The notes under the pieces are model-generated. The model made no database searches. It worked only from the letters and a program-made list of their open reading frames with translations, and was not told the DNA's origin. The position numbers were made by a program, and so were the translations under genes. This document shows positions 1 through 64,000 of a stretch of 64,000 bases of DNA, piece by piece. This DNA comes from Planobispora longispora (GTDB taxonomy: Bacteria; Actinomycetota; Actinomycetes; Streptosporangiales; Streptosporangiaceae), in the NCBI RefSeq assembly GCF_016863135.1, contig NZ_BOOH01000048.1:1-64000 (forward strand), written 5' to 3'. Position 1 is the first letter of the stretch. Each line of letters starts with the position of its first letter.

Positions 1-204
1 AGGTGCCCGGCTAACGGCACGGTCGCCGGCACGGCCTACGCCCACTGCGGCACCCAGTGGTGGAGCTACGACACCCCGGCCACCATCGGCGGGAAGATGG
101 GCTACTCCAAGAACCAGGGTCTGGGCGGGGCGTTCTTCTGGGAGCTGAGCGGCGACACCTCCAACGGCGAGCTGATCAGCGCGATGAAGAACGGCCTCGG
201 CTGA
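1..204 (+). CDS. C-terminal end of a GH18 chitinase (partial)
   Basis: The frame is open from base 1 to a TGA at 202-204 and gives the last 67 residues of a protein whose start lies outside the window. The segment WWSYDTPATIGGKMGYSKNQ and the following GGAFFWELSGDTSNGELISAM is the end of the TIM barrel of glycoside hydrolase family 18. In that family the invariant Trp of the last beta strand (here in FFWELSGD) lines the chitin-binding cleft. The protein is probably secreted and degrades chitin. Catalytic DxxDxDxE residues would be upstream and cannot be checked here. Confidence 0.85.
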   Translation, partial: RCPANGTVAGTAYAHCGTQWWSYDTPATIGGKMGYSKNQGLGGAFFWELSGDTSNGELISAMKNGLG

Positions 205-254
205 TTCCCTAGGCATACCCCATTAGGCGACATGTCCTATTAAGCAAGACACAA

Positions 255-291
255 CTGACATCTCGGTCACCGTCCTCGTTAGGCTGGGGCG
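255..291 (+). promoter_or_regulatory. Leaderless promoter of the PatB-like gene
   Basis: CTGACA (255-260) is followed after 19 bases by TAGGCT (280-285), which ends 6 bases before the GTG at 292. That spacing puts the transcription start at or next to the start codon. There is no Shine-Dalgarno sequence in the short gap, which fits a leaderless mRNA. Confidence 0.55.
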
Positions 292-1452
292 GTGACCGAG
301 ATCAATCCCCTGGACGCGCTGACACTGGAGGCTCTGGCATCGAGGGACGGGATCAAATGGTCCCTGCCCGGCCCCGGTGTGATCCCCGCCTGGATCGCCG
401 ACATGGATTTCCCGGTCGCCGCCGCGGTGCGCGAGGCCCTGACCCGCCGGGCCCACGGGGACCTCGGCTATCCCGGCTGGATCGAGCGGCCCGGCGGCCC
501 GCTGGCCGTGGCCTTCGCCGAGCGGATGGAGAGCCGGTACGGCTGGCGCCCCGCCCCCGACCACGTGCGGTCCTTCACCGACATCAACCAGGCCCTCCAG
601 GTGATCCTGCACCTCGCCACCCGGCCCGGGGACGAGGTGGCCGTGCACGTCCCGGCCTATCCCCCCTTCCTGGGAACCCTGGCCGAGATGAACCGGCCGG
701 CGCTGCCGATCCCGATGGAGCCGGCCGGCGACTCCTGGGGGTTCGACACCGGCGCCCTGGCCGCCCGGCTCGCCGAGGGCCGCTGCCGCGCGCTTCTCCT
801 GGTCAACCCGCAGAACCCGACCGGCCGCGCCTTCACCCGCGAGGAGCTGACCGGCCTGGCCGAGCTGGCCGAGCGCCACGACCTGCTGGTGATCTCCGAC
901 GAGATCCACGCCGACCTGGTCCACGCCCCCGGCGGGCACATCTCCTTCGCCACGCTGCTGCCGGAACGCACCGTCACGCTCACCTCCGCCACCAAGGCGT
1001 TCAACCTGGGCGGCATCCGCTGCTCGGTGGCCCATGTCGGCTCGCCCGCCCTGCGCGCGACCCTGGCCGCCCAGCCCGCCCACCTGTACGGCGCGGCGCA
1101 CGTCTTCGGGGTCGAGGCGACCGTCGCGGCCTGGCGGCACGGCGACGAATGGCTGGCGGAGGCGATGGCGGTCCTCGACCGCAACCGCCGCATGATCGCC
1201 GAACGGCTTCCCGGCGGCGTCGGCTACCGGGTCCCCGACGCCACCTACCTGGCCTGGCTGGACCTGTCCGGGCTCGGGCTTCCGGAGGATCCCGCCGCTT
1301 TCCTGGAGCGCGAGGCCAGGGTCATGCTCAGCGCCGGCCCGCTGTTCGGCCCGGGCGGGGAGGGCTTCGCCCGGCTGAACTTCGCCACCTCCGGCCCGGT
1401 CCTGTCGGAGATCCTCGACCGGATCACGCGGGTCGCGAAGACGTCCTCCTGA
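292..1452 (+). CDS. patB: PatB/MalY-type PLP-dependent C-S lyase (cystathionine beta-lyase-like aminotransferase)
   Basis: A 386-residue fold-type I PLP enzyme of normal length for the MalY/PatB family. The N-terminal block IPAWIADMDFPVAAAVREAL and the later VNPQNPTGR and ISDEIHADLV motifs are typical. Lys235 in SATKAFNLGG is the PLP-binding lysine, and the C-terminal FARLNFATSG contains the carboxylate-binding Arg. These enzymes cleave C-S bonds of cystathionine or cysteine conjugates; some MalY members also act as regulators. The GTG start at 292 is preferred because a TAGGCT -10 box ends 6 bases upstream (leaderless). The gene stands alone, convergent with the lipoprotein gene 17 bases downstream. 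The exact substrate cannot be told from sequence. Confidence 0.85.
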   Translation: MTEINPLDALTLEALASRDGIKWSLPGPGVIPAWIADMDFPVAAAVREALTRRAHGDLGYPGWIERPGGPLAVAFAERMESRYGWRPAPDHVRSFTDINQALQVILHLATRPGDEVAVHVPAYPPFLGTLAEMNRPALPIPMEPAGDSWGFDTGALAARLAEGRCRALLLVNPQNPTGRAFTREELTGLAELAERHDLLVISDEIHADLVHAPGGHISFATLLPERTVTLTSATKAFNLGGIRCSVAHVGSPALRATLAAQPAHLYGAAHVFGVEATVAAWRHGDEWLAEAMAVLDRNRRMIAERLPGGVGYRVPDATYLAWLDLSGLGLPEDPAAFLEREARVMLSAGPLFGPGGEGFARLNFATSGPVLSEILDRITRVAKTSS

Positions 1453-1469
1453 CCGTCCCCCCGCCCCGC

Positions 1470-2564
1470 TCAGGAGGTCGGTGTGGGAACCGGCAGGCGG
1501 CTGTCGACCGCCGTGGGGTCGGCGACCGCTTCCAGGTCGCGGGTGAGCAGCATCCGGTGCGCGAAGGAGGCCGGCGCGTCCGGGGCGAGGGTGAGGGTCG
1601 CGCGCAGGACCGTGAAGTTCCCGCTCACCACCTCGTCATGCTTGATCTCCTCGGCATGGTCCCCGTACAGCGTGCCCTGGGTGGTCGGGGCCGCCGTGGT
1701 GAGCTTTGCGGTGAACGCCTGTCTCACCGCGGGGATCGCGCCGCTCCGGGGCGCGACGCAGATCACGTTGACCGGCGTGTCGCCCGGGGACGCGGGACGG
1801 CGCAGCCCGACCCCGTAGAGGGCCACCGCCCCGGAGTTCTGCGGCACGGTGAGCACCGCGGTGACGACGTCGCCGAGGCAGTCGGCGACGGCGGCGTGCG
1901 AGGAGACGTCCGCGAGGGAACGATCGCCGCCGAGCACGGCGGAGACCGGCGCGGCGGCCGATCCCACGGCGACCGTGGAGCCGGTGACGACGACCTTGTT
2001 GAACTGGTTCACCAGGCCGAGATCGATCAGCGGTCCGTCCGGGTCGAGGGCGTGGTCGTCGGCGAGCGACAGGCCGTCGTGGTCTCCGATCTTGCCGGGT
2101 CTGCCGCCCAGCGCGGTCAGCTTGGCCCTGACCGCCTCGGCGTCCACGCCGCCGTCGATGCGGACCGCCGTGTCCGGCGGCACGCCGATCGAGACGGCGT
2201 GGTCGGCGGCGTAGGGGGCGATTCCGGTCCGCTCGGTGAGCGGCTGCCCCGCCCGGACCAGTTCGCCCAGGCCGTACCCGATGACGGACAGCCAGGTCTT
2301 GTCCCGCCCCGGCCCCTGATCGGTGGCGACGCCGATGTCCCGCCAGTGGGCCAGGTCGCCGTACTCGAAGTTGAGGGCGGCGGGCCCGTCTCCGGAGACC
2401 CCGGCCATCGCCGCCCGGAGCCCGGTCGCGGCGGGCGCGGAGGCCGTGGGGGTCCCGGAGCTCGCGGGGGCCGCCCGGGTCTCCTCGGGCCCGGGGTCGG
2501 CGCCGCCGGAGCAGCCCGTCATGACCAACCCGCCCGCCAGCAGGAACGCACCGATACGTCGCAT
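1470..2564 (-). CDS. Predicted secreted lipoprotein of unknown function
   Basis: This 364-residue protein begins MRRIGAFLLAGGLVMTGCSGG. The basic start, hydrophobic stretch and lipobox-like MTGC (Cys18) indicate export and lipidation. A Pro/Ala/Ser-rich linker (about residues 20-50) is followed by one globular domain with no motif I recognise. The domain has LNFEYGDLAHWRDIGVATDQGPG near its start and two Cys (in VADCLG and VICVAP) that may form a disulphide. It resembles the many actinobacterial lipoproteins of unknown function. The gene is convergent with patB and followed upstream by leuS on the same strand, with a strong terminator between them, so it is probably a separate unit. Confidence 0.7.
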   Translation of the reverse strand: MRRIGAFLLAGGLVMTGCSGGADPGPEETRAAPASSGTPTASAPAATGLRAAMAGVSGDGPAALNFEYGDLAHWRDIGVATDQGPGRDKTWLSVIGYGLGELVRAGQPLTERTGIAPYAADHAVSIGVPPDTAVRIDGGVDAEAVRAKLTALGGRPGKIGDHDGLSLADDHALDPDGPLIDLGLVNQFNKVVVTGSTVAVGSAAAPVSAVLGGDRSLADVSSHAAVADCLGDVVTAVLTVPQNSGAVALYGVGLRRPASPGDTPVNVICVAPRSGAIPAVRQAFTAKLTTAAPTTQGTLYGDHAEEIKHDEVVSGNFTVLRATLTLAPDAPASFAHRMLLTRDLEAVADPTAVDSRLPVPTPTS

Positions 2565-2660
2565 GATGGCACCCTAAGCGGCATCCCGGCCGTTTCCCTT
2601 GCAACCGGCTGGGATGCCGGGCCTCGGTTCGGGGACCGCGACGGCCGGTGAACCGGCACG

Positions 2661-2710
2661 GCGGGAGGCGGGGGCCGGTCCGGCACGGACCGCGGGCCCC
2701 CGCCTCCCGC
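2661..2710 (-). terminator. leuS transcription terminator
   Basis: Inverted repeat with a 16-bp perfect stem: 2661-2676 (GCGGGAGGCGGGGGCC) pairs with 2695-2710. The loop itself contains a smaller GGTCC/GGACC hairpin. It lies 8 bases past the leuS stop codon. Confidence 0.75.
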
Positions 2711-2717
2711 GATGGCG

Positions 2718-5204
2718 CTAGGGGACGATGTTGACCAGCTTCGGCGCGCGGACGATGACCTTGCGCGGCTCGCCGGACAGGAAGCCCTGGACCTTCTCCG
2801 AGGCCAGCGCCAGGGCCTTCAGGTCGGCCTCGGAGATGTCCGGGGAGACCTCCAGCCGGTCGCGGACCTTCCCTGCGACCTGCACGACGCAGGTGACGGC
2901 GTCCTCGACCAGCAGGGCGGGCTCGGCGACCGGCCAGCCGGCCGTGGCGACCGAGGCGGAGCGGCCCAGGCGCTCCCAGCCCTCCTCCGCGGTGTACGGC
3001 GCGACCAGCGACAGCATGACGGCCAGGGTCTCGGCGGCCTCGCGGACCGCCGGGTCGGCGGCGCCGGGGCCGGAGTCGATGGCCTTGCGGGCCGCGCTGG
3101 TCAGCTCCATCATGCGCGCCACCGCGACGTTGAACCGGTGGCCCTCGACCAGCTTGGTCACCTCGTCGACGGTCTTGTGGACCGTCTTGCGCAGGCTCAG
3201 GTCACCGGCGGCGAAGTCCGCCCCGGGGGCGGAGGCGGCCCCGGCCTCCACCATGACGCGGAAGGCACGGGCCAGGAACTTCTGCGAGGCGGCGGGCGAG
3301 ACGTCGGCCCAGTCGATGTCGTCCTCGGGCGGGCCGGCGAAGATCATGGTCAGCCGGACGGCGTCCACGCCGAAGGCGTCGATCTGCTGGCCCAGGTCCA
3401 CACCGTTGCCCAGGGACTTGGACATCGCCTTGCCCTGGTTGATGACCTGGCCCTGGTTCAGCAGCCGGGCGAAGGGCTCGGTGAAGTCGACCATGCCCAT
3501 GTCGTGCAGGACCTTGGTGAAGAACCGGGAGTACAGCAGGTGCAGGATGGCATGCTCGACACCGCCGACGTACTGGTCGATCGGGCCCCACTGGCGGACC
3601 TTCTCGACGTCGAACGGGCCGTCCTCGTAGTCGGGGTCGACGTAGCGCAGGTAGTACCACGAGGAGTCGACGAAGGTGTCCATGGTGTCGGTGTCGCGCC
3701 TGGCGGCTCCGCCGCACTTGGGACACTCCACGCTCACCCAGTCCTCGGCCGAGGCCAGCGGGGAGACGCCCTTGGGCGCCAGGGCCTCGCCGCGCAGGTC
3801 GGGCAGGGCGACCGGCAGCCGCTCGTCCGGGACGGGGACCTCACCGCAGTCGGGGCAGTGGATGATCGGGATCGGGCAGCCCCAGAAGCGCTGGCGGGAC
3901 AGCAGCCAGTCGCGCAGCCGGTAGTTGACCGCCGCCTTGCCGGTGCCCCGCTCGCCCAGGATCTCGATGATCTTCCGGATCGCGGCGGCCTTGTCCAGAC
4001 CGTCCAGCGGGCCGGAGTTGACCAGGGCGCCGTCGCCGGGGGTCGCCACGCCGGTCTCGCCCGGGTCGGCCAGGCCGGTGTGCACCACGACCCGGACCGG
4101 CAGGTCGAAGGCGCGGGCGAAGTCCAGGTCGCGCTGGTCGTGCGCGGGTACGGCCATGATGGCGCCGTGCCCGTAGTCGGACAGCACGTAGTCGGCCGCC
4201 CAGACCGGCATGCGCTCGCCGTTGACCGGGTTGACGGCGTACCGGCCCAGGAAGACGCCGGTCTTCTCCTTCTCGGTGGACAGCCGGTCGATGTCCGACA
4301 GCTTGGCCACCTCGGCACGATAGGCCTCGAAGGCCGCCCGCTGCCCGTCGGAGACGATCTCGGCGGCCAGCGGGGCGTCCGGGGCGACCACGAAGAAGGT
4401 CGCGCCGTACAGCGTGTCGGGGCGGGTGGTGTAGACCGTGACCGGCTCGTCGCGGCCCTCGATCACGAAGTCGACGTCGGCGCCCTCCGAGCGGCCGATC
4501 CAGTTGCGCTGCATGCTCAGCACGCGCTCCGGCCAGCCGCCTTCCAGCTGGACCATGTCGTCCAGCAGCCGGTCGGCGTATTCAGTGATCTTGAAGTACC
4601 ACTGGGTCAGCTCACGGCGGACCACCTCGGCCCCGCAGCGCTCGCACCGGCCGCCGACGACCTGCTCGTTGGCCAGCACCGTCTGGTCGTTGGGGCACCA
4701 GTTGACCAGACCGCCCTTGCGGTAGGCCAGGCCGCGCTCGAAGAAGCGCAGGAACAGCCACTGGGTCCAGCGGTAGTACTCCGGGTCGCTGGTGTGCAGG
4801 CGGGTGGACCAGTCGAAGGAGACGCCGTACCGCTTGAAGGAGGCGGCCTGGGTCTCGATGTTGGCGTAGGTCCACTCGGCCGGGTGGGCGTTGCGCTTGA
4901 TCGCGGCGTTCTCGGCCGGCAGGCCGAAGGAGTCCCAGCCGACCGGGTGCAGGACGTTGTAGCCCTTCTGCACCCAGTAACGCGCCACGACGTCGCCGAT
5001 GCCGAACGCCTCGGCGTGCCCCATGTGCAGGTCGCCCGAGGGATAGGAGAACATGTCGAGCATGTAGCGCTTCTCGCGGGTGTCGGCGGGGTCGCCCGCG
5101 GCCCGGAAGGGGTCCAGCTCCTCCCACCGGCGTACCCACTTGGCCTGCAGCGCCTGCGGGTCGTAGTGCTGCTCGTCGCTCTGCATGTCGGCTCGCTCGC
5201 TCAC
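2718..5204 (-). CDS. leuS: Leucyl-tRNA synthetase
   Basis: An 828-residue class I aminoacyl-tRNA synthetase that charges tRNA-Leu. The HIGH motif is HMGH (residues 60-63, in [12 protein letters not shown]). Zinc-type Cys pairs are seen in [13 protein letters not shown] and [15 protein letters not shown]. The CP1 editing domain has the [14 protein letters not shown] threonine-rich motif, and the C-terminal half has the [11 protein letters not shown] tRNA-LeuRS block. The KMSKS loop reads AMSKS (593-597): the first Lys is Ala, while the second, catalytically more important Lys is kept. The length is shorter than the ~960 residues I recall for the main LeuRS of Streptomyces or Mycobacterium. The GTG start at 5204 has GAGGGAAG upstream. 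Expression is probably controlled by the leader attenuator at 5261-5359. Confidence 0.97.
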
Positions 5205-5260
5205 GTTTTCTTCCCTCGGTGTCCGTCCGCACAGATGATCTGGATCATCCGACCCAATAG

Positions 5261-5285
5261 AAAAACCCTCCGCTCAGGCGAAGGG
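5261..5285 (-). terminator. Attenuator terminator in the leuS leader
   Basis: On the minus strand CCCTTCGC (5285-5278) pairs over a CTGA loop with GCGGAGGG (5273-5266), giving an 8-bp stem with one G-U pair, followed by five T (5265-5261). It stands 57 bases before the leuS start and after the leader peptide stop. It is therefore inside the leuS transcript and would end transcription before the gene. Confidence 0.8.
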
Positions 5286-5287
5286 CA

Positions 5288-5330
5288 GCCGCACCGGTGG
5301 GGCGTCTAGCGCCGGGAAGGCCGGTGCGGC
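5288..5330 (-). promoter_or_regulatory. leuS leader hairpin (pause or anti-terminator control)
   Basis: A perfect 10-bp inverted repeat, GCCGCACCGG (5330-5321) with CCGGTGCGGC (5297-5288), encloses the leader stop codon. Its first arm starts 6 bases after the third Leu codon, where a stalled ribosome would cover it. Its second arm ends 2 bases before the terminator stem. An alternative pairing between CGCTAG around the leader stop and the CTGAGCG of the terminator is possible. Which form is the anti-terminator needs folding and probing. Confidence 0.55.
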
Positions 5331-5359
5331 CCGGTAAGCAGCAGGGTCGCGGCACGCAT
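5306..5359 (-). CDS. leuS leader peptide with three consecutive Leu codons
   Basis: A short open frame on the minus strand starts at ATG 5359 and ends at TAG 5306. It encodes MRAATLLLTGPHRPSRR (17 residues), with Leu codons CTG CTG CTT at 5344-5336. A TAGGCT -10 box (5371-5366) ends 6 bases before the ATG, so the mRNA probably starts at the A of the start codon (leaderless). The peptide is followed by a control hairpin and an intrinsic terminator, the layout of a classical ribosome-mediated attenuator. Leucine attenuators were predicted upstream of leuS in some Streptomyces in comparative work, which supports this reading. No protein evidence is visible. Confidence 0.75.
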   Translation of the reverse strand: MRAATLLLTGPHRPSRR

Positions 5360-5750
5360 ATGCAAAGCCTATCGCAGTCCGCAACGCTTTTCATGAACGC
5401 CGGACGCGGCCGGTACGGGGACGGCCCGGCCGAATCCGGGACGCCGGAGCCGGAGGGTCGGCACAATGGTGGGACGTCACGTGCGGAACGGCCGGCGCCC
5501 CGGGCCGGTAGATCCGCTGTGACCTCGACCGTCCCTCCCGTTTACCCTTTTCACCGTGGCACACTCAGCAGCGCCGGGGCAGGGCCCTGATCCCGGGGAG
5601 ACGGGCCTGCCGATGCAGGATCCTCCGACCGATCCCACTGGACTTCAGTTCAGGGGGGCGTTCTCCCGTTTCCCTGCCGATCCCCCCGCCTCACATGAGA
5701 GCATGCCGAATACTCCCAATTCGGGCACCCATACGAGAGGTAAGGAACCC
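5360..5750. other. Intergenic region between leuS leader and the proline-rich membrane protein
   Basis: About 390 bases with no convincing gene. On the minus side it holds the leuS leader promoter. On the plus side TACCCT (5543-5548) lies 7 bases before an in-frame GTG at 5556, so transcription may begin near 5555 and leave a ~195-base 5' leader before the likely start at 5751. Codons between 5556 and 5750 have a clearly lower third-position GC than the gene body, which argues that this part is untranslated. I found no known riboswitch fold in it. Confidence 0.5.
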
Positions 5751-7373
5751 ATGGCCCCGGATGATTCCAGCCGGCCCCACTTGCCTCCGGCATGGGCATC
5801 GACTCCCGAACCCCCGCCGGCCTGGGCGAACGACCCGCTCGGAACGGGTGGCACCGGCCCCCGCCTCCCCCTCCCCCCGCAGGGCCCCGCCTCCGGCGGC
5901 ACCGATCCGCGGCTCCCGCTCCCGCCCCAGGGATCCGTCCCGGGCAACCGCTCGTGGCAGCAGATGTTCGAGACGCAGTCCTCCACCCCGGCGACCCCTC
6001 CTCCCGCCTCCCCGGCTCCCGGCCCGCAGGCCGGCGGCGGTTCGCCGTACGGCGCGCCCGGCCAGGGCAGCTGGCCGCCCGTGCCCGCGGCCCCGGCCCG
6101 GGGGCCGGAGAACGGCGGATGGGGCCCGTCCGCCGACCCCTTCGCCAAGCCCGACCCGCTGACGTCGGCCGATCCCTTCGCCAGGCATGACCCGCTGACG
6201 TCGGCCGACCCGTTCACCAAGCCCGACCCGCTGACGTCGGCCGATCCGTTCGCCAGGCATGACCCGCTGACGTCGGCCGACCCGTTCGCCCGGTCCACGC
6301 CCTTCGCCCAGACCTCGACCTTCAGCGTCCCCGCGCCCGCCGGCACGGGCCGCCCCGGCGACGGCGGGCACCCGGGCAACGGCGCACCGATCGGGAACGG
6401 CGGACCGGCCGGAAACGGCGGGCACCCGGGCGGCGGCGACCGGCCCGGCCAGGGGCGCCCGCAGTCCCCGCAGCTCCCGCCGGGCGGCCACCTGAGCCGC
6501 GACCCGTCCGACCCCAACCGGCCGTTCGTCACCGCCGGCCAGATCAGCGGACCCAAGACTCCGCCGCCGGAGCGCCAGCAGGAGCTGTGGAACACCGTCT
6601 TCGGCGACAACTACCAGGCCATCGGCGACGAGAACGAGCTGGAGGAGGCCGGCAGGCCGGTCTGGGTCTTCGCCCTCGCCGGGTCCGCGGTGATCGCGCT
6701 GGTCGCCGCGCTGATCTGGGCCTTCCTGGCCGGCCCCCTGGCCTCCGCCGACGAGACCACCGAGCCGGTGTCCGAGGCCAAGCCCTCCGCCGCGCCGAAG
6801 AAGACCGCCAAGCCGAAGATCGGCCGTCTGCCGAGCTATCCGGGCGAGGGCTCGCCGGTCGCCGGCACCCTCACCGACGCCGGCTCCGCCCTCTCCCTCG
6901 CCCGGCTCGGCGCTCCGTGGCGGCAGGACACCCGTCCGACGATGCCCACGACGTACGGCTTCAACACCCGCCAGTACACCCTCACGGGCCAGGACTCGAA
7001 CGGCAAGAACCAGTACGCCCAGGTGCTCTCCGGGCCGCTCTCGCCCCGGCTGCAGAAGCACTACGCCTCGCCGGAGAACCTGGCGCCGGTGATCAACGCG
7101 GTGGCGAACGCCGCGCGCAACAAGTTCTTCCCCGAGGGCAACAAGGCCAGCAAGGTCGCCCAGCAGACCCTGAAGGTCGGCGACCTCCCGGCCCAGCTGG
7201 CCGCCTACGAGATCACCTCGGGCATGGACAAGACCACCATCGTCGTGGCGGCCGTGAGCACCGGCGCCGACCTGCCGTCGATCGTCTACATGTCGGTGCC
7301 GGCGAGCGCCACGGAGCTGCTGCCCGACATCAACACCGTCTTCAAGTCGATCAAGGCGGCCGCCGCCGGGTGA
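5751..7373 (+). CDS. Proline-rich single-pass membrane protein of unknown function
   Basis: A 540-residue protein (start 5751). The first ~300 residues are low-complexity, rich in Pro, Gly and Ala, and contain four exact-length 12-residue repeats of the type ADPFARHDPLTS. One transmembrane helix follows (VFALAGSAVIALVAALIWAF), then an Ala/Lys/Pro linker and an extracellular C-terminal domain of ~190 residues (LARLGAPWRQDTRPTMPTTY onward). This is the layout of actinobacterial membrane proteins with a disordered cytoplasmic tail. The ATG at 5751 is chosen because GGTAAGGA lies 5 bases upstream; an in-frame GTG at 5556 is possible but its extra codons look non-coding. The function is unknown. 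Confidence 0.75.
   Translation: MAPDDSSRPHLPPAWASTPEPPPAWANDPLGTGGTGPRLPLPPQGPASGGTDPRLPLPPQGSVPGNRSWQQMFETQSSTPATPPPASPAPGPQAGGGSPYGAPGQGSWPPVPAAPARGPENGGWGPSADPFAKPDPLTSADPFARHDPLTSADPFTKPDPLTSADPFARHDPLTSADPFARSTPFAQTSTFSVPAPAGTGRPGDGGHPGNGAPIGNGGPAGNGGHPGGGDRPGQGRPQSPQLPPGGHLSRDPSDPNRPFVTAGQISGPKTPPPERQQELWNTVFGDNYQAIGDENELEEAGRPVWVFALAGSAVIALVAALIWAFLAGPLASADETTEPVSEAKPSAAPKKTAKPKIGRLPSYPGEGSPVAGTLTDAGSALSLARLGAPWRQDTRPTMPTTYGFNTRQYTLTGQDSNGKNQYAQVLSGPLSPRLQKHYASPENLAPVINAVANAARNKFFPEGNKASKVAQQTLKVGDLPAQLAAYEITSGMDKTTIVVAAVSTGADLPSIVYMSVPASATELLPDINTVFKSIKAAAAG
6132..6275 (+). repeat. Four tandem 36-bp coding repeats
   Basis: Units at 6132, 6168, 6204 and 6240 encode ADPFAKPDPLTS, ADPFARHDPLTS, ADPFTKPDPLTS and ADPFARHDPLTS; a partial fifth unit follows. 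Units 2 and 4 are almost identical in DNA and alternate with the KPD units. This suggests duplication of a 72-bp pair. Confidence 0.9.
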
Positions 7374-7381
7374 GGCCCGGG

Positions 7382-7414
7382 GACGGGCCGGGAGCGGCGC
7401 TCCGCCGGCCCGTC
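7382..7414. terminator. Bidirectional terminator between convergent genes
   Basis: GACGGGCCGG (7382-7391) pairs with CCGGCCCGTC (7405-7414), with an inner GCG/CGC stem. It lies between the stop of the proline-rich membrane protein and that of the first P450, overlapping the P450 stop codon by two bases. Confidence 0.65.
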
Positions 7415-8687
7415 AGAAGCGGCACTCCATGTGCTTGATGCCGTTGATGAAGCTGGAGTAGAGCCGCTCGGGGCTGCCGCCCTCGATCTGGGGCACGCGG
7501 CGCAGCAGCTCGCGGAACATCACCGTGATCTCGCGGCGGGCCAGGTGGGCGCCCAGGCAGAAGTGCGGGCCGGGGCCGCCGAAGCCCACGTGCGGGCCCT
7601 CGGTGCGCAGGATGTCGAAGCGGAGCGGGTCGGTGAAGACCGCCTCGTCCCGGTTCGCCGACCAGTAGTAGAGGACGACCTTCTCGCCCTCGCGGTAGAG
7701 GGTGCCGTTCATCTCGTGGTCGCGGGTGAGCTTGCGCCGCATGAAGTTCACCGGGGCGGCCAGCCGGACGATCTCCTCGACCGCGCCCGGGGCGTGGCCG
7801 TCGATGTCGGAGAGCCAGAGCGCGCGCTGGTCGGGGTTGCGGGTCAGCAGGCGCAGGCCGTACGAGATGGCGTTGCGGGTGGTCTCGTTGCCGGCCACCA
7901 CCAGCAGGATGAAGAACGAGCCCAGCTCCTGGGCGGTGAGGTTCTCCCCGTCGATGTTGGCGTTGACCAGGGACGAGGTGAGGTCGTCGGTGGGGTGCTC
8001 GGCGCGGTGGGCGGCGAGGTCCTGGACGAGCTGGTTGAGCTCCAGGCCGGCGGTCAGCAACCTCTCGGCGATCTTGGTCATGTCGTCGCCGCCGTACTCG
8101 GGGTCGAAGCCGCCGAGGATGATGTTCGACCGGTCGAAGACGAAGCCGTAGTCCTTCTCCGGGATGCCCATCATGTCGCAGATGATCTTCAAGGGCAGCC
8201 GGGCGGCGACCTCGGCGACGAAGTCGCAGCCCGGCCCCTTGGCGAGAAGGTCGTCGACGATCTTCGAGGCCGCCGCGTCGACGTCGGCCTCGAACTGTTT
8301 GATCATCTTCGGGGTGAACGCCCGGGAGACGATCCGGCGCAGCCGCGCGTGCCGGGGGTCGTCCATGTTGATCATCGAGCCGAAGTACTCGGTGAACTCC
8401 GGCGGCATGTCCGGGATGTTGGTGGCGCCGCCGTCCCCGGAGCAGAAGACCTCCGGGTGCCGGCTGGCCTCCAGGATGTCGGCGTGCCGGACCAGCGCGT
8501 GGTAGCCCGGCCCCGGCGGGGCGAAGTCGATCTCCGGCTCCCGGTAGAAGACCGGGCGCTCCAGGCCCCGCAGGAGCTGGAAGGCGTGCTCCCGCTCGCG
8601 CATGGGCCTGGCCCAGAAGTCGTAGTCCGACAGGTCGAAGTCGGCGACGGAGACGATCGGCCTCCGCTCGGCTGGCGTCACGCTCAT
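7413..8687 (-). CDS. Cytochrome P450, CYP125/CYP124-like (copy 1)
   Basis: A 424-residue soluble bacterial P450. The I-helix motif is AGNETTRN, the K-helix ExxR lies in EEIVRL...MRR, and the heme loop HVGFGGPGPHFCLGAHLARRE carries the thiolate ligand Cys377. The block MDDPRHARLRRIVSRAFTPKMI and the AGNETTRN I-helix resemble the CYP125/CYP124 clan that oxidises terminal methyl groups of sterols and branched lipids. The start at 8687 (MSVTPAERRP) is preferred to a TTG further upstream: AAAGGA lies 8 bases before it. The next gene on the strand is a close paralogue (8734-9996). An external ferredoxin and reductase are needed; neither is encoded nearby. The substrate is inferred from family resemblance only. 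Confidence 0.9.
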   Translation of the reverse strand: MSVTPAERRPIVSVADFDLSDYDFWARPMREREHAFQLLRGLERPVFYREPEIDFAPPGPGYHALVRHADILEASRHPEVFCSGDGGATNIPDMPPEFTEYFGSMINMDDPRHARLRRIVSRAFTPKMIKQFEADVDAAASKIVDDLLAKGPGCDFVAEVAARLPLKIICDMMGIPEKDYGFVFDRSNIILGGFDPEYGGDDMTKIAERLLTAGLELNQLVQDLAAHRAEHPTDDLTSSLVNANIDGENLTAQELGSFFILLVVAGNETTRNAISYGLRLLTRNPDQRALWLSDIDGHAPGAVEEIVRLAAPVNFMRRKLTRDHEMNGTLYREGEKVVLYYWSANRDEAVFTDPLRFDILRTEGPHVGFGGPGPHFCLGAHLARREITVMFRELLRRVPQIEGGSPERLYSSFINGIKHMECRF

Positions 8688-8724
8688 GACATCGATCCTT
8701 TGCGGAAGCAACCACTTACGTCAA
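8688..8724 (-). promoter_or_regulatory. Promoter and candidate operator of P450 copy 1
   Basis: On the minus strand TTGACG (8724-8719), an 18-base spacer and AAGGAT (8700-8695) end 7 bases before the ATG. The plus-strand text CACTTACGTCAA (8713-8724) is identical, in the same place, upstream of the third P450 (12365-12376). This suggests a shared regulator. Confidence 0.5.
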
Positions 8725-8733
8725 TGGGATGAT

Positions 8734-9996
8734 TCAGAACTCGCAGGTCAGATGCTTGATACCGTTGATGAAGCTGGAGCGCAGGCGGTCGGGCTCGCCG
8801 ACGGAGCGGATCTGCGGGAGCCGGGTGAACAGCTCGCGGAACATCACGGCGATCTCGCGGCGGGCCAGGTGGGCGCCCAGGCAGAAGTGCGGGCCGGGGC
8901 CGCCGAAGCCCACGTGCGGGCCCTCGGTGCGCAGGATGTCGAAGCGGTAGGGGTCGGTGAAGACGTCCTCGTCCCGGTTGGCGGCCCAGTAGAAGAGCAG
9001 CACCTTGTCACCCTCGCGGTAGAGGGTGCCGTTCATCTCGTGGTCGCGGGTGACCGTACGGCGCATCCACGCGACCGGCGAGGCCAGCCGGACGATCTCC
9101 TCGACCGCCCCGCCGATGCGGCCCTCGAAGTCCGACAGCAGCAGCTCCCGCTGGTCCGGGTTCTCGGTGAACAGGTGCAGGCCGTGGGAGATGGCGTTGC
9201 GGGTGGTCTCGTTGCCGGCCACCACCAGCAGGATGAAGAACGAGCCCAGCTCCTGCATCGTCAGCTTCTCGCCGTCGATGTTGGCCCTGGTCAGCGCGGC
9301 GATGAGGGTGTCGTCGGCCAGGGTGTCCGAACCGGCCAGGGAGGTGACCAGGTCCTGAAGGCGCTGACCGGCGCCCAGCAGCAGTTCGGCGGCCTTGCTG
9401 ACGTCCTCGATGAACTCCGGGTCGCCGCCGGAGAGGATGACGTTCGAGGCGTCGAAGACCGTCCGGTAGTGCTCCTCGGGGATGCCCATCATGTCGCAGA
9501 TGATCTTCAGGGGCAGCCGGGCGGCGACCTCGGCGACGAAGTCCCCGCCCGGCCCCCTGGCGATGAGGTCGTCGACGATGCGGGTGGCCTCGGTCTGGAC
9601 GTCGTCCTCGAACTGTTTGATCATCTTCGGGGTGAACGCCCGGGAGACGATCCGGCGCAGCCGCGCGTGGCGGGGGTCGTCCATGTTGATCATCGAGCCG
9701 AAGTACTCGTTGAACTCGACCGGCAGGTCCTGGACGCTCGTCGCGCTCCGGCCCGAGCAGAAGACCTCGGGGTTCCGGCTGGCCTCGACGATGTCGGCGT
9801 GCCGGACCAGCGCGCGGTAACCGGGGCCCGGCGGGGCGAAGGGGACCTCCGGCTCGGCGAAGTGGACCGGCCCCGGCTGCGCGCGGAGCACGGCGAAGGC
9901 CGCCTCCCGCTCGGCCATCGGCCGCTCCCAGAACGTGATGTCGGACAGGTCGATCTCCGACAGCGGGATCTGCAGTCCGGGCTCCGAAACCGTCAC
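8734..9996 (-). CDS. Cytochrome P450, CYP125/CYP124-like (copy 2)
   Basis: A 420-residue P450 very similar to its downstream neighbour. It shares EYFGSMINMDDPRHARLRRI, AFTPKMIKQFE, LPLKIICDMMGIPE, AGNETTRNAISHG and the heme loop FGGPGPHFCLGAHLA (Cys372). A 97-base stretch around the heme loop (8851-8947) is identical to 7527-7623 in copy 1. The two genes therefore arose by tandem duplication, perhaps with later gene conversion. The GTG at 9996 has GGAGG five bases upstream; an ATG at 10008 is the alternative. The I-helix and heme-loop signatures are intact, so both copies are likely functional; differences in the N-terminal 100 residues may set substrate choice. Confidence 0.9.
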   Translation of the reverse strand: MTVSEPGLQIPLSEIDLSDITFWERPMAEREAAFAVLRAQPGPVHFAEPEVPFAPPGPGYRALVRHADIVEASRNPEVFCSGRSATSVQDLPVEFNEYFGSMINMDDPRHARLRRIVSRAFTPKMIKQFEDDVQTEATRIVDDLIARGPGGDFVAEVAARLPLKIICDMMGIPEEHYRTVFDASNVILSGGDPEFIEDVSKAAELLLGAGQRLQDLVTSLAGSDTLADDTLIAALTRANIDGEKLTMQELGSFFILLVVAGNETTRNAISHGLHLFTENPDQRELLLSDFEGRIGGAVEEIVRLASPVAWMRRTVTRDHEMNGTLYREGDKVLLFYWAANRDEDVFTDPYRFDILRTEGPHVGFGGPGPHFCLGAHLARREIAVMFRELFTRLPQIRSVGEPDRLRSSFINGIKHLTCEF

Positions 9997-10011
9997 GCCA
10001 GCCTCCATTAG

Positions 10012-10025
10012 AACCGAGTTCGGTT
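10012..10025. promoter_or_regulatory. Palindrome upstream of P450 copy 2
   Basis: AACCGAGTTCGGTT is a perfect 6+2+6 palindrome starting 4 bases before the alternative ATG at 10008. It looks like a TetR-family operator. It differs from the KstR consensus (AAC and GTT two bases apart), because here the gap is three bases. Confidence 0.45.
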
Positions 10026-10047
10026 TCTTGCCGATCCTGCCATACGG

Positions 10048-10899
10048 TCACCGTCCCAACCAGCCCAGAATCAGCGCGTTCACCTCTTTGGGCCGCTCCA
10101 GGTGCAGGAAGTGACCGGCGTCGGGAACACGTTCCAGCCGGGAGCCCGACGACAGGAAGGCCGGGGCCGTCACGGCCAGGCCCGGATCCAGGCAGCCGTC
10201 GCGCTCCCCGTGCAGATAGAGGATCGGCACCTCCCCGACACCGGCGTTCTGCTCGGCGGCGTAGCGGCCGGTCGGCGGCACGGCGCCGAGCATGGCCCGG
10301 TAGTAGCCGATCGCGGCGGCCAGGTTGGCTGGGTCGGCCAGGCTCCGCCGTACCTCCGCGACGTCCCACGCGGCGTCGTAGCCCGGCGACCAGTCTCGCC
10401 AGAGCCCTTCGACGAACCCCTCCTTGGCGGCGACCATCTCGGCCAGAGGAGTCTGGAACAGGAAGATATAGAAGGAGCGCTTGAGCTGCTCGTAGTCGAA
10501 GAAGGCCGAGACCATCGCGGCCGGCGGGGGCACCGCCATGGCGACCCCCTTCCGCCAGCGCTCCGGGGCGAAGGCGGTGGCGCCGTACACCGGGAACGCG
10601 CCCCAGTCGTGCCCGATGAGCACCGCGTCGCCGTCGCCGCCGAGCGCCTCGTGCAGGGCGCAGGCGTCGGCGACCAGCGCCCCGGGCTCGTAGGCCCCGT
10701 CGGCGGGGATCGAGGTGGGCGCGTAGCCGCGCATGAACGGCGCGACCGCCCGGTAGCCGCGATCGGCCAGCGCGGGCAGGAGGTGCCGCCAGGTGTGCGC
10801 GGTGTCGGGGAAACCGTGCAGGCAGAGCGCGAGCGGCCCCTGCCCCATCTCCAGATAGCCGAAGTCGATCTCGTTGGCCGTGACCGTCCTGATCTCCAT
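10048..10899 (-). CDS. Alpha/beta hydrolase, epoxide-hydrolase-like
   Basis: A 283-residue alpha/beta hydrolase. HGFPDTAHTWRHLLPAL carries the HGxP oxyanion motif. The nucleophile elbow reads GHDWGA, so the nucleophile is Asp as in epoxide hydrolases and haloalkane dehalogenases rather than Ser. The C-terminal GHFLHLERP supplies the catalytic His. The ATG at 10899 is preferred because TAGGTT (10912-10907) ends 7 bases upstream, a leaderless start; earlier in-frame codons give a less typical N-terminus. It lies between P450 genes on the same strand and could open epoxides formed by them, but that link is by position only. Confidence 0.8.
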   Translation of the reverse strand: MEIRTVTANEIDFGYLEMGQGPLALCLHGFPDTAHTWRHLLPALADRGYRAVAPFMRGYAPTSIPADGAYEPGALVADACALHEALGGDGDAVLIGHDWGAFPVYGATAFAPERWRKGVAMAVPPPAAMVSAFFDYEQLKRSFYIFLFQTPLAEMVAAKEGFVEGLWRDWSPGYDAAWDVAEVRRSLADPANLAAAIGYYRAMLGAVPPTGRYAAEQNAGVGEVPILYLHGERDGCLDPGLAVTAPAFLSSGSRLERVPDAGHFLHLERPKEVNALILGWLGR

Positions 10900-10978
10900 G
10901 CCCGCGAACCTAGCACTAGCTTGGCACCGTACGGCGGGCACGCTCCCCCAACCATCACTCTTTCGACGTCGTCGCCGT

Positions 10979-11073
10979 GGCGGAACGGCCGGAGGGACGC
11001 GGTCTCGCCGATCCCCAGGTGCTGGAACTGGCGATCGGGGAGCTGCGCTGCCTGCTCACCGAGAACGTGGGTG
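10979..11073 (+). pseudogene. Possible gene remnant between hydrolase and third P450
   Basis: The plus strand from about 10979 reads AERPEGRGLADPQVLELAIG and then ELRCLLTENV, with strongly biased third positions and no stop. The frame then runs into the antisense of the third P450, where it has no meaning. It may be the 5' end of a gene cut off by rearrangement, or chance. I recognise no family. Confidence 0.2.
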
Positions 11074-11084
11074 ATGCCGTCCGG

Positions 11085-12341
11085 TCAGGTCGCGTAGGGC
11101 AGGTGCTTGATGCCGTTGATGAAGTTGGACAGCAGGTAGTCGGGTTCGCCGGTGGAGCGGATCTCCGGCAGGCGGGTGAACAGCTCGCGGAACATCACGG
11201 TGATCTCACGGCGGGCCAGGTGGGCGCCGAGGCAGTAGTGCGGGCCGGGGCCGCCGAAGCCGACGTGCGGGTTGGGGTGGCGGGTGATGTCGAAGGCGTC
11301 GGGATCGGCGAAGACGGCCTCGTCGCGGTTGGCGGAGTTGTAGAAGAGCAGGACCTTGTCGCCCTTGCGGTAGTCCATGCCGTTCATCGTGTGGTCGCGG
11401 GTGAGCGTGCGGCGGAACTGGATCACCGGCGTGGAGTAACGGATGATCTCCTCGACCGCCCCGCCGATGCGGCCCTCGAAGTCCGACAGCAGCAGCTCCC
11501 GCTGCCCGGGGTGGTCGGTGAGCAGTTTCAGCCCGTGGGAGATGGCGTTGCGGGTGGTCTCGCTCCCGGCGACCACGAGCAGGATGAAGAACGAGCCCAG
11601 CTCCTGGGGCGTCAGCGACTCCTCGCCGTTGACCAGGAGGCTGGTCAGGTCGCCGGTGGAGTTACCCCGGCGCTCGCGGCCGAGCCGGGCGGCCAGGTGG
11701 TTGAGCGAGCGCCCGGCGTTCATCAGCTTGACCAGGCCGCGGGCCACGTTCCAGCGCTTGAACTCGGGCTCGATGCCGGTGTACTCGGAATCGGCGTTGC
11801 CCAGGATGATGTTGGTCGCCCGGAGCACCCGGTCATGAAATTTCGGGGGGATTCCCATCATGTCGCAGATGACCTGGACCGGGAGCCGGGCCGCGATCTG
11901 GGTCACGAAGTCACCGGGGCCGTCCGCGATCGCCTCGTCCACGATCCGGGTGGCCGCCCGCTGGAGGTCCTCCTCCATCTTGGACAGGATCCGTGGCGTG
12001 AACGCCCGGGAGACGATCCGGCGCAGCCGCGCGTGCCGGGGATCGTCCATATTGATCATCGAGCCGAAGTAGACCGCCAGCCACCGGGGCATGTCCACGA
12101 TGCTGTTGGCCGTCGGCTCGCTGCTGAAGATCCCGGCGTTCCTGCTGGCCTCGGAGACGTCCGCGTGCCGCACCAGCGCGTAGTAGCCGGGCCCGTGCCC
12201 GACGAAGGGAACCTTGTTCTCCTTGACGAACACAGGCCGGTCCAACTCGCGGAGGCGCCGGAAGGCGTCCGCGCGCTCCGCCTGCGGGAGGGCCCAGAAC
12301 GGGATCTGCGACAGGTCGATATCCGCCACGCTCACGGTCAT
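11085..12341 (-). CDS. Cytochrome P450, CYP125/CYP124-like (third copy, divergent)
   Basis: A 418-residue P450 with MDDPRHARLRRIVSRAFTPR, the I-helix AGSETTRNAISHG (Ser replaces the usual Asn) and the heme loop FGGPGPHYCLGAHLA with Cys370. It is related to, but more divergent than, the 7.4-10 kb pair. The N-terminus MTVSVADIDLSQIPFW matches the pattern of copies 1 and 2. The ATG at 12341 is chosen because AAATCT (-10) lies exactly 6 bases upstream with TTGACG (-35) 17 bases before it, a leaderless arrangement. A 14-bp palindrome overlaps this promoter. The likely role is terminal or subterminal hydroxylation of a lipid; the substrate is not known. Confidence 0.9.
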   Translation of the reverse strand: MTVSVADIDLSQIPFWALPQAERADAFRRLRELDRPVFVKENKVPFVGHGPGYYALVRHADVSEASRNAGIFSSEPTANSIVDMPRWLAVYFGSMINMDDPRHARLRRIVSRAFTPRILSKMEEDLQRAATRIVDEAIADGPGDFVTQIAARLPVQVICDMMGIPPKFHDRVLRATNIILGNADSEYTGIEPEFKRWNVARGLVKLMNAGRSLNHLAARLGRERRGNSTGDLTSLLVNGEESLTPQELGSFFILLVVAGSETTRNAISHGLKLLTDHPGQRELLLSDFEGRIGGAVEEIIRYSTPVIQFRRTLTRDHTMNGMDYRKGDKVLLFYNSANRDEAVFADPDAFDITRHPNPHVGFGGPGPHYCLGAHLARREITVMFRELFTRLPEIRSTGEPDYLLSNFINGIKHLPYAT

Positions 12342-12376
12342 TAACCCAGATTTGAGCAAGTGCTCACTTACGTCAA
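12342..12376 (-). promoter_or_regulatory. Leaderless promoter with overlapping palindromic operator (third P450)
   Basis: TTGACG (12376-12371), 17 bases, AAATCT (12353-12348), 6 bases, ATG. The plus strand holds the perfect palindrome TGAGCAAGTGCTCA (12353-12366), spanning the spacer and the edge of the -10 box. A TetR-type repressor bound there would block RNA polymerase. Confidence 0.6.
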
Positions 12377-12473
12377 GTGTGAGCCGCGACACACCGCCCG
12401 CAGGCTGTCCGAGGTCTCCCGACCTGATGGCCGGTCACCGCAGCCGCAAGCGTGCGAGGTGACCGCGCCGCGC

Positions 12474-14009
12474 TCACTCGACGCCCGGCGGGGGCGCGGT
12501 GACGGGTTCGAGCAGCGCGGCGGCCGCCGGCCGGTGCAGGTGCCTGGCCCAGTCCAGCGGGGTCGCGTCGAAGCGCTGATCGCGGAGGCCGGGATCGGCG
12601 CCCAGGTCCAGCAGCCGGCGGATGAGCTCGACGTCGCCGTTCGCGGCGCCGTGATGCAGCGCCGTCTCCCAGGCCTCTTCGACCGGCGCATCACCGCGCC
12701 CGTAGGCGTTCACGTCGAAGCCGAGCTCTGCCAGCAATGTGACCGCCTCGACGGAAGCCTGGGCCGCGGCCCACACGATGAGCCCGGGACGGCGGCGGCG
12801 GGCTTCCGCCACGGCGTCGGGATGCTCGGCGCGGACGCGGTTCAGCGCGGACCGGTCGGCGCGGAGTGCCCCGGCGATCAGCTCACGCACCGGGTCGGGG
12901 CCGGGCGGCGCGGCCCCCTGGGCGAGGAGATATCCGGCGATCTCGGTGTCGCCGTTCAGCTGGGCCAGCTCGACCGGCGTCTGACCGTCGCCGGGACTCC
13001 ACGGGGGCCCGTCACCCTCGAACGGCGAGCGGAAGTCGACGCCGTGCTCGACCAGGAGCCGCACCCGGGCGGGCTGGTGGTGCTCGACCGCCCAGCGCAA
13101 CTGGACGCGCAGCAGCTTCGCAGGCTCGCCGAGCTCCTCGATCCGCCTCTTCCACGGGCCGCCCTCCCCGGTGCCGAGCCCGTAGGCGAACAGCAACTCC
13201 AGGTGCGAGTCGTCCGGCTCGAACATCCGGTTGTACAGAGTCTGGGCGTCGTTGGGATCGGCGCCCGCGTCGAGCAGCAACCGGCCCAGCGCCCGCCAGT
13301 GGGGGTGCGGAGGCTGGCGCCGCCGGCCCAGCTCGCCGTGGCCGAACACCCCCGTCAGCAACGTGAACGGCGACGGCAGGGCGTCGAAGAGGTAGCCCTC
13401 GTTGGGGTCCGCGCCGGCGCCGAGCAGTTGCCGGGCGACCGCGAGAACCCGCTCGGCCGGCACGGCAGGGTCGAATCGCGAGTAGACGAGATAGTAGAGC
13501 GGTCGCCAGCGGAACGGGCCGCCCCGCTCCGCCGCCCGCCGCGGCTGCTCGGCGAGCAGCCGGCCGACGTCATCCGGGCGGGCGGCGGCCGCGGCGGCCC
13601 AGATGTCCCCCGTGGTCAGGCCGGGGTGCCGGGCGAGCAGTTCACGGGCTCGCGCCCAGCGCGCCGGTCCGTCCTCGCGGCTGTACGTCAGGCAGGCGAG
13701 GCGGCAGAACTCCTCCGCCGGGTCGGCCGCGGGCGCCGCGCCGAGCCGGGTGTCCCAGCCGTGTTCGGCCGCGGTTTCCAGGTACCGCGTGAGCCGGGGC
13801 CAGCTGGCGAACCCGTATTCGCGGGCGACGACGAACTGCGCCGCGCTGAGCCGGAAGCCGCCGACGTCGTCCGGCACTCCACCGGGATGATGGCGGGCCA
13901 GCCGCGCGACGGCGTCGGGGTCCCCGGCCCGAACGGACCGCTGCAGGGCACGGGCCTGGCGGCGGAAGCGGTCGAGGTGGGGGTGGTCGGGCATGCCCAG
14001 GGTCGGCAC
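12474..14009 (-). CDS. Ankyrin-repeat protein
   Basis: A 511-residue protein. The N-terminus (DHPHLDRFRRQARALQRSVR, then LSAAQFVVAREYGFASWPRL) is a helical module often found before ankyrin repeats in actinobacterial proteins. At least five ankyrin-like units follow, for example LLLDAGADPNDA, LLVEHGVDF, TPVELAQLNGDTEIAGYLLA and TALHHGAANGDVELIRRLLD followed by GADP. There is no signal peptide or transmembrane helix, so it is probably cytoplasmic and mediates protein contacts. The GTG at 14009 is chosen for its strong GGAGG five bases upstream. It is not clearly tied to the flanking lipid genes. Confidence 0.8.
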   Translation of the reverse strand: MPTLGMPDHPHLDRFRRQARALQRSVRAGDPDAVARLARHHPGGVPDDVGGFRLSAAQFVVAREYGFASWPRLTRYLETAAEHGWDTRLGAAPAADPAEEFCRLACLTYSREDGPARWARARELLARHPGLTTGDIWAAAAAARPDDVGRLLAEQPRRAAERGGPFRWRPLYYLVYSRFDPAVPAERVLAVARQLLGAGADPNEGYLFDALPSPFTLLTGVFGHGELGRRRQPPHPHWRALGRLLLDAGADPNDAQTLYNRMFEPDDSHLELLFAYGLGTGEGGPWKRRIEELGEPAKLLRVQLRWAVEHHQPARVRLLVEHGVDFRSPFEGDGPPWSPGDGQTPVELAQLNGDTEIAGYLLAQGAAPPGPDPVRELIAGALRADRSALNRVRAEHPDAVAEARRRRPGLIVWAAAQASVEAVTLLAELGFDVNAYGRGDAPVEEAWETALHHGAANGDVELIRRLLDLGADPGLRDQRFDATPLDWARHLHRPAAAALLEPVTAPPPGVE

Positions 14010-14237
14010 AACGGCCTCCTCTCGTCTGCCTGATGTCCGCTTGGTCAGGCCGAAAGGAGAACGATGGTGACACGTGGTGCGCACGCCAGGTGGGCTGAGC
14101 CCATTCCCGCGGACCGGAGGCGTCCTGAAGCCACCGTCATTATATCCGGATGGTCCGGTCACGGGGGTGGCGAGCACGCATGGGGCTCTTCCCGACGACG
14201 TCCGGCACGGAGGCCGCACGGCTCCGCCCGGGAGGCC

Positions 14238-14287
14238 GTACGGTTCGCTCAGGGGGCGGTACGGTTCGCTCAGGGGGCGGTACGGTC
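14238..14287. repeat. 21-bp tandem repeat spanning a stop codon
   Basis: Two perfect copies (14238-14258 and 14259-14279) of a unit beginning GTACGGTTCGCTCAG, then a partial third copy. The TCA that is the stop codon of the GMC oxidoreductase (14270-14272) is in the second copy. Because the period is a multiple of three, an identical in-frame stop lies 21 bases further at 14249-14251. Confidence 0.9.
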
Positions 14288-15865
14288 CGCCGTGATCAGG
14301 TCGGCCGCCTTCTCGCCGATCATCACGGCCGGGGCGTGCGTGTGCCCCCGGTTGATGACCGGCATGATCGACACGTCCGCGACGCGGAGCCCGGCGATCC
14401 CCCGCACCCGCAGCGCGGGATCGACCACCGACCCCGCGTCGACGCCCATCCGGCAGGTGCCGACCGGATGGTAGAGGGTCTCGCTGCGCTCACGGATCCA
14501 GCGGGCGAGTTCCTCGTCGCTCTCCGGCCCCCAGTACGGGTCCATCGGCGGGCCGGCGAACGGCTTCAGCGCCTCGGTGGCGAACAGCTCCTTCGCCTTA
14601 CGCAACCCGGCGACCTGCCGCCGGAGGTCGGCCTCGGCCGTCAGGTAGCCGGGGTCGATCGTCGCCTCCCGGCCGTTGAGGGAGATCCGGCCCCTGCTCT
14701 CGGGCTGGAGCAGGATCGAGGCGATGGTCAGGCCGTGCCCGGACGGAGGCGTCATGCCGTGGTCGATGAACGGGCCCGGCGCGAAGATCAGCTCGATGTC
14801 GGGGGCGGGCTCGTCCGGGCCGGTGCGGATGAAGGCCACGGCCTCGCCGACGTTGGAGGTGAGCATGCCGCGCCCGCGCGTCAGGAAGCGCAGCAGGTTG
14901 GCCGTGGAGTCGGCGCCGGCGAGCGTGACCGGCCGGGGGCAGTTCAGGATGACCCCCGAGGCCAGGTGGTCCTGGAGGTTCCGGCCGACCTCGGGCAGGT
15001 CGCAGACCGGCTCGACGCCCTGCGCCCGCAGTTCGTCGGCGGGCCCGACACCGGAGAGCATCAGCAGGTGCGGGGAGCCGATCGCGCCGGCCGAGAGGAT
15101 CACCTCCCGGGTCGCGCGGGCCACCGCGCCGGCGGCGGAGGCGGCCCCACCGCCCGGACCGCCGTCCGGGCCGTGGCCGTACTCCACGCCGATCGCGCGG
15201 CCGTCCTCGACGATGATCCTGCGCACGTGCGCGGCGGTGACCACGGAGAGGTTGGGACGTTTCATCGCGGGCCGCAGGTAGGCGTCGGCGGCGCTCCAGC
15301 GGCGGCCCCGGTGCTGGGTGACGGGCGTGGGGCAGTACCCCTCGTTGGAGGGTCCGTTCAGCTCGTCCAGCCGGGTCAGACCGAGCTCCTCGCAGGCCGT
15401 CAGGAACGCGGTGGTGGTGATGTTGGGGCTGCGCAGCTCGGAGATGTAGATCGGGCCGTCGGCGCCGTACACGCCGCCGCGGTTGCTGCCGACGCGGCGC
15501 TCGGCCCGCTGGAAGTACGGCAGGACCTCCTCGTAGGACCAGCCGGGCACGTCCCAGCCGTCGTAGTCGGCCCGGTGCCCGCGCACCCACATCTGGGCGT
15601 TGAGAGAGGAGGACCCGCCGAGCACCCGGCCGCGCGGCCAGTAGAGCTCCCGGCCGGACATCTCGGTCTGCTTGGCGGTGGTGAAGTCCCAGTCGTACTC
15701 GGTCTTGAACAGCTTGGCGAACCCGACCGGCATCCGGATCTCCAGCTTCCGGTCCGATCCGCCCGCCTCCAGCAGGAGAACCCTCACTCCCGGATCGGCC
15801 GACAGGCGGCCGGCGAGGACGCACCCCGCCGACCCGGCGCCTACGATCACGTAGTCGTAGTCCAT
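14270..15865 (-). CDS. GMC-family FAD oxidoreductase (choline dehydrogenase-like)
   Basis: A 531-residue flavoprotein. YDYVIVGAGSAGCVLAGRLS is the FAD-binding Rossmann motif. GRVLGGSSSLNAQMWVRGHR is GMC signature 1 and ILSAGAIGSPHLLMLSGVGP is signature 2. The C-terminus YHPVGTCRMG and VINRGHTHAPAVMIGEKAAD holds the catalytic His region. It oxidises an alcohol to an aldehyde or ketone. GMC enzymes include choline, glucose and long-chain alcohol oxidases, and sequence does not decide the substrate. A fatty or isoprenoid alcohol would fit the P450 and CoA ligase neighbours. The ATG at 15865 is chosen over a GTG seven codons upstream. The gene is divergent from the acyl-CoA ligase. Confidence 0.85.
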   Translation of the reverse strand: MDYDYVIVGAGSAGCVLAGRLSADPGVRVLLLEAGGSDRKLEIRMPVGFAKLFKTEYDWDFTTAKQTEMSGRELYWPRGRVLGGSSSLNAQMWVRGHRADYDGWDVPGWSYEEVLPYFQRAERRVGSNRGGVYGADGPIYISELRSPNITTTAFLTACEELGLTRLDELNGPSNEGYCPTPVTQHRGRRWSAADAYLRPAMKRPNLSVVTAAHVRRIIVEDGRAIGVEYGHGPDGGPGGGAASAAGAVARATREVILSAGAIGSPHLLMLSGVGPADELRAQGVEPVCDLPEVGRNLQDHLASGVILNCPRPVTLAGADSTANLLRFLTRGRGMLTSNVGEAVAFIRTGPDEPAPDIELIFAPGPFIDHGMTPPSGHGLTIASILLQPESRGRISLNGREATIDPGYLTAEADLRRQVAGLRKAKELFATEALKPFAGPPMDPYWGPESDEELARWIRERSETLYHPVGTCRMGVDAGSVVDPALRVRGIAGLRVADVSIMPVINRGHTHAPAVMIGEKAADLITADRTAP

Positions 15866-15960
15866 GTTCCACTGACCCTTCCTCACGAGGTCGGTCAGCT
15901 CGCCTCCCCCGTAAGCGGGCTCTTACCTGCATACTTCCGGTGGTTATCCCTGTCAATTCG

Positions 15961-15990
15961 TGACCTGGGCTACCTACCGGTCGGTATGCT
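15961..15990 (+). promoter_or_regulatory. Promoter and TetR-type operator in the GMC/acyl-CoA ligase divergent region
   Basis: TGACCT (15961-15966), 18 bases, TATGCT (15985-15990) form a plausible plus-strand promoter. The near-perfect palindrome TACCTACCGGTCGGTA (15971-15986; ACCGACCGGT type) fills the spacer. A TetR repressor bound there could control both divergent genes. The repressor is not encoded next to it. Confidence 0.55.
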
Positions 15991-16041
15991 CCCCCTGTAA
16001 GGATGGAGCCGTCAGAGTTTGTTCGGACGGAGGACCCATCC

Positions 16042-17577
16042 ATGCTCAACCTGTCGATCGTGCTGGAGGACAGCGCCCGGGAGGCCCCTGACCGCGCCGC
16101 ACTCGTCTTCGGCGAGTTGCGCGTGCCGTACTCCCTGGTCAACACCGTCGCGAACCAGGTTGCCAACCTGCTGGTATCCCGGGGGATCGGCAAGGGGGAC
16201 AAGGTCGCGCTGGCCTGTCCGAACCTGCCGTACTTCCCGTTCGTCTACTACGGCATCCTCAAGGCCGGAGCGACGGTCGTCCCGCTCAACGTGCTGCTGC
16301 AGTCCCGGGAGATCACCTACCACCTGGAGGACTCCGAGGCCAAGGCGCTGTTCTGCTTCGAGGGCTCCCCCGAGCTGCCGCTGGGCGAGCGGGGCAGGGC
16401 GGGCTTCGAGGGCGCCGCGGGGACGGAGCACTTCTTCGTCCTGCCGGCCACCGCGTTCGCCACCGAGTCGGAGTACGGCGAGACCATCTGGGCGGCGCTG
16501 GACGGCGTCTCCGCGGAGTTCGAGACGGTGCAGACCGCACCCGACGACACCGCGGTGATCCTCTACACCAGCGGCACCACCGGCCGTCCCAAGGGCGCCG
16601 AGCTGACCCACATGAACATGCTCGTCAACGCCATGGTCTCGGACGAGATGTACCCGCGGGCCGAGGGCGGCGACGCCTACCTCGCGGTGCTGCCGCTGTT
16701 CCACTCCTTCGGACAGACCGTGGTGATGAACGCCGGCTTCCGCCGCCGCGCCACCCTCGTCCTGATGCCGCGCTTCGAGCCGGGCCCCGCGCTGGAGCTG
16801 ATGCGCAGGGAGAACGTGACGCTGTTCGCGGGCGTGCCGACCATGTACTGGGCCATGCTCACGAAGATCCACGCCGACGGCGACGAGGTGCCCACCTCGC
16901 TCGCGACCGCGGTGGCCGGCGGCGCCTCCTCCCCGGTCGAGGTGCTCAAGGACTTCGAGACGACCTTCGGCGTCGGCATCCTGGAGGGCTACGGCCTGTC
17001 CGAGACCTCTCCGGTGGCCAGCTTCAACCAGCTGGGCAAGCCCGCCAAGCCGGGCACCATCGGCACGCCGATCTGGGGCGTGGAGATGAAGCTCATCGAC
17101 AACGACTGGAACACGGTCGAGGGCGAGGGCCCCGGTGAGATCGCCATCCGCGGCCACAACGTGATGAAGGGCTACTACAACCGGCCCGAGGCGACCGCCG
17201 AGGTCATGCGGGACGGCTGGTTCCGCACCGGTGACATCGCCACCCGCGACGCGGACGGCTACTACGCGATCATCGACCGCGCCAAGGACATGATCATCCG
17301 TGGTGGATTCAACGTCTACCCGCGCGAGCTCGAAGAGGTCCTGATGACCCACCCGGAGGTCTCCCTCGCCGCGGTGGTCGGGGTTCCCCACGACTCGCAC
17401 GGCGAGGAGGTCAAGGCCTACGTCATCCGCACGCCCGGGGCGGCCCTCACCGAGGAGCAGCTGGTCGGCTGGTGCAAGGAGAACATGGCGGCCTACAAGT
17501 ACCCCCGCATCGTCGAGTTCCGCGACGCCCTGCCGATGACCGCCACCGGCAAGATCCTCAAGCGCGAGCTCCGGTAA
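16042..17577 (+). CDS. Long-chain or side-chain acyl-CoA ligase (FadD-like)
   Basis: A 511-residue ANL-superfamily adenylate-forming enzyme. It has the P-loop LYTSGTTGRPKGAELTH, the A5 block GYGLSETSPV, A7 GWFRTGDIA, A8 DRAKDMIIRGGFNVYPRELE and the C-terminal lysine in TATGKILKREL. It activates a carboxylic acid to acyl-AMP and then acyl-CoA. With P450s, a GMC oxidoreductase and an AMACR-like racemase nearby, a branched or side-chain acid is a reasonable substrate. The ATG at 16042 has GGAGGA seven bases upstream; an ATG at 16003 is in frame but lacks a spaced RBS. The gene is monocistronic, ended by a strong hairpin. Confidence 0.9.
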   Translation: MLNLSIVLEDSAREAPDRAALVFGELRVPYSLVNTVANQVANLLVSRGIGKGDKVALACPNLPYFPFVYYGILKAGATVVPLNVLLQSREITYHLEDSEAKALFCFEGSPELPLGERGRAGFEGAAGTEHFFVLPATAFATESEYGETIWAALDGVSAEFETVQTAPDDTAVILYTSGTTGRPKGAELTHMNMLVNAMVSDEMYPRAEGGDAYLAVLPLFHSFGQTVVMNAGFRRRATLVLMPRFEPGPALELMRRENVTLFAGVPTMYWAMLTKIHADGDEVPTSLATAVAGGASSPVEVLKDFETTFGVGILEGYGLSETSPVASFNQLGKPAKPGTIGTPIWGVEMKLIDNDWNTVEGEGPGEIAIRGHNVMKGYYNRPEATAEVMRDGWFRTGDIATRDADGYYAIIDRAKDMIIRGGFNVYPRELEEVLMTHPEVSLAAVVGVPHDSHGEEVKAYVIRTPGAALTEEQLVGWCKENMAAYKYPRIVEFRDALPMTATGKILKRELR

Positions 17578-17584
17578 CGGGCGC

Positions 17585-17620
17585 CCGGTTCCCCGCTCGC
17601 GCCGGAGAGCGGGGAACCGG
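17585..17620 (+). terminator. Terminator of the acyl-CoA ligase gene
   Basis: Perfect 14-bp stem: CCGGTTCCCCGCTC (17585-17598) and GAGCGGGGAACCGG (17607-17620), 8-base loop, 8 bases past the stop. No T tract follows, as is usual in this GC range. Confidence 0.8.
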
Positions 17621-17659
17621 ATTCCTCAACCCGGGGCCCGTCCTGCCGACAGGACGGGT

Positions 17660-19123
17660 ATGACGGCCGTCAAATCCTGGGCTTTCCTCATCGCAGCGGG
17701 CGTGGTCTCGGCCGTGACCGCTGCGATCTACGCATCCGTGTCGGGGCAGATCCTCTACTTCTCCCTGTACGGCGTGATCTGCGCGCTGGCCTGGTGGGCC
17801 GCGCTGCGGCTGATGCCCGCGCCGGACCGGCGGCCGTGGGTGCTGATCTCACTCGCCCAGACGCTCTGGGTCACCGGTGACGCGATCGAGCTGGCGTTCC
17901 TCCATCTCACCGGCGAGGTGCCGCCGGTCGGGGTCAGCGACGCCTTCTGGCTGAGCGGCTATCCCCTGATCGCGGCGGCGCTGACGCTGATGGCCCGCCG
18001 CCGGGCCCCCGGCCGGCTGCGCGGCGGCGTGCTCGACGCGCTGACGCTGTCCACGGTGGCCGCGCTGGCCGGCTGGCAGTTCCTGATCCAGCCCTACCTC
18101 GGCTCCGGGCTCAGCCCGACGGTCATCGTGCCCGCCCTCTATCCCGTCGGCGACATCGTCCTGCTGGCGGCTTCGCTGTTCCTGGCCCTGTCACCGGGCG
18201 ACCGCGGCGCCCCGACCCGGCTGCTGCTCGCCTCCGTCTCCACCTATCTGGCCGTCGACCTCGGCTACAACGTGCTGCCGATGCTGGAGATCGACTACCT
18301 GTACGTGGAGAAGCTCGGCGCGGGCCTGCTGCTCGGCCACGCCCTGCTCGTCACGGCCGCGCTGCACCCCCACCGGGCCGAGCTGACCCGGTCCGGCACG
18401 GACGTGCGGGCGCTGCACCCGGCCCGCGTGGTCTTCCTCGGCATGGCGCTGCTGGGCACGCCGGCGCTGGCCCTGCGGTACGCCGGCTTCAGCGAGCAGG
18501 AGGTGGCCACCATCGTGGCCAGCGCCGCCTGCGCGGCGTTCGTGCTGGCCCGGTTCACCGGGGCGGTCCGCGAGCAGGAGCGCATCCAGGCGCAGCTCGC
18601 CTACCAGGCGCGTCACGACCCGCTGACCGGGCTGGCCAACCGGACGGTCCTGCACGAGGCCCTGGAGCAGGTCATGAGGGGCGTCCCGGCCGGGGAGCCC
18701 GGCGCAGCGGTTCTCTACCTCGACCTCGACGGCTTCAAGGAGGTCAACGACGTCCACGGCCACGAGGCCGGGGACGCCGTCCTGCGCGCGGTCGCCGGGC
18801 GCCTGGCGGCCGCGGCCGGCGGCGCCGGCCTGGCGGCCCGGCTCGGCGGGGACGAGTTCGTCCTGCTGTGCCGGGGCGCGTCCCGGCAGGACGCGGTCCT
18901 CCTGGCCGAGCGCGTCCTGGAGGAGATCACCGAGCCGGTGCCCTTCCGGGGACACCGGCTCGGCGTCGGGGCCAGCATCGGCATCGCCGTCCGCGACGGC
19001 GACTCCGGGGGCTCGCCCACGGAGATCCTCCGGGCGGCCGACGTCGCGATGTACTCGGCCAAACGTCTCGGCAGGGGCCGCTGGGTCGCGGCCGGCGACA
19101 CCGGTCCGCTCATGGCCGCCTGA
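17660..19123 (+). CDS. Membrane-anchored diguanylate cyclase (GGDEF)
   Basis: A 487-residue protein. The first ~300 residues contain about eight to nine hydrophobic helices, a membrane sensor region. A GGDEF domain follows, starting at QARHDPLTGLANR. The active site reads GGDEF (396-400) and the metal-binding LDLDGFKEVND is intact. It should make cyclic di-GMP from two GTP. No EAL domain is present. An allosteric RxxD inhibitory site is not obvious. The ATG at 17660 follows AGGACGGG. In streptomycetes c-di-GMP controls sporulation through BldD; a similar role here is inference. The 3' end is partly duplicated just past the stop. Confidence 0.88.
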   Translation: MTAVKSWAFLIAAGVVSAVTAAIYASVSGQILYFSLYGVICALAWWAALRLMPAPDRRPWVLISLAQTLWVTGDAIELAFLHLTGEVPPVGVSDAFWLSGYPLIAAALTLMARRRAPGRLRGGVLDALTLSTVAALAGWQFLIQPYLGSGLSPTVIVPALYPVGDIVLLAASLFLALSPGDRGAPTRLLLASVSTYLAVDLGYNVLPMLEIDYLYVEKLGAGLLLGHALLVTAALHPHRAELTRSGTDVRALHPARVVFLGMALLGTPALALRYAGFSEQEVATIVASAACAAFVLARFTGAVREQERIQAQLAYQARHDPLTGLANRTVLHEALEQVMRGVPAGEPGAAVLYLDLDGFKEVNDVHGHEAGDAVLRAVAGRLAAAAGGAGLAARLGGDEFVLLCRGASRQDAVLLAERVLEEITEPVPFRGHRLGVGASIGIAVRDGDSGGSPTEILRAADVAMYSAKRLGRGRWVAAGDTGPLMAA

Positions 19124-19158
19124 GGGACACCGGCCCAGCCCGGATCATGGCCGTCTGA
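19097..19158 (+). repeat. Imperfect tandem copy of the GGDEF gene end
   Basis: GACACCGGTCCG..CATGGCCGCCTGAG (19097-19124) is followed by GACACCGGCCCA..CATGGCCGTCTGAG (19126-19158), so the last codons and stop are echoed downstream in diverged form. Confidence 0.6.
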
Positions 19159-19217
19159 GAACGGGCTGTCCCTCCCCCTCTCCCCGCCGGTCCCTCATGA
19201 TCCGCCCCGGCCGGCCT

Positions 19218-20477
<1,260 letters not shown>

Positions 20478-20490
20478 AGAATGTACCTCC

Positions 20491-21858
20491 TTAACGCCCC
20501 CGTACACACTTGTCGTAGAGGTCGAGCAACCGGCCGCCCGGGTCGTAGTCCCGTTTGACCGGCCAGTAGGCGTCCCCGTTGTAGAGGCGCCAGAATTCGT
20601 CCCGGGGGTAGAACGACGTGGAGTACAGCGACTTGTGCCCGTCCAGCGTGTGCACCTCGTGCTCGATGAGACGGTTGTAGTAGCCGTCGAACTGGCCTCT
20701 GGGCAGCGGGACGGTCCCCCAGAAGCCGAAGTTCACATACAGCCGGCCCGGCTCCAGCGGGTAGAGCGGCCACTCGCTCGCGGCCTTGAGCGGGCACATC
20801 CAGACCGGCGTCATGCCGACCTTCTCGTGGAAGAACTCCAGGAAGTCGGCGCCTCGCTCGACCGGCACCTCGATGTCCTGGATGACCGATTCCTGCACGG
20901 GCTGGTTGCGCCACCGGTCCAGCCGGGCGATCACCCCGTACCTGCGGTCGAGGCCGACGAGCCTGCGGTAGACGTCCGAGCGCATCCACCGGCGCGGCAT
21001 CAGCGAGCGCATCAGCGGCTCCTGCACGCCGAAGGCCCGCGAGCACCAGAACCAGTCGGTGTCCCAGCGCCACAGGTAGTCGCGCACGGTCAGCCAGTCG
21101 CGGGTCCTGGTCCGGATCGACTGGTAGTAGATCCGCATTCCGGTGTAGTCGGAGACGTACGGCGCGCGCCCGGCGAAGCGGCCGAGGGTGACGTAGAGCT
21201 CCCCCGGCTCGAAGAACGTGCCGTCCACGAAGTCCACCGGCTCGCCGTCGTGCTCGCCCGTCTCGCAGATCTCCTGCATGGCGAGCATGCACTTGTGGGC
21301 GTCGGTGAAGCGCACGTGGGTCAGCCGGACGTACGGCTGGACGGGCTTGAGCTTGATCCGGATCCGGAGCGCGTAGCCGAGCGTGCCGTAGGAGTTGGGG
21401 AACGCCCGGAACAGGTCGCGGTGCTCGTTGTCGTCCCGCGCGACGACGATGCGGCCGTCGCCGGTGAGGATCTCCAGTTCCTCGACCGACTCGTGCGGCA
21501 GCCCGTCGCGGAAGCTGGTGGACTCGATGCCGAGCCCGGTCACCGCGCCGCCGAGGGTGATGGTCTTCAGCTGCGGCACGACGTACGGCATGAGCCCGTG
21601 CGCGAGCGTGGCGTCCACCAGGTTCTCGTAGGTGGTCATACCCTGGACCTCGGCGGTCATCGTGACCGGATCCACCTCGATGACCCGGTCCAGGTCCCGG
21701 GCCGAGAGCGTGGTGGTGCGCGCGCCGTGCCGGAAGCGGAACAGGTTCGTGGTGGCCTTGGCCAGCCGGGGCGGGGCGTCCTGCGGAATCGCGGCGTACG
21801 ACTCCCTGATCTGCTCGACCGCCCGCCGGTGCACCGACATCTGCGTCGTGGCCGTCAC
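20491..21858 (-). CDS. tmsA: FAD-linked oxidoreductase paired with the acyl methyltransferase (TmsA-like)
   Basis: A 455-residue protein with an N-terminal PCMH/VAO-type FAD-binding domain: VIEVDPVTMTAEVQGMTTYE, then LKTITLGGAVTGLGIESTSF, and LFRAFPNSYGTLGYALRIRI. The C-terminal half resembles the sterol-delta24-reductase/D-lactate dehydrogenase-like group. It is the first gene of a two-gene operon with the Cfa-like methyltransferase (13-base gap). In TmsA/TmsB pairs the flavoprotein reduces the 10-methylene intermediate with NADPH. Methyl-branched C17 and C18 acids are known markers of several actinomycete families, so the assignment fits the organism type. The GTG start has GAGG upstream. 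Confidence 0.78.
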   Translation of the reverse strand: MTATTQMSVHRRAVEQIRESYAAIPQDAPPRLAKATTNLFRFRHGARTTTLSARDLDRVIEVDPVTMTAEVQGMTTYENLVDATLAHGLMPYVVPQLKTITLGGAVTGLGIESTSFRDGLPHESVEELEILTGDGRIVVARDDNEHRDLFRAFPNSYGTLGYALRIRIKLKPVQPYVRLTHVRFTDAHKCMLAMQEICETGEHDGEPVDFVDGTFFEPGELYVTLGRFAGRAPYVSDYTGMRIYYQSIRTRTRDWLTVRDYLWRWDTDWFWCSRAFGVQEPLMRSLMPRRWMRSDVYRRLVGLDRRYGVIARLDRWRNQPVQESVIQDIEVPVERGADFLEFFHEKVGMTPVWMCPLKAASEWPLYPLEPGRLYVNFGFWGTVPLPRGQFDGYYNRLIEHEVHTLDGHKSLYSTSFYPRDEFWRLYNGDAYWPVKRDYDPGGRLLDLYDKCVRGR

Positions 21859-22164
21859 AGGACCTCACCCCCAGGGCTCTCGGTCAGAAAGATCGCTTCT
21901 AGAACGTTATATCCCGGATATCCCATAAGCGAGGAGGGGCGCGTTAAACCCCGGTTAACAGCCCTGAGACGACGGCCGTCACATGCTCTCCGGCCTGCGA
22001 GAACATGGTCGAGTTGCCGAAGATTTCCGCTTCACGTCGCGGACAGTGACGATAGCCGTCCGGTCCTGGGGATCGGCTCCCGCGGAGAGAGAAGCCCGTT
22101 CCGGCGAAACCTCCCGTTCAGAGGGCGGCGCGGTTCTCCGCCGGAAGACGGCAAGCCCTCCCCG
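21859..22164. other. Intergenic region with two palindromes upstream of tmsA
   Basis: Contains ATATCCCGGATAT (21909-21921, perfect 6+1+6 palindrome) and GTTAA-7-TTAAC (21943-21959). Both lie 50-100 bases upstream of the tmsA start and are candidate operators. The rest of the 306 bases shows no gene; the kinase gene ends at 22165. Confidence 0.45.
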
Positions 22165-24003
22165 TCAGGAGATGTCGCCCGAGATCTCGAAGGTGTCGAA
22201 CACCCCGCGCGCCATGTCCGGCAGCTTCCGCCATTCGTCCGCGGGCACCACCCAGGTCAGGACGGCGGCCTCGTCCCCCACCGCGATGAACCGCCGCGTC
22301 TCGTGGTAGACGACGCCGGGCGAGGCCCAGTCGGACGAGGCTCCCTCGTTGAGGCGCCAGGTGAACGCCCAGTCGAGCGCCTCGTTGGAGCTCTCGGAGA
22401 CCCGGGCCGACTCCTCGGACAGGATCGTCGCCCCCTCCCGGACGACCTCCCTGGCGCTGTCGCGCATCGACTCCAGGTTGAGGACCAGGTTCGTCCCGCT
22501 CACCGACATGAACGCGCCCCCGCCCGGGCGGCTCCACCGGATCGTCTCCTCGTCCGGGATGCTCTCCATCCAGTCGGCGGGGCGCTGGATGGACCAGCCG
22601 CCCTCATCCGAGACGTACGGCCCCAGCTCCGGCTTGGCCACGATGGGCCCGGGATCGCTGGGCTCCGGGGTCGGCGAGGGCGCGGGAGCGTCCTTCTTCT
22701 TCTCGGACTTCCCCGCCTTCTTGCGGCCGGTCGGCGAGGCATCGGGCTCCGCCGGCGCCGTGGTCGCGCCGTCGGCGGTCGTCTTCTCCGAGCCGCGCGT
22801 GGCCCATACGGCCGTGCCCGCGCCGGCCAGGAGCACCACCACCAGCGCCACGATCAGCGCGACCGGGCTCCGCCTCGGCTGCCGCGGGGGCGGCGGCAGC
22901 GGCCGTCCCGGCCCCTGCCCGGGATGAACCGGCCCGGCGTGAAGCTGCCCGGCGTGAAGCTGCCCGGCGTGAAGCTGCCCGGGGTGAGTGTGACCGCCGT
23001 GGGTGCGCCCCGGCTGCGCGTGACCCGGATAGGTCTGCGCGGGCCGGACCTGACCCGGGTAGCCCTGCCCCGGCTGCCCGTGGCCGGGAAGGGCGTGGGT
23101 CGAGTGGGTCTGTGCGGGAACGGCCTGGCCGGAGTAGGCCACGGGCATTCCGGGCGACGGGTTCTGCCCGGTACGGCGGGCCGTCGCCGCCGGGTCTCCG
23201 CTCGCCTCGGCCAGCAGCAGGTCGGCCTGCTCGGCGGTGAGACGGTGCGCGGGCTCGCGCCGGAGCAGGCCGGAGAGCACCTCGTACATCTCCGGGGGCA
23301 CCCGGCCGAAATCGGGCTCCTCGGTGAGCAGCGCGCCGAGGGTGGCGATGGCGTTGTGGCGTTCGAAGGGCGCCTGGCCCACCAGCATCGCGTACATCGT
23401 GGCGCCGAGCGCCCACAGGTCCGACCAGGGGCCGGCGGCCGCGCCGGTGGCGCGCTCGGGCGCCAGGAAGCTGGGCGAGCCGGTGACCATGCCGGTCTGG
23501 GTGAGCGAGACGTCGCCTTCCACGGTGGCGATGCCGAAGTCGGTGAGCACGGCCCTGCCGTCGGAGGTCAGGAGGATGTTGCTCGGCTTGACGTCCCGGT
23601 GCAGGATCCCGGCCTGGTGTGCGGTGTGGAGGGCGGAGAGCACCTGGCGGCCGATCTCGGCGACCTGGCGCACCGGCAGCGGGCCGATCTGGTCCAGCCC
23701 GCGCGCCCTGACCAGTTCCATGATGATCCAGGGACGGCCGTCCTCCTCGGCCACGTCGTAGACCGCCACGATGCCCCGATGGCTGAGCCTGGCGGCGGTC
23801 CTGGCCTCCCGGGAGGTGCGGGTCAGCTGGCGCTCGTGCTCGGCCGGGGAGAGGTTCGGCGGGAGCAGCACCTCCTTGACCGCGACCGGACGGTCCAAGA
23901 GCGTGTCGTGCCCCTCCCACACCACGCCCATGCCGCCCCGGCCGAGCTCGCGCAGGAGCCGGTAGCGGCCTGCGATCGCTCGTTCCCCGTGCGGATGTGC
24001 CAT
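22165..24003 (-). CDS. Membrane Ser/Thr protein kinase with an extracellular C-terminal domain
   Basis: A 612-residue PknB-type kinase without PASTA repeats. The kinase domain (about residues 10-270) has the glycine loop GRGGMGVVWEG, VAVKEV lysine, HRDVKPSNILL catalytic loop, LTDFGIA (DFG) and LAPERATG. A Gly/His/Pro/Gln-rich linker with five-residue repeats of GQLHA type leads to one transmembrane helix (VALIVALVVVLLAGAGTAVW). An extracellular domain of ~150 residues follows, starting GGWSIQRPADWMESIPDEET. That domain probably senses an envelope signal. The ATG at 24003 follows GGGGG. The gene is divergent from the racemase gene. Confidence 0.88.
   Translation of the reverse strand: MAHPHGERAIAGRYRLLRELGRGGMGVVWEGHDTLLDRPVAVKEVLLPPNLSPAEHERQLTRTSREARTAARLSHRGIVAVYDVAEEDGRPWIIMELVRARGLDQIGPLPVRQVAEIGRQVLSALHTAHQAGILHRDVKPSNILLTSDGRAVLTDFGIATVEGDVSLTQTGMVTGSPSFLAPERATGAAAGPWSDLWALGATMYAMLVGQAPFERHNAIATLGALLTEEPDFGRVPPEMYEVLSGLLRREPAHRLTAEQADLLLAEASGDPAATARRTGQNPSPGMPVAYSGQAVPAQTHSTHALPGHGQPGQGYPGQVRPAQTYPGHAQPGRTHGGHTHPGQLHAGQLHAGQLHAGPVHPGQGPGRPLPPPPRQPRRSPVALIVALVVVLLAGAGTAVWATRGSEKTTADGATTAPAEPDASPTGRKKAGKSEKKKDAPAPSPTPEPSDPGPIVAKPELGPYVSDEGGWSIQRPADWMESIPDEETIRWSRPGGGAFMSVSGTNLVLNLESMRDSAREVVREGATILSEESARVSESSNEALDWAFTWRLNEGASSDWASPGVVYHETRRFIAVGDEAAVLTWVVPADEWRKLPDMARGVFDTFEISGDIS
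22933..22977 (-). repeat. Three perfect 15-bp tandem repeats in the kinase linker
   Basis: The plus-strand unit CCCGGCGTGAAGCTG occurs at 22933, 22948 and 22963, with a degenerate fourth copy. It encodes the repeated GQLHA pentapeptide of the linker before the transmembrane helix. Confidence 0.9.
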
Positions 24004-24128
24004 TCGTGCCCCCAGATGCCGATCCATCGAGTCGCAAGTTTCCCACAGGTGCCACCCGGCGGGTGGGGCGTCTTGCCAGCCGAAGCCGAATATTGTTCTA
24101 CTTGCTTCCGAGGAAGGCCCGAGGCTAC

Positions 24129-24165
24129 CAAGCGATTGCTTGTTTACGCGGTGCCGGGCTACAGT
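24129..24165 (+). promoter_or_regulatory. Promoter and palindromic operator of the racemase-P450 operon
   Basis: TTGCTT (24136-24141), 18 bases, TACAGT (24160-24165). The palindrome CAAGCGATTGCTTG (24129-24142) covers the -35 box. The text AGCGATTGCTTGTTTACG matches 12 of 18 bases of AGCAAGTGCTCACTTACG in front of the third P450. Confidence 0.55.
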
Positions 24166-24191
24166 CGAGACCGCATCGAGGAGAGCGCCGA

Positions 24192-25319
24192 ATGGATCAG
24201 AGGAAAGGCCCGCTGGCCGGAGTCCGCGTGCTGGAGCTGGCCGGTCTGGCCCCGGGGCCGTTCGCCGGGATGATGCTGGCCGACCACGGCGCCGAGGTGC
24301 TGCGGATCGACCGGGTCTCCGCCGTGGCCTCCGCGGGCGACAAGCCGCGCGCCGACGTGATGGACCGGGGCAAGCGGACCATCGGCCTGGACCTGAAGTC
24401 CCCCGAGGGCGTCGCCGCCTTCAAGCGGCTGGCCGCGTCCGCGGACGTGGTCGTCGAGGTGTTCCGGCCCGGGGTCGCCGAGCGCCTCGGCATCGGCCCC
24501 GCCGACCTGCACGCGGTCAACCCCCGCCTGATCTACGGCCGGATGACCGGCTGGGGCCAGGACGGGCCGCTGGCGCCGACCGCCGGGCACGACATCGACT
24601 ACATCGCGATCTCCGGCGTGCTGTCGATGCTCGGCCGCGAGGGCGGCAAGCCCACCCCGCCGATCAACATCCTCGGCGACTTCGCCGGCGGCGGCCTGAT
24701 GCTGGCCTACGGCGTGCTGCTGGCCCTGCTGGAGCGGGAGCGGACCGGTGCGGGCCGGGTGGTCGACGCGGCCATGGTGGACGGGGCCGCGACGCTGTTC
24801 GCGATGTTCTACCACGGCGTGCAGAGCGGCTTCTGGGGCCCGCGCGGCACCAACCTGCTCGACACCGGCGCGCCCATGTACGACACCTACGAGACCGCCG
24901 ACGGCAAGTTCATGGCGGTGGGAGCGCTGGAGCCGCAGTTCTGGGCGGAGATGGTCGCGCTGATGGGCCTGTCGGACCTGCCCGACCGGAACGACCGGGC
25001 CGGCTGGCCCGCGCTGCGCGAGCGGCTGGCCGAGGCCTTCCGGTCCAGGACCCGCGCCGAGTGGGAGGCGGTCTTCGAGGGGTCGGACGCGTGCGTCTCA
25101 CCCGTCCTGGAGATGTCCGAGGCCGCCGACCACCCGCACAACAAGGCGCGCGGCACGTTCGTCGAGGTCGGCGGGGTACGGCAGCCCGCGCCCGCGCCCC
25201 GCCTGGTGGGCGTGCCCGAGCAGGACCTCTCCCCCGCGACCCGGCTGGCCGACCTGTCCTCGTGGGGCCTGCCGGAGGAGACCGCCGCCGAGCTGCGTGA
25301 GGCGGGAGTGCTGGCCTAG
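24192..25319 (+). CDS. CaiB/BaiF family CoA enzyme, alpha-methylacyl-CoA racemase-like
   Basis: A 375-residue family III CoA-transferase fold protein. GVRVLELAGLAPGPFAGMML, AEVLRIDRV, LIYGRMTGWGQDGPLA and GHDIDYIAISGVLS are AMACR-type blocks; the Asp in the GHDIDY region and an upstream His serve as racemase bases in that family. AMACR interconverts 2R and 2S methylacyl-CoAs so that beta-oxidation can proceed, for example on pristanoyl or sterol side chains. The ATG at 24192 follows GAGGAGAG. A P450 starts 17 bases after its stop, so the two form an operon. A CoA-transferase role is less likely but possible. Confidence 0.85.
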   Translation: MDQRKGPLAGVRVLELAGLAPGPFAGMMLADHGAEVLRIDRVSAVASAGDKPRADVMDRGKRTIGLDLKSPEGVAAFKRLAASADVVVEVFRPGVAERLGIGPADLHAVNPRLIYGRMTGWGQDGPLAPTAGHDIDYIAISGVLSMLGREGGKPTPPINILGDFAGGGLMLAYGVLLALLERERTGAGRVVDAAMVDGAATLFAMFYHGVQSGFWGPRGTNLLDTGAPMYDTYETADGKFMAVGALEPQFWAEMVALMGLSDLPDRNDRAGWPALRERLAEAFRSRTRAEWEAVFEGSDACVSPVLEMSEAADHPHNKARGTFVEVGGVRQPAPAPRLVGVPEQDLSPATRLADLSSWGLPEETAAELREAGVLA

Positions 25320-25335
25320 ACAAGAGGGGAAGCCC

Positions 25336-26529
25336 GTGGAGAACGCCGAAGGCGCCGCAACCATCGACGACGCCGTCAGGATCGACCTGCTCGACGGAGA
25401 CATGTACGCCGGGGATCCCGGCCCGGTGTACGCCTGGCTGCGCGAGCACGCCCCGGCCTACTTCGACGAGGGCAACGGCCTGTGGGGCGTCTCGCGGCAC
25501 GCCGACATCTCGGCGATCGAGCGGGACGCCAGACTCTGGTCCAGCACCGGCGGCTACCGGCCGCAGCTGCCCAGCGACCCGTCGATGATCGGGATGGACG
25601 ACCCCGAGCACGCCGAACGCCGCCGCCTGGTCTACCGGCGCTTCACCCCGCGCCACGTCGCGGAGAAGTACACCGACAAGGTCCGGGCCGTGGTGACCGA
25701 GCTGATCGACGTGGCGCTGGAGAAGGGCGCCGTGGACGCCGTCCCGGCCCTGGCCGCGCCGCTGCCCGGCCGGATGATCGGCTGGCTGCTGGGCTTCCCC
25801 GACGAGCGCTGGCCGGAGCTGGTCCACTGGTCGGAGACGACCATCGTGGCCGGCGGCGGCCTGCGCTACGTCACCCACGACGCGGCCGTGGCGGCGGGCG
25901 AGTTCGCCACGGCCGTGCTGGAGCTGGCCGCCGAGCGGCGCAGGTGCCCGCACGACGACCTGACGTCGCTGTGGGCCGGGCGGCCGGACTACGACGACGA
26001 GCACCTTGCCAACGAGGCGCTCCTGCTGCTGGACGGCGGCGCGGAGACCACCAGGACCGTCATCGCCACCACCGTCGACGCGCTGATCAGGCACCCGGAG
26101 CAGTGGGCGCTGCTGCGGGAGGACCCGGGGCTGATGGAGAACGCGATCGAGGAGTTCATCCGCTGGACCACCCCCGTCCTCAACATGTGCCGCAGCGCCA
26201 CCCGGGACACGGTCCTGGCCGGCCAGGAGATCTCCGAGGGGCAGCAGGTCCTGCTGATGTACGGCTCCGCCAACCGCGACCCGGAGGTCTTCACCGACCC
26301 GGACGCCTTCGACGTGACCCGGCCCGCCGGCCGCCACATCGCCTTCGGCCTCGGCACGCACTTCTGCCTCGGCGCGGCGCTGGCCCGGCTGGAGCTGCGG
26401 ATCTTCTTCGAGGAGTTCGTCCGCCGGGTCGGCTCGGCCGCCTGGGCCGACGACCGGGGTCCGCGCATCCTCCCCAACGCGTTCGTCCGGGGCGTCACCT
26501 CGTTCCCGATCGTCCTCGAACCCCGCTGA
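25336..26529 (+). CDS. Cytochrome P450 (CYP142-like type) in operon with the racemase
   Basis: A 397-residue P450 of a different subgroup from the three on the other strand. The I-helix is [10 protein letters not shown], the ExxR is in EEFIRW, and the heme loop is [18 protein letters not shown] with Cys344. The GTG start at 25336 follows GGGGAAG. In mycobacteria CYP142 oxidises the sterol side chain at the terminal methyl, and the 25S/25R products require AMACR. A P450 directly after an AMACR gene fits this, but the family call rests on remembered motifs and needs a tree. Confidence 0.87.
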
Positions 26530-26534
26530 CGCCT

Positions 26535-26566
26535 GGTGAGGCCCGCGGGAATCCGCCGGCCTCACC
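26535..26566 (+). terminator. Terminator of the racemase-P450 operon
   Basis: GGTGAGGCC (26535-26543) pairs with GGCCTCACC (26558-26566), with an inner GCGG/CCGC hairpin in the loop. It lies 6 bases after the stop codon. Confidence 0.7.
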
Positions 26567-26627
26567 GGTGCCCCGAGCGCCCCGCCGGGACCCCGCGAAC
26601 CCCGGCGGCGTCCCCTTCCCGGACATT

Positions 26628-26648
26628 GCAGTGATCCCGCAGTGATCC
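26628..26648. repeat. Direct repeat upstream of the secreted repeat protein
   Basis: GCAGTGATCC occurs at 26628-26637 and 26639-26648, an 11-base period (one helical turn). It lies about 65 bases before the start of the secreted protein and could be a binding site. Confidence 0.4.
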
Positions 26649-26711
26649 ACAAGTGGCTTCCCATCCGGTTCGGAAAGCATGTGCCCCTTCCGATCATGAA
26701 AGGGGTGTGAT

Positions 26712-28592
26712 GTGAGATCTCCAACGTTTCTGCTGAGTCTGGGAACGGCCGCCGTCCTGTTCGCGGGACTGCTGGCCGGCTCCGCCGGCGCCGCGACCGG
26801 CCGGGGAACGGCTCAGAGCACGGTCACGCAGGAAGCCGCCGCCCAGGGCACGGCGGCCGCGCCCAAGGTCAGGGTGGCCGTGGGCAAGGCCAAGGCGAGC
26901 CCGGCCCGCCACTCCGGGGAATGCCCCGTCACCGTCGGCTTCTCCGCCGTCATCGCCACCAAGGGCGCCGGAACGGTGAAGTACCGCTGGGTCCGCAGTG
27001 ACGGCAGCCGCGGCAGCGTCAAAACCCTCAAGGTCCGCAGCGCCGGGATCAAGAAGACCGTGGTGCGGGACCGCCAGAGCTTCGACTGGGACACCCGCGG
27101 CTGGCAGGCCGTCGAGATCCTGGGCAGGAAGGGCCTGTCCGGGAAGGCGCACTTCAGCGTCTCCTGCTCCGGCGGCAAGCCCGTCGTCTACAACGGCGTC
27201 AACCCGCTGCCTCCCGCTCCCCAGCCGCAGGAGCCCACCCGCGCCGCCGCCTCGGTCGCCGTGACCCCGCCCGCCTACACCGGCCCCTGCCCCGCCGCCG
27301 GCCAGCCGGTCCGCTTCGACGCCCTGATCCAGGTCAACCGGGTCCCGGCCCGCGTCGCCTACCAGTGGATCGACAGCGCCGACGGCGCGGGCCCGGTGCA
27401 GTACCTCGACTTCGCCGCCGGCGGCCCGCGCAGTCAGACCGTGGCGCTGACCCACCCGGTCAAGGTCACCACCACCGGCTGGAAGTCGGTGGACATCGTC
27501 AGCCCCGCCGGCAGCGTGGACTCCCTGCGCGGGAACTACAGCGTCACCTGCGACGAGCCCGAGCCGGAGCAGAAGATCACTCCTGCCGCCGCGGTCGACA
27601 AGCCCGCCTACACCGGCTCCTGCCCGGTCGCGCTGACCTTCACCGGCTCGATCACCGTCACCAGGGTCCCGGCCAAGGTGCGCTACCAGTGGCGCGACAG
27701 CGAGGGCGGCGTCGGCCCCGAGCAGGAGCTGGAGTTCACCGGCGAGCCGGGCAGCAAGCCCGTCGCCCCGCACACCATGACGATCGGCTACGACCGTGAG
27801 GTCCCCACCGTCAAGGGCGCCGGCATGCTGCGCATCCTGTCCCCGGAGACCGATCCGGACGTCGCCGAGGCCGCCTTCACGGTGAACTGCACCGGCGGAG
27901 GCAGCCAGCCGCCGGCCCCGGTCGTGTCCGTGTCGGACATGAAGGTCAACCCGGCCTCCTACACCGGCCCGTGCAGGAAGCCCGCCGACGTGGCGCGCCA
28001 CGTCTCGGCGAAGATCACGGCTGCCAAGCCGATGACCGTCAGGTACCAGTGGGTCGACGAGCAGGGCCGCCCCTGGTTCGGCTCGGGCCCGTTCTCCACG
28101 ACGTTCTACAGTGCCGGGAGCAAAACCGTGGCCAACGGCTTCAGCTCCGTCGCGACGGCCAGGGGCTCCGTGCGCCTCAAGATCGTCGAGCCCGCCGGCG
28201 GCCCCCAGACCGAGGCCGTGACGTTCAGCACGGTCTGCGTGAACCCGTCGGTGTCCGACGCCGGCAAGAGGCGCACGGATGAGAACGAGGAGTGCGGGAA
28301 CGACCGGCCCGCCGAGTTCGCGCTCAGCGCGAAGCTCACCGTGGCCGACGGCCCCGCCTCGGTCGGCTACCGCTGGTACCGCAAGAGCACCGAGACCCGC
28401 AACCAGTGGGTGTTCGTCGGCGGCGGGACCGCGTCGTTCACCGGCACCGGGAAGCAGGAGCAGACGATCACCGGGCGGTACGCCACGCAGCGCTCGGAGA
28501 CCGGCTCCTTCAAGGTGGTGCTCACCGACCCCTACGAAGGGGGGGACTACACCACCTTCTCCGTGACCTGCCGGTCGAAGCACGACCACTGA
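26712..28592 (+). CDS. Secreted protein of five tandem Ig-like repeats
   Basis: A 626-residue protein. Residues 1-27 are a Sec signal peptide (hydrophobic LLSLGTAAVLFAGLLAG, cleavage near AGAA). Five units of about 100-120 residues follow. Each begins near a Cys (SGECPVTV, TGPCPAAG, TGSCPVAL, TGPCRKPA, NEECGNDR), has a central YRW/YQW motif and ends in a second Cys (FSVSC, YSVTC, FTVNC, FSTVC, FSVTC). This suggests one disulphide per beta-sandwich. No membrane anchor or LPXTG is seen, so it is released or loosely wall-bound. GTG 26712 follows AAAGGGG. The function is unknown; surface adhesion or binding is a guess. Confidence 0.8.
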   Translation: MRSPTFLLSLGTAAVLFAGLLAGSAGAATGRGTAQSTVTQEAAAQGTAAAPKVRVAVGKAKASPARHSGECPVTVGFSAVIATKGAGTVKYRWVRSDGSRGSVKTLKVRSAGIKKTVVRDRQSFDWDTRGWQAVEILGRKGLSGKAHFSVSCSGGKPVVYNGVNPLPPAPQPQEPTRAAASVAVTPPAYTGPCPAAGQPVRFDALIQVNRVPARVAYQWIDSADGAGPVQYLDFAAGGPRSQTVALTHPVKVTTTGWKSVDIVSPAGSVDSLRGNYSVTCDEPEPEQKITPAAAVDKPAYTGSCPVALTFTGSITVTRVPAKVRYQWRDSEGGVGPEQELEFTGEPGSKPVAPHTMTIGYDREVPTVKGAGMLRILSPETDPDVAEAAFTVNCTGGGSQPPAPVVSVSDMKVNPASYTGPCRKPADVARHVSAKITAAKPMTVRYQWVDEQGRPWFGSGPFSTTFYSAGSKTVANGFSSVATARGSVRLKIVEPAGGPQTEAVTFSTVCVNPSVSDAGKRRTDENEECGNDRPAEFALSAKLTVADGPASVGYRWYRKSTETRNQWVFVGGGTASFTGTGKQEQTITGRYATQRSETGSFKVVLTDPYEGGDYTTFSVTCRSKHDH

Positions 28593-28611
28593 CCGGAAGA
28601 CTCTCACCGCG

Positions 28612-28642
28612 GGGCGGTACACCTGTTCGAGGTGTACCGCCC
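28612..28642 (+). terminator. Terminator of the Ig-like repeat gene
   Basis: Perfect 13-bp stem GGGCGGTACACCT (28612-28624) / AGGTGTACCGCCC (28630-28642), 5-base loop, then TTT. This is one of the clearest intrinsic terminators in the window. Confidence 0.85.
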
Positions 28643-28676
28643 TTTGTCGTACAGGTCAGACCATAGGCAGCAGAGC

Positions 28677-28713
28677 TTTACTCAGATGTAGCACATGTAC
28701 TACATTCATTCCT
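28677..28713 (+). promoter_or_regulatory. Leaderless promoter with 18-bp near-palindrome, ABC exporter operon
   Basis: TTTACT (28677-28682), 18 bases, TACATT (28701-28706), then 7 bases to the ATG at 28714. TGTAGCACATGTACTACA (28687-28704) is palindromic except for one mismatched pair and sits in the spacer and -10 box. It is a likely operator, perhaps for the XRE protein encoded in the same operon. Confidence 0.6.
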
Positions 28714-29559
28714 ATGAGTACTGCGGTGAGCGTTCGCGGACTGCGGATGTCGTACGGCTCCGCCGAGGTGTTGCGCGGGGTGGACCTGGAGATCCGCCAA
28801 GGTGAGATCTTCACCCTCCTCGGCCCCAACGGGGCGGGGAAGACCACCACGATCGAGATCCTGGAGGGCTTCCGGAAGCGGTCGGCCGGAGAGGTGAGCG
28901 TGCTCGGGACCGACCCGGGGAAGGGCGCCGACGCCTGGCGGGCCAGGCTCGGGATCGTGCTGCAGAACTGGCGCGACCACGCCAGATGGGGCGTGCGGGA
29001 GCTCATCGTCCACCTGAGCGCGTTCTACGACCGCCCGCACGACCCCGACGAGCTGCTCGCCGCCGTCGGGCTGACGGAGCAGGCCGGGCAGCAGATCACC
29101 CGCCTCTCCGGCGGGCAGCGCCGCCGCCTGGACGTCGCGCTGGGCATCGTGGGCCGGCCCGAGATGCTCTTCCTGGACGAGCCGACGACCGGCTTCGACC
29201 CGGAGGCGCGCCGGGAGTTCCACCGGCTGATCGAGAAGCTGGCGGCCGACGACGGCATGACGGTGCTGCTCACCACCCACGACCTGGTCGAGGCCGAGAA
29301 GCTGGCGCACCGGACCGCGATCCTGGCCGGCGGCCGGATCACCGTCTGCGGAACCCCGGCCGAGCTGGCGCAGGCCGTACAGGCCCCGTCGCGGGTGCGC
29401 TGGGTGGAGGACGGCCGCGAGCGGGCCGTCACCACGCCGGACCCCTCGCAGACGGCGTGGGAGCTGCACAGCAGGTTCGGCGGGCCGGTGCCGGGGCTGG
29501 AGATCCGGCGGCCGTCCCTGGAGGAGAGCTATCTCGAACTGGTCGGGAGGAACGCGTGA
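28714..29559 (+). CDS. ABC exporter ATP-binding protein
   Basis: A 281-residue ABC ATPase of the DrrA/CcmA type. Walker A is GPNGAGKTTT, the signature is LSGGQRRRLDVALG, Walker B is MLFLDEPTTGFDP and the switch His is in TTHDLVEAE. The short C-terminal extension (about 60 residues) is typical of antibiotic or lipid exporters. The first gene of a four-gene operon: its TGA overlaps the GTG of the permease. The ATG at 28714 appears leaderless. The exported substrate cannot be told. Confidence 0.93.
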   Translation: MSTAVSVRGLRMSYGSAEVLRGVDLEIRQGEIFTLLGPNGAGKTTTIEILEGFRKRSAGEVSVLGTDPGKGADAWRARLGIVLQNWRDHARWGVRELIVHLSAFYDRPHDPDELLAAVGLTEQAGQQITRLSGGQRRRLDVALGIVGRPEMLFLDEPTTGFDPEARREFHRLIEKLAADDGMTVLLTTHDLVEAEKLAHRTAILAGGRITVCGTPAELAQAVQAPSRVRWVEDGRERAVTTPDPSQTAWELHSRFGGPVPGLEIRRPSLEESYLELVGRNA

Positions 29560-30389
29560 ACGCCAAGGCGCTGCGCATCGGGATCAAGCGGGGCTGGACC
29601 GAGCACACGCACCTGCTCAAGACCCGCAAGGAGCTGGTCGGCACCCTCATCGGCACGGTCGGGGTCTTCGCCGCCCTGACCCTGTGGATGGGCGACTCCA
29701 CCATCGAGGGGACGGGGGTCTCCAGGATCACGTTCATGATGGTGGGGTTCCTGGCCTACACCGTCTTCGGCACCGCGCTGATGACCCTGCCGATGGCGCT
29801 GGTCACCGACCGGGAGGAGGGCACGCTGCTGCGGCTGCGCGCCATCCCCGGCGGCATCCCCGCCTACCTGGCGGGCCGGGCGACGACCGCCCTCTGCCAG
29901 ATCGCCGTGCAGAGCGCGCTGATCGTCGCCACCGGCGTCCTTCTGGGCGGCGCCCCCCTGCCCCACGACTGGCCCACCCTGGCCTGGGTGCTGCTGCTGG
30001 GCACGGTCGCGACGGTCCCGCTGGGCGCGGCGATCGGTTCCGTGCTGCCGAGCAGGAACGCGGTGGGAATCGCGACCCTGCCGATGATCGCCCTGATGTT
30101 CACCTCGGGCGTCTTCTTCCCCGTGACGATCATGCCCGAGGCCGTCCAGTGGGTCGCCCAGGCGTTCCCGCTCTACTGGCAGGGGCTGGGGCTGCGCGCG
30201 GCGTTCCTGCCCGACGCGATGCTCGCCGCGGAGATCGCCGGCAGCTGGCGGCTGCCGTACGTCGCGGCCGTGCTGGCGGCCTGGGCCGTGGCCGGAATGC
30301 TGCTCGCGCCGCCGCTGATCCGCCGGGTCACCCGGCGGGAGTCCGGCTCGCGGCTCGCCGCGCGGCAGCTCGCCGCTCAGCGCTCGTGA
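29556..30389 (+). CDS. ABC-2 type permease
   Basis: A 277-residue integral membrane protein with six predicted helices. It has the ABC-2 pattern DREEGTLLRLRAIPGG between helices 2 and 3 and SGVFFPVTIMPEAVQWVAQAFP in the C-terminal half. It forms the membrane part of the exporter with the preceding ATPase. The GTG at 29556 overlaps the upstream stop and has GGGAGG five bases before it. Confidence 0.9.
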   Translation: MNAKALRIGIKRGWTEHTHLLKTRKELVGTLIGTVGVFAALTLWMGDSTIEGTGVSRITFMMVGFLAYTVFGTALMTLPMALVTDREEGTLLRLRAIPGGIPAYLAGRATTALCQIAVQSALIVATGVLLGGAPLPHDWPTLAWVLLLGTVATVPLGAAIGSVLPSRNAVGIATLPMIALMFTSGVFFPVTIMPEAVQWVAQAFPLYWQGLGLRAAFLPDAMLAAEIAGSWRLPYVAAVLAAWAVAGMLLAPPLIRRVTRRESGSRLAARQLAAQRS

Positions 30390-30414
30390 CACATCGGGCT
30401 GGGATGCTGCTGCG

Positions 30415-30654
30415 ATGAGCGCGGAAGAGGTCTACAACCGGATCCCGATGCTGAGGGCCGAGCGCGGCGTCTCGCGCAAGGAGCTCGCGGCCGCGCTCGG
30501 GGTCCACTACCAGACGGTCGGCTACCTGGAGCGGGGCGAGTACAGCCCGAGCCTGCACCTCGCCCTGCGCATCGCCGAGTATTTCGAGGTTCCCTTGGAA
30601 GTGGTGTTCTCGTTGAAACCGTTCCCCCGGCTGGGCAGTGAGGTCAGGCGATGA
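30415..30654 (+). CDS. XRE-family HTH regulator
   Basis: A 79-residue helix-turn-helix protein: IPMLRAERGVSRKELAAALG then VHYQTVGYLERGEYSPSLHL. This small type usually acts alone as a repressor. It lies 25 bases after the permease and overlaps the next gene by 4 bases (ATGA). It is therefore cotranscribed with the exporter and may feed back on the palindrome at 28687-28704; that link is inference. Confidence 0.9.
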   Translation: MSAEEVYNRIPMLRAERGVSRKELAAALGVHYQTVGYLERGEYSPSLHLALRIAEYFEVPLEVVFSLKPFPRLGSEVRR

Positions 30655-31262
30655 GCGAGCGCAAGAGCTTCGGGCAGATGAGCTGGGCCGAGCTCAAGCG
30701 GATGAGCTGGGCCGAATTCAGGCAGGCGGGCGGCTGGGCGGAGCTCGGGCGGATGAACCGGGCCGACCTCATCCAGCTGGACATGCTGCCCGCCTGGTAC
30801 GCCACCCGGGAGCGGCGGCGATGGCTCGCCGGGGCGGGAATCTTCGCGCTGGCACTCCAGTGGATCAACGCGGCCGTCTCCTGGGCCGTCGGGCCCGACG
30901 ACGGAGGCAGCCGGATCATCCTGATCCTGGTGGCGATCATGATGGTGATCTACCTTCCGGCCGTGACGCTGATGAACATCGCCACCCGGGGCCTCGTCGA
31001 ACTGGCCGAACGCCACCTGGACGAGCGGCAGGTGGGCGAGCGGCTGCGCGCCACCACCATCGCCCACCGCATCACGACGGGCCTGCTGACCGCCTGCTTC
31101 GCCGCGGCGGTGGTGGCGGGCATGGGCGGCGGGGACGACTACGTGGTGCCGGAGAGGGCGGTCGTCATGCTGGTCATCGCGTTGGCGCTGACCCACTTCG
31201 TGCTCCCGCTGATCGTCTCGACCTGGCGGCTGCCCGACCCGCTCCCCGACAACGAGGAGTGA
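30651..31262 (+). CDS. Integral membrane protein at the end of the exporter operon
   Basis: A 203-residue protein. The N-terminal 60 residues are amphipathic and contain three echoes of a MSWAEL/MSWAEF/MNRADL motif. About four hydrophobic helices follow (GIFALALQWINAAVSWAV, IILILVAIMMVIYLPAV, LLTACFAAAVVAGM, VVMLVIALALTHFVLPLIV). XRE-plus-membrane-protein pairs like this are common in actinobacterial exporter operons. I recognise no named family. Confidence 0.75.
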   Translation: MSERKSFGQMSWAELKRMSWAEFRQAGGWAELGRMNRADLIQLDMLPAWYATRERRRWLAGAGIFALALQWINAAVSWAVGPDDGGSRIILILVAIMMVIYLPAVTLMNIATRGLVELAERHLDERQVGERLRATTIAHRITTGLLTACFAAAVVAGMGGGDDYVVPERAVVMLVIALALTHFVLPLIVSTWRLPDPLPDNEE

Positions 31263-31286
31263 GACCCCGGGAAGCCCGGCGGCCGG

Positions 31287-31754
31287 TCAGCCCATCGGCG
31301 GGAAGACGGCGATGTAGAGGTCCACGCCCTCGGGGTGGTGGACCTCCAGGTCGGTGGTGAAGGCGCGGGGCGGGGTCCCGCCCGACTCGGTGTGCTTCCA
31401 CAGCTGCTGCCACGACTCGATGAGGGCGCCCGGCATCGGCCCGCGGGCCTCCAGCCGCAGCGCGGGCACGCCGGGCACCCGCACCGCGACCATGCCGTCG
31501 GGCAGCCGCGGGATGCTGCGCACGGCCACCCCGACGATCTGCGTGTAGGCGCCGTGGTGATCGCTCTCGTAGTCGGTCAGGACGGCGTACAGGTTCTCGT
31601 CGATCCGTCCCGGCACGTGCGCGAACGCCCCCGGGGCCCCGGCCCGCCGCCACAGCGCCGGCAGCTTCGCCCGCGCGGGGTCCATCTCCTCGGCGTTGGA
31701 GGTCCGTACGGCATGGCCCACGACGAGCGCCTCCGGCCGATCAACAACGATCAC
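31287..31754 (-). CDS. GyrI-like / AraC effector-binding domain protein
   Basis: A 155-residue stand-alone small-molecule-binding domain of the SHS2/GyrI type. It contains LWRRAGAPGAFAHVPGRIDE, YAVLTDYESDHHGAYTQIVG and a C-terminal TDLEVHHPEGVDLYIAVFP, the usual pattern. Such domains bind hydrophobic cations, act as effector modules, or in some cases hydrolyse small toxic compounds. The GTG at 31754 follows GGGGAGG; a TTG five codons upstream is less likely. It is convergent with the exporter operon, 24 bases away. Confidence 0.75.
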   Translation of the reverse strand: MIVVDRPEALVVGHAVRTSNAEEMDPARAKLPALWRRAGAPGAFAHVPGRIDENLYAVLTDYESDHHGAYTQIVGVAVRSIPRLPDGMVAVRVPGVPALRLEARGPMPGALIESWQQLWKHTESGGTPPRAFTTDLEVHHPEGVDLYIAVFPPMG

Positions 31755-31882
31755 AACGCCTCCCCACAACTAATCCGATAAAAGGTGCGAATCGGATCTT
31801 AGTCCCCAGCCTGACCGGCGAGACCCGGTGGTCGGGGCGCAAACGGGGAATGAACACTCACGACCGTTCACCGATAAGGTAG

Positions 31883-33328
<1,446 letters not shown>

Positions 33329-33513
33329 GGCGCGCCGCCCCGCCGGCGTCGCGCGGAGGCGGGTCCCGCCGGGGACGGCGGCCCGTCTCCGCAACGGAAA
33401 GAGGACCTGCGGCCCGCCTCCGCGGCGGAAAACCGCGCCCGGGTCGCGCATTGTCGTGCACGCCCCGGGTAGCCGCCCTTGTCGAGCACTCCCACTCGGA
33501 AGGGCGAAAGGAC

Positions 33514-34221
33514 ATGACACAGCTCCCCTTCGGCCTGGACACTCCGGTCACCGTCGACCGGAGGGCCCTGGTCGGTTACGACAACTACCTGGCCGCGCAG
33601 CGGACAGTGGACACGCTCTCGGACGCCGGCTTCCCCGTCGAGCACACGGCGATCGTCGGCAGCGACCTCCGGCTGGAGGAGACCGTCACCGGCAGGATGA
33701 CCAACGGGCGGGCCGCGCTCGCCGGAGCCGGCAGCGGCGTGCTCTTCGGCCTCGTGGTCGGGGCGTTCCTCGGCCTGTTCACCTCGACCACCCTCTCCTT
33801 CTTCGTGCTCATGCTCTGGGCCGGCCTGTGGGGCGCCGTGATGGGCGCCGCCTTCGGGTTCATCAACCACTACTTCACCCGCGGCAAGCGCGACTTCGCC
33901 TCGCGCAGCGCCATCGTCGCCGGCCGCTACGACGTGCTGGTCGCCACCTCCCACTACGACCACGCGCGCGCCGTCCTGGAGGGCGCCCCCCGCCAGGCCG
34001 ACACCGTGGTCGTCGAGCCCCCGCCCTCGGCGGGCATGTACGACCCCGCCGGGACCCGGCCCGCCGCCCCGGCGCCGTCCGTCACCCCGCAGCAGCCCGT
34101 CACCGAGACCCCCGTCGCTCCGGCTCAGCGTCTCCCCGAGGACTCCACCGCCCCCGCGCAGTCCATCCCCGAGCAGCCCGCCCCCGAGGAGCCCGCGGCC
34201 ACGCCGCGCAAGCGCTCCTGA
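33514..34221 (+). CDS. General-stress-protein-17M-like membrane protein
   Basis: A 235-residue protein. The N-terminal domain (VGYDNYLAAQRTVDTLSDAG, AIVGSDLRLEETVTGR) resembles general stress protein 17M. Two glycine-rich hydrophobic helices follow (AGAGSGVLFGLVVGAFLGLF and LMLWAGLWGAVMGAAFGFI), then a second alpha/beta half (ASRSAIVAGRYDVLVATSHY) and a disordered Pro/Ala tail. ATG 33514 follows GAAAGG. The gene is monocistronic between guaB1 and a terminator. A stress-related role is family-level inference. Confidence 0.75.
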   Translation: MTQLPFGLDTPVTVDRRALVGYDNYLAAQRTVDTLSDAGFPVEHTAIVGSDLRLEETVTGRMTNGRAALAGAGSGVLFGLVVGAFLGLFTSTTLSFFVLMLWAGLWGAVMGAAFGFINHYFTRGKRDFASRSAIVAGRYDVLVATSHYDHARAVLEGAPRQADTVVVEPPPSAGMYDPAGTRPAAPAPSVTPQQPVTETPVAPAQRLPEDSTAPAQSIPEQPAPEEPAATPRKRS

Positions 34222-34270
34222 ACCGGCGGAGACAACCCCGGCCCCGTCCTCGGCCGGGGTCGCCCGACGA

Positions 34271-34308
34271 GCGGGACGGGCGGGCTCGGCGGAGCCCGCC
34301 CGTCCCGC
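34271..34308 (+). terminator. Terminator of the stress membrane protein gene
   Basis: Perfect 16-bp stem: GCGGGACGGGCGGGCT (34271-34286) and its complement at 34293-34308, 6-base loop. It lies in the convergent gap with cebR and may work in both directions. Confidence 0.75.
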
Positions 34309-34344
34309 CGGGACACCCCGCCGGGGCCCGCCCACGCAGGCGCC

Positions 34345-34386
34345 GGTCAGACCGGCGCGGTCAGGCGGGCACGGTCAGACGGACTC
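34345..34386 (-). repeat. Three 14-bp repeats across the cebR stop codon
   Basis: GGTCAG recurs at 34345, 34359 and 34373 in units of 14 bases. The TCA of the third unit (34375-34377) is the cebR stop codon. Confidence 0.8.
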
Positions 34387-35370
34387 GCGGACGACCAGCT
34401 CGGTCGGGAGGATGACCGGGTCCTTGGAACCCCCGGAGAACAGTCCGAGCAGCAGACGGACCATCGCGGCGGCCTGCTCGACGATGGGCTGGCGGACCGT
34501 GGTCAGCGGCGGCTCGGTGTAGCGGGCCGCCTCGATGTCGTCGAAGCCCATCACGGCCACGTCGTCCGGGACCCGCCGGCCCGCCTGGCGCAGGGCCTGC
34601 AGCGCGCCGACGGCCATCAGGTCGTTGGCGACGAAGACCGCGTCGAGCTGCGGGTCGTCCTCCAGCAGCTGGCGCATCGCCACCGCCCCGGACTCCCGGG
34701 TGAAGTCGCCGACCGCGATGATCGAGCGGCGGTCGGAGCCGCGCATGACGTTCCGGTAGCCGGTCAGGCGGTCCTGCCCCCCGATCATGTCCTGCGGGCC
34801 GGCGATGGTGGCGATCCGGCGGCGGCCGGAGTCGATCAGATGGCGTACGGCGAGCTCGGCCCCGCCCACGTTGTCGTTGTCGACGTAGGGCAGGTCCACC
34901 GGGACGGCGGGCCTGCCGTACGAGACCACCGGGACGCGCATCCGGGCGATCGCGGCGGGCAGCGGATCCGCGCCGTGCATCGAGAAGAGCATGACGCCGT
35001 CGACGTGACCGCCGGCGATGTAGCGCTCCACCCGGGCGTGGCTCCTGGCCGACCCGGCCAGCATCAGCACGACCTGCTTGTCGGCCGCCTCCAGCTCGGC
35101 GCTGGCCGAGCGGATCACCGTGGAGAACATCGGGTCGTCGGAGAAGACCCGGGTGGGCGACTCGGAGACCACCAGGGCGACGGAGTCGGTGCGCTGGTTG
35201 ACCAGGGTGCGCGCCGCCGCGTTGGGGACGTAGCCGAGCTCCTCCACCGCGCGCATGACCACCTCGCGGATGCCGGGAGCGACTGTCGGCTGGCCGTTGA
35301 CCACGCGCGAGACAGTGGCCCGGGAGACTCCCGCGCGGGCGGCGACCGCCTCCAGGGTGGGGCGTTTCAT
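34375..35370 (-). CDS. cebR: LacI-family repressor, CebR-like
   Basis: A 331-residue LacI/GalR regulator. The HTH is TLEAVAARAGVSRATVSRVVNG with the hinge YVPNAAARTL; a periplasmic-binding-type effector domain follows (SVALVVSESPTRVFSDDPMF, YVDNDNVGGAELAVRHLI, DAVFVANDLMAVGALQAL). It is the last gene of the cebEFG strand. The intergenic region before bglC holds boxes of the GGGAGCGCTCCC type bound by CebR in Streptomyces, where cellobiose releases the repressor. ATG 35370 follows GAAGGAG. The gap of 144 bases to cebG contains GC-rich repeats but no box. Confidence 0.85.
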   Translation of the reverse strand: MKRPTLEAVAARAGVSRATVSRVVNGQPTVAPGIREVVMRAVEELGYVPNAAARTLVNQRTDSVALVVSESPTRVFSDDPMFSTVIRSASAELEAADKQVVLMLAGSARSHARVERYIAGGHVDGVMLFSMHGADPLPAAIARMRVPVVSYGRPAVPVDLPYVDNDNVGGAELAVRHLIDSGRRRIATIAGPQDMIGGQDRLTGYRNVMRGSDRRSIIAVGDFTRESGAVAMRQLLEDDPQLDAVFVANDLMAVGALQALRQAGRRVPDDVAVMGFDDIEAARYTEPPLTTVRQPIVEQAAAMVRLLLGLFSGGSKDPVILPTELVVRESV

Positions 35371-35514
35371 CGCGCTCCTTCGGAACAGGAATTGCCATGA
35401 CGATAACCCATCCGGGCCGGCGTCCGCGGGGAACGGGCGGCGGCCCGGTCGACCGGTCCTCGACGCCTCGGCCCCGGGCCCTCGGTGATCCCCCGGCCCC
35501 GGGCCTTCGGCGTC

Positions 35515-36471
35515 TCAGCCCTTGACACTGCCCGCCAGCAGGCCCCGGACGAAGTACCGCTGCATCGACAGGAAGACGATCAGCGGGACGGTCACCGAGA
35601 CGAACGCGCCGGCGGTCAGGCGCTGCCACTCGTTTCCCTTCGTCCCGGCCATCTGTGCGAGCCGGACCGTCATCGGGGCCGTCTCGGATGTGCCGCCGGC
35701 GAAGATCAATCCGACCAGCAGATCATTCCACACCCAGAGGAACTGGAAGATGCCGAAGGTGGCCAGTGCGGGCACCACCAGCGGCAGGACCAGCCTACGG
35801 AAGATCACACCGTGGGTGGCGCCGTCCACCCGGGCCGCCTCCATCAGCTCTCCCGGCAGCTCCGACATGAAGTTGTGCAGCAGGAAGACGCCCAGCGGCA
35901 GGGCGAAGCACGTGTGCGCGAACCAGACCTGCGCGAAGCGGGCCGGGCCCTCCAGCTCCCAGGCGGGCGTGATCTGCACGCCGAAGACCGAGACGCCCTC
36001 GGAGAAGAACGACAGCAGCGGCACCAGCGCCATCTGCAGCGGCACGACCTGGAGCGCGAAGATCCCGATGTAGACCCAGTTGCGCCCCCGGAAGGGCACC
36101 CAGGCCAGCGCGTAGGCCGCGAAGGCGGCGAAGGCCAGCGGGAACAGCACCGACGGGACGGTGATGACGATCGAGTTGATCAGGAAGCCGGCCATCTGCC
36201 CGGAGGACGAGGAGGTGCTGAACAGCACCTCCCGGTAGTTCTCCAGGGTGAGCTCCGGGGCGGAGAAGAACGTCCACCAGCCGGTGCCCTTGATCTGGTC
36301 CTCGGGCCGCAGCGACGACAGGAACAGGCCGAAGGTCGGGGTGGTCCACAGGACCGCGATGACGATCGCCACGGCGCTGGCGGTCCTGCTCGTCAGGCTC
36401 CTGCGGACCCGCCGGGCGGCGCCCGCGGCGCCGGGCCGCACCACCGTGACGGTGCTCGGAACAGTCGTCAT
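35515..36471 (-). CDS. cebG: Sugar ABC transporter permease (CebG/MalG type)
   Basis: A 318-residue permease with six helices. The EAA loop reads ELMEAARVDGATHGVIFRRL followed by VLPLVVPAL, where it contacts the ATPase. It overlaps the upstream permease by 4 bases (ATGA at 36471-36468), so the two are translationally coupled. With CebE and CebF it imports cellobiose or a related beta-glucoside. No ATPase gene is present; in actinomycetes such systems use the shared ATPase MsiK encoded elsewhere. Confidence 0.88.
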   Translation of the reverse strand: MTTVPSTVTVVRPGAAGAARRVRRSLTSRTASAVAIVIAVLWTTPTFGLFLSSLRPEDQIKGTGWWTFFSAPELTLENYREVLFSTSSSSGQMAGFLINSIVITVPSVLFPLAFAAFAAYALAWVPFRGRNWVYIGIFALQVVPLQMALVPLLSFFSEGVSVFGVQITPAWELEGPARFAQVWFAHTCFALPLGVFLLHNFMSELPGELMEAARVDGATHGVIFRRLVLPLVVPALATFGIFQFLWVWNDLLVGLIFAGGTSETAPMTVRLAQMAGTKGNEWQRLTAGAFVSVTVPLIVFLSMQRYFVRGLLAGSVKG

Positions 36472-37448
36472 CGGACAGCCTCCCGGCGCTGGCGGATCTG
36501 GTAGACGACGATGGGCGTGACGAGGACGAACAGGAAGACGGCGAGCGCCGCCCCCTTGCCGGTCTCGCCGTACCGGAACGCCTGGTTGTACATCTCGTTG
36601 GCGATGACGCTGGTGTCGAACTGGCCGCCGGTCATGGTCCGGACGATGTCGAACAGCTTGAGCGTGCCGATCGACTGGGTGACCAGCACCACGAGCACGG
36701 CCGAGCGGATGCTGGGCAGCGTCACCCGGAAGAACATCTGGACCGGCGAGGCGCCGTCGAGCCTGGCGGCCTCGACGATCTCGGCGGGGATGCCCTTGAT
36801 GGCGGCCGACAGGACCACGGTGGCGAAGCCCGCCTGGATCCACACCATCACCGCGATGAGGAACAACGTGTTGAGCGGGGGTTCCAGCAGCCACTGCCGG
36901 GGCGTGCCGCCGAAGGCGACCACGATCTGGTTGAGCAGGCCGATCTGGTCGCTTTCCTCGGGCCGGTAGGCGTAGACGAACTTCCAGATGATGCCCGCGC
37001 CCACGAAGGAGATGGCCATGGGGAGGAAGACCAGCGACTTGGCGAGCGACTCGAAGCGGGTGCGGTCGACCAGGACGGCGTAGAGCAGACCGACCGCCGT
37101 CACCAGGACGGGGACGAGCGCGACCCAGATGAGGGTGGTGCGGAGCACCGTCACCGCTTCGGGCTGGGTGAACATCCAGACGTAGTTGTCGAGCCCCACC
37201 CACGCGGTGCCGTCGCCGCTCATGAACGACAGCAGGGTGGTGCGCGCCGCCGGCACGACCAGGCCGATCGCGAGCAGGATGAGCGCCGGGGCGAGCAGGA
37301 TGGCCGCGTGCAGCCGCGCGCGCTGCCGCATCGGCGCGCGGTCGAGCGCGAGCAGAAGCACGGCGACCACCGCGCAGAACGCGACGACGCCGAGCAGCAG
37401 CTGCACCAGCTTCGGCTGCTCCGCGGCGAGGTCGAAGTCGAGGTTCAT
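36468..37448 (-). CDS. cebF: Sugar ABC transporter permease (CebF/MalF type)
   Basis: A 326-residue permease. EIVEAARLDGASPVQMFFRV is the EAA loop. Unlike most CebF proteins it begins with an extra hydrophobic helix (LLLGVVAFCAVVAVLLLALD) before the canonical first helix. It forms the heterodimeric channel with CebG. ATG 37448 has GGGAG seven bases upstream. It is separated from cebE by 181 bases that hold a long hairpin. Confidence 0.88.
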   Translation of the reverse strand: MNLDFDLAAEQPKLVQLLLGVVAFCAVVAVLLLALDRAPMRQRARLHAAILLAPALILLAIGLVVPAARTTLLSFMSGDGTAWVGLDNYVWMFTQPEAVTVLRTTLIWVALVPVLVTAVGLLYAVLVDRTRFESLAKSLVFLPMAISFVGAGIIWKFVYAYRPEESDQIGLLNQIVVAFGGTPRQWLLEPPLNTLFLIAVMVWIQAGFATVVLSAAIKGIPAEIVEAARLDGASPVQMFFRVTLPSIRSAVLVVLVTQSIGTLKLFDIVRTMTGGQFDTSVIANEMYNQAFRYGETGKGAALAVFLFVLVTPIVVYQIRQRREAVR

Positions 37449-37560
37449 GGGAGGGCTCCCGGAAGGGTCGTGCGGTACGGAAACGTCCGGCTCCGCCGGA
37501 GGCGTCGCCCCGTGGCCGGGGTCGTCGCGCTCACTGCGGGGCCGGACGCCGCGGGACGTC

Positions 37561-37622
37561 CCGGGGCCGGGCCGGACCTGAGCCGGGAGGCGGGGACGTC
37601 CCCCCTTCCGGTCCGGCCCCGG
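37561..37622 (-). terminator. Hairpin between cebE and cebF
   Basis: CCGGGG (37561-37566) plus CCGGACC (37572-37578) pair with GGTCCGG (37610-37616) plus CCCCGG (37617-37622), with a small bulge and an inner GGGGACGTCCCC palindrome. Located right after cebE, it probably stabilises the cebE mRNA or partly stops transcription so that the binding protein is made in excess. Confidence 0.6.
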
Positions 37623-37629
37623 GACCGCC

Positions 37630-38982
37630 TCAGGACGTGGGCCAGGAGGACTCGACGAAGTCGAGGACCGTCTTGGTGTCCTTGCCGTTGATCCAGTCGG
37701 TCATGCCCTTCCAGAAGGTGCCCGCGCCGACCGCGGCCGGCATCAGGTCGGAGCCGTCGAACCGGAAGACCGTGTCCGGGTCCTGGAGCATCTTGATGGA
37801 CAGCTCGTCGATCGGGTTCTGCGCGTTGGCGATGTCGACGCCCTTGTTGGCCGAGACGTAGGTGGCCAGCTTCATGCGGGCGTTGGCGAAGTCACCGGTG
37901 GCCAGGTACGCCTGGACGGCCTGCACCTCGGGGCGGTCGGCGAAGGCCGCGACGAACTCGCCCGCGCCCAGCACCGGCTTCTCGGCCGGGTCGTTGCCGG
38001 GCAGGTAGAAGGCGAACACGTCGCCGTCCTCGGCCACCTCGGTGCCCTCGGGCCAGAAGTTGGCGTAGAAGGAGGCCTGGCGGTGCAGCGCGCACCTGCC
38101 CTCGGTGATGGGCACGCCGCCCTCCTGGAAGGCGGTGGTGGCGATGCTCTTGACCGGGCCGTAGCCGCCGTTGACGAACTTGTCGTTCTTCAGGATCGCG
38201 CCGACCTTGTCGACCGCGGCGACGACCTTGGGGTCGTTGAAGGGGATCTCGTGGGCCACCCAGTCGTCGTAGCCCTCGGGGCCGAGCTCGCGCAGGAGCA
38301 CGTCCTCGATCCAGTCCGTGGCGGGCCAGCCGGTGGCCTCACCGGACTCGATGCCCGCGCACCAGGGCTTGATCCCGGCGGCGGCGATGGTCTCGCTGAG
38401 CTTCATGAGCTCGTCCCAGGTCGTGGGAACGCTCCAGCCCTTCTCCTTGAACATGCCCGGCGAGTACCACACGAAGGACTTCACGCTGGCGCCCAGCGGG
38501 GCGGCGTAGAAGGCGCCGTCGACCGTGCCGTACTTCACCCAGTCCGGCGACCAGTTCCGCTCGGCCAGCTTCTTCACCTCGGCGGGGGCGGACTTGATCT
38601 TGCCTGCCCTGGCGAAGCGCTCCAGCAGGCCGGGCTGCGGGAAGAAGGCGAGGTCCGGCGGGTTGCCGCCGTCGGAGCGGACCTGGATCTGCGCCTCGAA
38701 CTCGCCGGTGCCCTCATAGGTGATCTTCATCCCGGTGCACTTCTCGAACGGCGCCCAGGCCTGCTGGAACAGGTCGGCCTCGACATCGCGGATCGGCGAG
38801 TAGATCGAGACCTTCTTGCCGTCGTGCTTGCCGAACTGCGCGAACGGCGCGCAGTCGGCGGCCGCGCCGCCGTTCGCCGTCGAGGTGCCCGGCGTGGCCG
38901 AACCGCATCCGGTGACGACCAGCGCCAGACCCATGCCGCCCGCGACCAGGGCGGCACGAGCGGGACGAGAGAGGAGTGACAT
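37630..38982 (-). CDS. cebE: Sugar-binding lipoprotein (CebE-like)
   Basis: A 450-residue family 1 solute-binding protein. The signal peptide ends in the lipobox VVTGCGS. The mature part has KKVSIYSPIRDVEADLFQQA and PPDLAFFPQPGLLERFARAG; aromatic and acidic residues typical of sugar sites are seen in YSPGMFKEKGW and CAGIESGEATGWPATDWIED. It delivers cellobiose or another beta-glucoside to CebFG. ATG 38982 follows GGAGGAAGG. Its promoter (TTGACA-18-AAAGCT) is followed directly by a LacI box at 39110-39121. Confidence 0.85.
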   Translation of the reverse strand: MSLLSRPARAALVAGGMGLALVVTGCGSATPGTSTANGGAAADCAPFAQFGKHDGKKVSIYSPIRDVEADLFQQAWAPFEKCTGMKITYEGTGEFEAQIQVRSDGGNPPDLAFFPQPGLLERFARAGKIKSAPAEVKKLAERNWSPDWVKYGTVDGAFYAAPLGASVKSFVWYSPGMFKEKGWSVPTTWDELMKLSETIAAAGIKPWCAGIESGEATGWPATDWIEDVLLRELGPEGYDDWVAHEIPFNDPKVVAAVDKVGAILKNDKFVNGGYGPVKSIATTAFQEGGVPITEGRCALHRQASFYANFWPEGTEVAEDGDVFAFYLPGNDPAEKPVLGAGEFVAAFADRPEVQAVQAYLATGDFANARMKLATYVSANKGVDIANAQNPIDELSIKMLQDPDTVFRFDGSDLMPAAVGAGTFWKGMTDWINGKDTKTVLDFVESSWPTS

Positions 38983-39109
38983 GGACCCTTCCTCCGTTAC
39001 TTTGCCGGGTCGGACCCGCCCGGCGGGGCCGGCCGGGCGGCCCCGCGGCGTCCGCGCAGGCCGTCGCGCGAGCACGTTTCCGCCGTGGTGACCGAGCAAC
39101 TCACAATGC

Positions 39110-39121
39110 GAGAGCGCTCTC
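39110..39121. promoter_or_regulatory. LacI-type box A at the cebE promoter
   Basis: GAGAGCGCTCTC, perfect palindrome. It lies 2 bases downstream of the -10 box AAAGCT (minus strand 39129-39124), whose -35 TTGACA is at 39153-39148. It covers the expected transcription start of cebE. Confidence 0.8.
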
Positions 39122-39242
39122 TGAGCTTTGTGGGGCGCCTGACACCATGTCAACGTCCGTGACACTACGGTTACGGACTTGATAAACCAGGGTTTCGGTC
39201 AGCCCGTATGAGGAAGAGGGCGGGCCGGAGCGGCCCGGCGAC

Positions 39243-39254
39243 GAGAACGCTCTC
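39243..39254. promoter_or_regulatory. LacI-type box B (one mismatch)
   Basis: GAGAACGCTCTC differs from box A at one position. It is in the middle of the cebE-bglC intergenic region. Confidence 0.6.
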
Positions 39255-39391
39255 GATCATGCGTCGGGCGGGACCCCGTGCGACCCCGCCCGACGGTGCG
39301 CGGCATGCCGTACGGCGAAGATCAGATCAGTTCACCGCGGGAGTGGTCGGCCTGGTTCTCCAGGGAAGGAGCGGGTACGCTTCCAGAGGCG

Positions 39392-39405
39392 TGGGAGCGC
39401 TCCCA
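39392..39405. promoter_or_regulatory. LacI-type box C, exact CebR consensus
   Basis: TGGGAGCGCTCCCA is a perfect 14-bp palindrome and equals the CebR box known from Streptomyces. Confidence 0.85.
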
Positions 39406-39451
39406 AAAGCGGGGACGGCACTGGGAGAGACCGCCGAACGGGACCACTTTA

Positions 39452-39463
39452 GAGAGCGCTCTC
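39452..39463. promoter_or_regulatory. LacI-type box D
   Basis: GAGAGCGCTCTC, same core as boxes A and E, 125 bases before box E. Confidence 0.75.
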
Positions 39464-39542
39464 CATCCCAGGAAGACGATCGCGCACGGGCGTCTCATCG
39501 GCATGTTCTCCCCGGAATTCCACCGGGTTGTGGATCATCGCC

Positions 39543-39588
39543 TTGACATGCCCGTCCGAGTGACACGATGCTGTCTGAGAGCGCTCTC
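39543..39588 (+). promoter_or_regulatory. bglC promoter with LacI-type box E
   Basis: TTGACA (39543-39548), 18 bases, GATGCT (39567-39572). Box E GAGAGCGCTCTC is at 39577-39588 and overlaps the expected transcription start, mirroring box A at cebE. Confidence 0.8.
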
Positions 39589-39639
39589 CGCCGTTCGGGG
39601 CGAGGCGGATCGACGGCGAGGCGAAAGGGGCGGTGAGGA

Positions 39640-41043
39640 ATGAGCCTGTCCGCAGGAATGTCCACTGATCTATCCGCGGAGACTTCGGGCGAGCCCGCGG
39701 GCGACCTGACCTTCCCGCCGGGCTTCTTCTGGGGGACCGCGACCGCCGCCTACCAGATCGAGGGAGCGGCACGCGAAGACGGCCGCGGCGTGTCCATCTG
39801 GGACACCTTCTCCCGCACCCCCGGCAAGGTCGTCGGCGGCCACACCGGCGACGTGGCCTGCGACCACTATCACCGCTACCGCGAGGACGTGGCCATGATG
39901 GCCGACCTCGGGATGCAGGCCTACCGCTTCTCGGTCGCCTGGCCCCGCATCCAGCCGGACGGCTCGGGCCCGGCCGACCCCCGCGGCCTGGACTTCTACG
40001 ACCGGCTCGTCGACGAGCTGCACGGCCACGGCATCACGCCCATCGTGACGCTCTACCACTGGGACCTGCCGCAGACCCTGGAGGACCGGGGCGGCTGGGC
40101 CGGCCGCGAGACCGCCGAGCGCTTCGCCGAGTACGCCGCCGTCATGTACGGCAGGCTCGGCGACCGGGTCCGGACCTGGACCACCCTCAACGAGCCCTGG
40201 TGCTCCTCCTTCCTCGGCTACGGCTGCGGGATCCACGCGCCCGGCCGCACCGAGCCGGACGCCGCCTTCGCCGCGGTCCACCACCTGCTGCTGGGCCACG
40301 GGCTGGCCGTCGCCGAACTGCGCGCCGCGGGAGCCGAGCAGGTCGGCATCACCCTCAACCTCGCCCCCGTCAGCGGTCCCGACCCCGAGGCCGTCACGAT
40401 CATCGACGGCCTGCACAACCGGATCTTCCTCGACCCGATCCTCCGCGGGGAGTACCCCGCCGACGTCGTCGAGCGCGCCCGCAGGTTCACCGACTGGTCC
40501 TTCGTCCGCGACGGCGACCTGGACCTCATCTCCGCCCCCATCGACCTGCTCGGCATCAACTACTACAGCCCCACCAGGGTCGAGACGCGCGCCGGGCAGC
40601 CCGCCAGCCCGGTCCACCCGGGCAGCGAGGGCATCGCGTTCGTCCAGGGCGAGGAGGAGAAGACCGCGATGGGCTGGTCGGTCGTGCCGTCCGGCCTGAC
40701 CGAGCTGCTGACCAGGGTCGCCCGCGACTACCCGGGCGTCCCCCTGGTCATCACCGAGAACGGCGCCGCCTTCGACGACGTGCTCGCCGACGGCCGGGTC
40801 GCCGACGAGCGGCGGACCGCCTACCTCGACGGCCACTTCCGCGCCGCGCACGCCGCGATCGCCGCCGGCGTCGACCTCCGCGGCTACCTGGTGTGGTCGC
40901 TGATGGACAACTTCGAGTGGGCCGAGGGATACGCCAAGCGCTTCGGCCTGGTCCACGTCGACTACGCCTCCCAGCGCAGGGTGCCCAAGGACAGCGCCCT
41001 GTGGTACCGCGAGGTCATCCGGAACAACGGCCTGCGGGCCTGA
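39640..41043 (+). CDS. bglC: GH1 beta-glucosidase
   Basis: A 467-residue family 1 glycosidase. The acid/base Glu185 is in [13 protein letters not shown] and the nucleophile Glu373 in VITENGAAF. The N-terminal [20 protein letters not shown] is the GH1 signature. There is no signal peptide, so it hydrolyses imported cellobiose inside the cell. It is divergent from cebEFG and shares the box-rich control region, as expected for the BglC of a CebR regulon. Confidence 0.95.
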
Positions 41044-41061
41044 CCCGTCCGACCCGTCCGG

Positions 41062-41091
41062 CCCGGCATGTCACGACCCGGCATGTCACGA
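41062..41091 (+). repeat. 15-bp tandem repeat downstream of bglC
   Basis: CCCGGCATGTCACGA occurs at 41062-41076 and 41077-41091, with a partial third copy. It lies in the convergent gap between bglC and the SDR gene. Confidence 0.85.
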
Positions 41092-41148
41092 CCGGGCCTG
41101 TCACCGCCGGCCGGACGCGCCCCGCCGCACGGTCCCGGCGGGGCGGGC

Positions 41149-41916
41149 TCAGATCCTGCGCCAGCCGCCGCCCGCGTGGATGCCGCCGTCGACGTGCAAG
41201 GTGGTCCCGGTGACGAACCCGGCCATCGGGCTCGCCAGGAACACCACCGCCGCGGCGGCGTCCGCCGGGTCGCCGAGGCGGCCCAGCGGCGGCAGCCGTA
41301 CCGGCTCGAAGGGCAGCGGATCGGCCAGCATCCGCTCCCGGACCGCCTCCTCCCCTCCGGTGGGCAGGGCGTCGGGGGCGATGGCGTTCACCCGGATCCC
41401 CCGCGGGGCCAGCTCCAGCGCGAGCGACCGGGTCAGGTTCTCCACCGCCGCCTTCATCGCCGCGTAGACCGCGAACCCGGGCGCCGCCTGGTGCGCCTCG
41501 CTGGAGGTCACGTTGACGATCGAGGAGCCCTCCCCCAGCAACGGCAGGAACTTCCGGATCACGGCCGTGACCTGGGTGAAGTTCTCCTCGATCAGCATGG
41601 TCTCCCCACGCGGCGAGACATCGGCGAAAGCCGCGTGGAAGGTGCCGCCCGCGTTGTTGACCAGCACGTCCACCCGCCCGAAGCGCTCCTCCACCGCCTG
41701 GGCGAACACCTGCAGCGCCACCGGATCACGAACGTCCATCGTCATGGTGAACGCGTCGTCGAACCCGTTGATCGGCTTCCGATCGCAGAGCGCCACCTCG
41801 GCGCCGAAGTTCCGCAGGGCCTCCGCGATGGCCCTGCCCAGTCCCCTCGCCGCCCCGGTCACCACCGCGACCTTCCCGGTGACCAGAATCTCCTCCGGCT
41901 CGTACGGCGTGCGCAT
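41149..41916 (-). CDS. SDR-family oxidoreductase
   Basis: A 255-residue classical short-chain dehydrogenase. The cofactor motif is TGAARGLG, followed by DVLVNNAGG, a catalytic Ser in VNVTSSEAHQ and the YxxxK motif YAAMK. It has one oddity: acidic or basic selectivity after the second strand reads CDRKPINGF, so NAD is more likely than NADP. It reduces or oxidises a ketone or alcohol that cannot be named. ATG 41916 follows GAGGAGG. It is convergent with bglC and divergent from the FKBP gene. Confidence 0.88.
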   Translation of the reverse strand: MRTPYEPEEILVTGKVAVVTGAARGLGRAIAEALRNFGAEVALCDRKPINGFDDAFTMTMDVRDPVALQVFAQAVEERFGRVDVLVNNAGGTFHAAFADVSPRGETMLIEENFTQVTAVIRKFLPLLGEGSSIVNVTSSEAHQAAPGFAVYAAMKAAVENLTRSLALELAPRGIRVNAIAPDALPTGGEEAVRERMLADPLPFEPVRLPPLGRLGDPADAAAAVVFLASPMAGFVTGTTLHVDGGIHAGGGWRRI

Positions 41917-42054
41917 CCCGCCTCCTCACGATCTCCATGAGCGTACGACGCCGAACCCGGCGCGTCCTCCTGCCACCCGTACGGGCCGCGGACCCCGTAG
42001 AGTCGTCCGGCCGGTCGGAACTCGGCCGGCCTGTATCGATCAAGGAGAGACCAC

Positions 42055-42429
42055 GTGGCACTGGAGAAGCCGGAGATCGACTTCCCGGAGGGCGACGCGC
42101 CCAAGGATCTGCAGATCATCGACATCGTCGAGGGGACCGGCCCGGAGGCCAAGCCTGGTCACCAGGTGAGCGTGCACTATGTCGGCGTCGCCTTCTCCAC
42201 CGGAGAGGAGTTCGACGCCTCCTGGAACCGGGGTGAAACCTTCGAGTTCTCGCTCGGCGGGGGCCAGGTCATCGCGGGATGGGACCAGGGCGTCGCGGGC
42301 ATGAAGGTCGGCGGCCGCCGCCGCCTCGTCATCCCGCCCCACCTGGGCTACGGCGACCGCGGCGCGGGCCGCGTCATCAAGCCCGGCGAGACCCTCATCT
42401 TCGTCGTGGACCTGCTCGGCGTCCGCTGA
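42055..42429 (+). CDS. FKBP-type peptidyl-prolyl isomerase
   Basis: A 124-residue single-domain FKBP. It contains VSVHYVGVAFSTGEEFDASW, VIAGWDQGVAGMKVGGRRRL and the closing IPPHLGYGDRGAG..LIFVVDLL, with the drug-site Tyr, Asp and Trp residues in place. No signal peptide, so cytoplasmic protein folding. GTG 42055 follows AAGGAGAG. Confidence 0.95.
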   Translation: MALEKPEIDFPEGDAPKDLQIIDIVEGTGPEAKPGHQVSVHYVGVAFSTGEEFDASWNRGETFEFSLGGGQVIAGWDQGVAGMKVGGRRRLVIPPHLGYGDRGAGRVIKPGETLIFVVDLLGVR

Positions 42430-42436
42430 CGCCCGG

Positions 42437-42462
42437 GGTGCCCGGCCACCGTGCCGGGCACC
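42437..42462 (+). terminator. FKBP gene terminator
   Basis: GGTGCCCGGC (42437-42446) pairs perfectly with GCCGGGCACC (42453-42462), 6-base loop, followed by a pyrimidine-rich tail. Confidence 0.8.
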
Positions 42463-42623
42463 TCCCCCTTCCCCTCTTCCCGGCCTCCTTCCCCCGCGCT
42501 TTCCCCGCCGCCGTACGGTGAGCGGGCGATGAGAGATCATCCGTACGCTTTACGCTGTAGATCGAGAAGGAATCCCGGGGCCGCTCTCCCGGATTGTCGC
42601 TCCCAGCTCATAGGCTGATTCCT

Positions 42624-44150
42624 GTGCTGTTGATCGATCTCGCGCGCACCTCCGCGGCCGTGGCCGCCGACTCCGCCCGGCTGGCGAAAATCCGTCACCT
42701 CGCGGAGTTGCTCGGCAGGGTGGAGCCCGGCGAGGCTGAGATCGCCATCGCCTACCTCTCGGGCGAGCTCCCCCAGCGGCAGATCGGTGTCGGCTGGACG
42801 AGCCTGCGCGACCTGCCCGATCCCAGGCTCGCCGCCACCGCGACCCTGGGCCAGGTCGACGACCTGCTCAGCCGGGTCAAATCCCAGGCCGGTCCGGGTT
42901 CCCAGACGGCGCGCAAGGCCCTGGTGACAGAGCTGTTCGCGGCGCTCACCACTCCCGAGCAGACCTTCCTGTCCCGGTTGCTCCGCGGCGAGCTGCGGCA
43001 GGGCGCGCTGGAAGGGGTGATGATCGAGGCCATCGCGAAGGCGGCGGGAGCACCGGCCGCCGAGGTGCGGCGGGCCCTGACGCTACGGGGCTGGCTGCCC
43101 GCCGTGGGCGCGGCCGCGCTGAGCGGCGGCGTCGACGCGCTGCGGGCCTTCCGCCTGGAGGTGGGCCGCCCGGTCGCGCCGATGCTGGCGCAGAGCGCCA
43201 CCTCCGTCGCCGCCGCGCTGGACAAGCTCGGCGGTCCGGCCGCCGTCGAGTGGAAGCTGGACGGCGTCCGCATCCAGGCGCACCGCTCCGGCGACACCGT
43301 GTCCGTGTTCAGCCGCACCCTCGACGAGATCACCGCCCAGGTGCCCGAAGTGGTCGAGGCGGTCCGCGCGTGTCCCGCCACAGACCTGGTGCTGGACGGA
43401 GAGGTCATCGCCCTGCGTGCGGACGGCCGCCCCGCGCCCTTCCAGATCACCTCCGGCCGCGTGGCCAGCCGGACCGACGTGGACAAGGCCCGCCGGACCA
43501 CACCGCTGAGCGTGTTCTTCTTCGACGCGCTGCGGGTGGACGGCGCCGACCTCCTCGACCTGCCCGGCGAGGAACGCCACGCGGCCCTGACCCGGACCGT
43601 CCCCGCCGGACTGATCGCGCCCCGGCTGGTCACCGGCGACGCCGCGAGCGGCGAGGCGTTCTTCGCCGAGGTGATCAGGGGCGGGCACGAAGGCGTGGTG
43701 GTGAAGTCGCTGCAGACCCCCTACGCGGCGGGACGGCGAGGCGCGGGCTGGATCAAAGTGAAGCCCCGGCACACGCTTGACCTGGTCGTCCTCGCGGCCG
43801 AATGGGGCAGCGGCCGGCGCGAGGGCTGGCTCTCCAACCTCCATCTGGGGGCCCGCGATCCGGACGGCGGCGGCTTCGTCATGCTCGGCAAGACCTTCAA
43901 AGGCCTGACCGACGAGTTGCTCACCTGGCAGACCGAACGCTTCCTGGCGCTCGCCGAGGGCCCCACCGACAGCTGGACGGTCGCCGTCCGCCCCGAGCTC
44001 GTCGTCGAGATCGCCTTCGACGGCGTCCAGCGCTCCAGTCGTTACCCCGGTGGCATGGCCCTGCGCTTCGCACGGGTCATCCGCTACCGGCCCGACAAGA
44101 CCGCCGACCAGGCCGACACCGTGGAGACGGTCCGCTCCCTGATGGTCTGA
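42624..44150 (+). CDS. ligB: ATP-dependent DNA ligase (LigB type)
   Basis: A 508-residue ATP-dependent ligase close in length to mycobacterial LigB. An N-terminal DNA-binding domain (to ~190) precedes the nucleotidyltransferase domain with motif I WKLDGVR, adenylated Lys211. Motif III is FFDALR, motif IV EGVVVK and motif V WIKVKP. The OB domain ends [21 protein letters not shown]. It seals nicks in DNA repair and is accessory to the NAD-dependent LigA. GTG 42624 is chosen because TAGGCT (42611-42616) lies 7 bases upstream, a leaderless start; extra upstream codons look non-coding. Confidence 0.93.
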
Positions 44151-44217
44151 CGCCCTTCCGGCCCGAACCCTTCCGCCCGGCCCGAGCCCTTCCGCCCGGC
44201 GATCGATCCCCGGGCGG

Positions 44218-44667
44218 TCACCCGGCGGGGTGGGCGAGAACGAGCACGAGCGCGTCCAGGAGGCGCTGCCAGTCGCGCTCGGACAGTTCGTCCCGGTGGA
44301 GGGCGCGGGCGACGGCGGCCAGCGCGTCCAGCAGCCGGGCCCGGACCTGGTGCGGCTCCTGCCCGAGGAGCGCGGCCAGCTCGCCCGCCGCGCGGCGGAA
44401 GGAACGGGTGCGGGCGAAGGCCAGGAGCGTGGGCGGCGGGACCGGTTCGGCGGCGTCGCCACCGGGCTCGTCGAGGGTGACGGTCAGGCGGGCGCCGAGC
44501 GCGGCGGCCAGCCGGTCGAGGGCGGACAGGGTGGGGTTGCCCCGGCCGTTCTCCAAGTTGGCCACGTACGGCACTGACAGTGCGGCGTCGGCGGCGACCG
44601 AGGCGACGGTCCGGCCGAGCGCGGCTCGCCGGGCGCGCAGGCGCCGGCCCAGATCGGCGTGATCCAT
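44218..44667 (-). CDS. XRE-family HTH regulator
   Basis: A 149-residue protein. The N-terminal HTH reads LGRRLRARRAALGRTVASVA..LSVPYVANLENGRGNPTLSALDRLAAAL. The C-terminal ~75 residues are helical and of unknown function. It is divergent from an MFS exporter gene 64 bases away and most likely controls it through the palindrome at 44682-44703. ATG 44667 opens the HTH in the usual register. Confidence 0.88.
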   Translation of the reverse strand: MDHADLGRRLRARRAALGRTVASVAADAALSVPYVANLENGRGNPTLSALDRLAAALGARLTVTLDEPGGDAAEPVPPPTLLAFARTRSFRRAAGELAALLGQEPHQVRARLLDALAAVARALHRDELSERDWQRLLDALVLVLAHPAG

Positions 44668-44676
44668 GCTCTTATC

Positions 44677-44705
44677 TTGACAGAATAATTCGATCGAGAT
44701 TCTAT
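44677..44705 (+). promoter_or_regulatory. Promoter and palindrome of the MFS gene
   Basis: TTGACA (44677-44682), 17 bases, TTCTAT (44700-44705). AGAAT and ATTCT arms flank a TCGATCGA core (44682-44703), a 22-bp near-palindrome that fills the spacer. It is the obvious site for the divergent XRE repressor. Confidence 0.65.
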
Positions 44706-44731
44706 CCTCACAGGAAAGAGTGAGGGGAAGC

Positions 44732-45925
44732 ATGCTGCGGGCCCTGCGAGTGCGAGACTTCCGGCTGCTGTGGACGGCACGGCTCAGCGCCACTCTCGCC
44801 GCGGGGCTCCTGGTCGTCGCGGTTCCCGCCCACGTGTACGCGGTGACCGGTTCGGTGCTGGTGACCGGTTTCACCCTGGCCGTGGAGTATCTCCCGGTCC
44901 TGCTGCTGGGGCCGTTCGCCGGAGTCCTGGCCGACCGGTGGGACCGCCGGCGCCTCATGACCGGTACCGACCTCGCCCGCGCGGCAGCCGTCTGTCTGAT
45001 CGTGTTCGCCCGCACCCCCGACACCGTCGGGCTCATCTACCTGGCGGTGCTCGCCGAGGGAACGGCGGCGGTGCTGTTCCGCCCGGCGGCCCAGGCGCAC
45101 ACCCCCGCCGTCGTCGGCACCGGATCCACGCTGGCCGCCGCGAACGCGGCCAATGCCGTCGCCTCCGGCGTCATCGGGCTGGGAGCGGCCCCGCTCGGCG
45201 CCGCGCTGTTCTCCGCCTTCGGCATCGGCGCCGTCGTCACGGTCGCCGCCGTGGGCTATCTGGTCTCCGCCGTGACGATCGCGTCCACCCGGCCGCATCC
45301 CCGCGGCCGGCACTCTCACCGGCGTCCCCTGGACGAACTGCGCGACGGGCTGCGCCACCTCCACCGGTCCGCCGCCACCCGCGCCCTGATGATCACCGGC
45401 GGCCTCTACCTGGCGGCGAACGCGGCGCTCACCGCGCTGCTGGTGCCGTTCGCGGCGACCTTCCTCGGCGACGGCACGCAGGTGGGCTGGATGTTGTCGG
45501 CGCTGAGCGCCGGTTTCCTGCTCGGCGCCCCGGTCAGCCGGAGGATCGTCGACCGGTTCCCCGCGCGGACCACGATCACAGGCGGCCAGGTCCTCGTCGC
45601 GATCGCGTTCTTCATGATGTTCAACGCCCGGTCGCTGCCCATGGCGCTGACCGCGGCGCTCCTGCTCGGCGTCCCCGGCGTCACGGTGCTGGTCGCCCTG
45701 CAGACATGGCTGCAGCGGGTCAGCCCGCCCGCGCTCCTCGGCCGCGTCAGCGCGGCGTTCCTCACCGCCGAGGCCGCCGCGACGATGGCCGGCGCGTTCG
45801 CCGGCCCCGCCCTGGGCGAGCTGGCGGGTCTGCCCCTCGCCCTCAACGTCGCCTGCGCCCTCACCCTCGGGGCGGCCGCCGCGGCTTTCCTCCTGGTGCC
45901 GGCCTCCCCCGCGGCGGCGACATGA
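44732..45925 (+). CDS. MFS exporter (EntS-like)
   Basis: A 397-residue, 12-helix major facilitator of the DHA3 type. The first helix region is VRDFRLLWTARLSATLAAGL and the A-motif is GVLADRWDRRRLM. Such proteins export siderophores or macrolide-type drugs. Control by the divergent XRE protein suggests an inducible efflux pump. ATG 44732 follows GAGGGG; a GTG four codons upstream is possible. Confidence 0.88.
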   Translation: MLRALRVRDFRLLWTARLSATLAAGLLVVAVPAHVYAVTGSVLVTGFTLAVEYLPVLLLGPFAGVLADRWDRRRLMTGTDLARAAAVCLIVFARTPDTVGLIYLAVLAEGTAAVLFRPAAQAHTPAVVGTGSTLAAANAANAVASGVIGLGAAPLGAALFSAFGIGAVVTVAAVGYLVSAVTIASTRPHPRGRHSHRRPLDELRDGLRHLHRSAATRALMITGGLYLAANAALTALLVPFAATFLGDGTQVGWMLSALSAGFLLGAPVSRRIVDRFPARTTITGGQVLVAIAFFMMFNARSLPMALTAALLLGVPGVTVLVALQTWLQRVSPPALLGRVSAAFLTAEAAATMAGAFAGPALGELAGLPLALNVACALTLGAAAAAFLLVPASPAAAT

Positions 45926-45938
45926 CCAGGAAGCGGGG

Positions 45939-46589
45939 CTATTTCACCAACCGCACGGTGAACGGGTAGCGGAACCCTCCCTCTCCGAGGGCCGCCACAC
46001 CGCCGACGATGGACAGCACCACACCCGCGACCCAGAGCACGGGGATCAGCACGGCTCCGACGAATGTGATCCCGAGCAGTATGGAGGCGCCGATCAGGGT
46101 CAGCTGGAAGTTGAGCGCCTCCACCGCGTGCTTGCGGATGTAGGGGGAGGTCTTGCCCGCCGCCAGCAGCATGATCAGAGGTCCGAATACGACCAGGCCG
46201 GTCAGCGGGAGCAGGTGAGCCGCCGCCGCGCCCACGCGGTCTCCGCCGCTGTCCGCCCGCGCCCGGCCGCATCCGAGACCGCCGCCGTAGCTGGAGGCCG
46301 GGAGCGCCGAACTCCGCGGGGGCGGGTACGGCGTGGGCTGGCGGGAGCCGTACAGCTCGTGCATGATCGGCATGAGGTCGCCGTGGACCCGGGCCGTCAT
46401 CGCCCGCTCCAGCCGGTCGTCGAACTCGAGCTTGTCCAGCCGCCCTTCCGCGTAGGCGGCCTTGACGTGCTCGACCACCTGCTCACGGTCCTGGTTGCTC
46501 ACCCTGAGATCGGCGTAGCCCGGCCTCGGGCCCGCTGCCGGAACGCCCCCGTGCCATGGGTTCACCGGCGGTGTCGCTGTGCCTGCCAT
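45939..46589 (-). CDS. DUF1707 and DUF4870 domain membrane protein
   Basis: A 216-residue protein. DUF1707 (RVSNQDREQVVEHVKAAYAE, GRLDKLEFDDRLERAMTARV) is a short cytoplasmic module common in actinobacteria. A Pro/Ser linker leads to a DUF4870 membrane domain with three helices (HLLPLTGLVVFGPLIMLLAA, IRKHAVEALNFQLTLIGASI, VLIPVLWVAGVVLSIVGGVA). The role is unknown. The start follows AAAGGGAG. It is convergent with the MFS gene. Confidence 0.85.
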   Translation of the reverse strand: MAGTATPPVNPWHGGVPAAGPRPGYADLRVSNQDREQVVEHVKAAYAEGRLDKLEFDDRLERAMTARVHGDLMPIMHELYGSRQPTPYPPPRSSALPASSYGGGLGCGRARADSGGDRVGAAAAHLLPLTGLVVFGPLIMLLAAGKTSPYIRKHAVEALNFQLTLIGASILLGITFVGAVLIPVLWVAGVVLSIVGGVAALGEGGFRYPFTVRLVK

Positions 46590-46675
46590 GGGACCGAACT
46601 CCCTTTCGTCGCTGTGACCTCCATGTTCGTCTCACGTGGGTGTCCGGCACATCCGGGTTCTCCCCTACCTGTCCC

Positions 46676-46723
46676 CTAGAGTCCTCCCTGGAGTCCACCA
46701 TGGAATCCGCCATGGAATGCCTT
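46676..46723. repeat. Four degenerate 12-bp repeats in a divergent intergenic region
   Basis: CTAGAGTCCTCC, CTGGAGTCCACC, ATGGAATCCGCC and ATGGAATGCCTT follow each other exactly (46676, 46688, 46700, 46712), consensus YTRGARTCCNCC. They lie 20-70 bases before the small gene at 46744 and upstream of the DUF1707 gene, where iterated sites for a regulator could sit. Confidence 0.65.
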
Positions 46724-46743
46724 AGGGATGTATAAAAAGGAGC

Positions 46744-47082
46744 ATGAGATGGCGGGATCGCTATGGTTTGAGGCGTCTGCGTGGGCCGAAGATCGCCAAG
46801 TTCGATCGTGAGGCGAACGACGCCGACATCGAGGCGCTCATCGCCTTCGCGAAGTCGCGGCGGGGTGTGGAGTTCTACGTCGAACCGGAGACCTTCGCCA
46901 CGGACACCACGGCTGTCGCCGTGGCCGACGACGGTGAGTGGACCCGGCGCCGAGTCGGCTCCCCCGCGGTGATCAGCAAGATCGCCCGCGGCCTCGCTCT
47001 CCCGGTCTACGACGTGCAGCTCACCGGTTATCCGCCCCGGATGCGGGCTTACAACGAGCGCCGCAAGCGCGAAGAGAGCTGA
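46744..47082 (+). CDS. Conserved actinobacterial hypothetical protein
   Basis: A 112-residue soluble protein: RWRDRYGLRRLRGPKIAKFD, then VEFYVEPETFATDTTAVAVA and a basic C-terminus YNERRKREES. The overall form (basic start, short alpha/beta body, highly charged tail) matches small conserved actinobacterial proteins of unknown role. ATG 46744 follows AAAAAGGAG at good spacing. No domain is recognised. Confidence 0.75.
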   Translation: MRWRDRYGLRRLRGPKIAKFDREANDADIEALIAFAKSRRGVEFYVEPETFATDTTAVAVADDGEWTRRRVGSPAVISKIARGLALPVYDVQLTGYPPRMRAYNERRKREES

Positions 47083-47195
47083 TCTCCGGCCGGACGCCCA
47101 GAGAAGCTGAGGTGCCAGAGAAGCCCGGAGTGCCAGAAAAGAGGGGTGTCCGCGGGCCACGAGCCGCCGTACAGGAGCGTCTGGACACGGTGGCG

Positions 47196-48458
47196 TCATC
47201 CGGCCAGCGAAATCGGGCCCGGGGGCGACTCTCTCAACAGGGCCGCCATCGGAAGCAGCCAGGAGGCTCTGGGGTCGCCCATCTCCTGATCCAGCTCTTC
47301 CGAGTTGGGCATCCTGTCGTTGAGCGCGCTCGGCGGGAGCATGTGGTGCAGGGCCTGCGTGAGCAGATTGGCCATGGAGTAACCGGGATCGGCGTCACGG
47401 GCCCGGGCCAGGGCGATGCCCGCCAGGGCGGAGTCGCCCCGGCACCAGGCGGCCATGGCGAGCAGGGATGCGGCCGGGGCTGCGAATCCCGGCTCCAGCC
47501 GCCGGGTGAGGTCGTGCCAGAGCCGGTGGTGGACTTCGCGGTCCTTCTCGGCGATCAGCGCCCAGGCCTCGTCCCGGACCCGGATCACCGCGAGATCGAT
47601 GCCGAGTCTGGCCGCTCGCTCGTCGTCGAGCCGTCCGCCCGCGGCATAGGCCGCGACGGCCTCGCGCACCCGGGCTATCCCGTCCGCGACGAACTCCGCC
47701 GCGAACCTGTCCGCGTCGCCGCATTCGGCGAGCCGGCCGCGCAGTTCTTCCAGCACACGGGCGGTGACCCGGCTCATGGCCACCCGCTCAGGACCGCCGA
47801 GGGGAGCCAGCGAGCGCTCCAGCGCGGCACGATCGGGCAGGGCGACCAGCCCGTGCACCGTGGCCTGGGCTGCGATCACACTGTTCTCCCGGTCGTACGG
47901 CAGGCCCGCGGGCGGGCAGCAGTCGGCGCGCGAGCAGAGGTAGGACCAGTAACGTCCGTCCTCCACCCGGAGCACGTCGAGGAGCGTGATCCGGCTCTCC
48001 CGGAACGACGTGATGACCGCGTCGGCCGCCGGGGTCACCAGCGACCCCGGGCCGTAGCCCACGACGACGGCCCTCGTGATCTCTTCCTTGTCGAGCAGTG
48101 ACACGATCCGGCCGGAGCCCGGGACGGCCAGCGGCAGGTCCCATCGGGCGGTGAGATGCAGGCGGCCTCGGGGAGGCGTGCCCTTCAGGCCGATCACGAC
48201 GAGGCTGTCGGCGGGATGGAACCCCAGGAGATAGGGCACCGCCCCGAGGAGGTCCTCCGTGGAGCCGAGCAGGAGGCCGGGCCATGCCGCCGGGGCGTTC
48301 GAGGACGGAGCACTCAGACCCGGGGCGTGCCGATCAGAGGAAGGCGGATCCGGAACCGGCGAATCCGCGGCCCGCAGGTCAGGCGCCTGCGGATCATGAA
48401 CTTGAGGATCATGAGCTGGCGGGACGGGGGCCCGCGGGTCAGGGGTGTCGGTTGCCAT
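47196..48458 (-). CDS. DUF4192 domain protein
   Basis: A 420-residue protein. The first ~55 residues are a disordered Asp/Pro/Ala tail with an xDPQAP-like echo. The DUF4192 domain follows: LLGSTEDLLGAVPYLLGFHP, ADSLVVIGLKG, VVVGYGPGSLVTPAADAVIT and YWSYLCSRADCCPPAGLPYD, with a conserved Cys cluster. It is widespread in actinobacteria and its biochemical function is unknown. It is soluble and probably monocistronic. Confidence 0.88.
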   Translation of the reverse strand: MATDTPDPRAPVPPAHDPQVHDPQAPDLRAADSPVPDPPSSDRHAPGLSAPSSNAPAAWPGLLLGSTEDLLGAVPYLLGFHPADSLVVIGLKGTPPRGRLHLTARWDLPLAVPGSGRIVSLLDKEEITRAVVVGYGPGSLVTPAADAVITSFRESRITLLDVLRVEDGRYWSYLCSRADCCPPAGLPYDRENSVIAAQATVHGLVALPDRAALERSLAPLGGPERVAMSRVTARVLEELRGRLAECGDADRFAAEFVADGIARVREAVAAYAAGGRLDDERAARLGIDLAVIRVRDEAWALIAEKDREVHHRLWHDLTRRLEPGFAAPAASLLAMAAWCRGDSALAGIALARARDADPGYSMANLLTQALHHMLPPSALNDRMPNSEELDQEMGDPRASWLLPMAALLRESPPGPISLAG

Positions 48459-48530
48459 GGCCGGAAGTCTGGCCGAATCCGGCCATGGCGTTTCCCCGTT
48501 CCGGGGGCCCTGTGGACGATCGGCAGCGAC

Positions 48531-49493
48531 TCAGCGGCCCTGTGGAAAAGCCCCCGGCGGGAACTGCCCGGGCGGCACGTTCCCGGGCGGGCGCTGTCCG
48601 GGCGGGACCGTGCCCTGCGGGAGATGCCCGGGCGGCACACTGCCGGGCGGGAACTGTCCGGGCGGGATGTTCCCCGCCGGGCGCTGTCCGGCCGGGAAAC
48701 GCCCCGGCGGGAGATGCCCCGGCGGCAGAGCCCCGGACGCGGCGGCGGCGGGCGCCAGCCGTACCCGGACCATGATGGCCGCGCCCGCGACGGCGGCGGG
48801 CATCGCGATCACCGCTCCCAGCGGGATGAGGAAGAGCAGGAAGAGGATGACGCCGAACCCGAGAGCGAAGGCCCTGTTCGCGCGGAGCACGGCGAAACGG
48901 TTCTTCCGCGCCAGTCCCCTGCGCTCCATGGCGAGGGCGGTCAGCTCCACGGTCAGGAAGAACCCGGAGACCATGGCGCCGAGCACCGGCACCACCGTCT
49001 GCCCGATCACCGGCACGAACCCGAGGAAGAACAGCGGGATCGTGAACAACAACAGGTAGCCGAGGGTGACCAGGCTGTCCTTGATCGACCTGAGGATCGA
49101 CCGCCACAGCGGCAGTTCGTGGCCCCGAGGCACCTCGCCGTAGGTCTCCTCCACCTTTTCGGAGAGCTTCTCGTAGAACGGCTCGCCGAGGACGAGGGTC
49201 ACCGCGGCGAAGGTCACCACGGCCAGCACGAGCCCGGCGCCGAAGAAGACCACGCCGATCAGGAACCGGAAGGTGGTCCTGGCCGCCTCGGCCCATCCGT
49301 CGGCGAAGGGTGTCGCCCACTCGGCCAGCCCGCCCGCGTTGACTCCGAGGAAGTAGAGCCCCACGGCGTACAGGACGAACACGATCAGCGCCGGGACGAG
49401 CCCGAACAGCCACCACCGGGGGTGCCGTGCCACCCAGCGCAGTCCCTGGAAGAAAAAGCCGATGCCGTCCTTGAAGGAGCGGATTACACCCAT
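48531..49493 (-). CDS. EI24-family membrane protein with a C-terminal PPG-repeat tail
   Basis: A 320-residue protein. Residues 1-245 are an EI24/CysZ-like domain with at least five long hydrophobic helices and the conserved block ELPLWRSILRSIKDSLVTLG. The last ~70 residues are an unusual tail of 13 or so pentapeptides of the form xPPGx (PPGHLPPGRFPAGQRPAG, then PPGQFPPGSVPPGHLPQG). It is rich in Pro and Gly but lacks the strict G-x-y register of collagen. The domain relates to sulfate permease CysZ; transport here is unproven. The start ATG 49493 opens MGVIRSFKDGIGFFFQGLRW. Confidence 0.85.
   Translation of the reverse strand: MGVIRSFKDGIGFFFQGLRWVARHPRWWLFGLVPALIVFVLYAVGLYFLGVNAGGLAEWATPFADGWAEAARTTFRFLIGVVFFGAGLVLAVVTFAAVTLVLGEPFYEKLSEKVEETYGEVPRGHELPLWRSILRSIKDSLVTLGYLLLFTIPLFFLGFVPVIGQTVVPVLGAMVSGFFLTVELTALAMERRGLARKNRFAVLRANRAFALGFGVILFLLFLIPLGAVIAMPAAVAGAAIMVRVRLAPAAAASGALPPGHLPPGRFPAGQRPAGNIPPGQFPPGSVPPGHLPQGTVPPGQRPPGNVPPGQFPPGAFPQGR
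48534..48735 (-). repeat. 15-bp degenerate coding repeats (PPG pentapeptides)
   Basis: About thirteen units of roughly 15 bases, plus-strand type CCCGGCGGGAACTGC, encode the xPPGx tail. Units vary at the two x codons, mostly His, Gln, Arg, Asn, Phe, Val. Confidence 0.85.
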
Positions 49494-49609
49494 GTCGTGA
49501 AGGCTATCGGGATCGGCTGGTCACCGCGCGACGGCGCCGGACGCCACCGCACCGCGACCCGCCGTACCGGCGCCGGAGGGGCGGACTGGCGGCGGGAGGG
49601 GTGGGGGCG

Positions 49610-50203
49610 TCAGGGGCGCTGCCAGAGGGAGGGGACGGTGACGTCCAGGGCCGCGAAGAGACGGCGCAGGAGGGGGAGGGAGATGCCCAGGACGTTGCCG
49701 TGGTCGCCGTCGATGCCGTCGACGAACCAGCCGCCGAGGCCGTCCAGGGTGAAGGCCCCGGCGACCTTGAGGGGCTCTCCGGACTCGACGTAGGCGGCGA
49801 TCTCGTCGTCCGAGGGGGTGCCGAAGCGGACGGTCGTGGCGGCGACCTCGGAGACCTCCCTGCCGGTCGAGGTGTCGATCACGCAGTGGCCGGTGAGGAG
49901 GCGGCCGCTCCGGCCGCGCATGCTCCGCCAGCGGGCGACGGCGTCCTCCGCGGAGGACGGCTTGCCGTAGGCCCTGCCGTCGAGTTCCAGCATCGAGTCA
50001 CAGCCGATGACCAGGGCGCCGTCGAGATCCCGCGCCACGACCGCCGCCTTCGCCCTGGCCAGGGTGAGGCAGAGGGCGGCCGGGGTGTCGGCGGTGACGG
50101 CTTCCTCGTCCACACCGCTGACGATCACTTTGGGGTCGATCCCGGCGCTGCGGAGCAGGGCGAGGCGGGCGGGGGACGCGGAGGCGAGAACGATCTGGGT
50201 CAC
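49610..50203 (-). CDS. maf: Maf-family nucleoside triphosphate pyrophosphatase
   Basis: A 197-residue Maf/HAM1-like fold protein. [16 protein letters not shown] carries the family signature SxSPx[21 protein letters not shown] contains the catalytic Asp and the substrate-binding Lys, and [20 protein letters not shown] the second motif. It hydrolyses dTTP, UTP or modified nucleotides to limit misincorporation. The GTG start is preceded by a pyrimidine-rich gap with weak RBS. It is cotranscribed or not with the next gene upstream: a 100-base gap separates them. Confidence 0.93.
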
Positions 50204-50260
50204 GTCGGCCCAGCTTACCGATGGGCGCCGTTCCCGCCCGCCGGTTCCGGGCCGCTCCCC

Positions 50261-50322
50261 GCCCCGTCCGGGTCACGTCGGGCTGATCGACGCCCCGTCC
50301 GGATCAGATCGGGCTGATCGAC
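50261..50322 (-). repeat. 31-bp tandem duplication across a stop codon
   Basis: Two copies (50261-50291 and 50292-50322) of a unit beginning GCCCCGTCCGG and ending GGGCTGATCGAC, with three differences. The stop of the upstream-strand gene (TCA 50304-50306) lies in the second copy and its out-of-frame twin at 50273-50275. Confidence 0.9.
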
Positions 50323-51266
50323 GCCATCGCGGTGTTGATGTCGCGCCAGCGCGCGCGCTGGGAGTCGGGGATCGTCATGAAGACCAGAGCGGGTTTCTTG
50401 CCGGAGACCTCGGTCAGCGCGACGGCGGCCATGGAGGAGCGGGTCTTGCCCTTCACCTTGTACACGACCTTGTAGGCGAGCAGCCAGCCGTCCTCGGTCG
50501 GCTGGGAGGCGACCCAGCTGATCCGGCCGCCCTCCGGGTGGTGGTTGAGCGTCCAGCGGGCCGCGAGGAGCGCGGTGTCCTTCGGCGTGGCCTGCACCAG
50601 GGTCGGGACCGGGCAGCTCACCAGCATCGCCCGGTGCCCGGCGCCGCGCGCCGCCGGCAGCACCTGCCGGGTGGCGAAGGGAGAGGCGCCGTAGGGCTTC
50701 CACGGTTTGCCGAACCGGATCAGCGACACACCGGACTTCTCGTCGCGGACGCGGCTCTTGGTGGAGTACGCCTTCCCGGGGAGACGGCCGAGCCGCTTGT
50801 CGGCGGGCAGCTCGGGCACCCGCGGGTCGGCCAGCGCCGCCTTCACCGCGCTGCCGTCCGGCGTGGGACTGCTCTCCGGCGTGGGACTCGCAGCCGTGGG
50901 GCTGGCCGCCGCCGTGGTCGTGGCGGCGGACGAGGCGGGACCGGACGAGGGGGCCGCGGTAGATGGCGCGGCGATCTGCCCCGGCCTCTCCTCGCCCGGT
51001 TGCTCCGCGGAGCCGGACCACACGAGTCCGGCCACGACGGCGGCCGCCGCCACGACCAGCGCGACGGCCACCGCGAGAATGCGGTAGATCACCTTCATCC
51101 GCAGGTCGCCGATGAAGGAACGCTTGAGAGGCGCCCCCGCGGCGGGCGCAGGAGGTGTCCTGGGAGGGGTGCCGGTCATCTCGGGTTCGCCGGTCCCGGC
51201 AGCTTCATCTGTCGGAGCGACATCCGTCCCCCGAGTCCCCTGAGTACCGCCCGACCCATCCAGCAC
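50304..51266 (-). CDS. Single-pass membrane protein of unknown function
   Basis: A 320-residue protein. An N-terminal cytoplasmic tail of ~60 residues ends in the basic KRSFIGDLRMKVIYR, then one transmembrane helix (ILAVAVALVVAAAAVVAGLV). A Ser/Thr/Ala/Pro linker follows and an extracellular domain of ~190 residues with FGKPWKPYGASPFATRQVLP. The layout is the same as that of the 5.75 kb membrane protein, whose outer domain has LARLGAPWRQDTRPTMPTTY, so the two may be distant relatives. GTG 51266 is supported by TACGCT (51279-51274) 7 bases upstream (leaderless); ATG 51179 is the alternative. Confidence 0.75.
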   Translation of the reverse strand: MLDGSGGTQGTRGTDVAPTDEAAGTGEPEMTGTPPRTPPAPAAGAPLKRSFIGDLRMKVIYRILAVAVALVVAAAAVVAGLVWSGSAEQPGEERPGQIAAPSTAAPSSGPASSAATTTAAASPTAASPTPESSPTPDGSAVKAALADPRVPELPADKRLGRLPGKAYSTKSRVRDEKSGVSLIRFGKPWKPYGASPFATRQVLPAARGAGHRAMLVSCPVPTLVQATPKDTALLAARWTLNHHPEGGRISWVASQPTEDGWLLAYKVVYKVKGKTRSSMAAVALTEVSGKKPALVFMTIPDSQRARWRDINTAMASISPI

Positions 51267-51358
51267 GCTCGGGAGCGTACGACAAATCCCGTTTTCGCGC
51301 GCGCCATCCCCATCACACTTCGGGAACGAGTGCCTTCCTCATCCCCTGTTCCCCATGG

Positions 51359-52078
51359 TCAGGACGATCGCAGCGGCCCGGACCCCGCGGGGCGGAAGCC
51401 CTCTCCGCGCAACCACGGGGCGTCCGCGACGACGGTGCGCGAGCCGGGCTCGATCTCGGTGAACCCGGCGTCCCGCACCGTCGGGAGGTCCATCCCGCTC
51501 AGCGCGGCCCACTTCTCCGGGGAGGCGGTCCGTACGGCGAGCGCGAACCCCCGCTCCCGCCACTCCCGTCGCGCGTCCTCACTCCCGGCCCACCAGGCGA
51601 GCTGAGCCGCGTGCCCCGCCTGGGCCATGGCCTTGCCCGCCGACATCGACAGATCCGGGTTCAGCCAGAGCACCACCTCACCGTCCCCGGGGAGGCCGGG
51701 CGCGGCGGAGTCGGCCAGGTCGGTCCCGGAGACCTGGAGCCTGGCCAGGTCCCTGGGCCAGGCGTCCAGCGGGATCGGCGGATGGACGTGGACCTCCGCG
51801 GTGCGGTGCGCGACCGTGATCCCCGGCAGGTCGAGCGCCCGCCGCCATTCGGCCCCGCGGGCCCGCCGTACGACCTTCCTGATCCCGATGTTCTCCCAGT
51901 CGCGCACCGCCCCGGCCCATTCGCCGCCGTCCAGCGCCCGGGGGTCGGCCAGCAGCGACAGCACGGCCAGCGCCGCCGCCTCCAGGGCGTCGGTCCTCTC
52001 GGGCGGGGCGGCCCGCTCGATCCGCACCACCAGGGGGAGCACCTTCTGAGCCGCCACGCCTTCACGCTGATCCGTCAT
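51359..52078 (-). CDS. Peptidyl-tRNA hydrolase II-like (PTH2) domain protein
   Basis: A 239-residue protein. The N-terminal half (QKVLPLVVRIERAAPPERTD, AEWRRALDLPGITVAHRTAE) has no known motif. The C-terminal half holds WLNPDLSMSAGKAMAQAGHA followed by AQLAWW, the pattern of PTH2 (K/S-M-S-x-GK..AQ..HA), and closes with FTEIEPGSRTVVADAPW. PTH2 enzymes recycle peptidyl-tRNA, but such two-part actinobacterial relatives are untested. The start ATG 52078 has GGAGG just one base upstream, closer than ideal. Confidence 0.72.
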   Translation of the reverse strand: MTDQREGVAAQKVLPLVVRIERAAPPERTDALEAAALAVLSLLADPRALDGGEWAGAVRDWENIGIRKVVRRARGAEWRRALDLPGITVAHRTAEVHVHPPIPLDAWPRDLARLQVSGTDLADSAAPGLPGDGEVVLWLNPDLSMSAGKAMAQAGHAAQLAWWAGSEDARREWRERGFALAVRTASPEKWAALSGMDLPTVRDAGFTEIEPGSRTVVADAPWLRGEGFRPAGSGPLRSS

Positions 52079-52738
52079 GCCTCCAAGGATGCCCATGCCG
52101 GAGGGGGCCCGGGGCACCGGCCACCGGCGCCCGGAGGCGGGAAGGCGGCCGCGAGCCGGGCGAGGACCGGCGGGGAAGAGAGGACCGGCGGAGGGAGAAG
52201 ACCGGCAGAGGGAGATATGCGGCATGGTTCCCACAAAAACCCGACACATAGGATGATTCCACCATTAACCATCGACCATACCCTTGCTTGGCGCGAAATT
52301 GCTGCCAGAAGGCCCTTTCAGGGGTTTCTCCATACCCACGGGCGGCAGCGCGACGAAAGCGCGCCCTCCTGGAGGGCGAAAAGCCGGGCCCGCACCCTCT
52401 GGTCACGGAGCGTCAGGAATGATCCGCCCGTCGCCGGAGGTCCCGGCGATGAAATCACTGCCCAGAGCGCGAAGATCATCACCGTGCATCCCTGCTAAAC
52501 TACTCTCTGTCATCTCAAATACTGGGACGATTCGGGCAAACGTTACGTTTTTCCTGATCCTCACCTATTGCGGTGTTTCAGGCTTCACGCCCGAGTTTGT
52601 TACAGGTTGGGACGCTGCCGGTCTCAGGTCTGCAACACCCCTGTCGTCCTACTTGTCCAGAACAGAGTCATGGTGCTCAGCTTTGTTCGACCATAGCTGG
52701 CGGCTGACCTCAAACCGGATAATTGAAGGAGTGCTGCC
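52079..52738. other. Long intergenic region before the peptide ABC operon
   Basis: 660 bases without a convincing gene; the stretch from about 52220 is less GC-rich than its surroundings. It contains AAACGTTACGTTT (52538-52550, perfect 6+1+6 palindrome), a candidate operator, about 190 bases before the binding-protein start. Short open frames here have unbiased codons. The RBS GAAGGAG belongs to the gene at 52739. Confidence 0.5.
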
Positions 52739-54484
52739 GTGTTCCACACGCGGACATCTGGCAAGTTTCTAGCAGCGGTTGCGGGAGGTGCACTCCTCCT
52801 CACCGCATGTGCGGGCAATGACAACAACGCGGCCAACCCGAACGCGTCGGGCTCGGCATCGGCTCCCGCGGCGGCGACGACCGTCACCTACGCCTACGAC
52901 CAGGAGTTCAGCTCCTACAACGGCAACACCGGTGCGGAGAACGCCGCTCGCAACAACGGCCCGCTGCAGCGAGTGCTGACCGGTTTCTGGTACTTCGGCG
53001 GCGACGGCGCGGTGACCCCCAACAAGGACTTCGGTTCTTACGAGAAGGTCTCCGACGACCCGCTGACGGTCAAGTACACGATCAACCCCGCCGCCGTCTG
53101 GTCGGACGGGACTCCGATCGACTGTGACGACCTGATGCTCGCCTGGGCCGCGAACTCGGGCAAGGTCAAGGGCTTCTCCACCGCCGGCACCACCGGCTGG
53201 GACCTGACCTCCACCCCCGACTGCGAGAAGGGCGGCAAGGAGATCACGCACACCTACTCCGAGCCGTTCGCCGACTGGCACGGCGCCCTCTACGCCCAGG
53301 GGCAGATCATGCCCGCCCACGTCGTGGAGAAGAAGGGCAACATCTCGGAGGAGGAGTTCATCGAGGCCGTCAAGAAGGCCGATGACAAGAAGCTCGCCGA
53401 CGCCATCAAGTTCTACAACGACGGCTGGGTCATGAAGGGCGGGCTCCTCAGCGAGGACCTGATCCCCTCGTCCGGCCCGTACAAGCTCGCCAAGTGGGAC
53501 GTCGGCCAGTCGCTCACCTTCGCCGCCAACGACAAGTACTGGGGCACCAAGCCGAAGACCCAGACGATCGTCGAGCGCTTCATCGCCCTGGACCAGCAGG
53601 CGCAGGCGCTGCAGAACGGTGAGGTCAACATCGTCTACCCGCAGCCGGGTCCGGACGTCCTCAACCAGCTCAACGCCCTGGAGGGCGTGACGGTCAAGAG
53701 TGGTGACCAGTTCTTCTACGACCACCTCGACTTCAACTTCGACTCCAGCCCCTTCAAGGACCGCAACCTGCGCGAGGCGTTCGCCAAGTGCGTGCCGCGG
53801 CAGCTCATCGTGGACAACCTGATCAAGCCGATCAACCCGAACGCGAAGATCCTGCAGGCCCGCATCACCGCCAGCACCCAGGCCCGCTACCCGGAGATCG
53901 TCGCCGGCATCGGCGGCGAGGAGAAGAAGTACGACCAGGTCGACATCGAGGGCGCCAAGGCCCTGCTGGAGAAGGCCGGCAAGACCGGCCTCGAGGTCAA
54001 GATCGGCTACCAGAGCCCGAACCCGCGCCGCACCTCCGTCGTCCAGCTGATCGCCGACTCCTGCAACAAGGCCGGCTTCAAGATCAAGGACAACGGCGCC
54101 GAGGACTTCTTCGGCAACGGCCTGGCCAACAACACCTATGACGTCGCCCTCTTCGGCTGGATCGGCTCCGACCTGGTCAGCAGCAGCACCTCGACCTACG
54201 TCACGCCCAAGAAGTGCGACAGCGAGAACAAGGGCAACAACAACGGCTGCTACTCCAACAAGAAGGTGGACGAGCTGCTGAACAAGGTCAACGTCACGAC
54301 CGACCAGGCCGCTCAGGTTCCGCTGCTGGCCGAGGCCGAGAAGCTCATGTGGCAGGACCTGGCCACCATCCCGCTCTACGAGAACCCGAACCTGACCGCG
54401 TGGTCGGAGGGTGTCACCGGCGTGGTCCCGAACCCGACCCAGGCGGGCATCGCCTGGAACATGGACCAGTGGGCCATCAGCTAG
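52739..54484 (+). CDS. Peptide-binding lipoprotein of an ABC importer (SBP_bac_5)
   Basis: A 581-residue family 5 solute-binding protein. The signal peptide ends in lipobox LLTAC (GGALLLTACAGND). It contains TVKYTINPAAVWSDGTPIDC and LREAFAKCVPRQLIV, the usual family 5 blocks. It binds oligopeptides or related cations outside the membrane and hands them to the two permeases. GTG 52739 follows GAAGGAG. An extra-long gap (167 bases) with hairpins separates it from the permease, as is usual when the binding protein is made in excess. Confidence 0.92.
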   Translation: MFHTRTSGKFLAAVAGGALLLTACAGNDNNAANPNASGSASAPAAATTVTYAYDQEFSSYNGNTGAENAARNNGPLQRVLTGFWYFGGDGAVTPNKDFGSYEKVSDDPLTVKYTINPAAVWSDGTPIDCDDLMLAWAANSGKVKGFSTAGTTGWDLTSTPDCEKGGKEITHTYSEPFADWHGALYAQGQIMPAHVVEKKGNISEEEFIEAVKKADDKKLADAIKFYNDGWVMKGGLLSEDLIPSSGPYKLAKWDVGQSLTFAANDKYWGTKPKTQTIVERFIALDQQAQALQNGEVNIVYPQPGPDVLNQLNALEGVTVKSGDQFFYDHLDFNFDSSPFKDRNLREAFAKCVPRQLIVDNLIKPINPNAKILQARITASTQARYPEIVAGIGGEEKKYDQVDIEGAKALLEKAGKTGLEVKIGYQSPNPRRTSVVQLIADSCNKAGFKIKDNGAEDFFGNGLANNTYDVALFGWIGSDLVSSSTSTYVTPKKCDSENKGNNNGCYSNKKVDELLNKVNVTTDQAAQVPLLAEAEKLMWQDLATIPLYENPNLTAWSEGVTGVVPNPTQAGIAWNMDQWAIS

Positions 54485-54512
54485 ATCCGGATCGGACCAT
54501 CAGCTAGATCCG
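54474..54512 (+). repeat. 23-bp-period duplication across the binding-protein stop codon
   Basis: CCATCAGCTAGATCCG occurs at 54474-54489, where CAGCTAG includes the last sense codon and the TAG stop, and again at 54497-54512. The copies are separated by 7 bases. Confidence 0.9.
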
Positions 54513-54518
54513 ATTCCC

Positions 54519-54552
54519 CGCTCCGCCGGCCGCCCCTCAGGCCGGCGGAGCG
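54519..54552 (+). terminator. Hairpin between binding protein and permease genes
   Basis: CGCTCCGCCGGC (54519-54530) pairs perfectly with GCCGGCGGAGCG (54541-54552). A second imperfect hairpin (GGGCCGGGA with TCCCGGCCC) follows at about 54564-54611. Both probably limit read-through or protect the upstream mRNA. Confidence 0.7.
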
Positions 54553-54651
54553 CGACGGACACCCGGGGCCGGGACCGAGGGGGCCACAAGCCCTCCCGAT
54601 CCCGGCCCTGAGCCACGTAGTCTCCTCTTCACAAGAACGGGAGGTGACGAA

Positions 54652-56160
54652 GTGATCGTCTTCATCGTGCGGAGACTGGTCATCTCGTTCTTCGTCCTCC
54701 TGGCGGCGACCTTCATCATCTACGTCCTCACGGCGCTCGCGGGCGACCCGTTGGAGGACCTACGCCAGGACAACAGCCCCAACAAGGCGCAGAAGATCGC
54801 CGATCGGAGCGAGCGCATGCAGCTCGACCTCCCGATCCCGCTGCGCTACCTGAACTGGCTCGGCAACCTCGCCCGCGGCTCCCTGGGCGTGAACCGCGAC
54901 GGCCAGGACGTCGCCACCCTGCTGGCCGACGCGCTCTCCGCGACGCTCCAGCTCGTGCTCGCCGCCACCGTGCTGGCGATCACCATCGGCATCGTGGTCG
55001 GCATCACCTCGGCGCTCCGCCAGTACAGCGGTTTCGACTACACCGTCACTTTCGCAGCCTTCGTCTGCTTCTCGCTACCGCTTTTCTGGGTGGCGGTAAT
55101 GCTCAAGCAGTACATGGCGATCGAGTTCAACAACTGGCTGAAGGACCCGGTCATCCCCCCCACCGTCATCGGGATGCTGGCGCTCCTCGGCGGCCTGATC
55201 TTCGGCGCGCTCACCGTGGGCGAGCGCAAGCGGCGCCTGTTCGCCTTCGGCATCGGCTTCCTGATCAGCGGCGCGCTGTTCACGCTCCTGTCGGTGACCC
55301 GCTGGTTCGCCGACCCCGCCCTGGGCCTGCCCCTGATCCTCGCCTTCGGCCTGGCCGCCGCCGTCGGCTTCACCGCCCTGGCCGCCGGGCTGCAGTACCG
55401 CGGCCCGCTGTACGCGACCCTCGCCGCAGCGGTGATCGGCGCCCTGTCCTCGCAGGTGCTGTCGCCGATTCTGACCAACCCGACCTGGCTGGAGATCGGC
55501 GGGCTGGTGCTGCTGACCGTCGCGGTCTGCGTCGGCCTGGGCTACGCGTTCGGCGGCCTGCAGCGCCGTCAGGCGATCACCGCGACGGTGCTGACCGGAT
55601 TGTTCACCGGCGGGATGGTCTTCCTCGACCGGATGCTCCAGTCGTTCGCCTCCTACAGCGCCTCCGTGCGGGGCCGCCCGATCTCCACCATCGGCGCCCG
55701 CACCCCCAACTACAGCGGCGACTTCTGGCAGACGAGCCTGGACTCCGCCGGTCACCTGCTGCTGCCGAGCATGGCGCTCATCCTGATCTCGCTGGCGACC
55801 TACACCCGCTACAGCCGGGCGAGCATGCTGGAGGTCATGAACCAGGACTACGTCCGTACGGCCCGCGCCAAGGGCCTGCCGGAGCGGACCGTCGTGGTCA
55901 AGCACGCCTTCCGCAACGGGCTCATCCCGATCACCACACTGATGGCCTTCGACTTCGCGGGAGTGATCGGCGGCGCCGTGGTCACCGAGACCGTGTTCGG
56001 CTGGCGCGGCATGGGCTTCCTGTTCACCAAGGGGCTGTACGAGGTGGACCCGGGGCCGGTGATGGCGTTCTTCCTCGTCACCGGTACCGCGATCGTCGTC
56101 TGCAACATGATCGCCGACATCCTCTACGCCTACCTCGACCCGCGCATCCGGCTGTCGTGA
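54652..56160 (+). CDS. Peptide ABC permease, DppB type with a large membrane insertion
   Basis: A 502-residue permease; normal DppB proteins have about 310-340. The N-terminal part (LVISFFVLLAATFIIYVLTA and the RYLNWLGNLARGSLGVNRDG periplasmic loop) and the C-terminal part with the EAA loop (NQDYVRTARAKGLPERTVVV) are canonical. Between them, about residues 160-340, are five or six additional hydrophobic helices (for example LLGGLIFGALTVGERKRRLF and GGLVLLTVAVCVGLGYAFGG). GTG 54652 follows GGGAGGTGA. The insertion is also why the length is abnormal; there is no frameshift. Confidence 0.88.
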   Translation: MIVFIVRRLVISFFVLLAATFIIYVLTALAGDPLEDLRQDNSPNKAQKIADRSERMQLDLPIPLRYLNWLGNLARGSLGVNRDGQDVATLLADALSATLQLVLAATVLAITIGIVVGITSALRQYSGFDYTVTFAAFVCFSLPLFWVAVMLKQYMAIEFNNWLKDPVIPPTVIGMLALLGGLIFGALTVGERKRRLFAFGIGFLISGALFTLLSVTRWFADPALGLPLILAFGLAAAVGFTALAAGLQYRGPLYATLAAAVIGALSSQVLSPILTNPTWLEIGGLVLLTVAVCVGLGYAFGGLQRRQAITATVLTGLFTGGMVFLDRMLQSFASYSASVRGRPISTIGARTPNYSGDFWQTSLDSAGHLLLPSMALILISLATYTRYSRASMLEVMNQDYVRTARAKGLPERTVVVKHAFRNGLIPITTLMAFDFAGVIGGAVVTETVFGWRGMGFLFTKGLYEVDPGPVMAFFLVTGTAIVVCNMIADILYAYLDPRIRLS

Positions 56161-56179
56161 AAGCATCGGAGAACCACCC

Positions 56180-57160
56180 ATGACACTCAGCGCGCAGGCA
56201 CCCGAGTCGAACACCGGAGCGGCTCAGGGCATGACCATCGTCGCCCGCACCCAGGCGCAGATGGTCCGCCGCCGCTTCTTCCGGCACCGCGCCGCCCTCG
56301 CCGGAATGATCATCTTCGGTCTCGTCCTCCTGTTGTCGTTCAGCTCGATCGGCTTCCTGGGCGTCTCCGGATGGTGGGACAAGAGCTATCTGGCCACCGG
56401 CGCCCTGGTGAACCAGGGCAAGCCGACCCTCAGCGTGGTCCCCGAGTTCCTCGGCGGGAGCGGCATCCGTCTCGGCGAGCACCCGTTCGGCCAGGACGAC
56501 ATCGGCGTCGACTACTTCGCCAAGACCATGCGCGGCGCCCAGCAGTCGATCATCGTCGCCTTCCTGGTCGCCGTCGTCGCCACCAGTGTCGGCACTCTCG
56601 TCGGCGCCGTGGCCGGCTACTACCGGGGCAAGACCGAGTCCGTCCTCATGCGCTTCACCGACGTGATGATCACCATCCCCGTCCTGGTGATCGCGGCCGT
56701 CGTCGGCCGCCGCTTCGGTGACAGCGGCGTCCTGCTGCTCGGCACCTTCATCGGGCTGGTGATCTGGCCGAGCATGGCCCGGCTGCTGCGCGGCGAGTTC
56801 CTCTCCCTGCGCGAGAAGGAGTTCGTCGAGGCGGCCCGCGCGGTCGGCACCTCCGCGTCCCGGATCATCTTCCGTCACATCCTGCCGAACACCGTGGGCG
56901 TGATCATCGTCGCCGCGACGCTGTCGGTGGCGAACGCGGTGCTGCTGGAGTCGGCTCTGTCCTTCCTCGGTCTCGGCGTCCAGGCGCCGGACACCTCGCT
57001 CGGACAGCTGATCAACGAGTACCGCACCGCGATGGTGACCCGTCCCTGGCTGTTCTGGTGGCCGGGTATCTTCATCATCGCCATCGCACTCTCGATCAAC
57101 TTCATCGGCGACGGCCTGCGCGACGCCTTCGACCCCCGACAGACCAGGGTGCGTGCCTGA
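56180..57160 (+). CDS. Peptide ABC permease, DppC type
   Basis: A 326-residue permease with an N-terminal single helix followed by the usual five-helix core. The EAA loop is [20 protein letters not shown]. It pairs with the DppB-like protein to form the channel. ATG 56180 follows GGAGA; its TGA overlaps the next start by one base (TGATG). Confidence 0.92.
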
Positions 57161-58335
57161 TGACGACTCCTCCGAACGTGCCGATCGAGCCCCACGCGGT
57201 CGACCCGCACGTCTTCGACGACCCCGCCGCCGCGGCGGCGTCCGGCCAGATCCTCGACTCCGCCGAGGAGGTGCACGTCGGCCTGACCCTGGACGCCGTG
57301 CGCCCGCCCTCGCACGAGGAGATCCTCCGGGTCGAGAACCTGACCGTGGAGTTCCCCACCGAGGACGGCGTGGTCCACGCGGTCCGGGGCGTCTCCTACG
57401 GCCTGCGCGAGCGCGAGGTGCTCGGCATCGTCGGCGAGTCCGGCTCCGGCAAGTCCGTGTCCTCCCTCGCGGTCATGGGCCTGCTGCCCAAGAGCGCCCG
57501 GATCAAGGGCCGGATCCTCTTCCGCGGCGACGACATGCTGAAGATGTCGCCGCGCAAGCAGCGGGGCCTGCGCGGACGGAAGATCGCGATGATCTTCCAG
57601 GACCCGATGACGGCGCTGAACCCGGTCCACACGATCGGCGACCAGCTCGCCGAGGCGGTGCTCGCGCACGAGCTGATGCCGCGCAAGACCGCGCTGGCCC
57701 GGGCCAGGGAGATGCTCGACCTGGTCGGCATCCCGCAGGCCGAGGCGCGGCTGCGCAGCTACCCGCACGAGTTCTCCGGCGGCATGCGCCAGCGCGCGAT
57801 GATCGCCATGGCGGTCATCAACAACCCGGACATCATCATCGCCGACGAGCCGACCACGGCCCTCGACGTGACCGTCCAGGCGCAGATCCTGGAGAAGCTC
57901 CTGGAGGTCAAGGACGCGGTCAACGCCGCCATCGTGCTCATCACGCACGACCTGGGCGTGATCGCGGGCATGGCCCACCGGGTGCTGGTCATGTACGCCG
58001 GGCGCCCCGTCGAGCTCGGCGACACCGACCCGGTGTTCGAGGAGCCCCGCATGCCGTACACCGCGGGCCTGCTCGGTTCGATCCCGTCGCTGGAGGGCGG
58101 CGGGTCACGGCTCCGTCCGATCAAGGGCACTCCCCCGTCGCTGATCAACCTGCCGACCGGCTGCCCCTTCTCGCCGCGCTGCCCGCTCGCCACGGACATC
58201 TGCCGGACCGAGGAGCCGCAACTGGCCGAGACCGACAGCGGGGGGCACTTCGCGGCCTGTCACCACTGGGACAAGCTGGCCGCGGCCGAGGACCCCACCG
58301 TGTTCTTCCGTACCGAGAGCGAGACCGTGGCATGA
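57160..58335 (+). CDS. Peptide ABC ATPase, DppD type
   Basis: A 391-residue ABC ATPase with an N-terminal extension of ~55 residues. Walker A is [11 protein letters not shown], the signature is [14 protein letters not shown], Walker B is [13 protein letters not shown]. The C-terminal oligopeptide-type extension has the [14 protein letters not shown] iron-sulfur-like Cys cluster (four Cys). It powers import with the DppF protein. ATG 57160 overlaps the previous stop. Confidence 0.93.
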
Positions 58336-59366
58336 GTGTGAAGACCGAGGAGACGCCCGCGCCCCAGCGCGAGCCGGACACGGGCGACCACCTGCTCAAG
58401 GTCCAGGACCTGGTGATGAACTTCCCGGTCCGCAGCGGCGGTTTCCTGCGCCGGGTGGTGGCCCAGGTCCAGGCCGTCAGCGGGGTGTCCCTGCACGTCG
58501 ACGCGGGTGAGACCCTCGGTGTGGTGGGCGAGTCCGGCTGCGGCAAGTCCACGACGGGCCGGGCGATCCTCCAGCTGCACCAGCCCACCGCGGGCTCGGT
58601 CCGCTTCCAGGGCAAGGAACTGGTCGGCCTGTCGGCCAAGCAGATGCGGCCGGTCCGCCGCGACATGCAGATCGTCTTCCAGGACCCCTACGCCTCGCTC
58701 AACCCGAAGCTGCCGGTCAACGACATCGTCGCCGAGCCGCTGAAGGTCCACGACCGGTGGAAGGACGGCGGCCCGGAGCGGGTGGCCGAGCTGCTGCGCC
58801 TGGTCGGGCTCAGTCCCGAGCACGGCAACCGGTACCCGCACGAGTTCTCCGGCGGCCAGCGCCAGCGCGTCGGCATCGCCCGCGCGCTGGCGCTGGAGCC
58901 GAAGCTGCTCATCCTGGACGAGCCGGTCTCGGCGCTGGACGTGTCGGTCCAGGCCGGCGTGGTGAACCTGCTGGAGGACCTGCAGGACCGGCTCGGCCTG
59001 GCCTACGTGTTCATCGCGCACGACCTGTCGGTGGTCCGCCACATCTCCGACCGGGTCGCGGTGATGTACCTCGGGAAGATCGTCGAGACCGGTCCCCGGG
59101 ACGATCTCTACGACCGGCCCGCCCACCCCTACACGCAGGCGCTGCTGTCGGCCGCCCCCATGGCCAACCCGAAGGAGGAGCGGGCCCGCGAGCGCGTCAT
59201 CCTCACCGGTGACGTGCCCAGCCCGCTGAACCCGCCGAGCGGCTGCCGCTTCCGCACCCGCTGCTGGAAGGCTCAGGAGATCTGCGCCGTCGAGGAGCCG
59301 GCCCTCGTCGACCGCGGCAACGGCCACCCGGTGGCCTGCCACTTCGCCGAGGTCGTCAGCCGCTGA
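58332..59366 (+). CDS. Peptide ABC ATPase, DppF type
   Basis: A 344-residue ABC ATPase. Walker A is [12 protein letters not shown], the signature [15 protein letters not shown], Walker [14 protein letters not shown], and the C-terminal [13 protein letters not shown] Cys cluster is shortened compared with DppD. It starts in the ATGA overlap with the preceding gene and ends the five-gene operon, followed by a strong hairpin. Confidence 0.93.
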
Positions 59367-59379
59367 CCCACCACCGGAC

Positions 59380-59410
59380 GAGCCGTGCGGGATGCCCTCC
59401 CGCACGGCTC
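59380..59410. terminator. Terminator between the peptide ABC operon and tetR
   Basis: GAGCCGTGCGGG (59380-59391) pairs perfectly with CCCGCACGGCTC (59399-59410), 7-base loop. It sits in a convergent gap. Confidence 0.8.
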
Positions 59411-59442
59411 TCCGCGTTTTCCTGGACCGTCCTCCCGGGGCG

Positions 59443-60108
59443 CTACCGCGCGTCTCCGGAGCCGTCCTCCCGGCCGGGACGCCGTGGCACGAAGACCCCG
59501 GCCCGGGCGGCGGCCAGCGCGGCCTCCGCGGCCCGGTGCGCCGCGGGCTCGTCGAGGGGCTCGCCGGTGACGAACAGCCGGTAGTACAGCGGGGCGCAGG
59601 CGGTGCGCACGACGTCGGCCCCGTCGGTTCCGTCCGGGGTCTCCCCGCGTGCCACCGACCGGGTCACCACCGCGGCGGCCTGCCCGTGGCGGGCCTCGAA
59701 GAAGGCGGTCAGCGCCTGGCGCCCCTGGGGGGAACGGAGCGCGGCGAGGATCACGTTCCGGGGGGTGACGCCGTGGCCGGGATCGGTGAAGCCCGCGTAG
59801 ACCTCATGGGTGATCGCGCGCAGGTCGTCCCGGAGCGAGCCGGTGTCGGGGACCTGCCAGGGCTGCCCGGCCGAGCGGGAGAGCACGTCGGCGACGAGCC
59901 CGTCCACCCCGCCCCACCTGCGGTAGAGCGTCGCCTTGTGCACCCCCGAGCGGACCGCCACGGCCTCCACGGTCAGCCCGTCGTATCCCCGGCCCGTCAG
60001 CTCGGCCAGGGTCGCGTCGAGTACGGCCGCGCGGACGCGGGCGCTGCGTCCGCCGGGACGTTTGATGGGCGTCTCCGACACGGCCGTCTCCGTCACGTCA
60101 GTGGGCAC
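59443..60108 (-). CDS. TetR-family regulator
   Basis: A 221-residue TetR/AcrR regulator. The HTH is AVLDATLAELTGRGYDGLTV..AVRSGVHKATLYRRW. The C-terminal ligand domain follows (VLSRSAGQPWQVPDTGSLRD to the end). It is divergent from the AfsR-like gene and preceded by a near-perfect palindrome, probably its own operator. The start is uncertain: GTG 60108 is used here, a GTG five codons downstream or the ATG further upstream at the operator are alternatives. Confidence 0.88.
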   Translation of the reverse strand: MPTDVTETAVSETPIKRPGGRSARVRAAVLDATLAELTGRGYDGLTVEAVAVRSGVHKATLYRRWGGVDGLVADVLSRSAGQPWQVPDTGSLRDDLRAITHEVYAGFTDPGHGVTPRNVILAALRSPQGRQALTAFFEARHGQAAAVVTRSVARGETPDGTDGADVVRTACAPLYYRLFVTGEPLDEPAAHRAAEAALAAARAGVFVPRRPGREDGSGDAR

Positions 60109-60126
60109 CGTCCGACATGGCCATAC

Positions 60127-60148
60127 TAATGCGATTCGCATCGCGTTA
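60127..60148. promoter_or_regulatory. Near-palindromic operator between tetR and the AfsR-like gene
   Basis: The 22 bases at 60127-60148 are an interrupted palindrome: TAATGCGAT on the left and ATCGCGTTA on the right, matching at all but one outer position, around TCGC. It overlaps the likely tetR promoter (TAGTAT on the minus strand) and lies 75 bases before the AfsR-like gene. Confidence 0.65.
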
Positions 60149-60223
60149 GCGGGGCCGGCGGAGAAAGGCCCCCCTGCCCCGGAGGCGACGTGCGATCTCC
60201 CGTCGCCTGAGAGAATCCACCCT

Positions 60224-63200
60224 GTGTGGTTCGGCGTTCTGGGGCCCTTGGAGGTCCGGCTCAGCGGGCGGCCCGTCACGGTCGGCGGGCCGAGACTGCG
60301 CGCCCTGCTGGCCATGCTGCTCCTGGACGCGGGCCGGGTGGTGGCCGCCGAGCGGCTGGTCGACGGCCTGTACGGCGAAGCCCCGCCGGGCGGCCCCGGC
60401 GGCGCGCTCCAGGCCCTGGTCTCCCGGTTGCGGCGCCTGCTCGGCGACGGGGGCGGGCTCATCACGCACCACCCCGCGGGCTACCTGCTCGCCGTCGACC
60501 CCGACGACGTCGACGTCCACCGTTTCGAACGGCTGGCCGCCGCGGGACGCGCGGCCCTGGCCACCGGAGACCATCTGCGGGCCGCCGACGCCCTCGACGA
60601 GGCGCTCGGCCTCTGGCGCGGCCCGGCCCTGGCCGACGCCGGAGACGCGCCCTTCGCCGCGGCGCAGGCCGTACGGCTGGAGGAGCTGCGCGTCACCGCC
60701 GCCGAGGACCACGCGGAGGCCGGACTGGCGCTCGGCGGGCACCGCGATCTCGTGCCGCGGCTGCGGGAGCTCCTGCGGGCCCACCCCCTGCGGGAACGGC
60801 TGGCCGGTCAGCTCATGCGGGCGCTGTACGGCTCCGGCCGGCAGGCCGACGCGCTCGCCGTCTTCGACGACTGCCGCAGACGGCTCGCCGAGGAGCTCGG
60901 CGCCGACCCGTCCGCCGAGCTGGCCGCGGTCCACCTCGCGATCCTGCGGGCCGACCCCTCCCTGAAGGCGGCGGCCCCGGCGGACCCGTCCCCCGCACCC
61001 CCGGAAGCCCCGTCCCCCGCACTGCCGGAAACCCCGGCGGGCCCGTCCCCCGCGCCCCCGGAAGCCCCGTCCCCGCCCGCGGTCTCCCGGCGGGGAGTGC
61101 CCACCCCCCTCACCCCGCTGATCGGCCGGGCGGAGGAGCTGGAGCGGATCGGCGCCCTCCTCCGCGGGGGAAGGCTCGTCACTCTCACCGGGCCCGGCGG
61201 CACCGGCAAGACCCGGCTGGCGGCCGAGGCCGCCGGGAACCATCCCGGCGACACCTGCTTCGTGGAGCTGGCGCCCCTGGGCGGCGGGACGGAGGTGCCG
61301 CAGGCGGTGCTCGGCGCCCTCGGCGTCCACGAGACCGGCGTGCTCACCGGGGCGGGCGCGCAGCCGAGCGCGCCCGACCCGGTGGAGAGGCTGGTCGCGG
61401 CACTGACCGGCCGGGAGGTCCTGCTGGTCCTGGACAACTGCGAGCACGTGATCGACGCGGCCGCCGCGCTGGCCGACCGGCTGCTGGGCGCCTGCCCCCG
61501 GTTGCGGATCCTGGCCACCAGCCGCGAGGCGCTGGGCATCACCGGCGAGAGCCTGCGTCCCGTCCCGCCCCTCGCCCTGCCCGAGCCGGGCGAGGCCCCG
61601 GAGCAGGCCGCCGCGGTGCGGTTGTTCGCCGAGCGGGCACGGGCGGTGCGGCCGGACTTCACGCTGGACGCGGCCGCCGCCCCGACCGTCGCCCGGATCT
61701 GCCGCGCCCTGGACGGGCTGCCGCTGGCCATCGAGCTGGCCGCGGCCCGGCTGCGCTCGCTGACCCTGGACGAGGTGGTGTCCCGGCTGGACGACCGGTT
61801 CGGGCTGCTGTCGCGCGGCAGCCGGACCGCCCAGCCCCGGCATCGCACCTTGCGCGCGGTGGTGGAGTGGAGCTGGGAGCTGCTGGAGGACGAGGAGCGC
61901 GCGCTGGCCCGGCGGCTGACGGTCTTCGCCGGAGGGGCCACGCTCGCGGCGGCCGAGCGGGTGTGCGCGGTGGGCGACACCGACGGGGTGCTGGCCTCGC
62001 TGGTGGACAAGTCGCTGGTGGAGGTGGCCGGGGGCCGGTACCGGATGCTGGAGACGATCCGCGCCTTCTGCGCCGGGCAGCTCGCCGCGGCCGGGGAGGC
62101 CGAGCGGCTGCGCCGGGCGCACGCCGACCACTTCCTGGACTTCGCCGAGACCGCCGACCCGCATCTGCGCCGGGCCGAGCAGCTGGAGTGGCTGGCCCGG
62201 CTGGACGCCGAGCGGGACAACCTGCACGCCGCGCTGCGCCGTACGGTCGGGGACGCCGACGTCGGCCGCGCGCTGCGGCTGATGTCGGCCCTGGTCTGCT
62301 ACTGGTGGCTGCGCGGGCTGCGCAGCGAGGGCGTGGCGCCGGCCCGCGCGCTGCTGAGGATGATCGGCTCCGTCCCGCCCCCGGATCTCGCCGACGAGTA
62401 CGCGCTATGCGTGATGACCGTCGCCGCGGGCGGTGACCACGGCTCCGAGCTGGACGCGCATCTGGCGGCCACCCAGAAGATCATGACCGAGCGGGAGGCC
62501 ATGCCCCGGCAGCCCTTCGTCAGCGTCTTGTGGGCGATGGTCGCCGGCCCTCCGGAGCGGCAGACCGCCCTGGGGCTGATGGACCGGTGGGAGCAGCTGA
62601 AGATGGAGCCCTGGATGCGGGCGATCAGCCGTTTCGGCTGGGGCTACTTCCAGCTCTTCGAGGGCGACCCGGTGGCGGCCGAGCACGACTTCGCCATCGC
62701 CCTCGCGGACTTCCGCGCCATCGGTGACCGCTGGGGCCTGGCGCAGACGCTCTCCGGGATGGCCGACCTCGCCGACTGGCGGGGAGACCGGGCCAGGTCC
62801 GTCGCGCTCGCCGACGAGGCACTCGGCCTGGCCGAGCAGATCGGCGCCACCATCGACGTGGCCGAGCTGCTCCGGCGCCGCGCCGACGGCCGGGCGCGGG
62901 ACGGGGACCTGGAGGGGGCCCGCGACGACTACGAGCGGGTGGAGGAGCTCGGGCGTCAGGCCGGCGCCTGGGAGCTGGTGGCCGGAGCGTGGCTCGGATT
63001 CGGCGAGCTCGCCCGCTTCCGCGGCGACCTGCGCGAGGCGCGCCGCCGGTGCGAGGCGGCCCTGGAGAAGTGCTCGGCGGGGTGGTTCGACGCCGACCAG
63101 ACGCGCCTGCTCGTGTACGTCGGGCTCGGGTGGATCGCCGTGGCGGAGGGCGACGCCGCCGAGGCCCTCGCCTGTCACCGACGGGCGCTCGCGGTCGGGT

Positions 63201-63514
63201 CCGGCGACCGCAACATGGCCGTGACGGCCCGCGTCGCCGAGGGCCTGGCGGGGGTGGCGATGCTGAAGGACGACGCCGAGCGGGCGGCGCTGCTGCTCGG
63301 CGTCGGCGCGGCGCTGCGCGGCTCCCAGCTCGCGGGGGATCCCGACGTGGCCCGGGTGAGCGCGTGGTGCCGCGACCGGATCGGCGAGACCGCCTGCGAC
63401 GCCGCCCGCGCGCGCGGCTCCCGACTGGTCCGGTGGGACAGGAGCGCTCTCGGCGGCCCGCCGCAGCCGGCGCTGACCGTCATCGGCGAGCAGCTGTCAG
63501 CGCTCGGTGAGTGA
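60224..63514 (+). CDS. AfsR/SARP-type regulator with BTAD, NB-ARC ATPase and TPR-like region
   Basis: A 1096-residue regulator. The N-terminus (VWFGVLGPLEVRLSGRPVTV) is an OmpR-like DNA-binding domain; a BTAD domain follows (VDVHRFERLAAAGRAALATG to about 240). A Pro/Ala/Ser linker with PSPAPPEAPSP repeats leads to the ATPase: Walker A GPGGTGKTR (323-331), Walker B LLVLDNCEHV and GLPLAIELAAARLRSLTLDE. The C-terminal ~450 residues are TPR-like helices (from DADVGRALRLMSALV). Such proteins activate secondary metabolism or efflux genes. GTG 60224 has GAGAAT 7 bases upstream (leaderless). An MFS exporter follows 30 bases downstream. Confidence 0.92.
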   Translation: MWFGVLGPLEVRLSGRPVTVGGPRLRALLAMLLLDAGRVVAAERLVDGLYGEAPPGGPGGALQALVSRLRRLLGDGGGLITHHPAGYLLAVDPDDVDVHRFERLAAAGRAALATGDHLRAADALDEALGLWRGPALADAGDAPFAAAQAVRLEELRVTAAEDHAEAGLALGGHRDLVPRLRELLRAHPLRERLAGQLMRALYGSGRQADALAVFDDCRRRLAEELGADPSAELAAVHLAILRADPSLKAAAPADPSPAPPEAPSPALPETPAGPSPAPPEAPSPPAVSRRGVPTPLTPLIGRAEELERIGALLRGGRLVTLTGPGGTGKTRLAAEAAGNHPGDTCFVELAPLGGGTEVPQAVLGALGVHETGVLTGAGAQPSAPDPVERLVAALTGREVLLVLDNCEHVIDAAAALADRLLGACPRLRILATSREALGITGESLRPVPPLALPEPGEAPEQAAAVRLFAERARAVRPDFTLDAAAAPTVARICRALDGLPLAIELAAARLRSLTLDEVVSRLDDRFGLLSRGSRTAQPRHRTLRAVVEWSWELLEDEERALARRLTVFAGGATLAAAERVCAVGDTDGVLASLVDKSLVEVAGGRYRMLETIRAFCAGQLAAAGEAERLRRAHADHFLDFAETADPHLRRAEQLEWLARLDAERDNLHAALRRTVGDADVGRALRLMSALVCYWWLRGLRSEGVAPARALLRMIGSVPPPDLADEYALCVMTVAAGGDHGSELDAHLAATQKIMTEREAMPRQPFVSVLWAMVAGPPERQTALGLMDRWEQLKMEPWMRAISRFGWGYFQLFEGDPVAAEHDFAIALADFRAIGDRWGLAQTLSGMADLADWRGDRARSVALADEALGLAEQIGATIDVAELLRRRADGRARDGDLEGARDDYERVEELGRQAGAWELVAGAWLGFGELARFRGDLREARRRCEAALEKCSAGWFDADQTRLLVYVGLGWIAVAEGDAAEALACHRRALAVGSGDRNMAVTARVAEGLAGVAMLKDDAERAALLLGVGAALRGSQLAGDPDVARVSAWCRDRIGETACDAARARGSRLVRWDRSALGGPPQPALTVIGEQLSALGE

Positions 63515-63544
63515 TCGGTCAGCACCGCCGGCGACGCTGTGGTC

Positions 63545-64000
63545 ATGAGAAACGACTCCCGCAAGTGGGGCACGCTGGTGATCGCGTGCCTGGCCATGCT
63601 GATGCTCTCCGTCGACCTGACCGTGCTTCACCTGGCCACGCCCATGTTGACCGCGGACCTGAACCCGTCGGCGCCCCAGCTGCTGTGGATCGCCGACGTG
63701 TACGGCTTCGCGCTGGCCGGACTGCTGGTGACCATGGGCAACCTGGGCGACCGGATCGGCCGCAGGCGGCTGCTGCTGATCGGCACCGCCGCGTTCGGCG
63801 CCGCCTCCCTGGTGACGGCCTACGCGCCGAACGCGGAGCTGCTGATCGCGGCCCGGGCGCTGCTCGGCGTGGCGGGCGCCACCATCATGCCCTCGACGCT
63901 CTCGTTGATCCGCAACGTGTTCACCGACTCCAAGGAGCGGACCACCGCGGTGGGCGTCTGGAGCAGCATCGGCGCGGCGGGCTTCGCCCTGGGTCCCGTG
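63545..64000 (+). CDS. MFS drug exporter, DHA2 type (partial)
   Basis: The first 152 residues of a 14-helix MFS transporter that runs off the window. The start MRNDSRKWGTLVIACLAMLM leads into motif D1 (LDLTVLHLAT-like, here SVDLTVLHLATPML), the A-motif GNLGDRIGRRRLLLIG and ARALLGVAGATIMPSTLSLI with the motif C region. It resembles SmvA/LfrA-type multidrug exporters. It probably forms a unit with the AfsR-like regulator. Confidence 0.9.
   Translation, partial: MRNDSRKWGTLVIACLAMLMLSVDLTVLHLATPMLTADLNPSAPQLLWIADVYGFALAGLLVTMGNLGDRIGRRRLLLIGTAAFGAASLVTAYAPNAELLIAARALLGVAGATIMPSTLSLIRNVFTDSKERTTAVGVWSSIGAAGFALGPV

Follow-up and report, generated by a model that had tools for sequence, protein, structure and literature searches.

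The window, that is, the whole 64-kb stretch of Planobispora longispora DNA analysed here, carries on its minus strand leuS (2718..5204), which encodes a leucine--tRNA ligase of 828 aa read from a GTG at 5204 and scoring 931 bits against TIGR00396 (cutoff 548). The LeuS N-terminus finds its nearest named relatives in Streptosporangium minutum (92%) and Planobispora siamensis (89%), and a gaggga at 5212..5217 is, by inspection, the likely Shine-Dalgarno sequence of the gene. Upstream of leuS, on the same strand, lie the parts of a leader. Inspection together with conservation in the family defines the -10 box TAGGCT (TAnnnT, 5371-5366) of a leader promoter and, after six bases, the ATG (5359) of leuL, a 17-codon ORF (MRAATLLLTGPHRPSRR, 5306..5359) that ends in a TAG (5308-5306) and contains the putative regulatory codons CTG CTG CTT (5344-5336). 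Two hairpins follow. P1, the proposed antiterminator, was delimited by folding and covariation (5287..5331, arms 5331-5321 and 5297-5287); its core is a perfect 10-bp stem, GCCGCACCGG (5330-5321) with CCGGTGCGGC (5297-5288), extended to 11 bp by a closing G-U pair. T, delimited by folding, covariation and spacing, abuts P1 and forms the stem of an intrinsic terminator (5265..5286, arms GCCCTTCGC at 5286-5278 and GCGGAGGGT at 5273-5265) whose U-tract, TTTTT, occupies 5261-5265, 56 bases from the leuS GTG. The initial annotation had read this same succession from -10 box to leuS, and every part lies where it had been placed; the first hairpin arm is indeed near the Leu codons, at a distance of 5 nt to the 10-bp stem (4 nt counting the G-U pair) and not the six bases given there.

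The leader region has one match in its own draft genome (8.84 Mb, 120 contigs), and the full architecture occurs once in the window, searched on both strands, at the leuS leader. Rfam riboregulators, the T-box included, gave no match above the gathering score in the window and in nine loci. Elsewhere on the minus strand, two adjacent ORFs (7413-8711 and 8734-10008) resemble each other and may be cytochromes P450, given a segment, FGGPGPHFCLGAHLARRE, similar to the heme loop of that family.

Analysis of related genomes places the leader in a wider context. A LeuS match is present in 154 of 160 family genomes, and 149 of these contributed an upstream region to the comparison, 30 in the form of loci and 119 as separately retrieved stretches. 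A rule asking for a TAnnnT box, 5-7 nt and then a short ORF with a Leu run is satisfied in 101/149 regions. The complete series of -10 box, leader ORF, P1 and T, in order, is found in 97/149, against 0 in 20 x 149 dinucleotide shuffles (0-2 per round for the ORF part alone), in support of the earlier reading of this stretch as a leucine leader-peptide and terminator control region. Among the 48 regions without a leader ORF by this rule, L233 is truncated at 216 nt and L162 has a leader in which Leu is encoded just once; some of the genera concerned keep the -10 box with a changed start codon, P1 or T. Judged by the rule, these 48/149 regions indicate that the leader ORF is dispensable in some lineages. 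In genus g23 (L112, L113, L115, L119, L134) the start codon is lost, a terminator-like hairpin is kept and P1 is altered; in genus g65 (L132, L137, L138, L152, L153) the start codon is likewise lost and only remnants persist. A genus without the leader start (G025, G079, G105, G125, G143), taken as a natural test of P1 against T, retains the terminator sequence with an altered P1 and mixed folds.

Beyond the family, a covariance model of the leader element (R1) was run on 394 genomes of the class and matches 225 of them at E <= 0.01, matches at other genes included. Of 57 genomes outside the family with a listed LeuS, at least 19, spread over 11 other families, have an R1 match directly 5' of leuS (coordinates compared by eye, among the matches listed). 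One genome, G351, has two leuS-like Leu-run leaders on separate contigs, L308 (G351:C30) and L325 (G351:C5), the frame 3' of the L325 leader being only 79 codons long.

Both hairpins show covariation, in support of the initial annotation. P1 and T were parsed in 98 of the 101 leaders, leaving L176, L185 and L103; in the last, an extensive insertion in the loop of P1 brings its span to 121 nt, yet P1 and T remain adjoining (L321). The alignment was built without L103, L185, L168, L160, L164 and L126, removed by hand, and without L105, which did not match the terminator pattern; a k-mer filter then reduced 94 sequences to 55 non-redundant ones. Across these 55 sequences, the 11 pairs of P1 and 6 of T are standard pairs in 94.7% of cells, and 12 of the 17 change on both sides. 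Cells with two-sided changes number 75, compared with 27.4 after shuffling, and none of 500 shuffles reaches 75; sliding the partners by 1-3 columns lowers the paired cells to 38.9-57.9%. On this comparative evidence, the element upstream of leuS is real and not a product of chance.

The -10 box and the leader ATG are 6 nt apart in 95/101 leaders and 7 nt apart in 6/101 (allowed range 5-7), and when the allowed spacing is widened to 2-15 nt, 83 of 101 box-start pairs (90 loci) still fall at 6 nt. None of the 101 leaders has a Shine-Dalgarno-like 4-mer 5-14 nt before its start. A -35 element does not rise above background, the mean best match being 2.69 of 6 against 2.60 in shuffled sequence. 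A TGCGNTA (window 5371-5377; alignment A1 columns 2-8), upstream of and running into the -10 box, is conserved in most of the 55 leaders, the box sitting within a conserved TGCGNTAnnnT. In Streptomyces lividans, the transcriptome gives a mean distance of 6.3 nt from -10 box to transcription start, and leuL2, the leader of leuS in strain TK24, is reported as leaderless from RNA-seq (PMC8079986). Because of the 6-nt spacing, the missing Shine-Dalgarno sequence and this leaderless orthologue, leaderless transcription of the P. longispora leader ORF is very likely, as initially annotated; we infer that its start site is the A of the leader ATG (5359), the position expected from the sequence. Codon 2 is Arg in 94/101 leaders, spread over five synonymous codons, and this preservation suggests that the leader ORF is translated.

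Of the 101 leaders, 86 end their Leu run with CTT, 15 with CTC and none with CTG; among the 84 leaders with three Leu codons, 81 begin the run with CTG. In six ORFs of the window, CTG accounts for 188 of 263 Leu codons and CTT for 7, in line with the earlier remark that CTT is rare here. The codon preference may tune either the sensor or the RNA.

In the geometry parse, which searched for P1 2-8 nt past the Leu run and allowed a P1-T gap of 0-6 nt, P1 begins 4 nt after the last Leu codon in 65 leaders, 5 nt in 22, 3 nt in 8, 2 nt in 2 and 6 nt in 1 (n=98), that is, at 4-5 nt in 87/98. The P1 span itself varies from 27 to 74 nt, and the position of the stop codon relative to the first base of P1 ranges from 3 nt ahead of it to 24 nt beyond it (n=98), a ribosome on the stop reaching T in 0/98. 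The gap from P1 to T is 0 nt in 91, 1 nt in 4 and 2 nt in 3 of 98, or 1-2 nt in 92/98 when the stems are trimmed to their first G-C pairs. With gaps of up to 20 nt allowed and neither promoter nor ORF required, the gap is 0-2 nt in 97/104 real sequences compared with 13/70 mononucleotide shuffles.

Folds were computed with a ribosome occluding the RNA; its edge was assumed to fall 12 nt beyond the start of the codon in the A site, and everything behind the edge was kept unpaired. With the first Leu codon in the A site, outer P1 forms with a mean probability of 0.94, which drops to 0.70 at the second Leu codon and to 0.00 both at the third and at the stop; inner P1 still reaches 0.80 at the third Leu codon but is 0.00 at the stop. 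For T, the corresponding value is 0.95-0.96 in the ribosome states and 0.91 without a ribosome. In these models, ribosome position governs the folding of P1 and not that of T. Since P1 starts 4-5 nt past the Leu codons, it would be able to fold with a ribosome stalled at the first of them but not with one at the stop; a stall at the last Leu codon abolishes outer P1 (0.00), which counts against the proposed gating of P1. Since T folds in every modelled ribosome state, equilibrium folding alone yields no switch.

The initial annotation had found all the parts of a classical attenuator here, and that judgement was not supported, given the lack of a conserved helix with the T 5' arm and a T predicted to fold at any ribosome position. 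Besides P1 and T, a column-pair scan of the 55-sequence alignment returned a single other complementarity of comparable length, between the Leu run and the T 3' arm; the scan found no conserved helix pairing with the T 5' arm and, among these 55 relatives, no conserved 2:3 antiterminator of the trp type. P1 can be extended into T by 1 bp in 31/98 and by 2 bp in 6/98, so that P1 and T do not generally share bases; general strand sharing by extension of P1 into T was rejected on these counts.

The order, conservation, covariation, spacing and abutment of the leader parts are supported at the level of sequence, and we consider it probable that they make up an attenuator in which a ribosome on a leaderless leader ORF controls transcription of leuS, with P1 as antiterminator. 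Transcription would start at the A of the leader ATG, where a 70S ribosome would load. With ample Leu-tRNA, the ribosome would pass the Leu codons and reach the stop, where it would cover the P1 5' arm or sit between the arms; P1 would be blocked, T would fold and transcription would terminate. When charged Leu-tRNA runs short, the ribosome would stall at the first Leu codon with its leading edge ending right before P1, P1 would fold and RNA polymerase would read through into leuS. Starvation would thus permit P1 and plenty forbid it, because a ribosome stalled at the first Leu codon leaves P1 uncovered, whereas one that has arrived at the stop keeps it from forming. As starvation should raise leuS, P1 must on this reading oppose T, and leuS is most likely turned up when charged leucine tRNA is scarce. 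Because P1 and T have no bases in common in most relatives, P1 may act on T through abutment: a stable 11-bp stem whose base lies 0-2 nt from the base of the terminator may hinder closure of T. The conserved abutment suggests that this hindrance is steric. The stalling, the sign of the response and the action of P1 on T are inferred.

A classical trp-type attenuator, in which P1 would be the protector (1:2) and a 2:3 antiterminator made of the P1 3' arm and the T 5' arm would form on stalling, appears unlikely. The leader ORF, two hairpins and U-tract do stand in order, and the 2005 paper treats the leuS elements of Streptomyces as classical and assigns them an antiterminator and a terminator hairpin (PMC1262725), but the 2:3 helix is not conserved and the reach of P1 into T is confined to the one or two base pairs given above. 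Furthermore, P1 is unfit as a protector because a ribosome at the first Leu codon leaves it intact in the folds, and loss of leader translation should silence the essential leuS, yet lineages without the leader start exist.

It is also improbable that the leader ORF and terminator are real while the main route of control is another one, be it termination that depends on Rho or NusG, coupling or pausing, or regulation at the level of leuS translation, with P1 just insulating or pausing. The folds, which revealed no thermodynamic switch, would agree with such a route, as would the Streptomyces coelicolor ilvB leader, whose regulation, as cited in PMC1262725, is unaffected by codon substitutions and so counts against a codon-driven mechanism. 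The mycobacterial ilvB1 leader, however, requires its codons, Ala substitution of the regulatory codons having abolished induction (PMC13236596), and the spacing from Leu codons to P1 stays near-constant whatever the position of the stop, which points to a ribosome-gated P1.

Less probable still is an antiterminator formed by the Leu run (GCUYCUU) and the T 3' arm (GAGGGGC) and prevented by a ribosome on the Leu codons. Taken one by one, alignment columns 38-44 can pair with columns 118-124 in 84-100% of the 55 rows, and such a pairing would fit the avoidance of CTG at the last Leu codon (0/101). As the main switch it was rejected: it has the wrong sign for a synthetase gene, since starvation would terminate, and by eye two of its columns are broken in the window sequence. 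It also includes several G-U pairs, complementarity would arise anyway between Leu codons rich in pyrimidines and an arm rich in G, and T keeps its mean probability of 0.91 when the leader is included in a ribosome-free fold. Finally, a functionless short ORF with hairpins, arisen by chance or left as a relic, would suit the 48/149 relatives in which the leader is absent by rule, but is hardly credible in view of the covariation, the empty shuffles and the occurrence of the element in other families of the class.

The reading as an attenuator with an abutting P1 antiterminator draws support from the like gating proposed for the mycobacterial ilvB1 leader (PMC13236596) and from the presence of the same tandem before two other genes. 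R1 finds the P1-T tandem upstream of citramalate synthase (cimA), including that of the P. longispora genome itself (G000:C42:81605-81720, L304), and upstream of acetolactate synthase (ilvB), where leaders such as MRFGILVLH occur. The assignments rest on TIGR00977, above cutoff in both cimA loci tested (L316 and L304), and on NF005860, above cutoff in both ilvB loci tested (L329 and L320); for the remaining loci, the gene was judged from the appearance of the N-terminal sequence downstream. The cimA-type loci (L304, L316-L319, L322-L324, L326, L331-L333) have a leader ORF with Ile codons, for example MFYGLLIIGRRAG and MPSQVLIIVRRAG, then P1 and an abutting terminator; in L304 the distance from box to ATG is longer. 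The ilvB-type loci (L320, L327-L330) have LVL or ILVL codons and an end-to-end P1 and terminator; ilvB leaders as such are already known, and the zero gap is the point of interest. With gaps of 0-5 nt allowed, 15 of the 12 cimA and 5 ilvB loci taken together have a P1-T gap of 0 nt and the other 2 a gap of 1 nt. Because the hairpin sequences differ among the gene classes, the abutment is, as judged from these sequences, more than the inheritance of one hairpin sequence; the leaders may still have a common origin. The leuA leader of the window genome (G000:C33, L305) reads MLRGLLLLSCRGEGL and resembles S. lividans LeuL1; the parse found no P1-T tandem in it. Tentatively, these loci could represent a distinct actinobacterial attenuator of branched-chain genes (leuS, cimA, ilvB), with a separate antiterminator hairpin that shares no bases with the terminator and abuts it at zero gap, acting by a steric block at the RNA polymerase exit channel instead of by competing pairs; we regard this broader proposal as possible but doubtful.

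In the literature searched, leuS attenuators of this phylum had rested on a prediction in two Streptomyces species and one transcriptome map. Nothing on leuS was found in the text consulted on termination in Streptomyces (PMC8914203, PMC8269248) or on leader genes (PMC4833913). As a kind, leuS leader attenuators are thus already known from the Streptomyces prediction and leuL2, and the window element adds to them. The alignment of 55 relatives gives them covariation support and a near-constant ruler between codons and hairpin, and the citramalate synthase (Ile) leader is added to the leaders described. No earlier description of a cimA (Ile) leader, or of antitermination by an abutting hairpin, was found in the open-access literature searched. 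Antitermination by an abutting hairpin with no strand exchange is a testable claim; if true, it would be an added mechanism in a textbook system and might bear on the unexpected behaviour of codon mutants in one Streptomyces leader.

In the Escherichia coli trp attenuator, the position of the ribosome on the leader peptide decides termination, the 2:3 and 3:4 helices have a strand in common, and arm 1 carries the control codons. In contrast, the hairpins of the window type share no strand in most relatives and the codons lie 5' of both: P1 starts 2-6 nt past the last Leu codon in 98/98 leaders (search bounds 2-8), outside the first-hairpin 5' arm, and the one conserved complementarity that shares a strand with the terminator, Leu run with T 3' arm, has the wrong sign for a mutually exclusive antiterminator. 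The EutV/ANTAR dual hairpin resembles the window element in that an upstream hairpin not overlapping the terminator loop matters, and a linker longer by 20 nt abolished antitermination there; it differs in being a protein-bound RNA with a second hairpin and with neither leader peptide nor ribosome (PMC8934654). The LEU element of leuA likewise has an ORF with a Leu run, but its published description is that of a pseudoknot in which one stem involves the Shine-Dalgarno sequence (PMC1262725); as it has no intrinsic terminator, that of the leuS leader speaks against this identity. Closer, by description, is the proposal for mycobacterial ilvB1NC, where a stall at branched-chain codons allows an antiterminator and a ribosome at the stop masks it, whereas the gene and the codons are others and the structures are proposed as 'mutually exclusive' (PMC13236596). 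The leuS attenuators predicted in 2005 in S. coelicolor and Streptomyces avermitilis (Seliverstov 2005, PMC1262725) share the leader ORF and the antiterminator and terminator hairpins; they are described as classical, whereas, comparing by description, the 55 relatives aligned here lack an alternative pairing of the right kind. The nearest counterpart is leuL2 of S. lividans TK24, in which, as in the window leader, an ORF with three Leu codons (reported leaderless in S. lividans, probably so in the window) stands with a hairpin and a U-stretch before leuS, the leuL2 peptide MRAVRLLLSEPR having 12 codons in place of 17 (PMC8079986). The window has the same signature, with a Leu-run ORF directly 5' of leuS followed by a hairpin and an intrinsic terminator with a U-tract. 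One locus retrieved here, L307, encodes the exact leuL2 peptide MRAVRLLLSEPR upstream of a protein, cut by the locus end, whose best match is TIGR00396, and its P1 and T layout is, by eye, the same.
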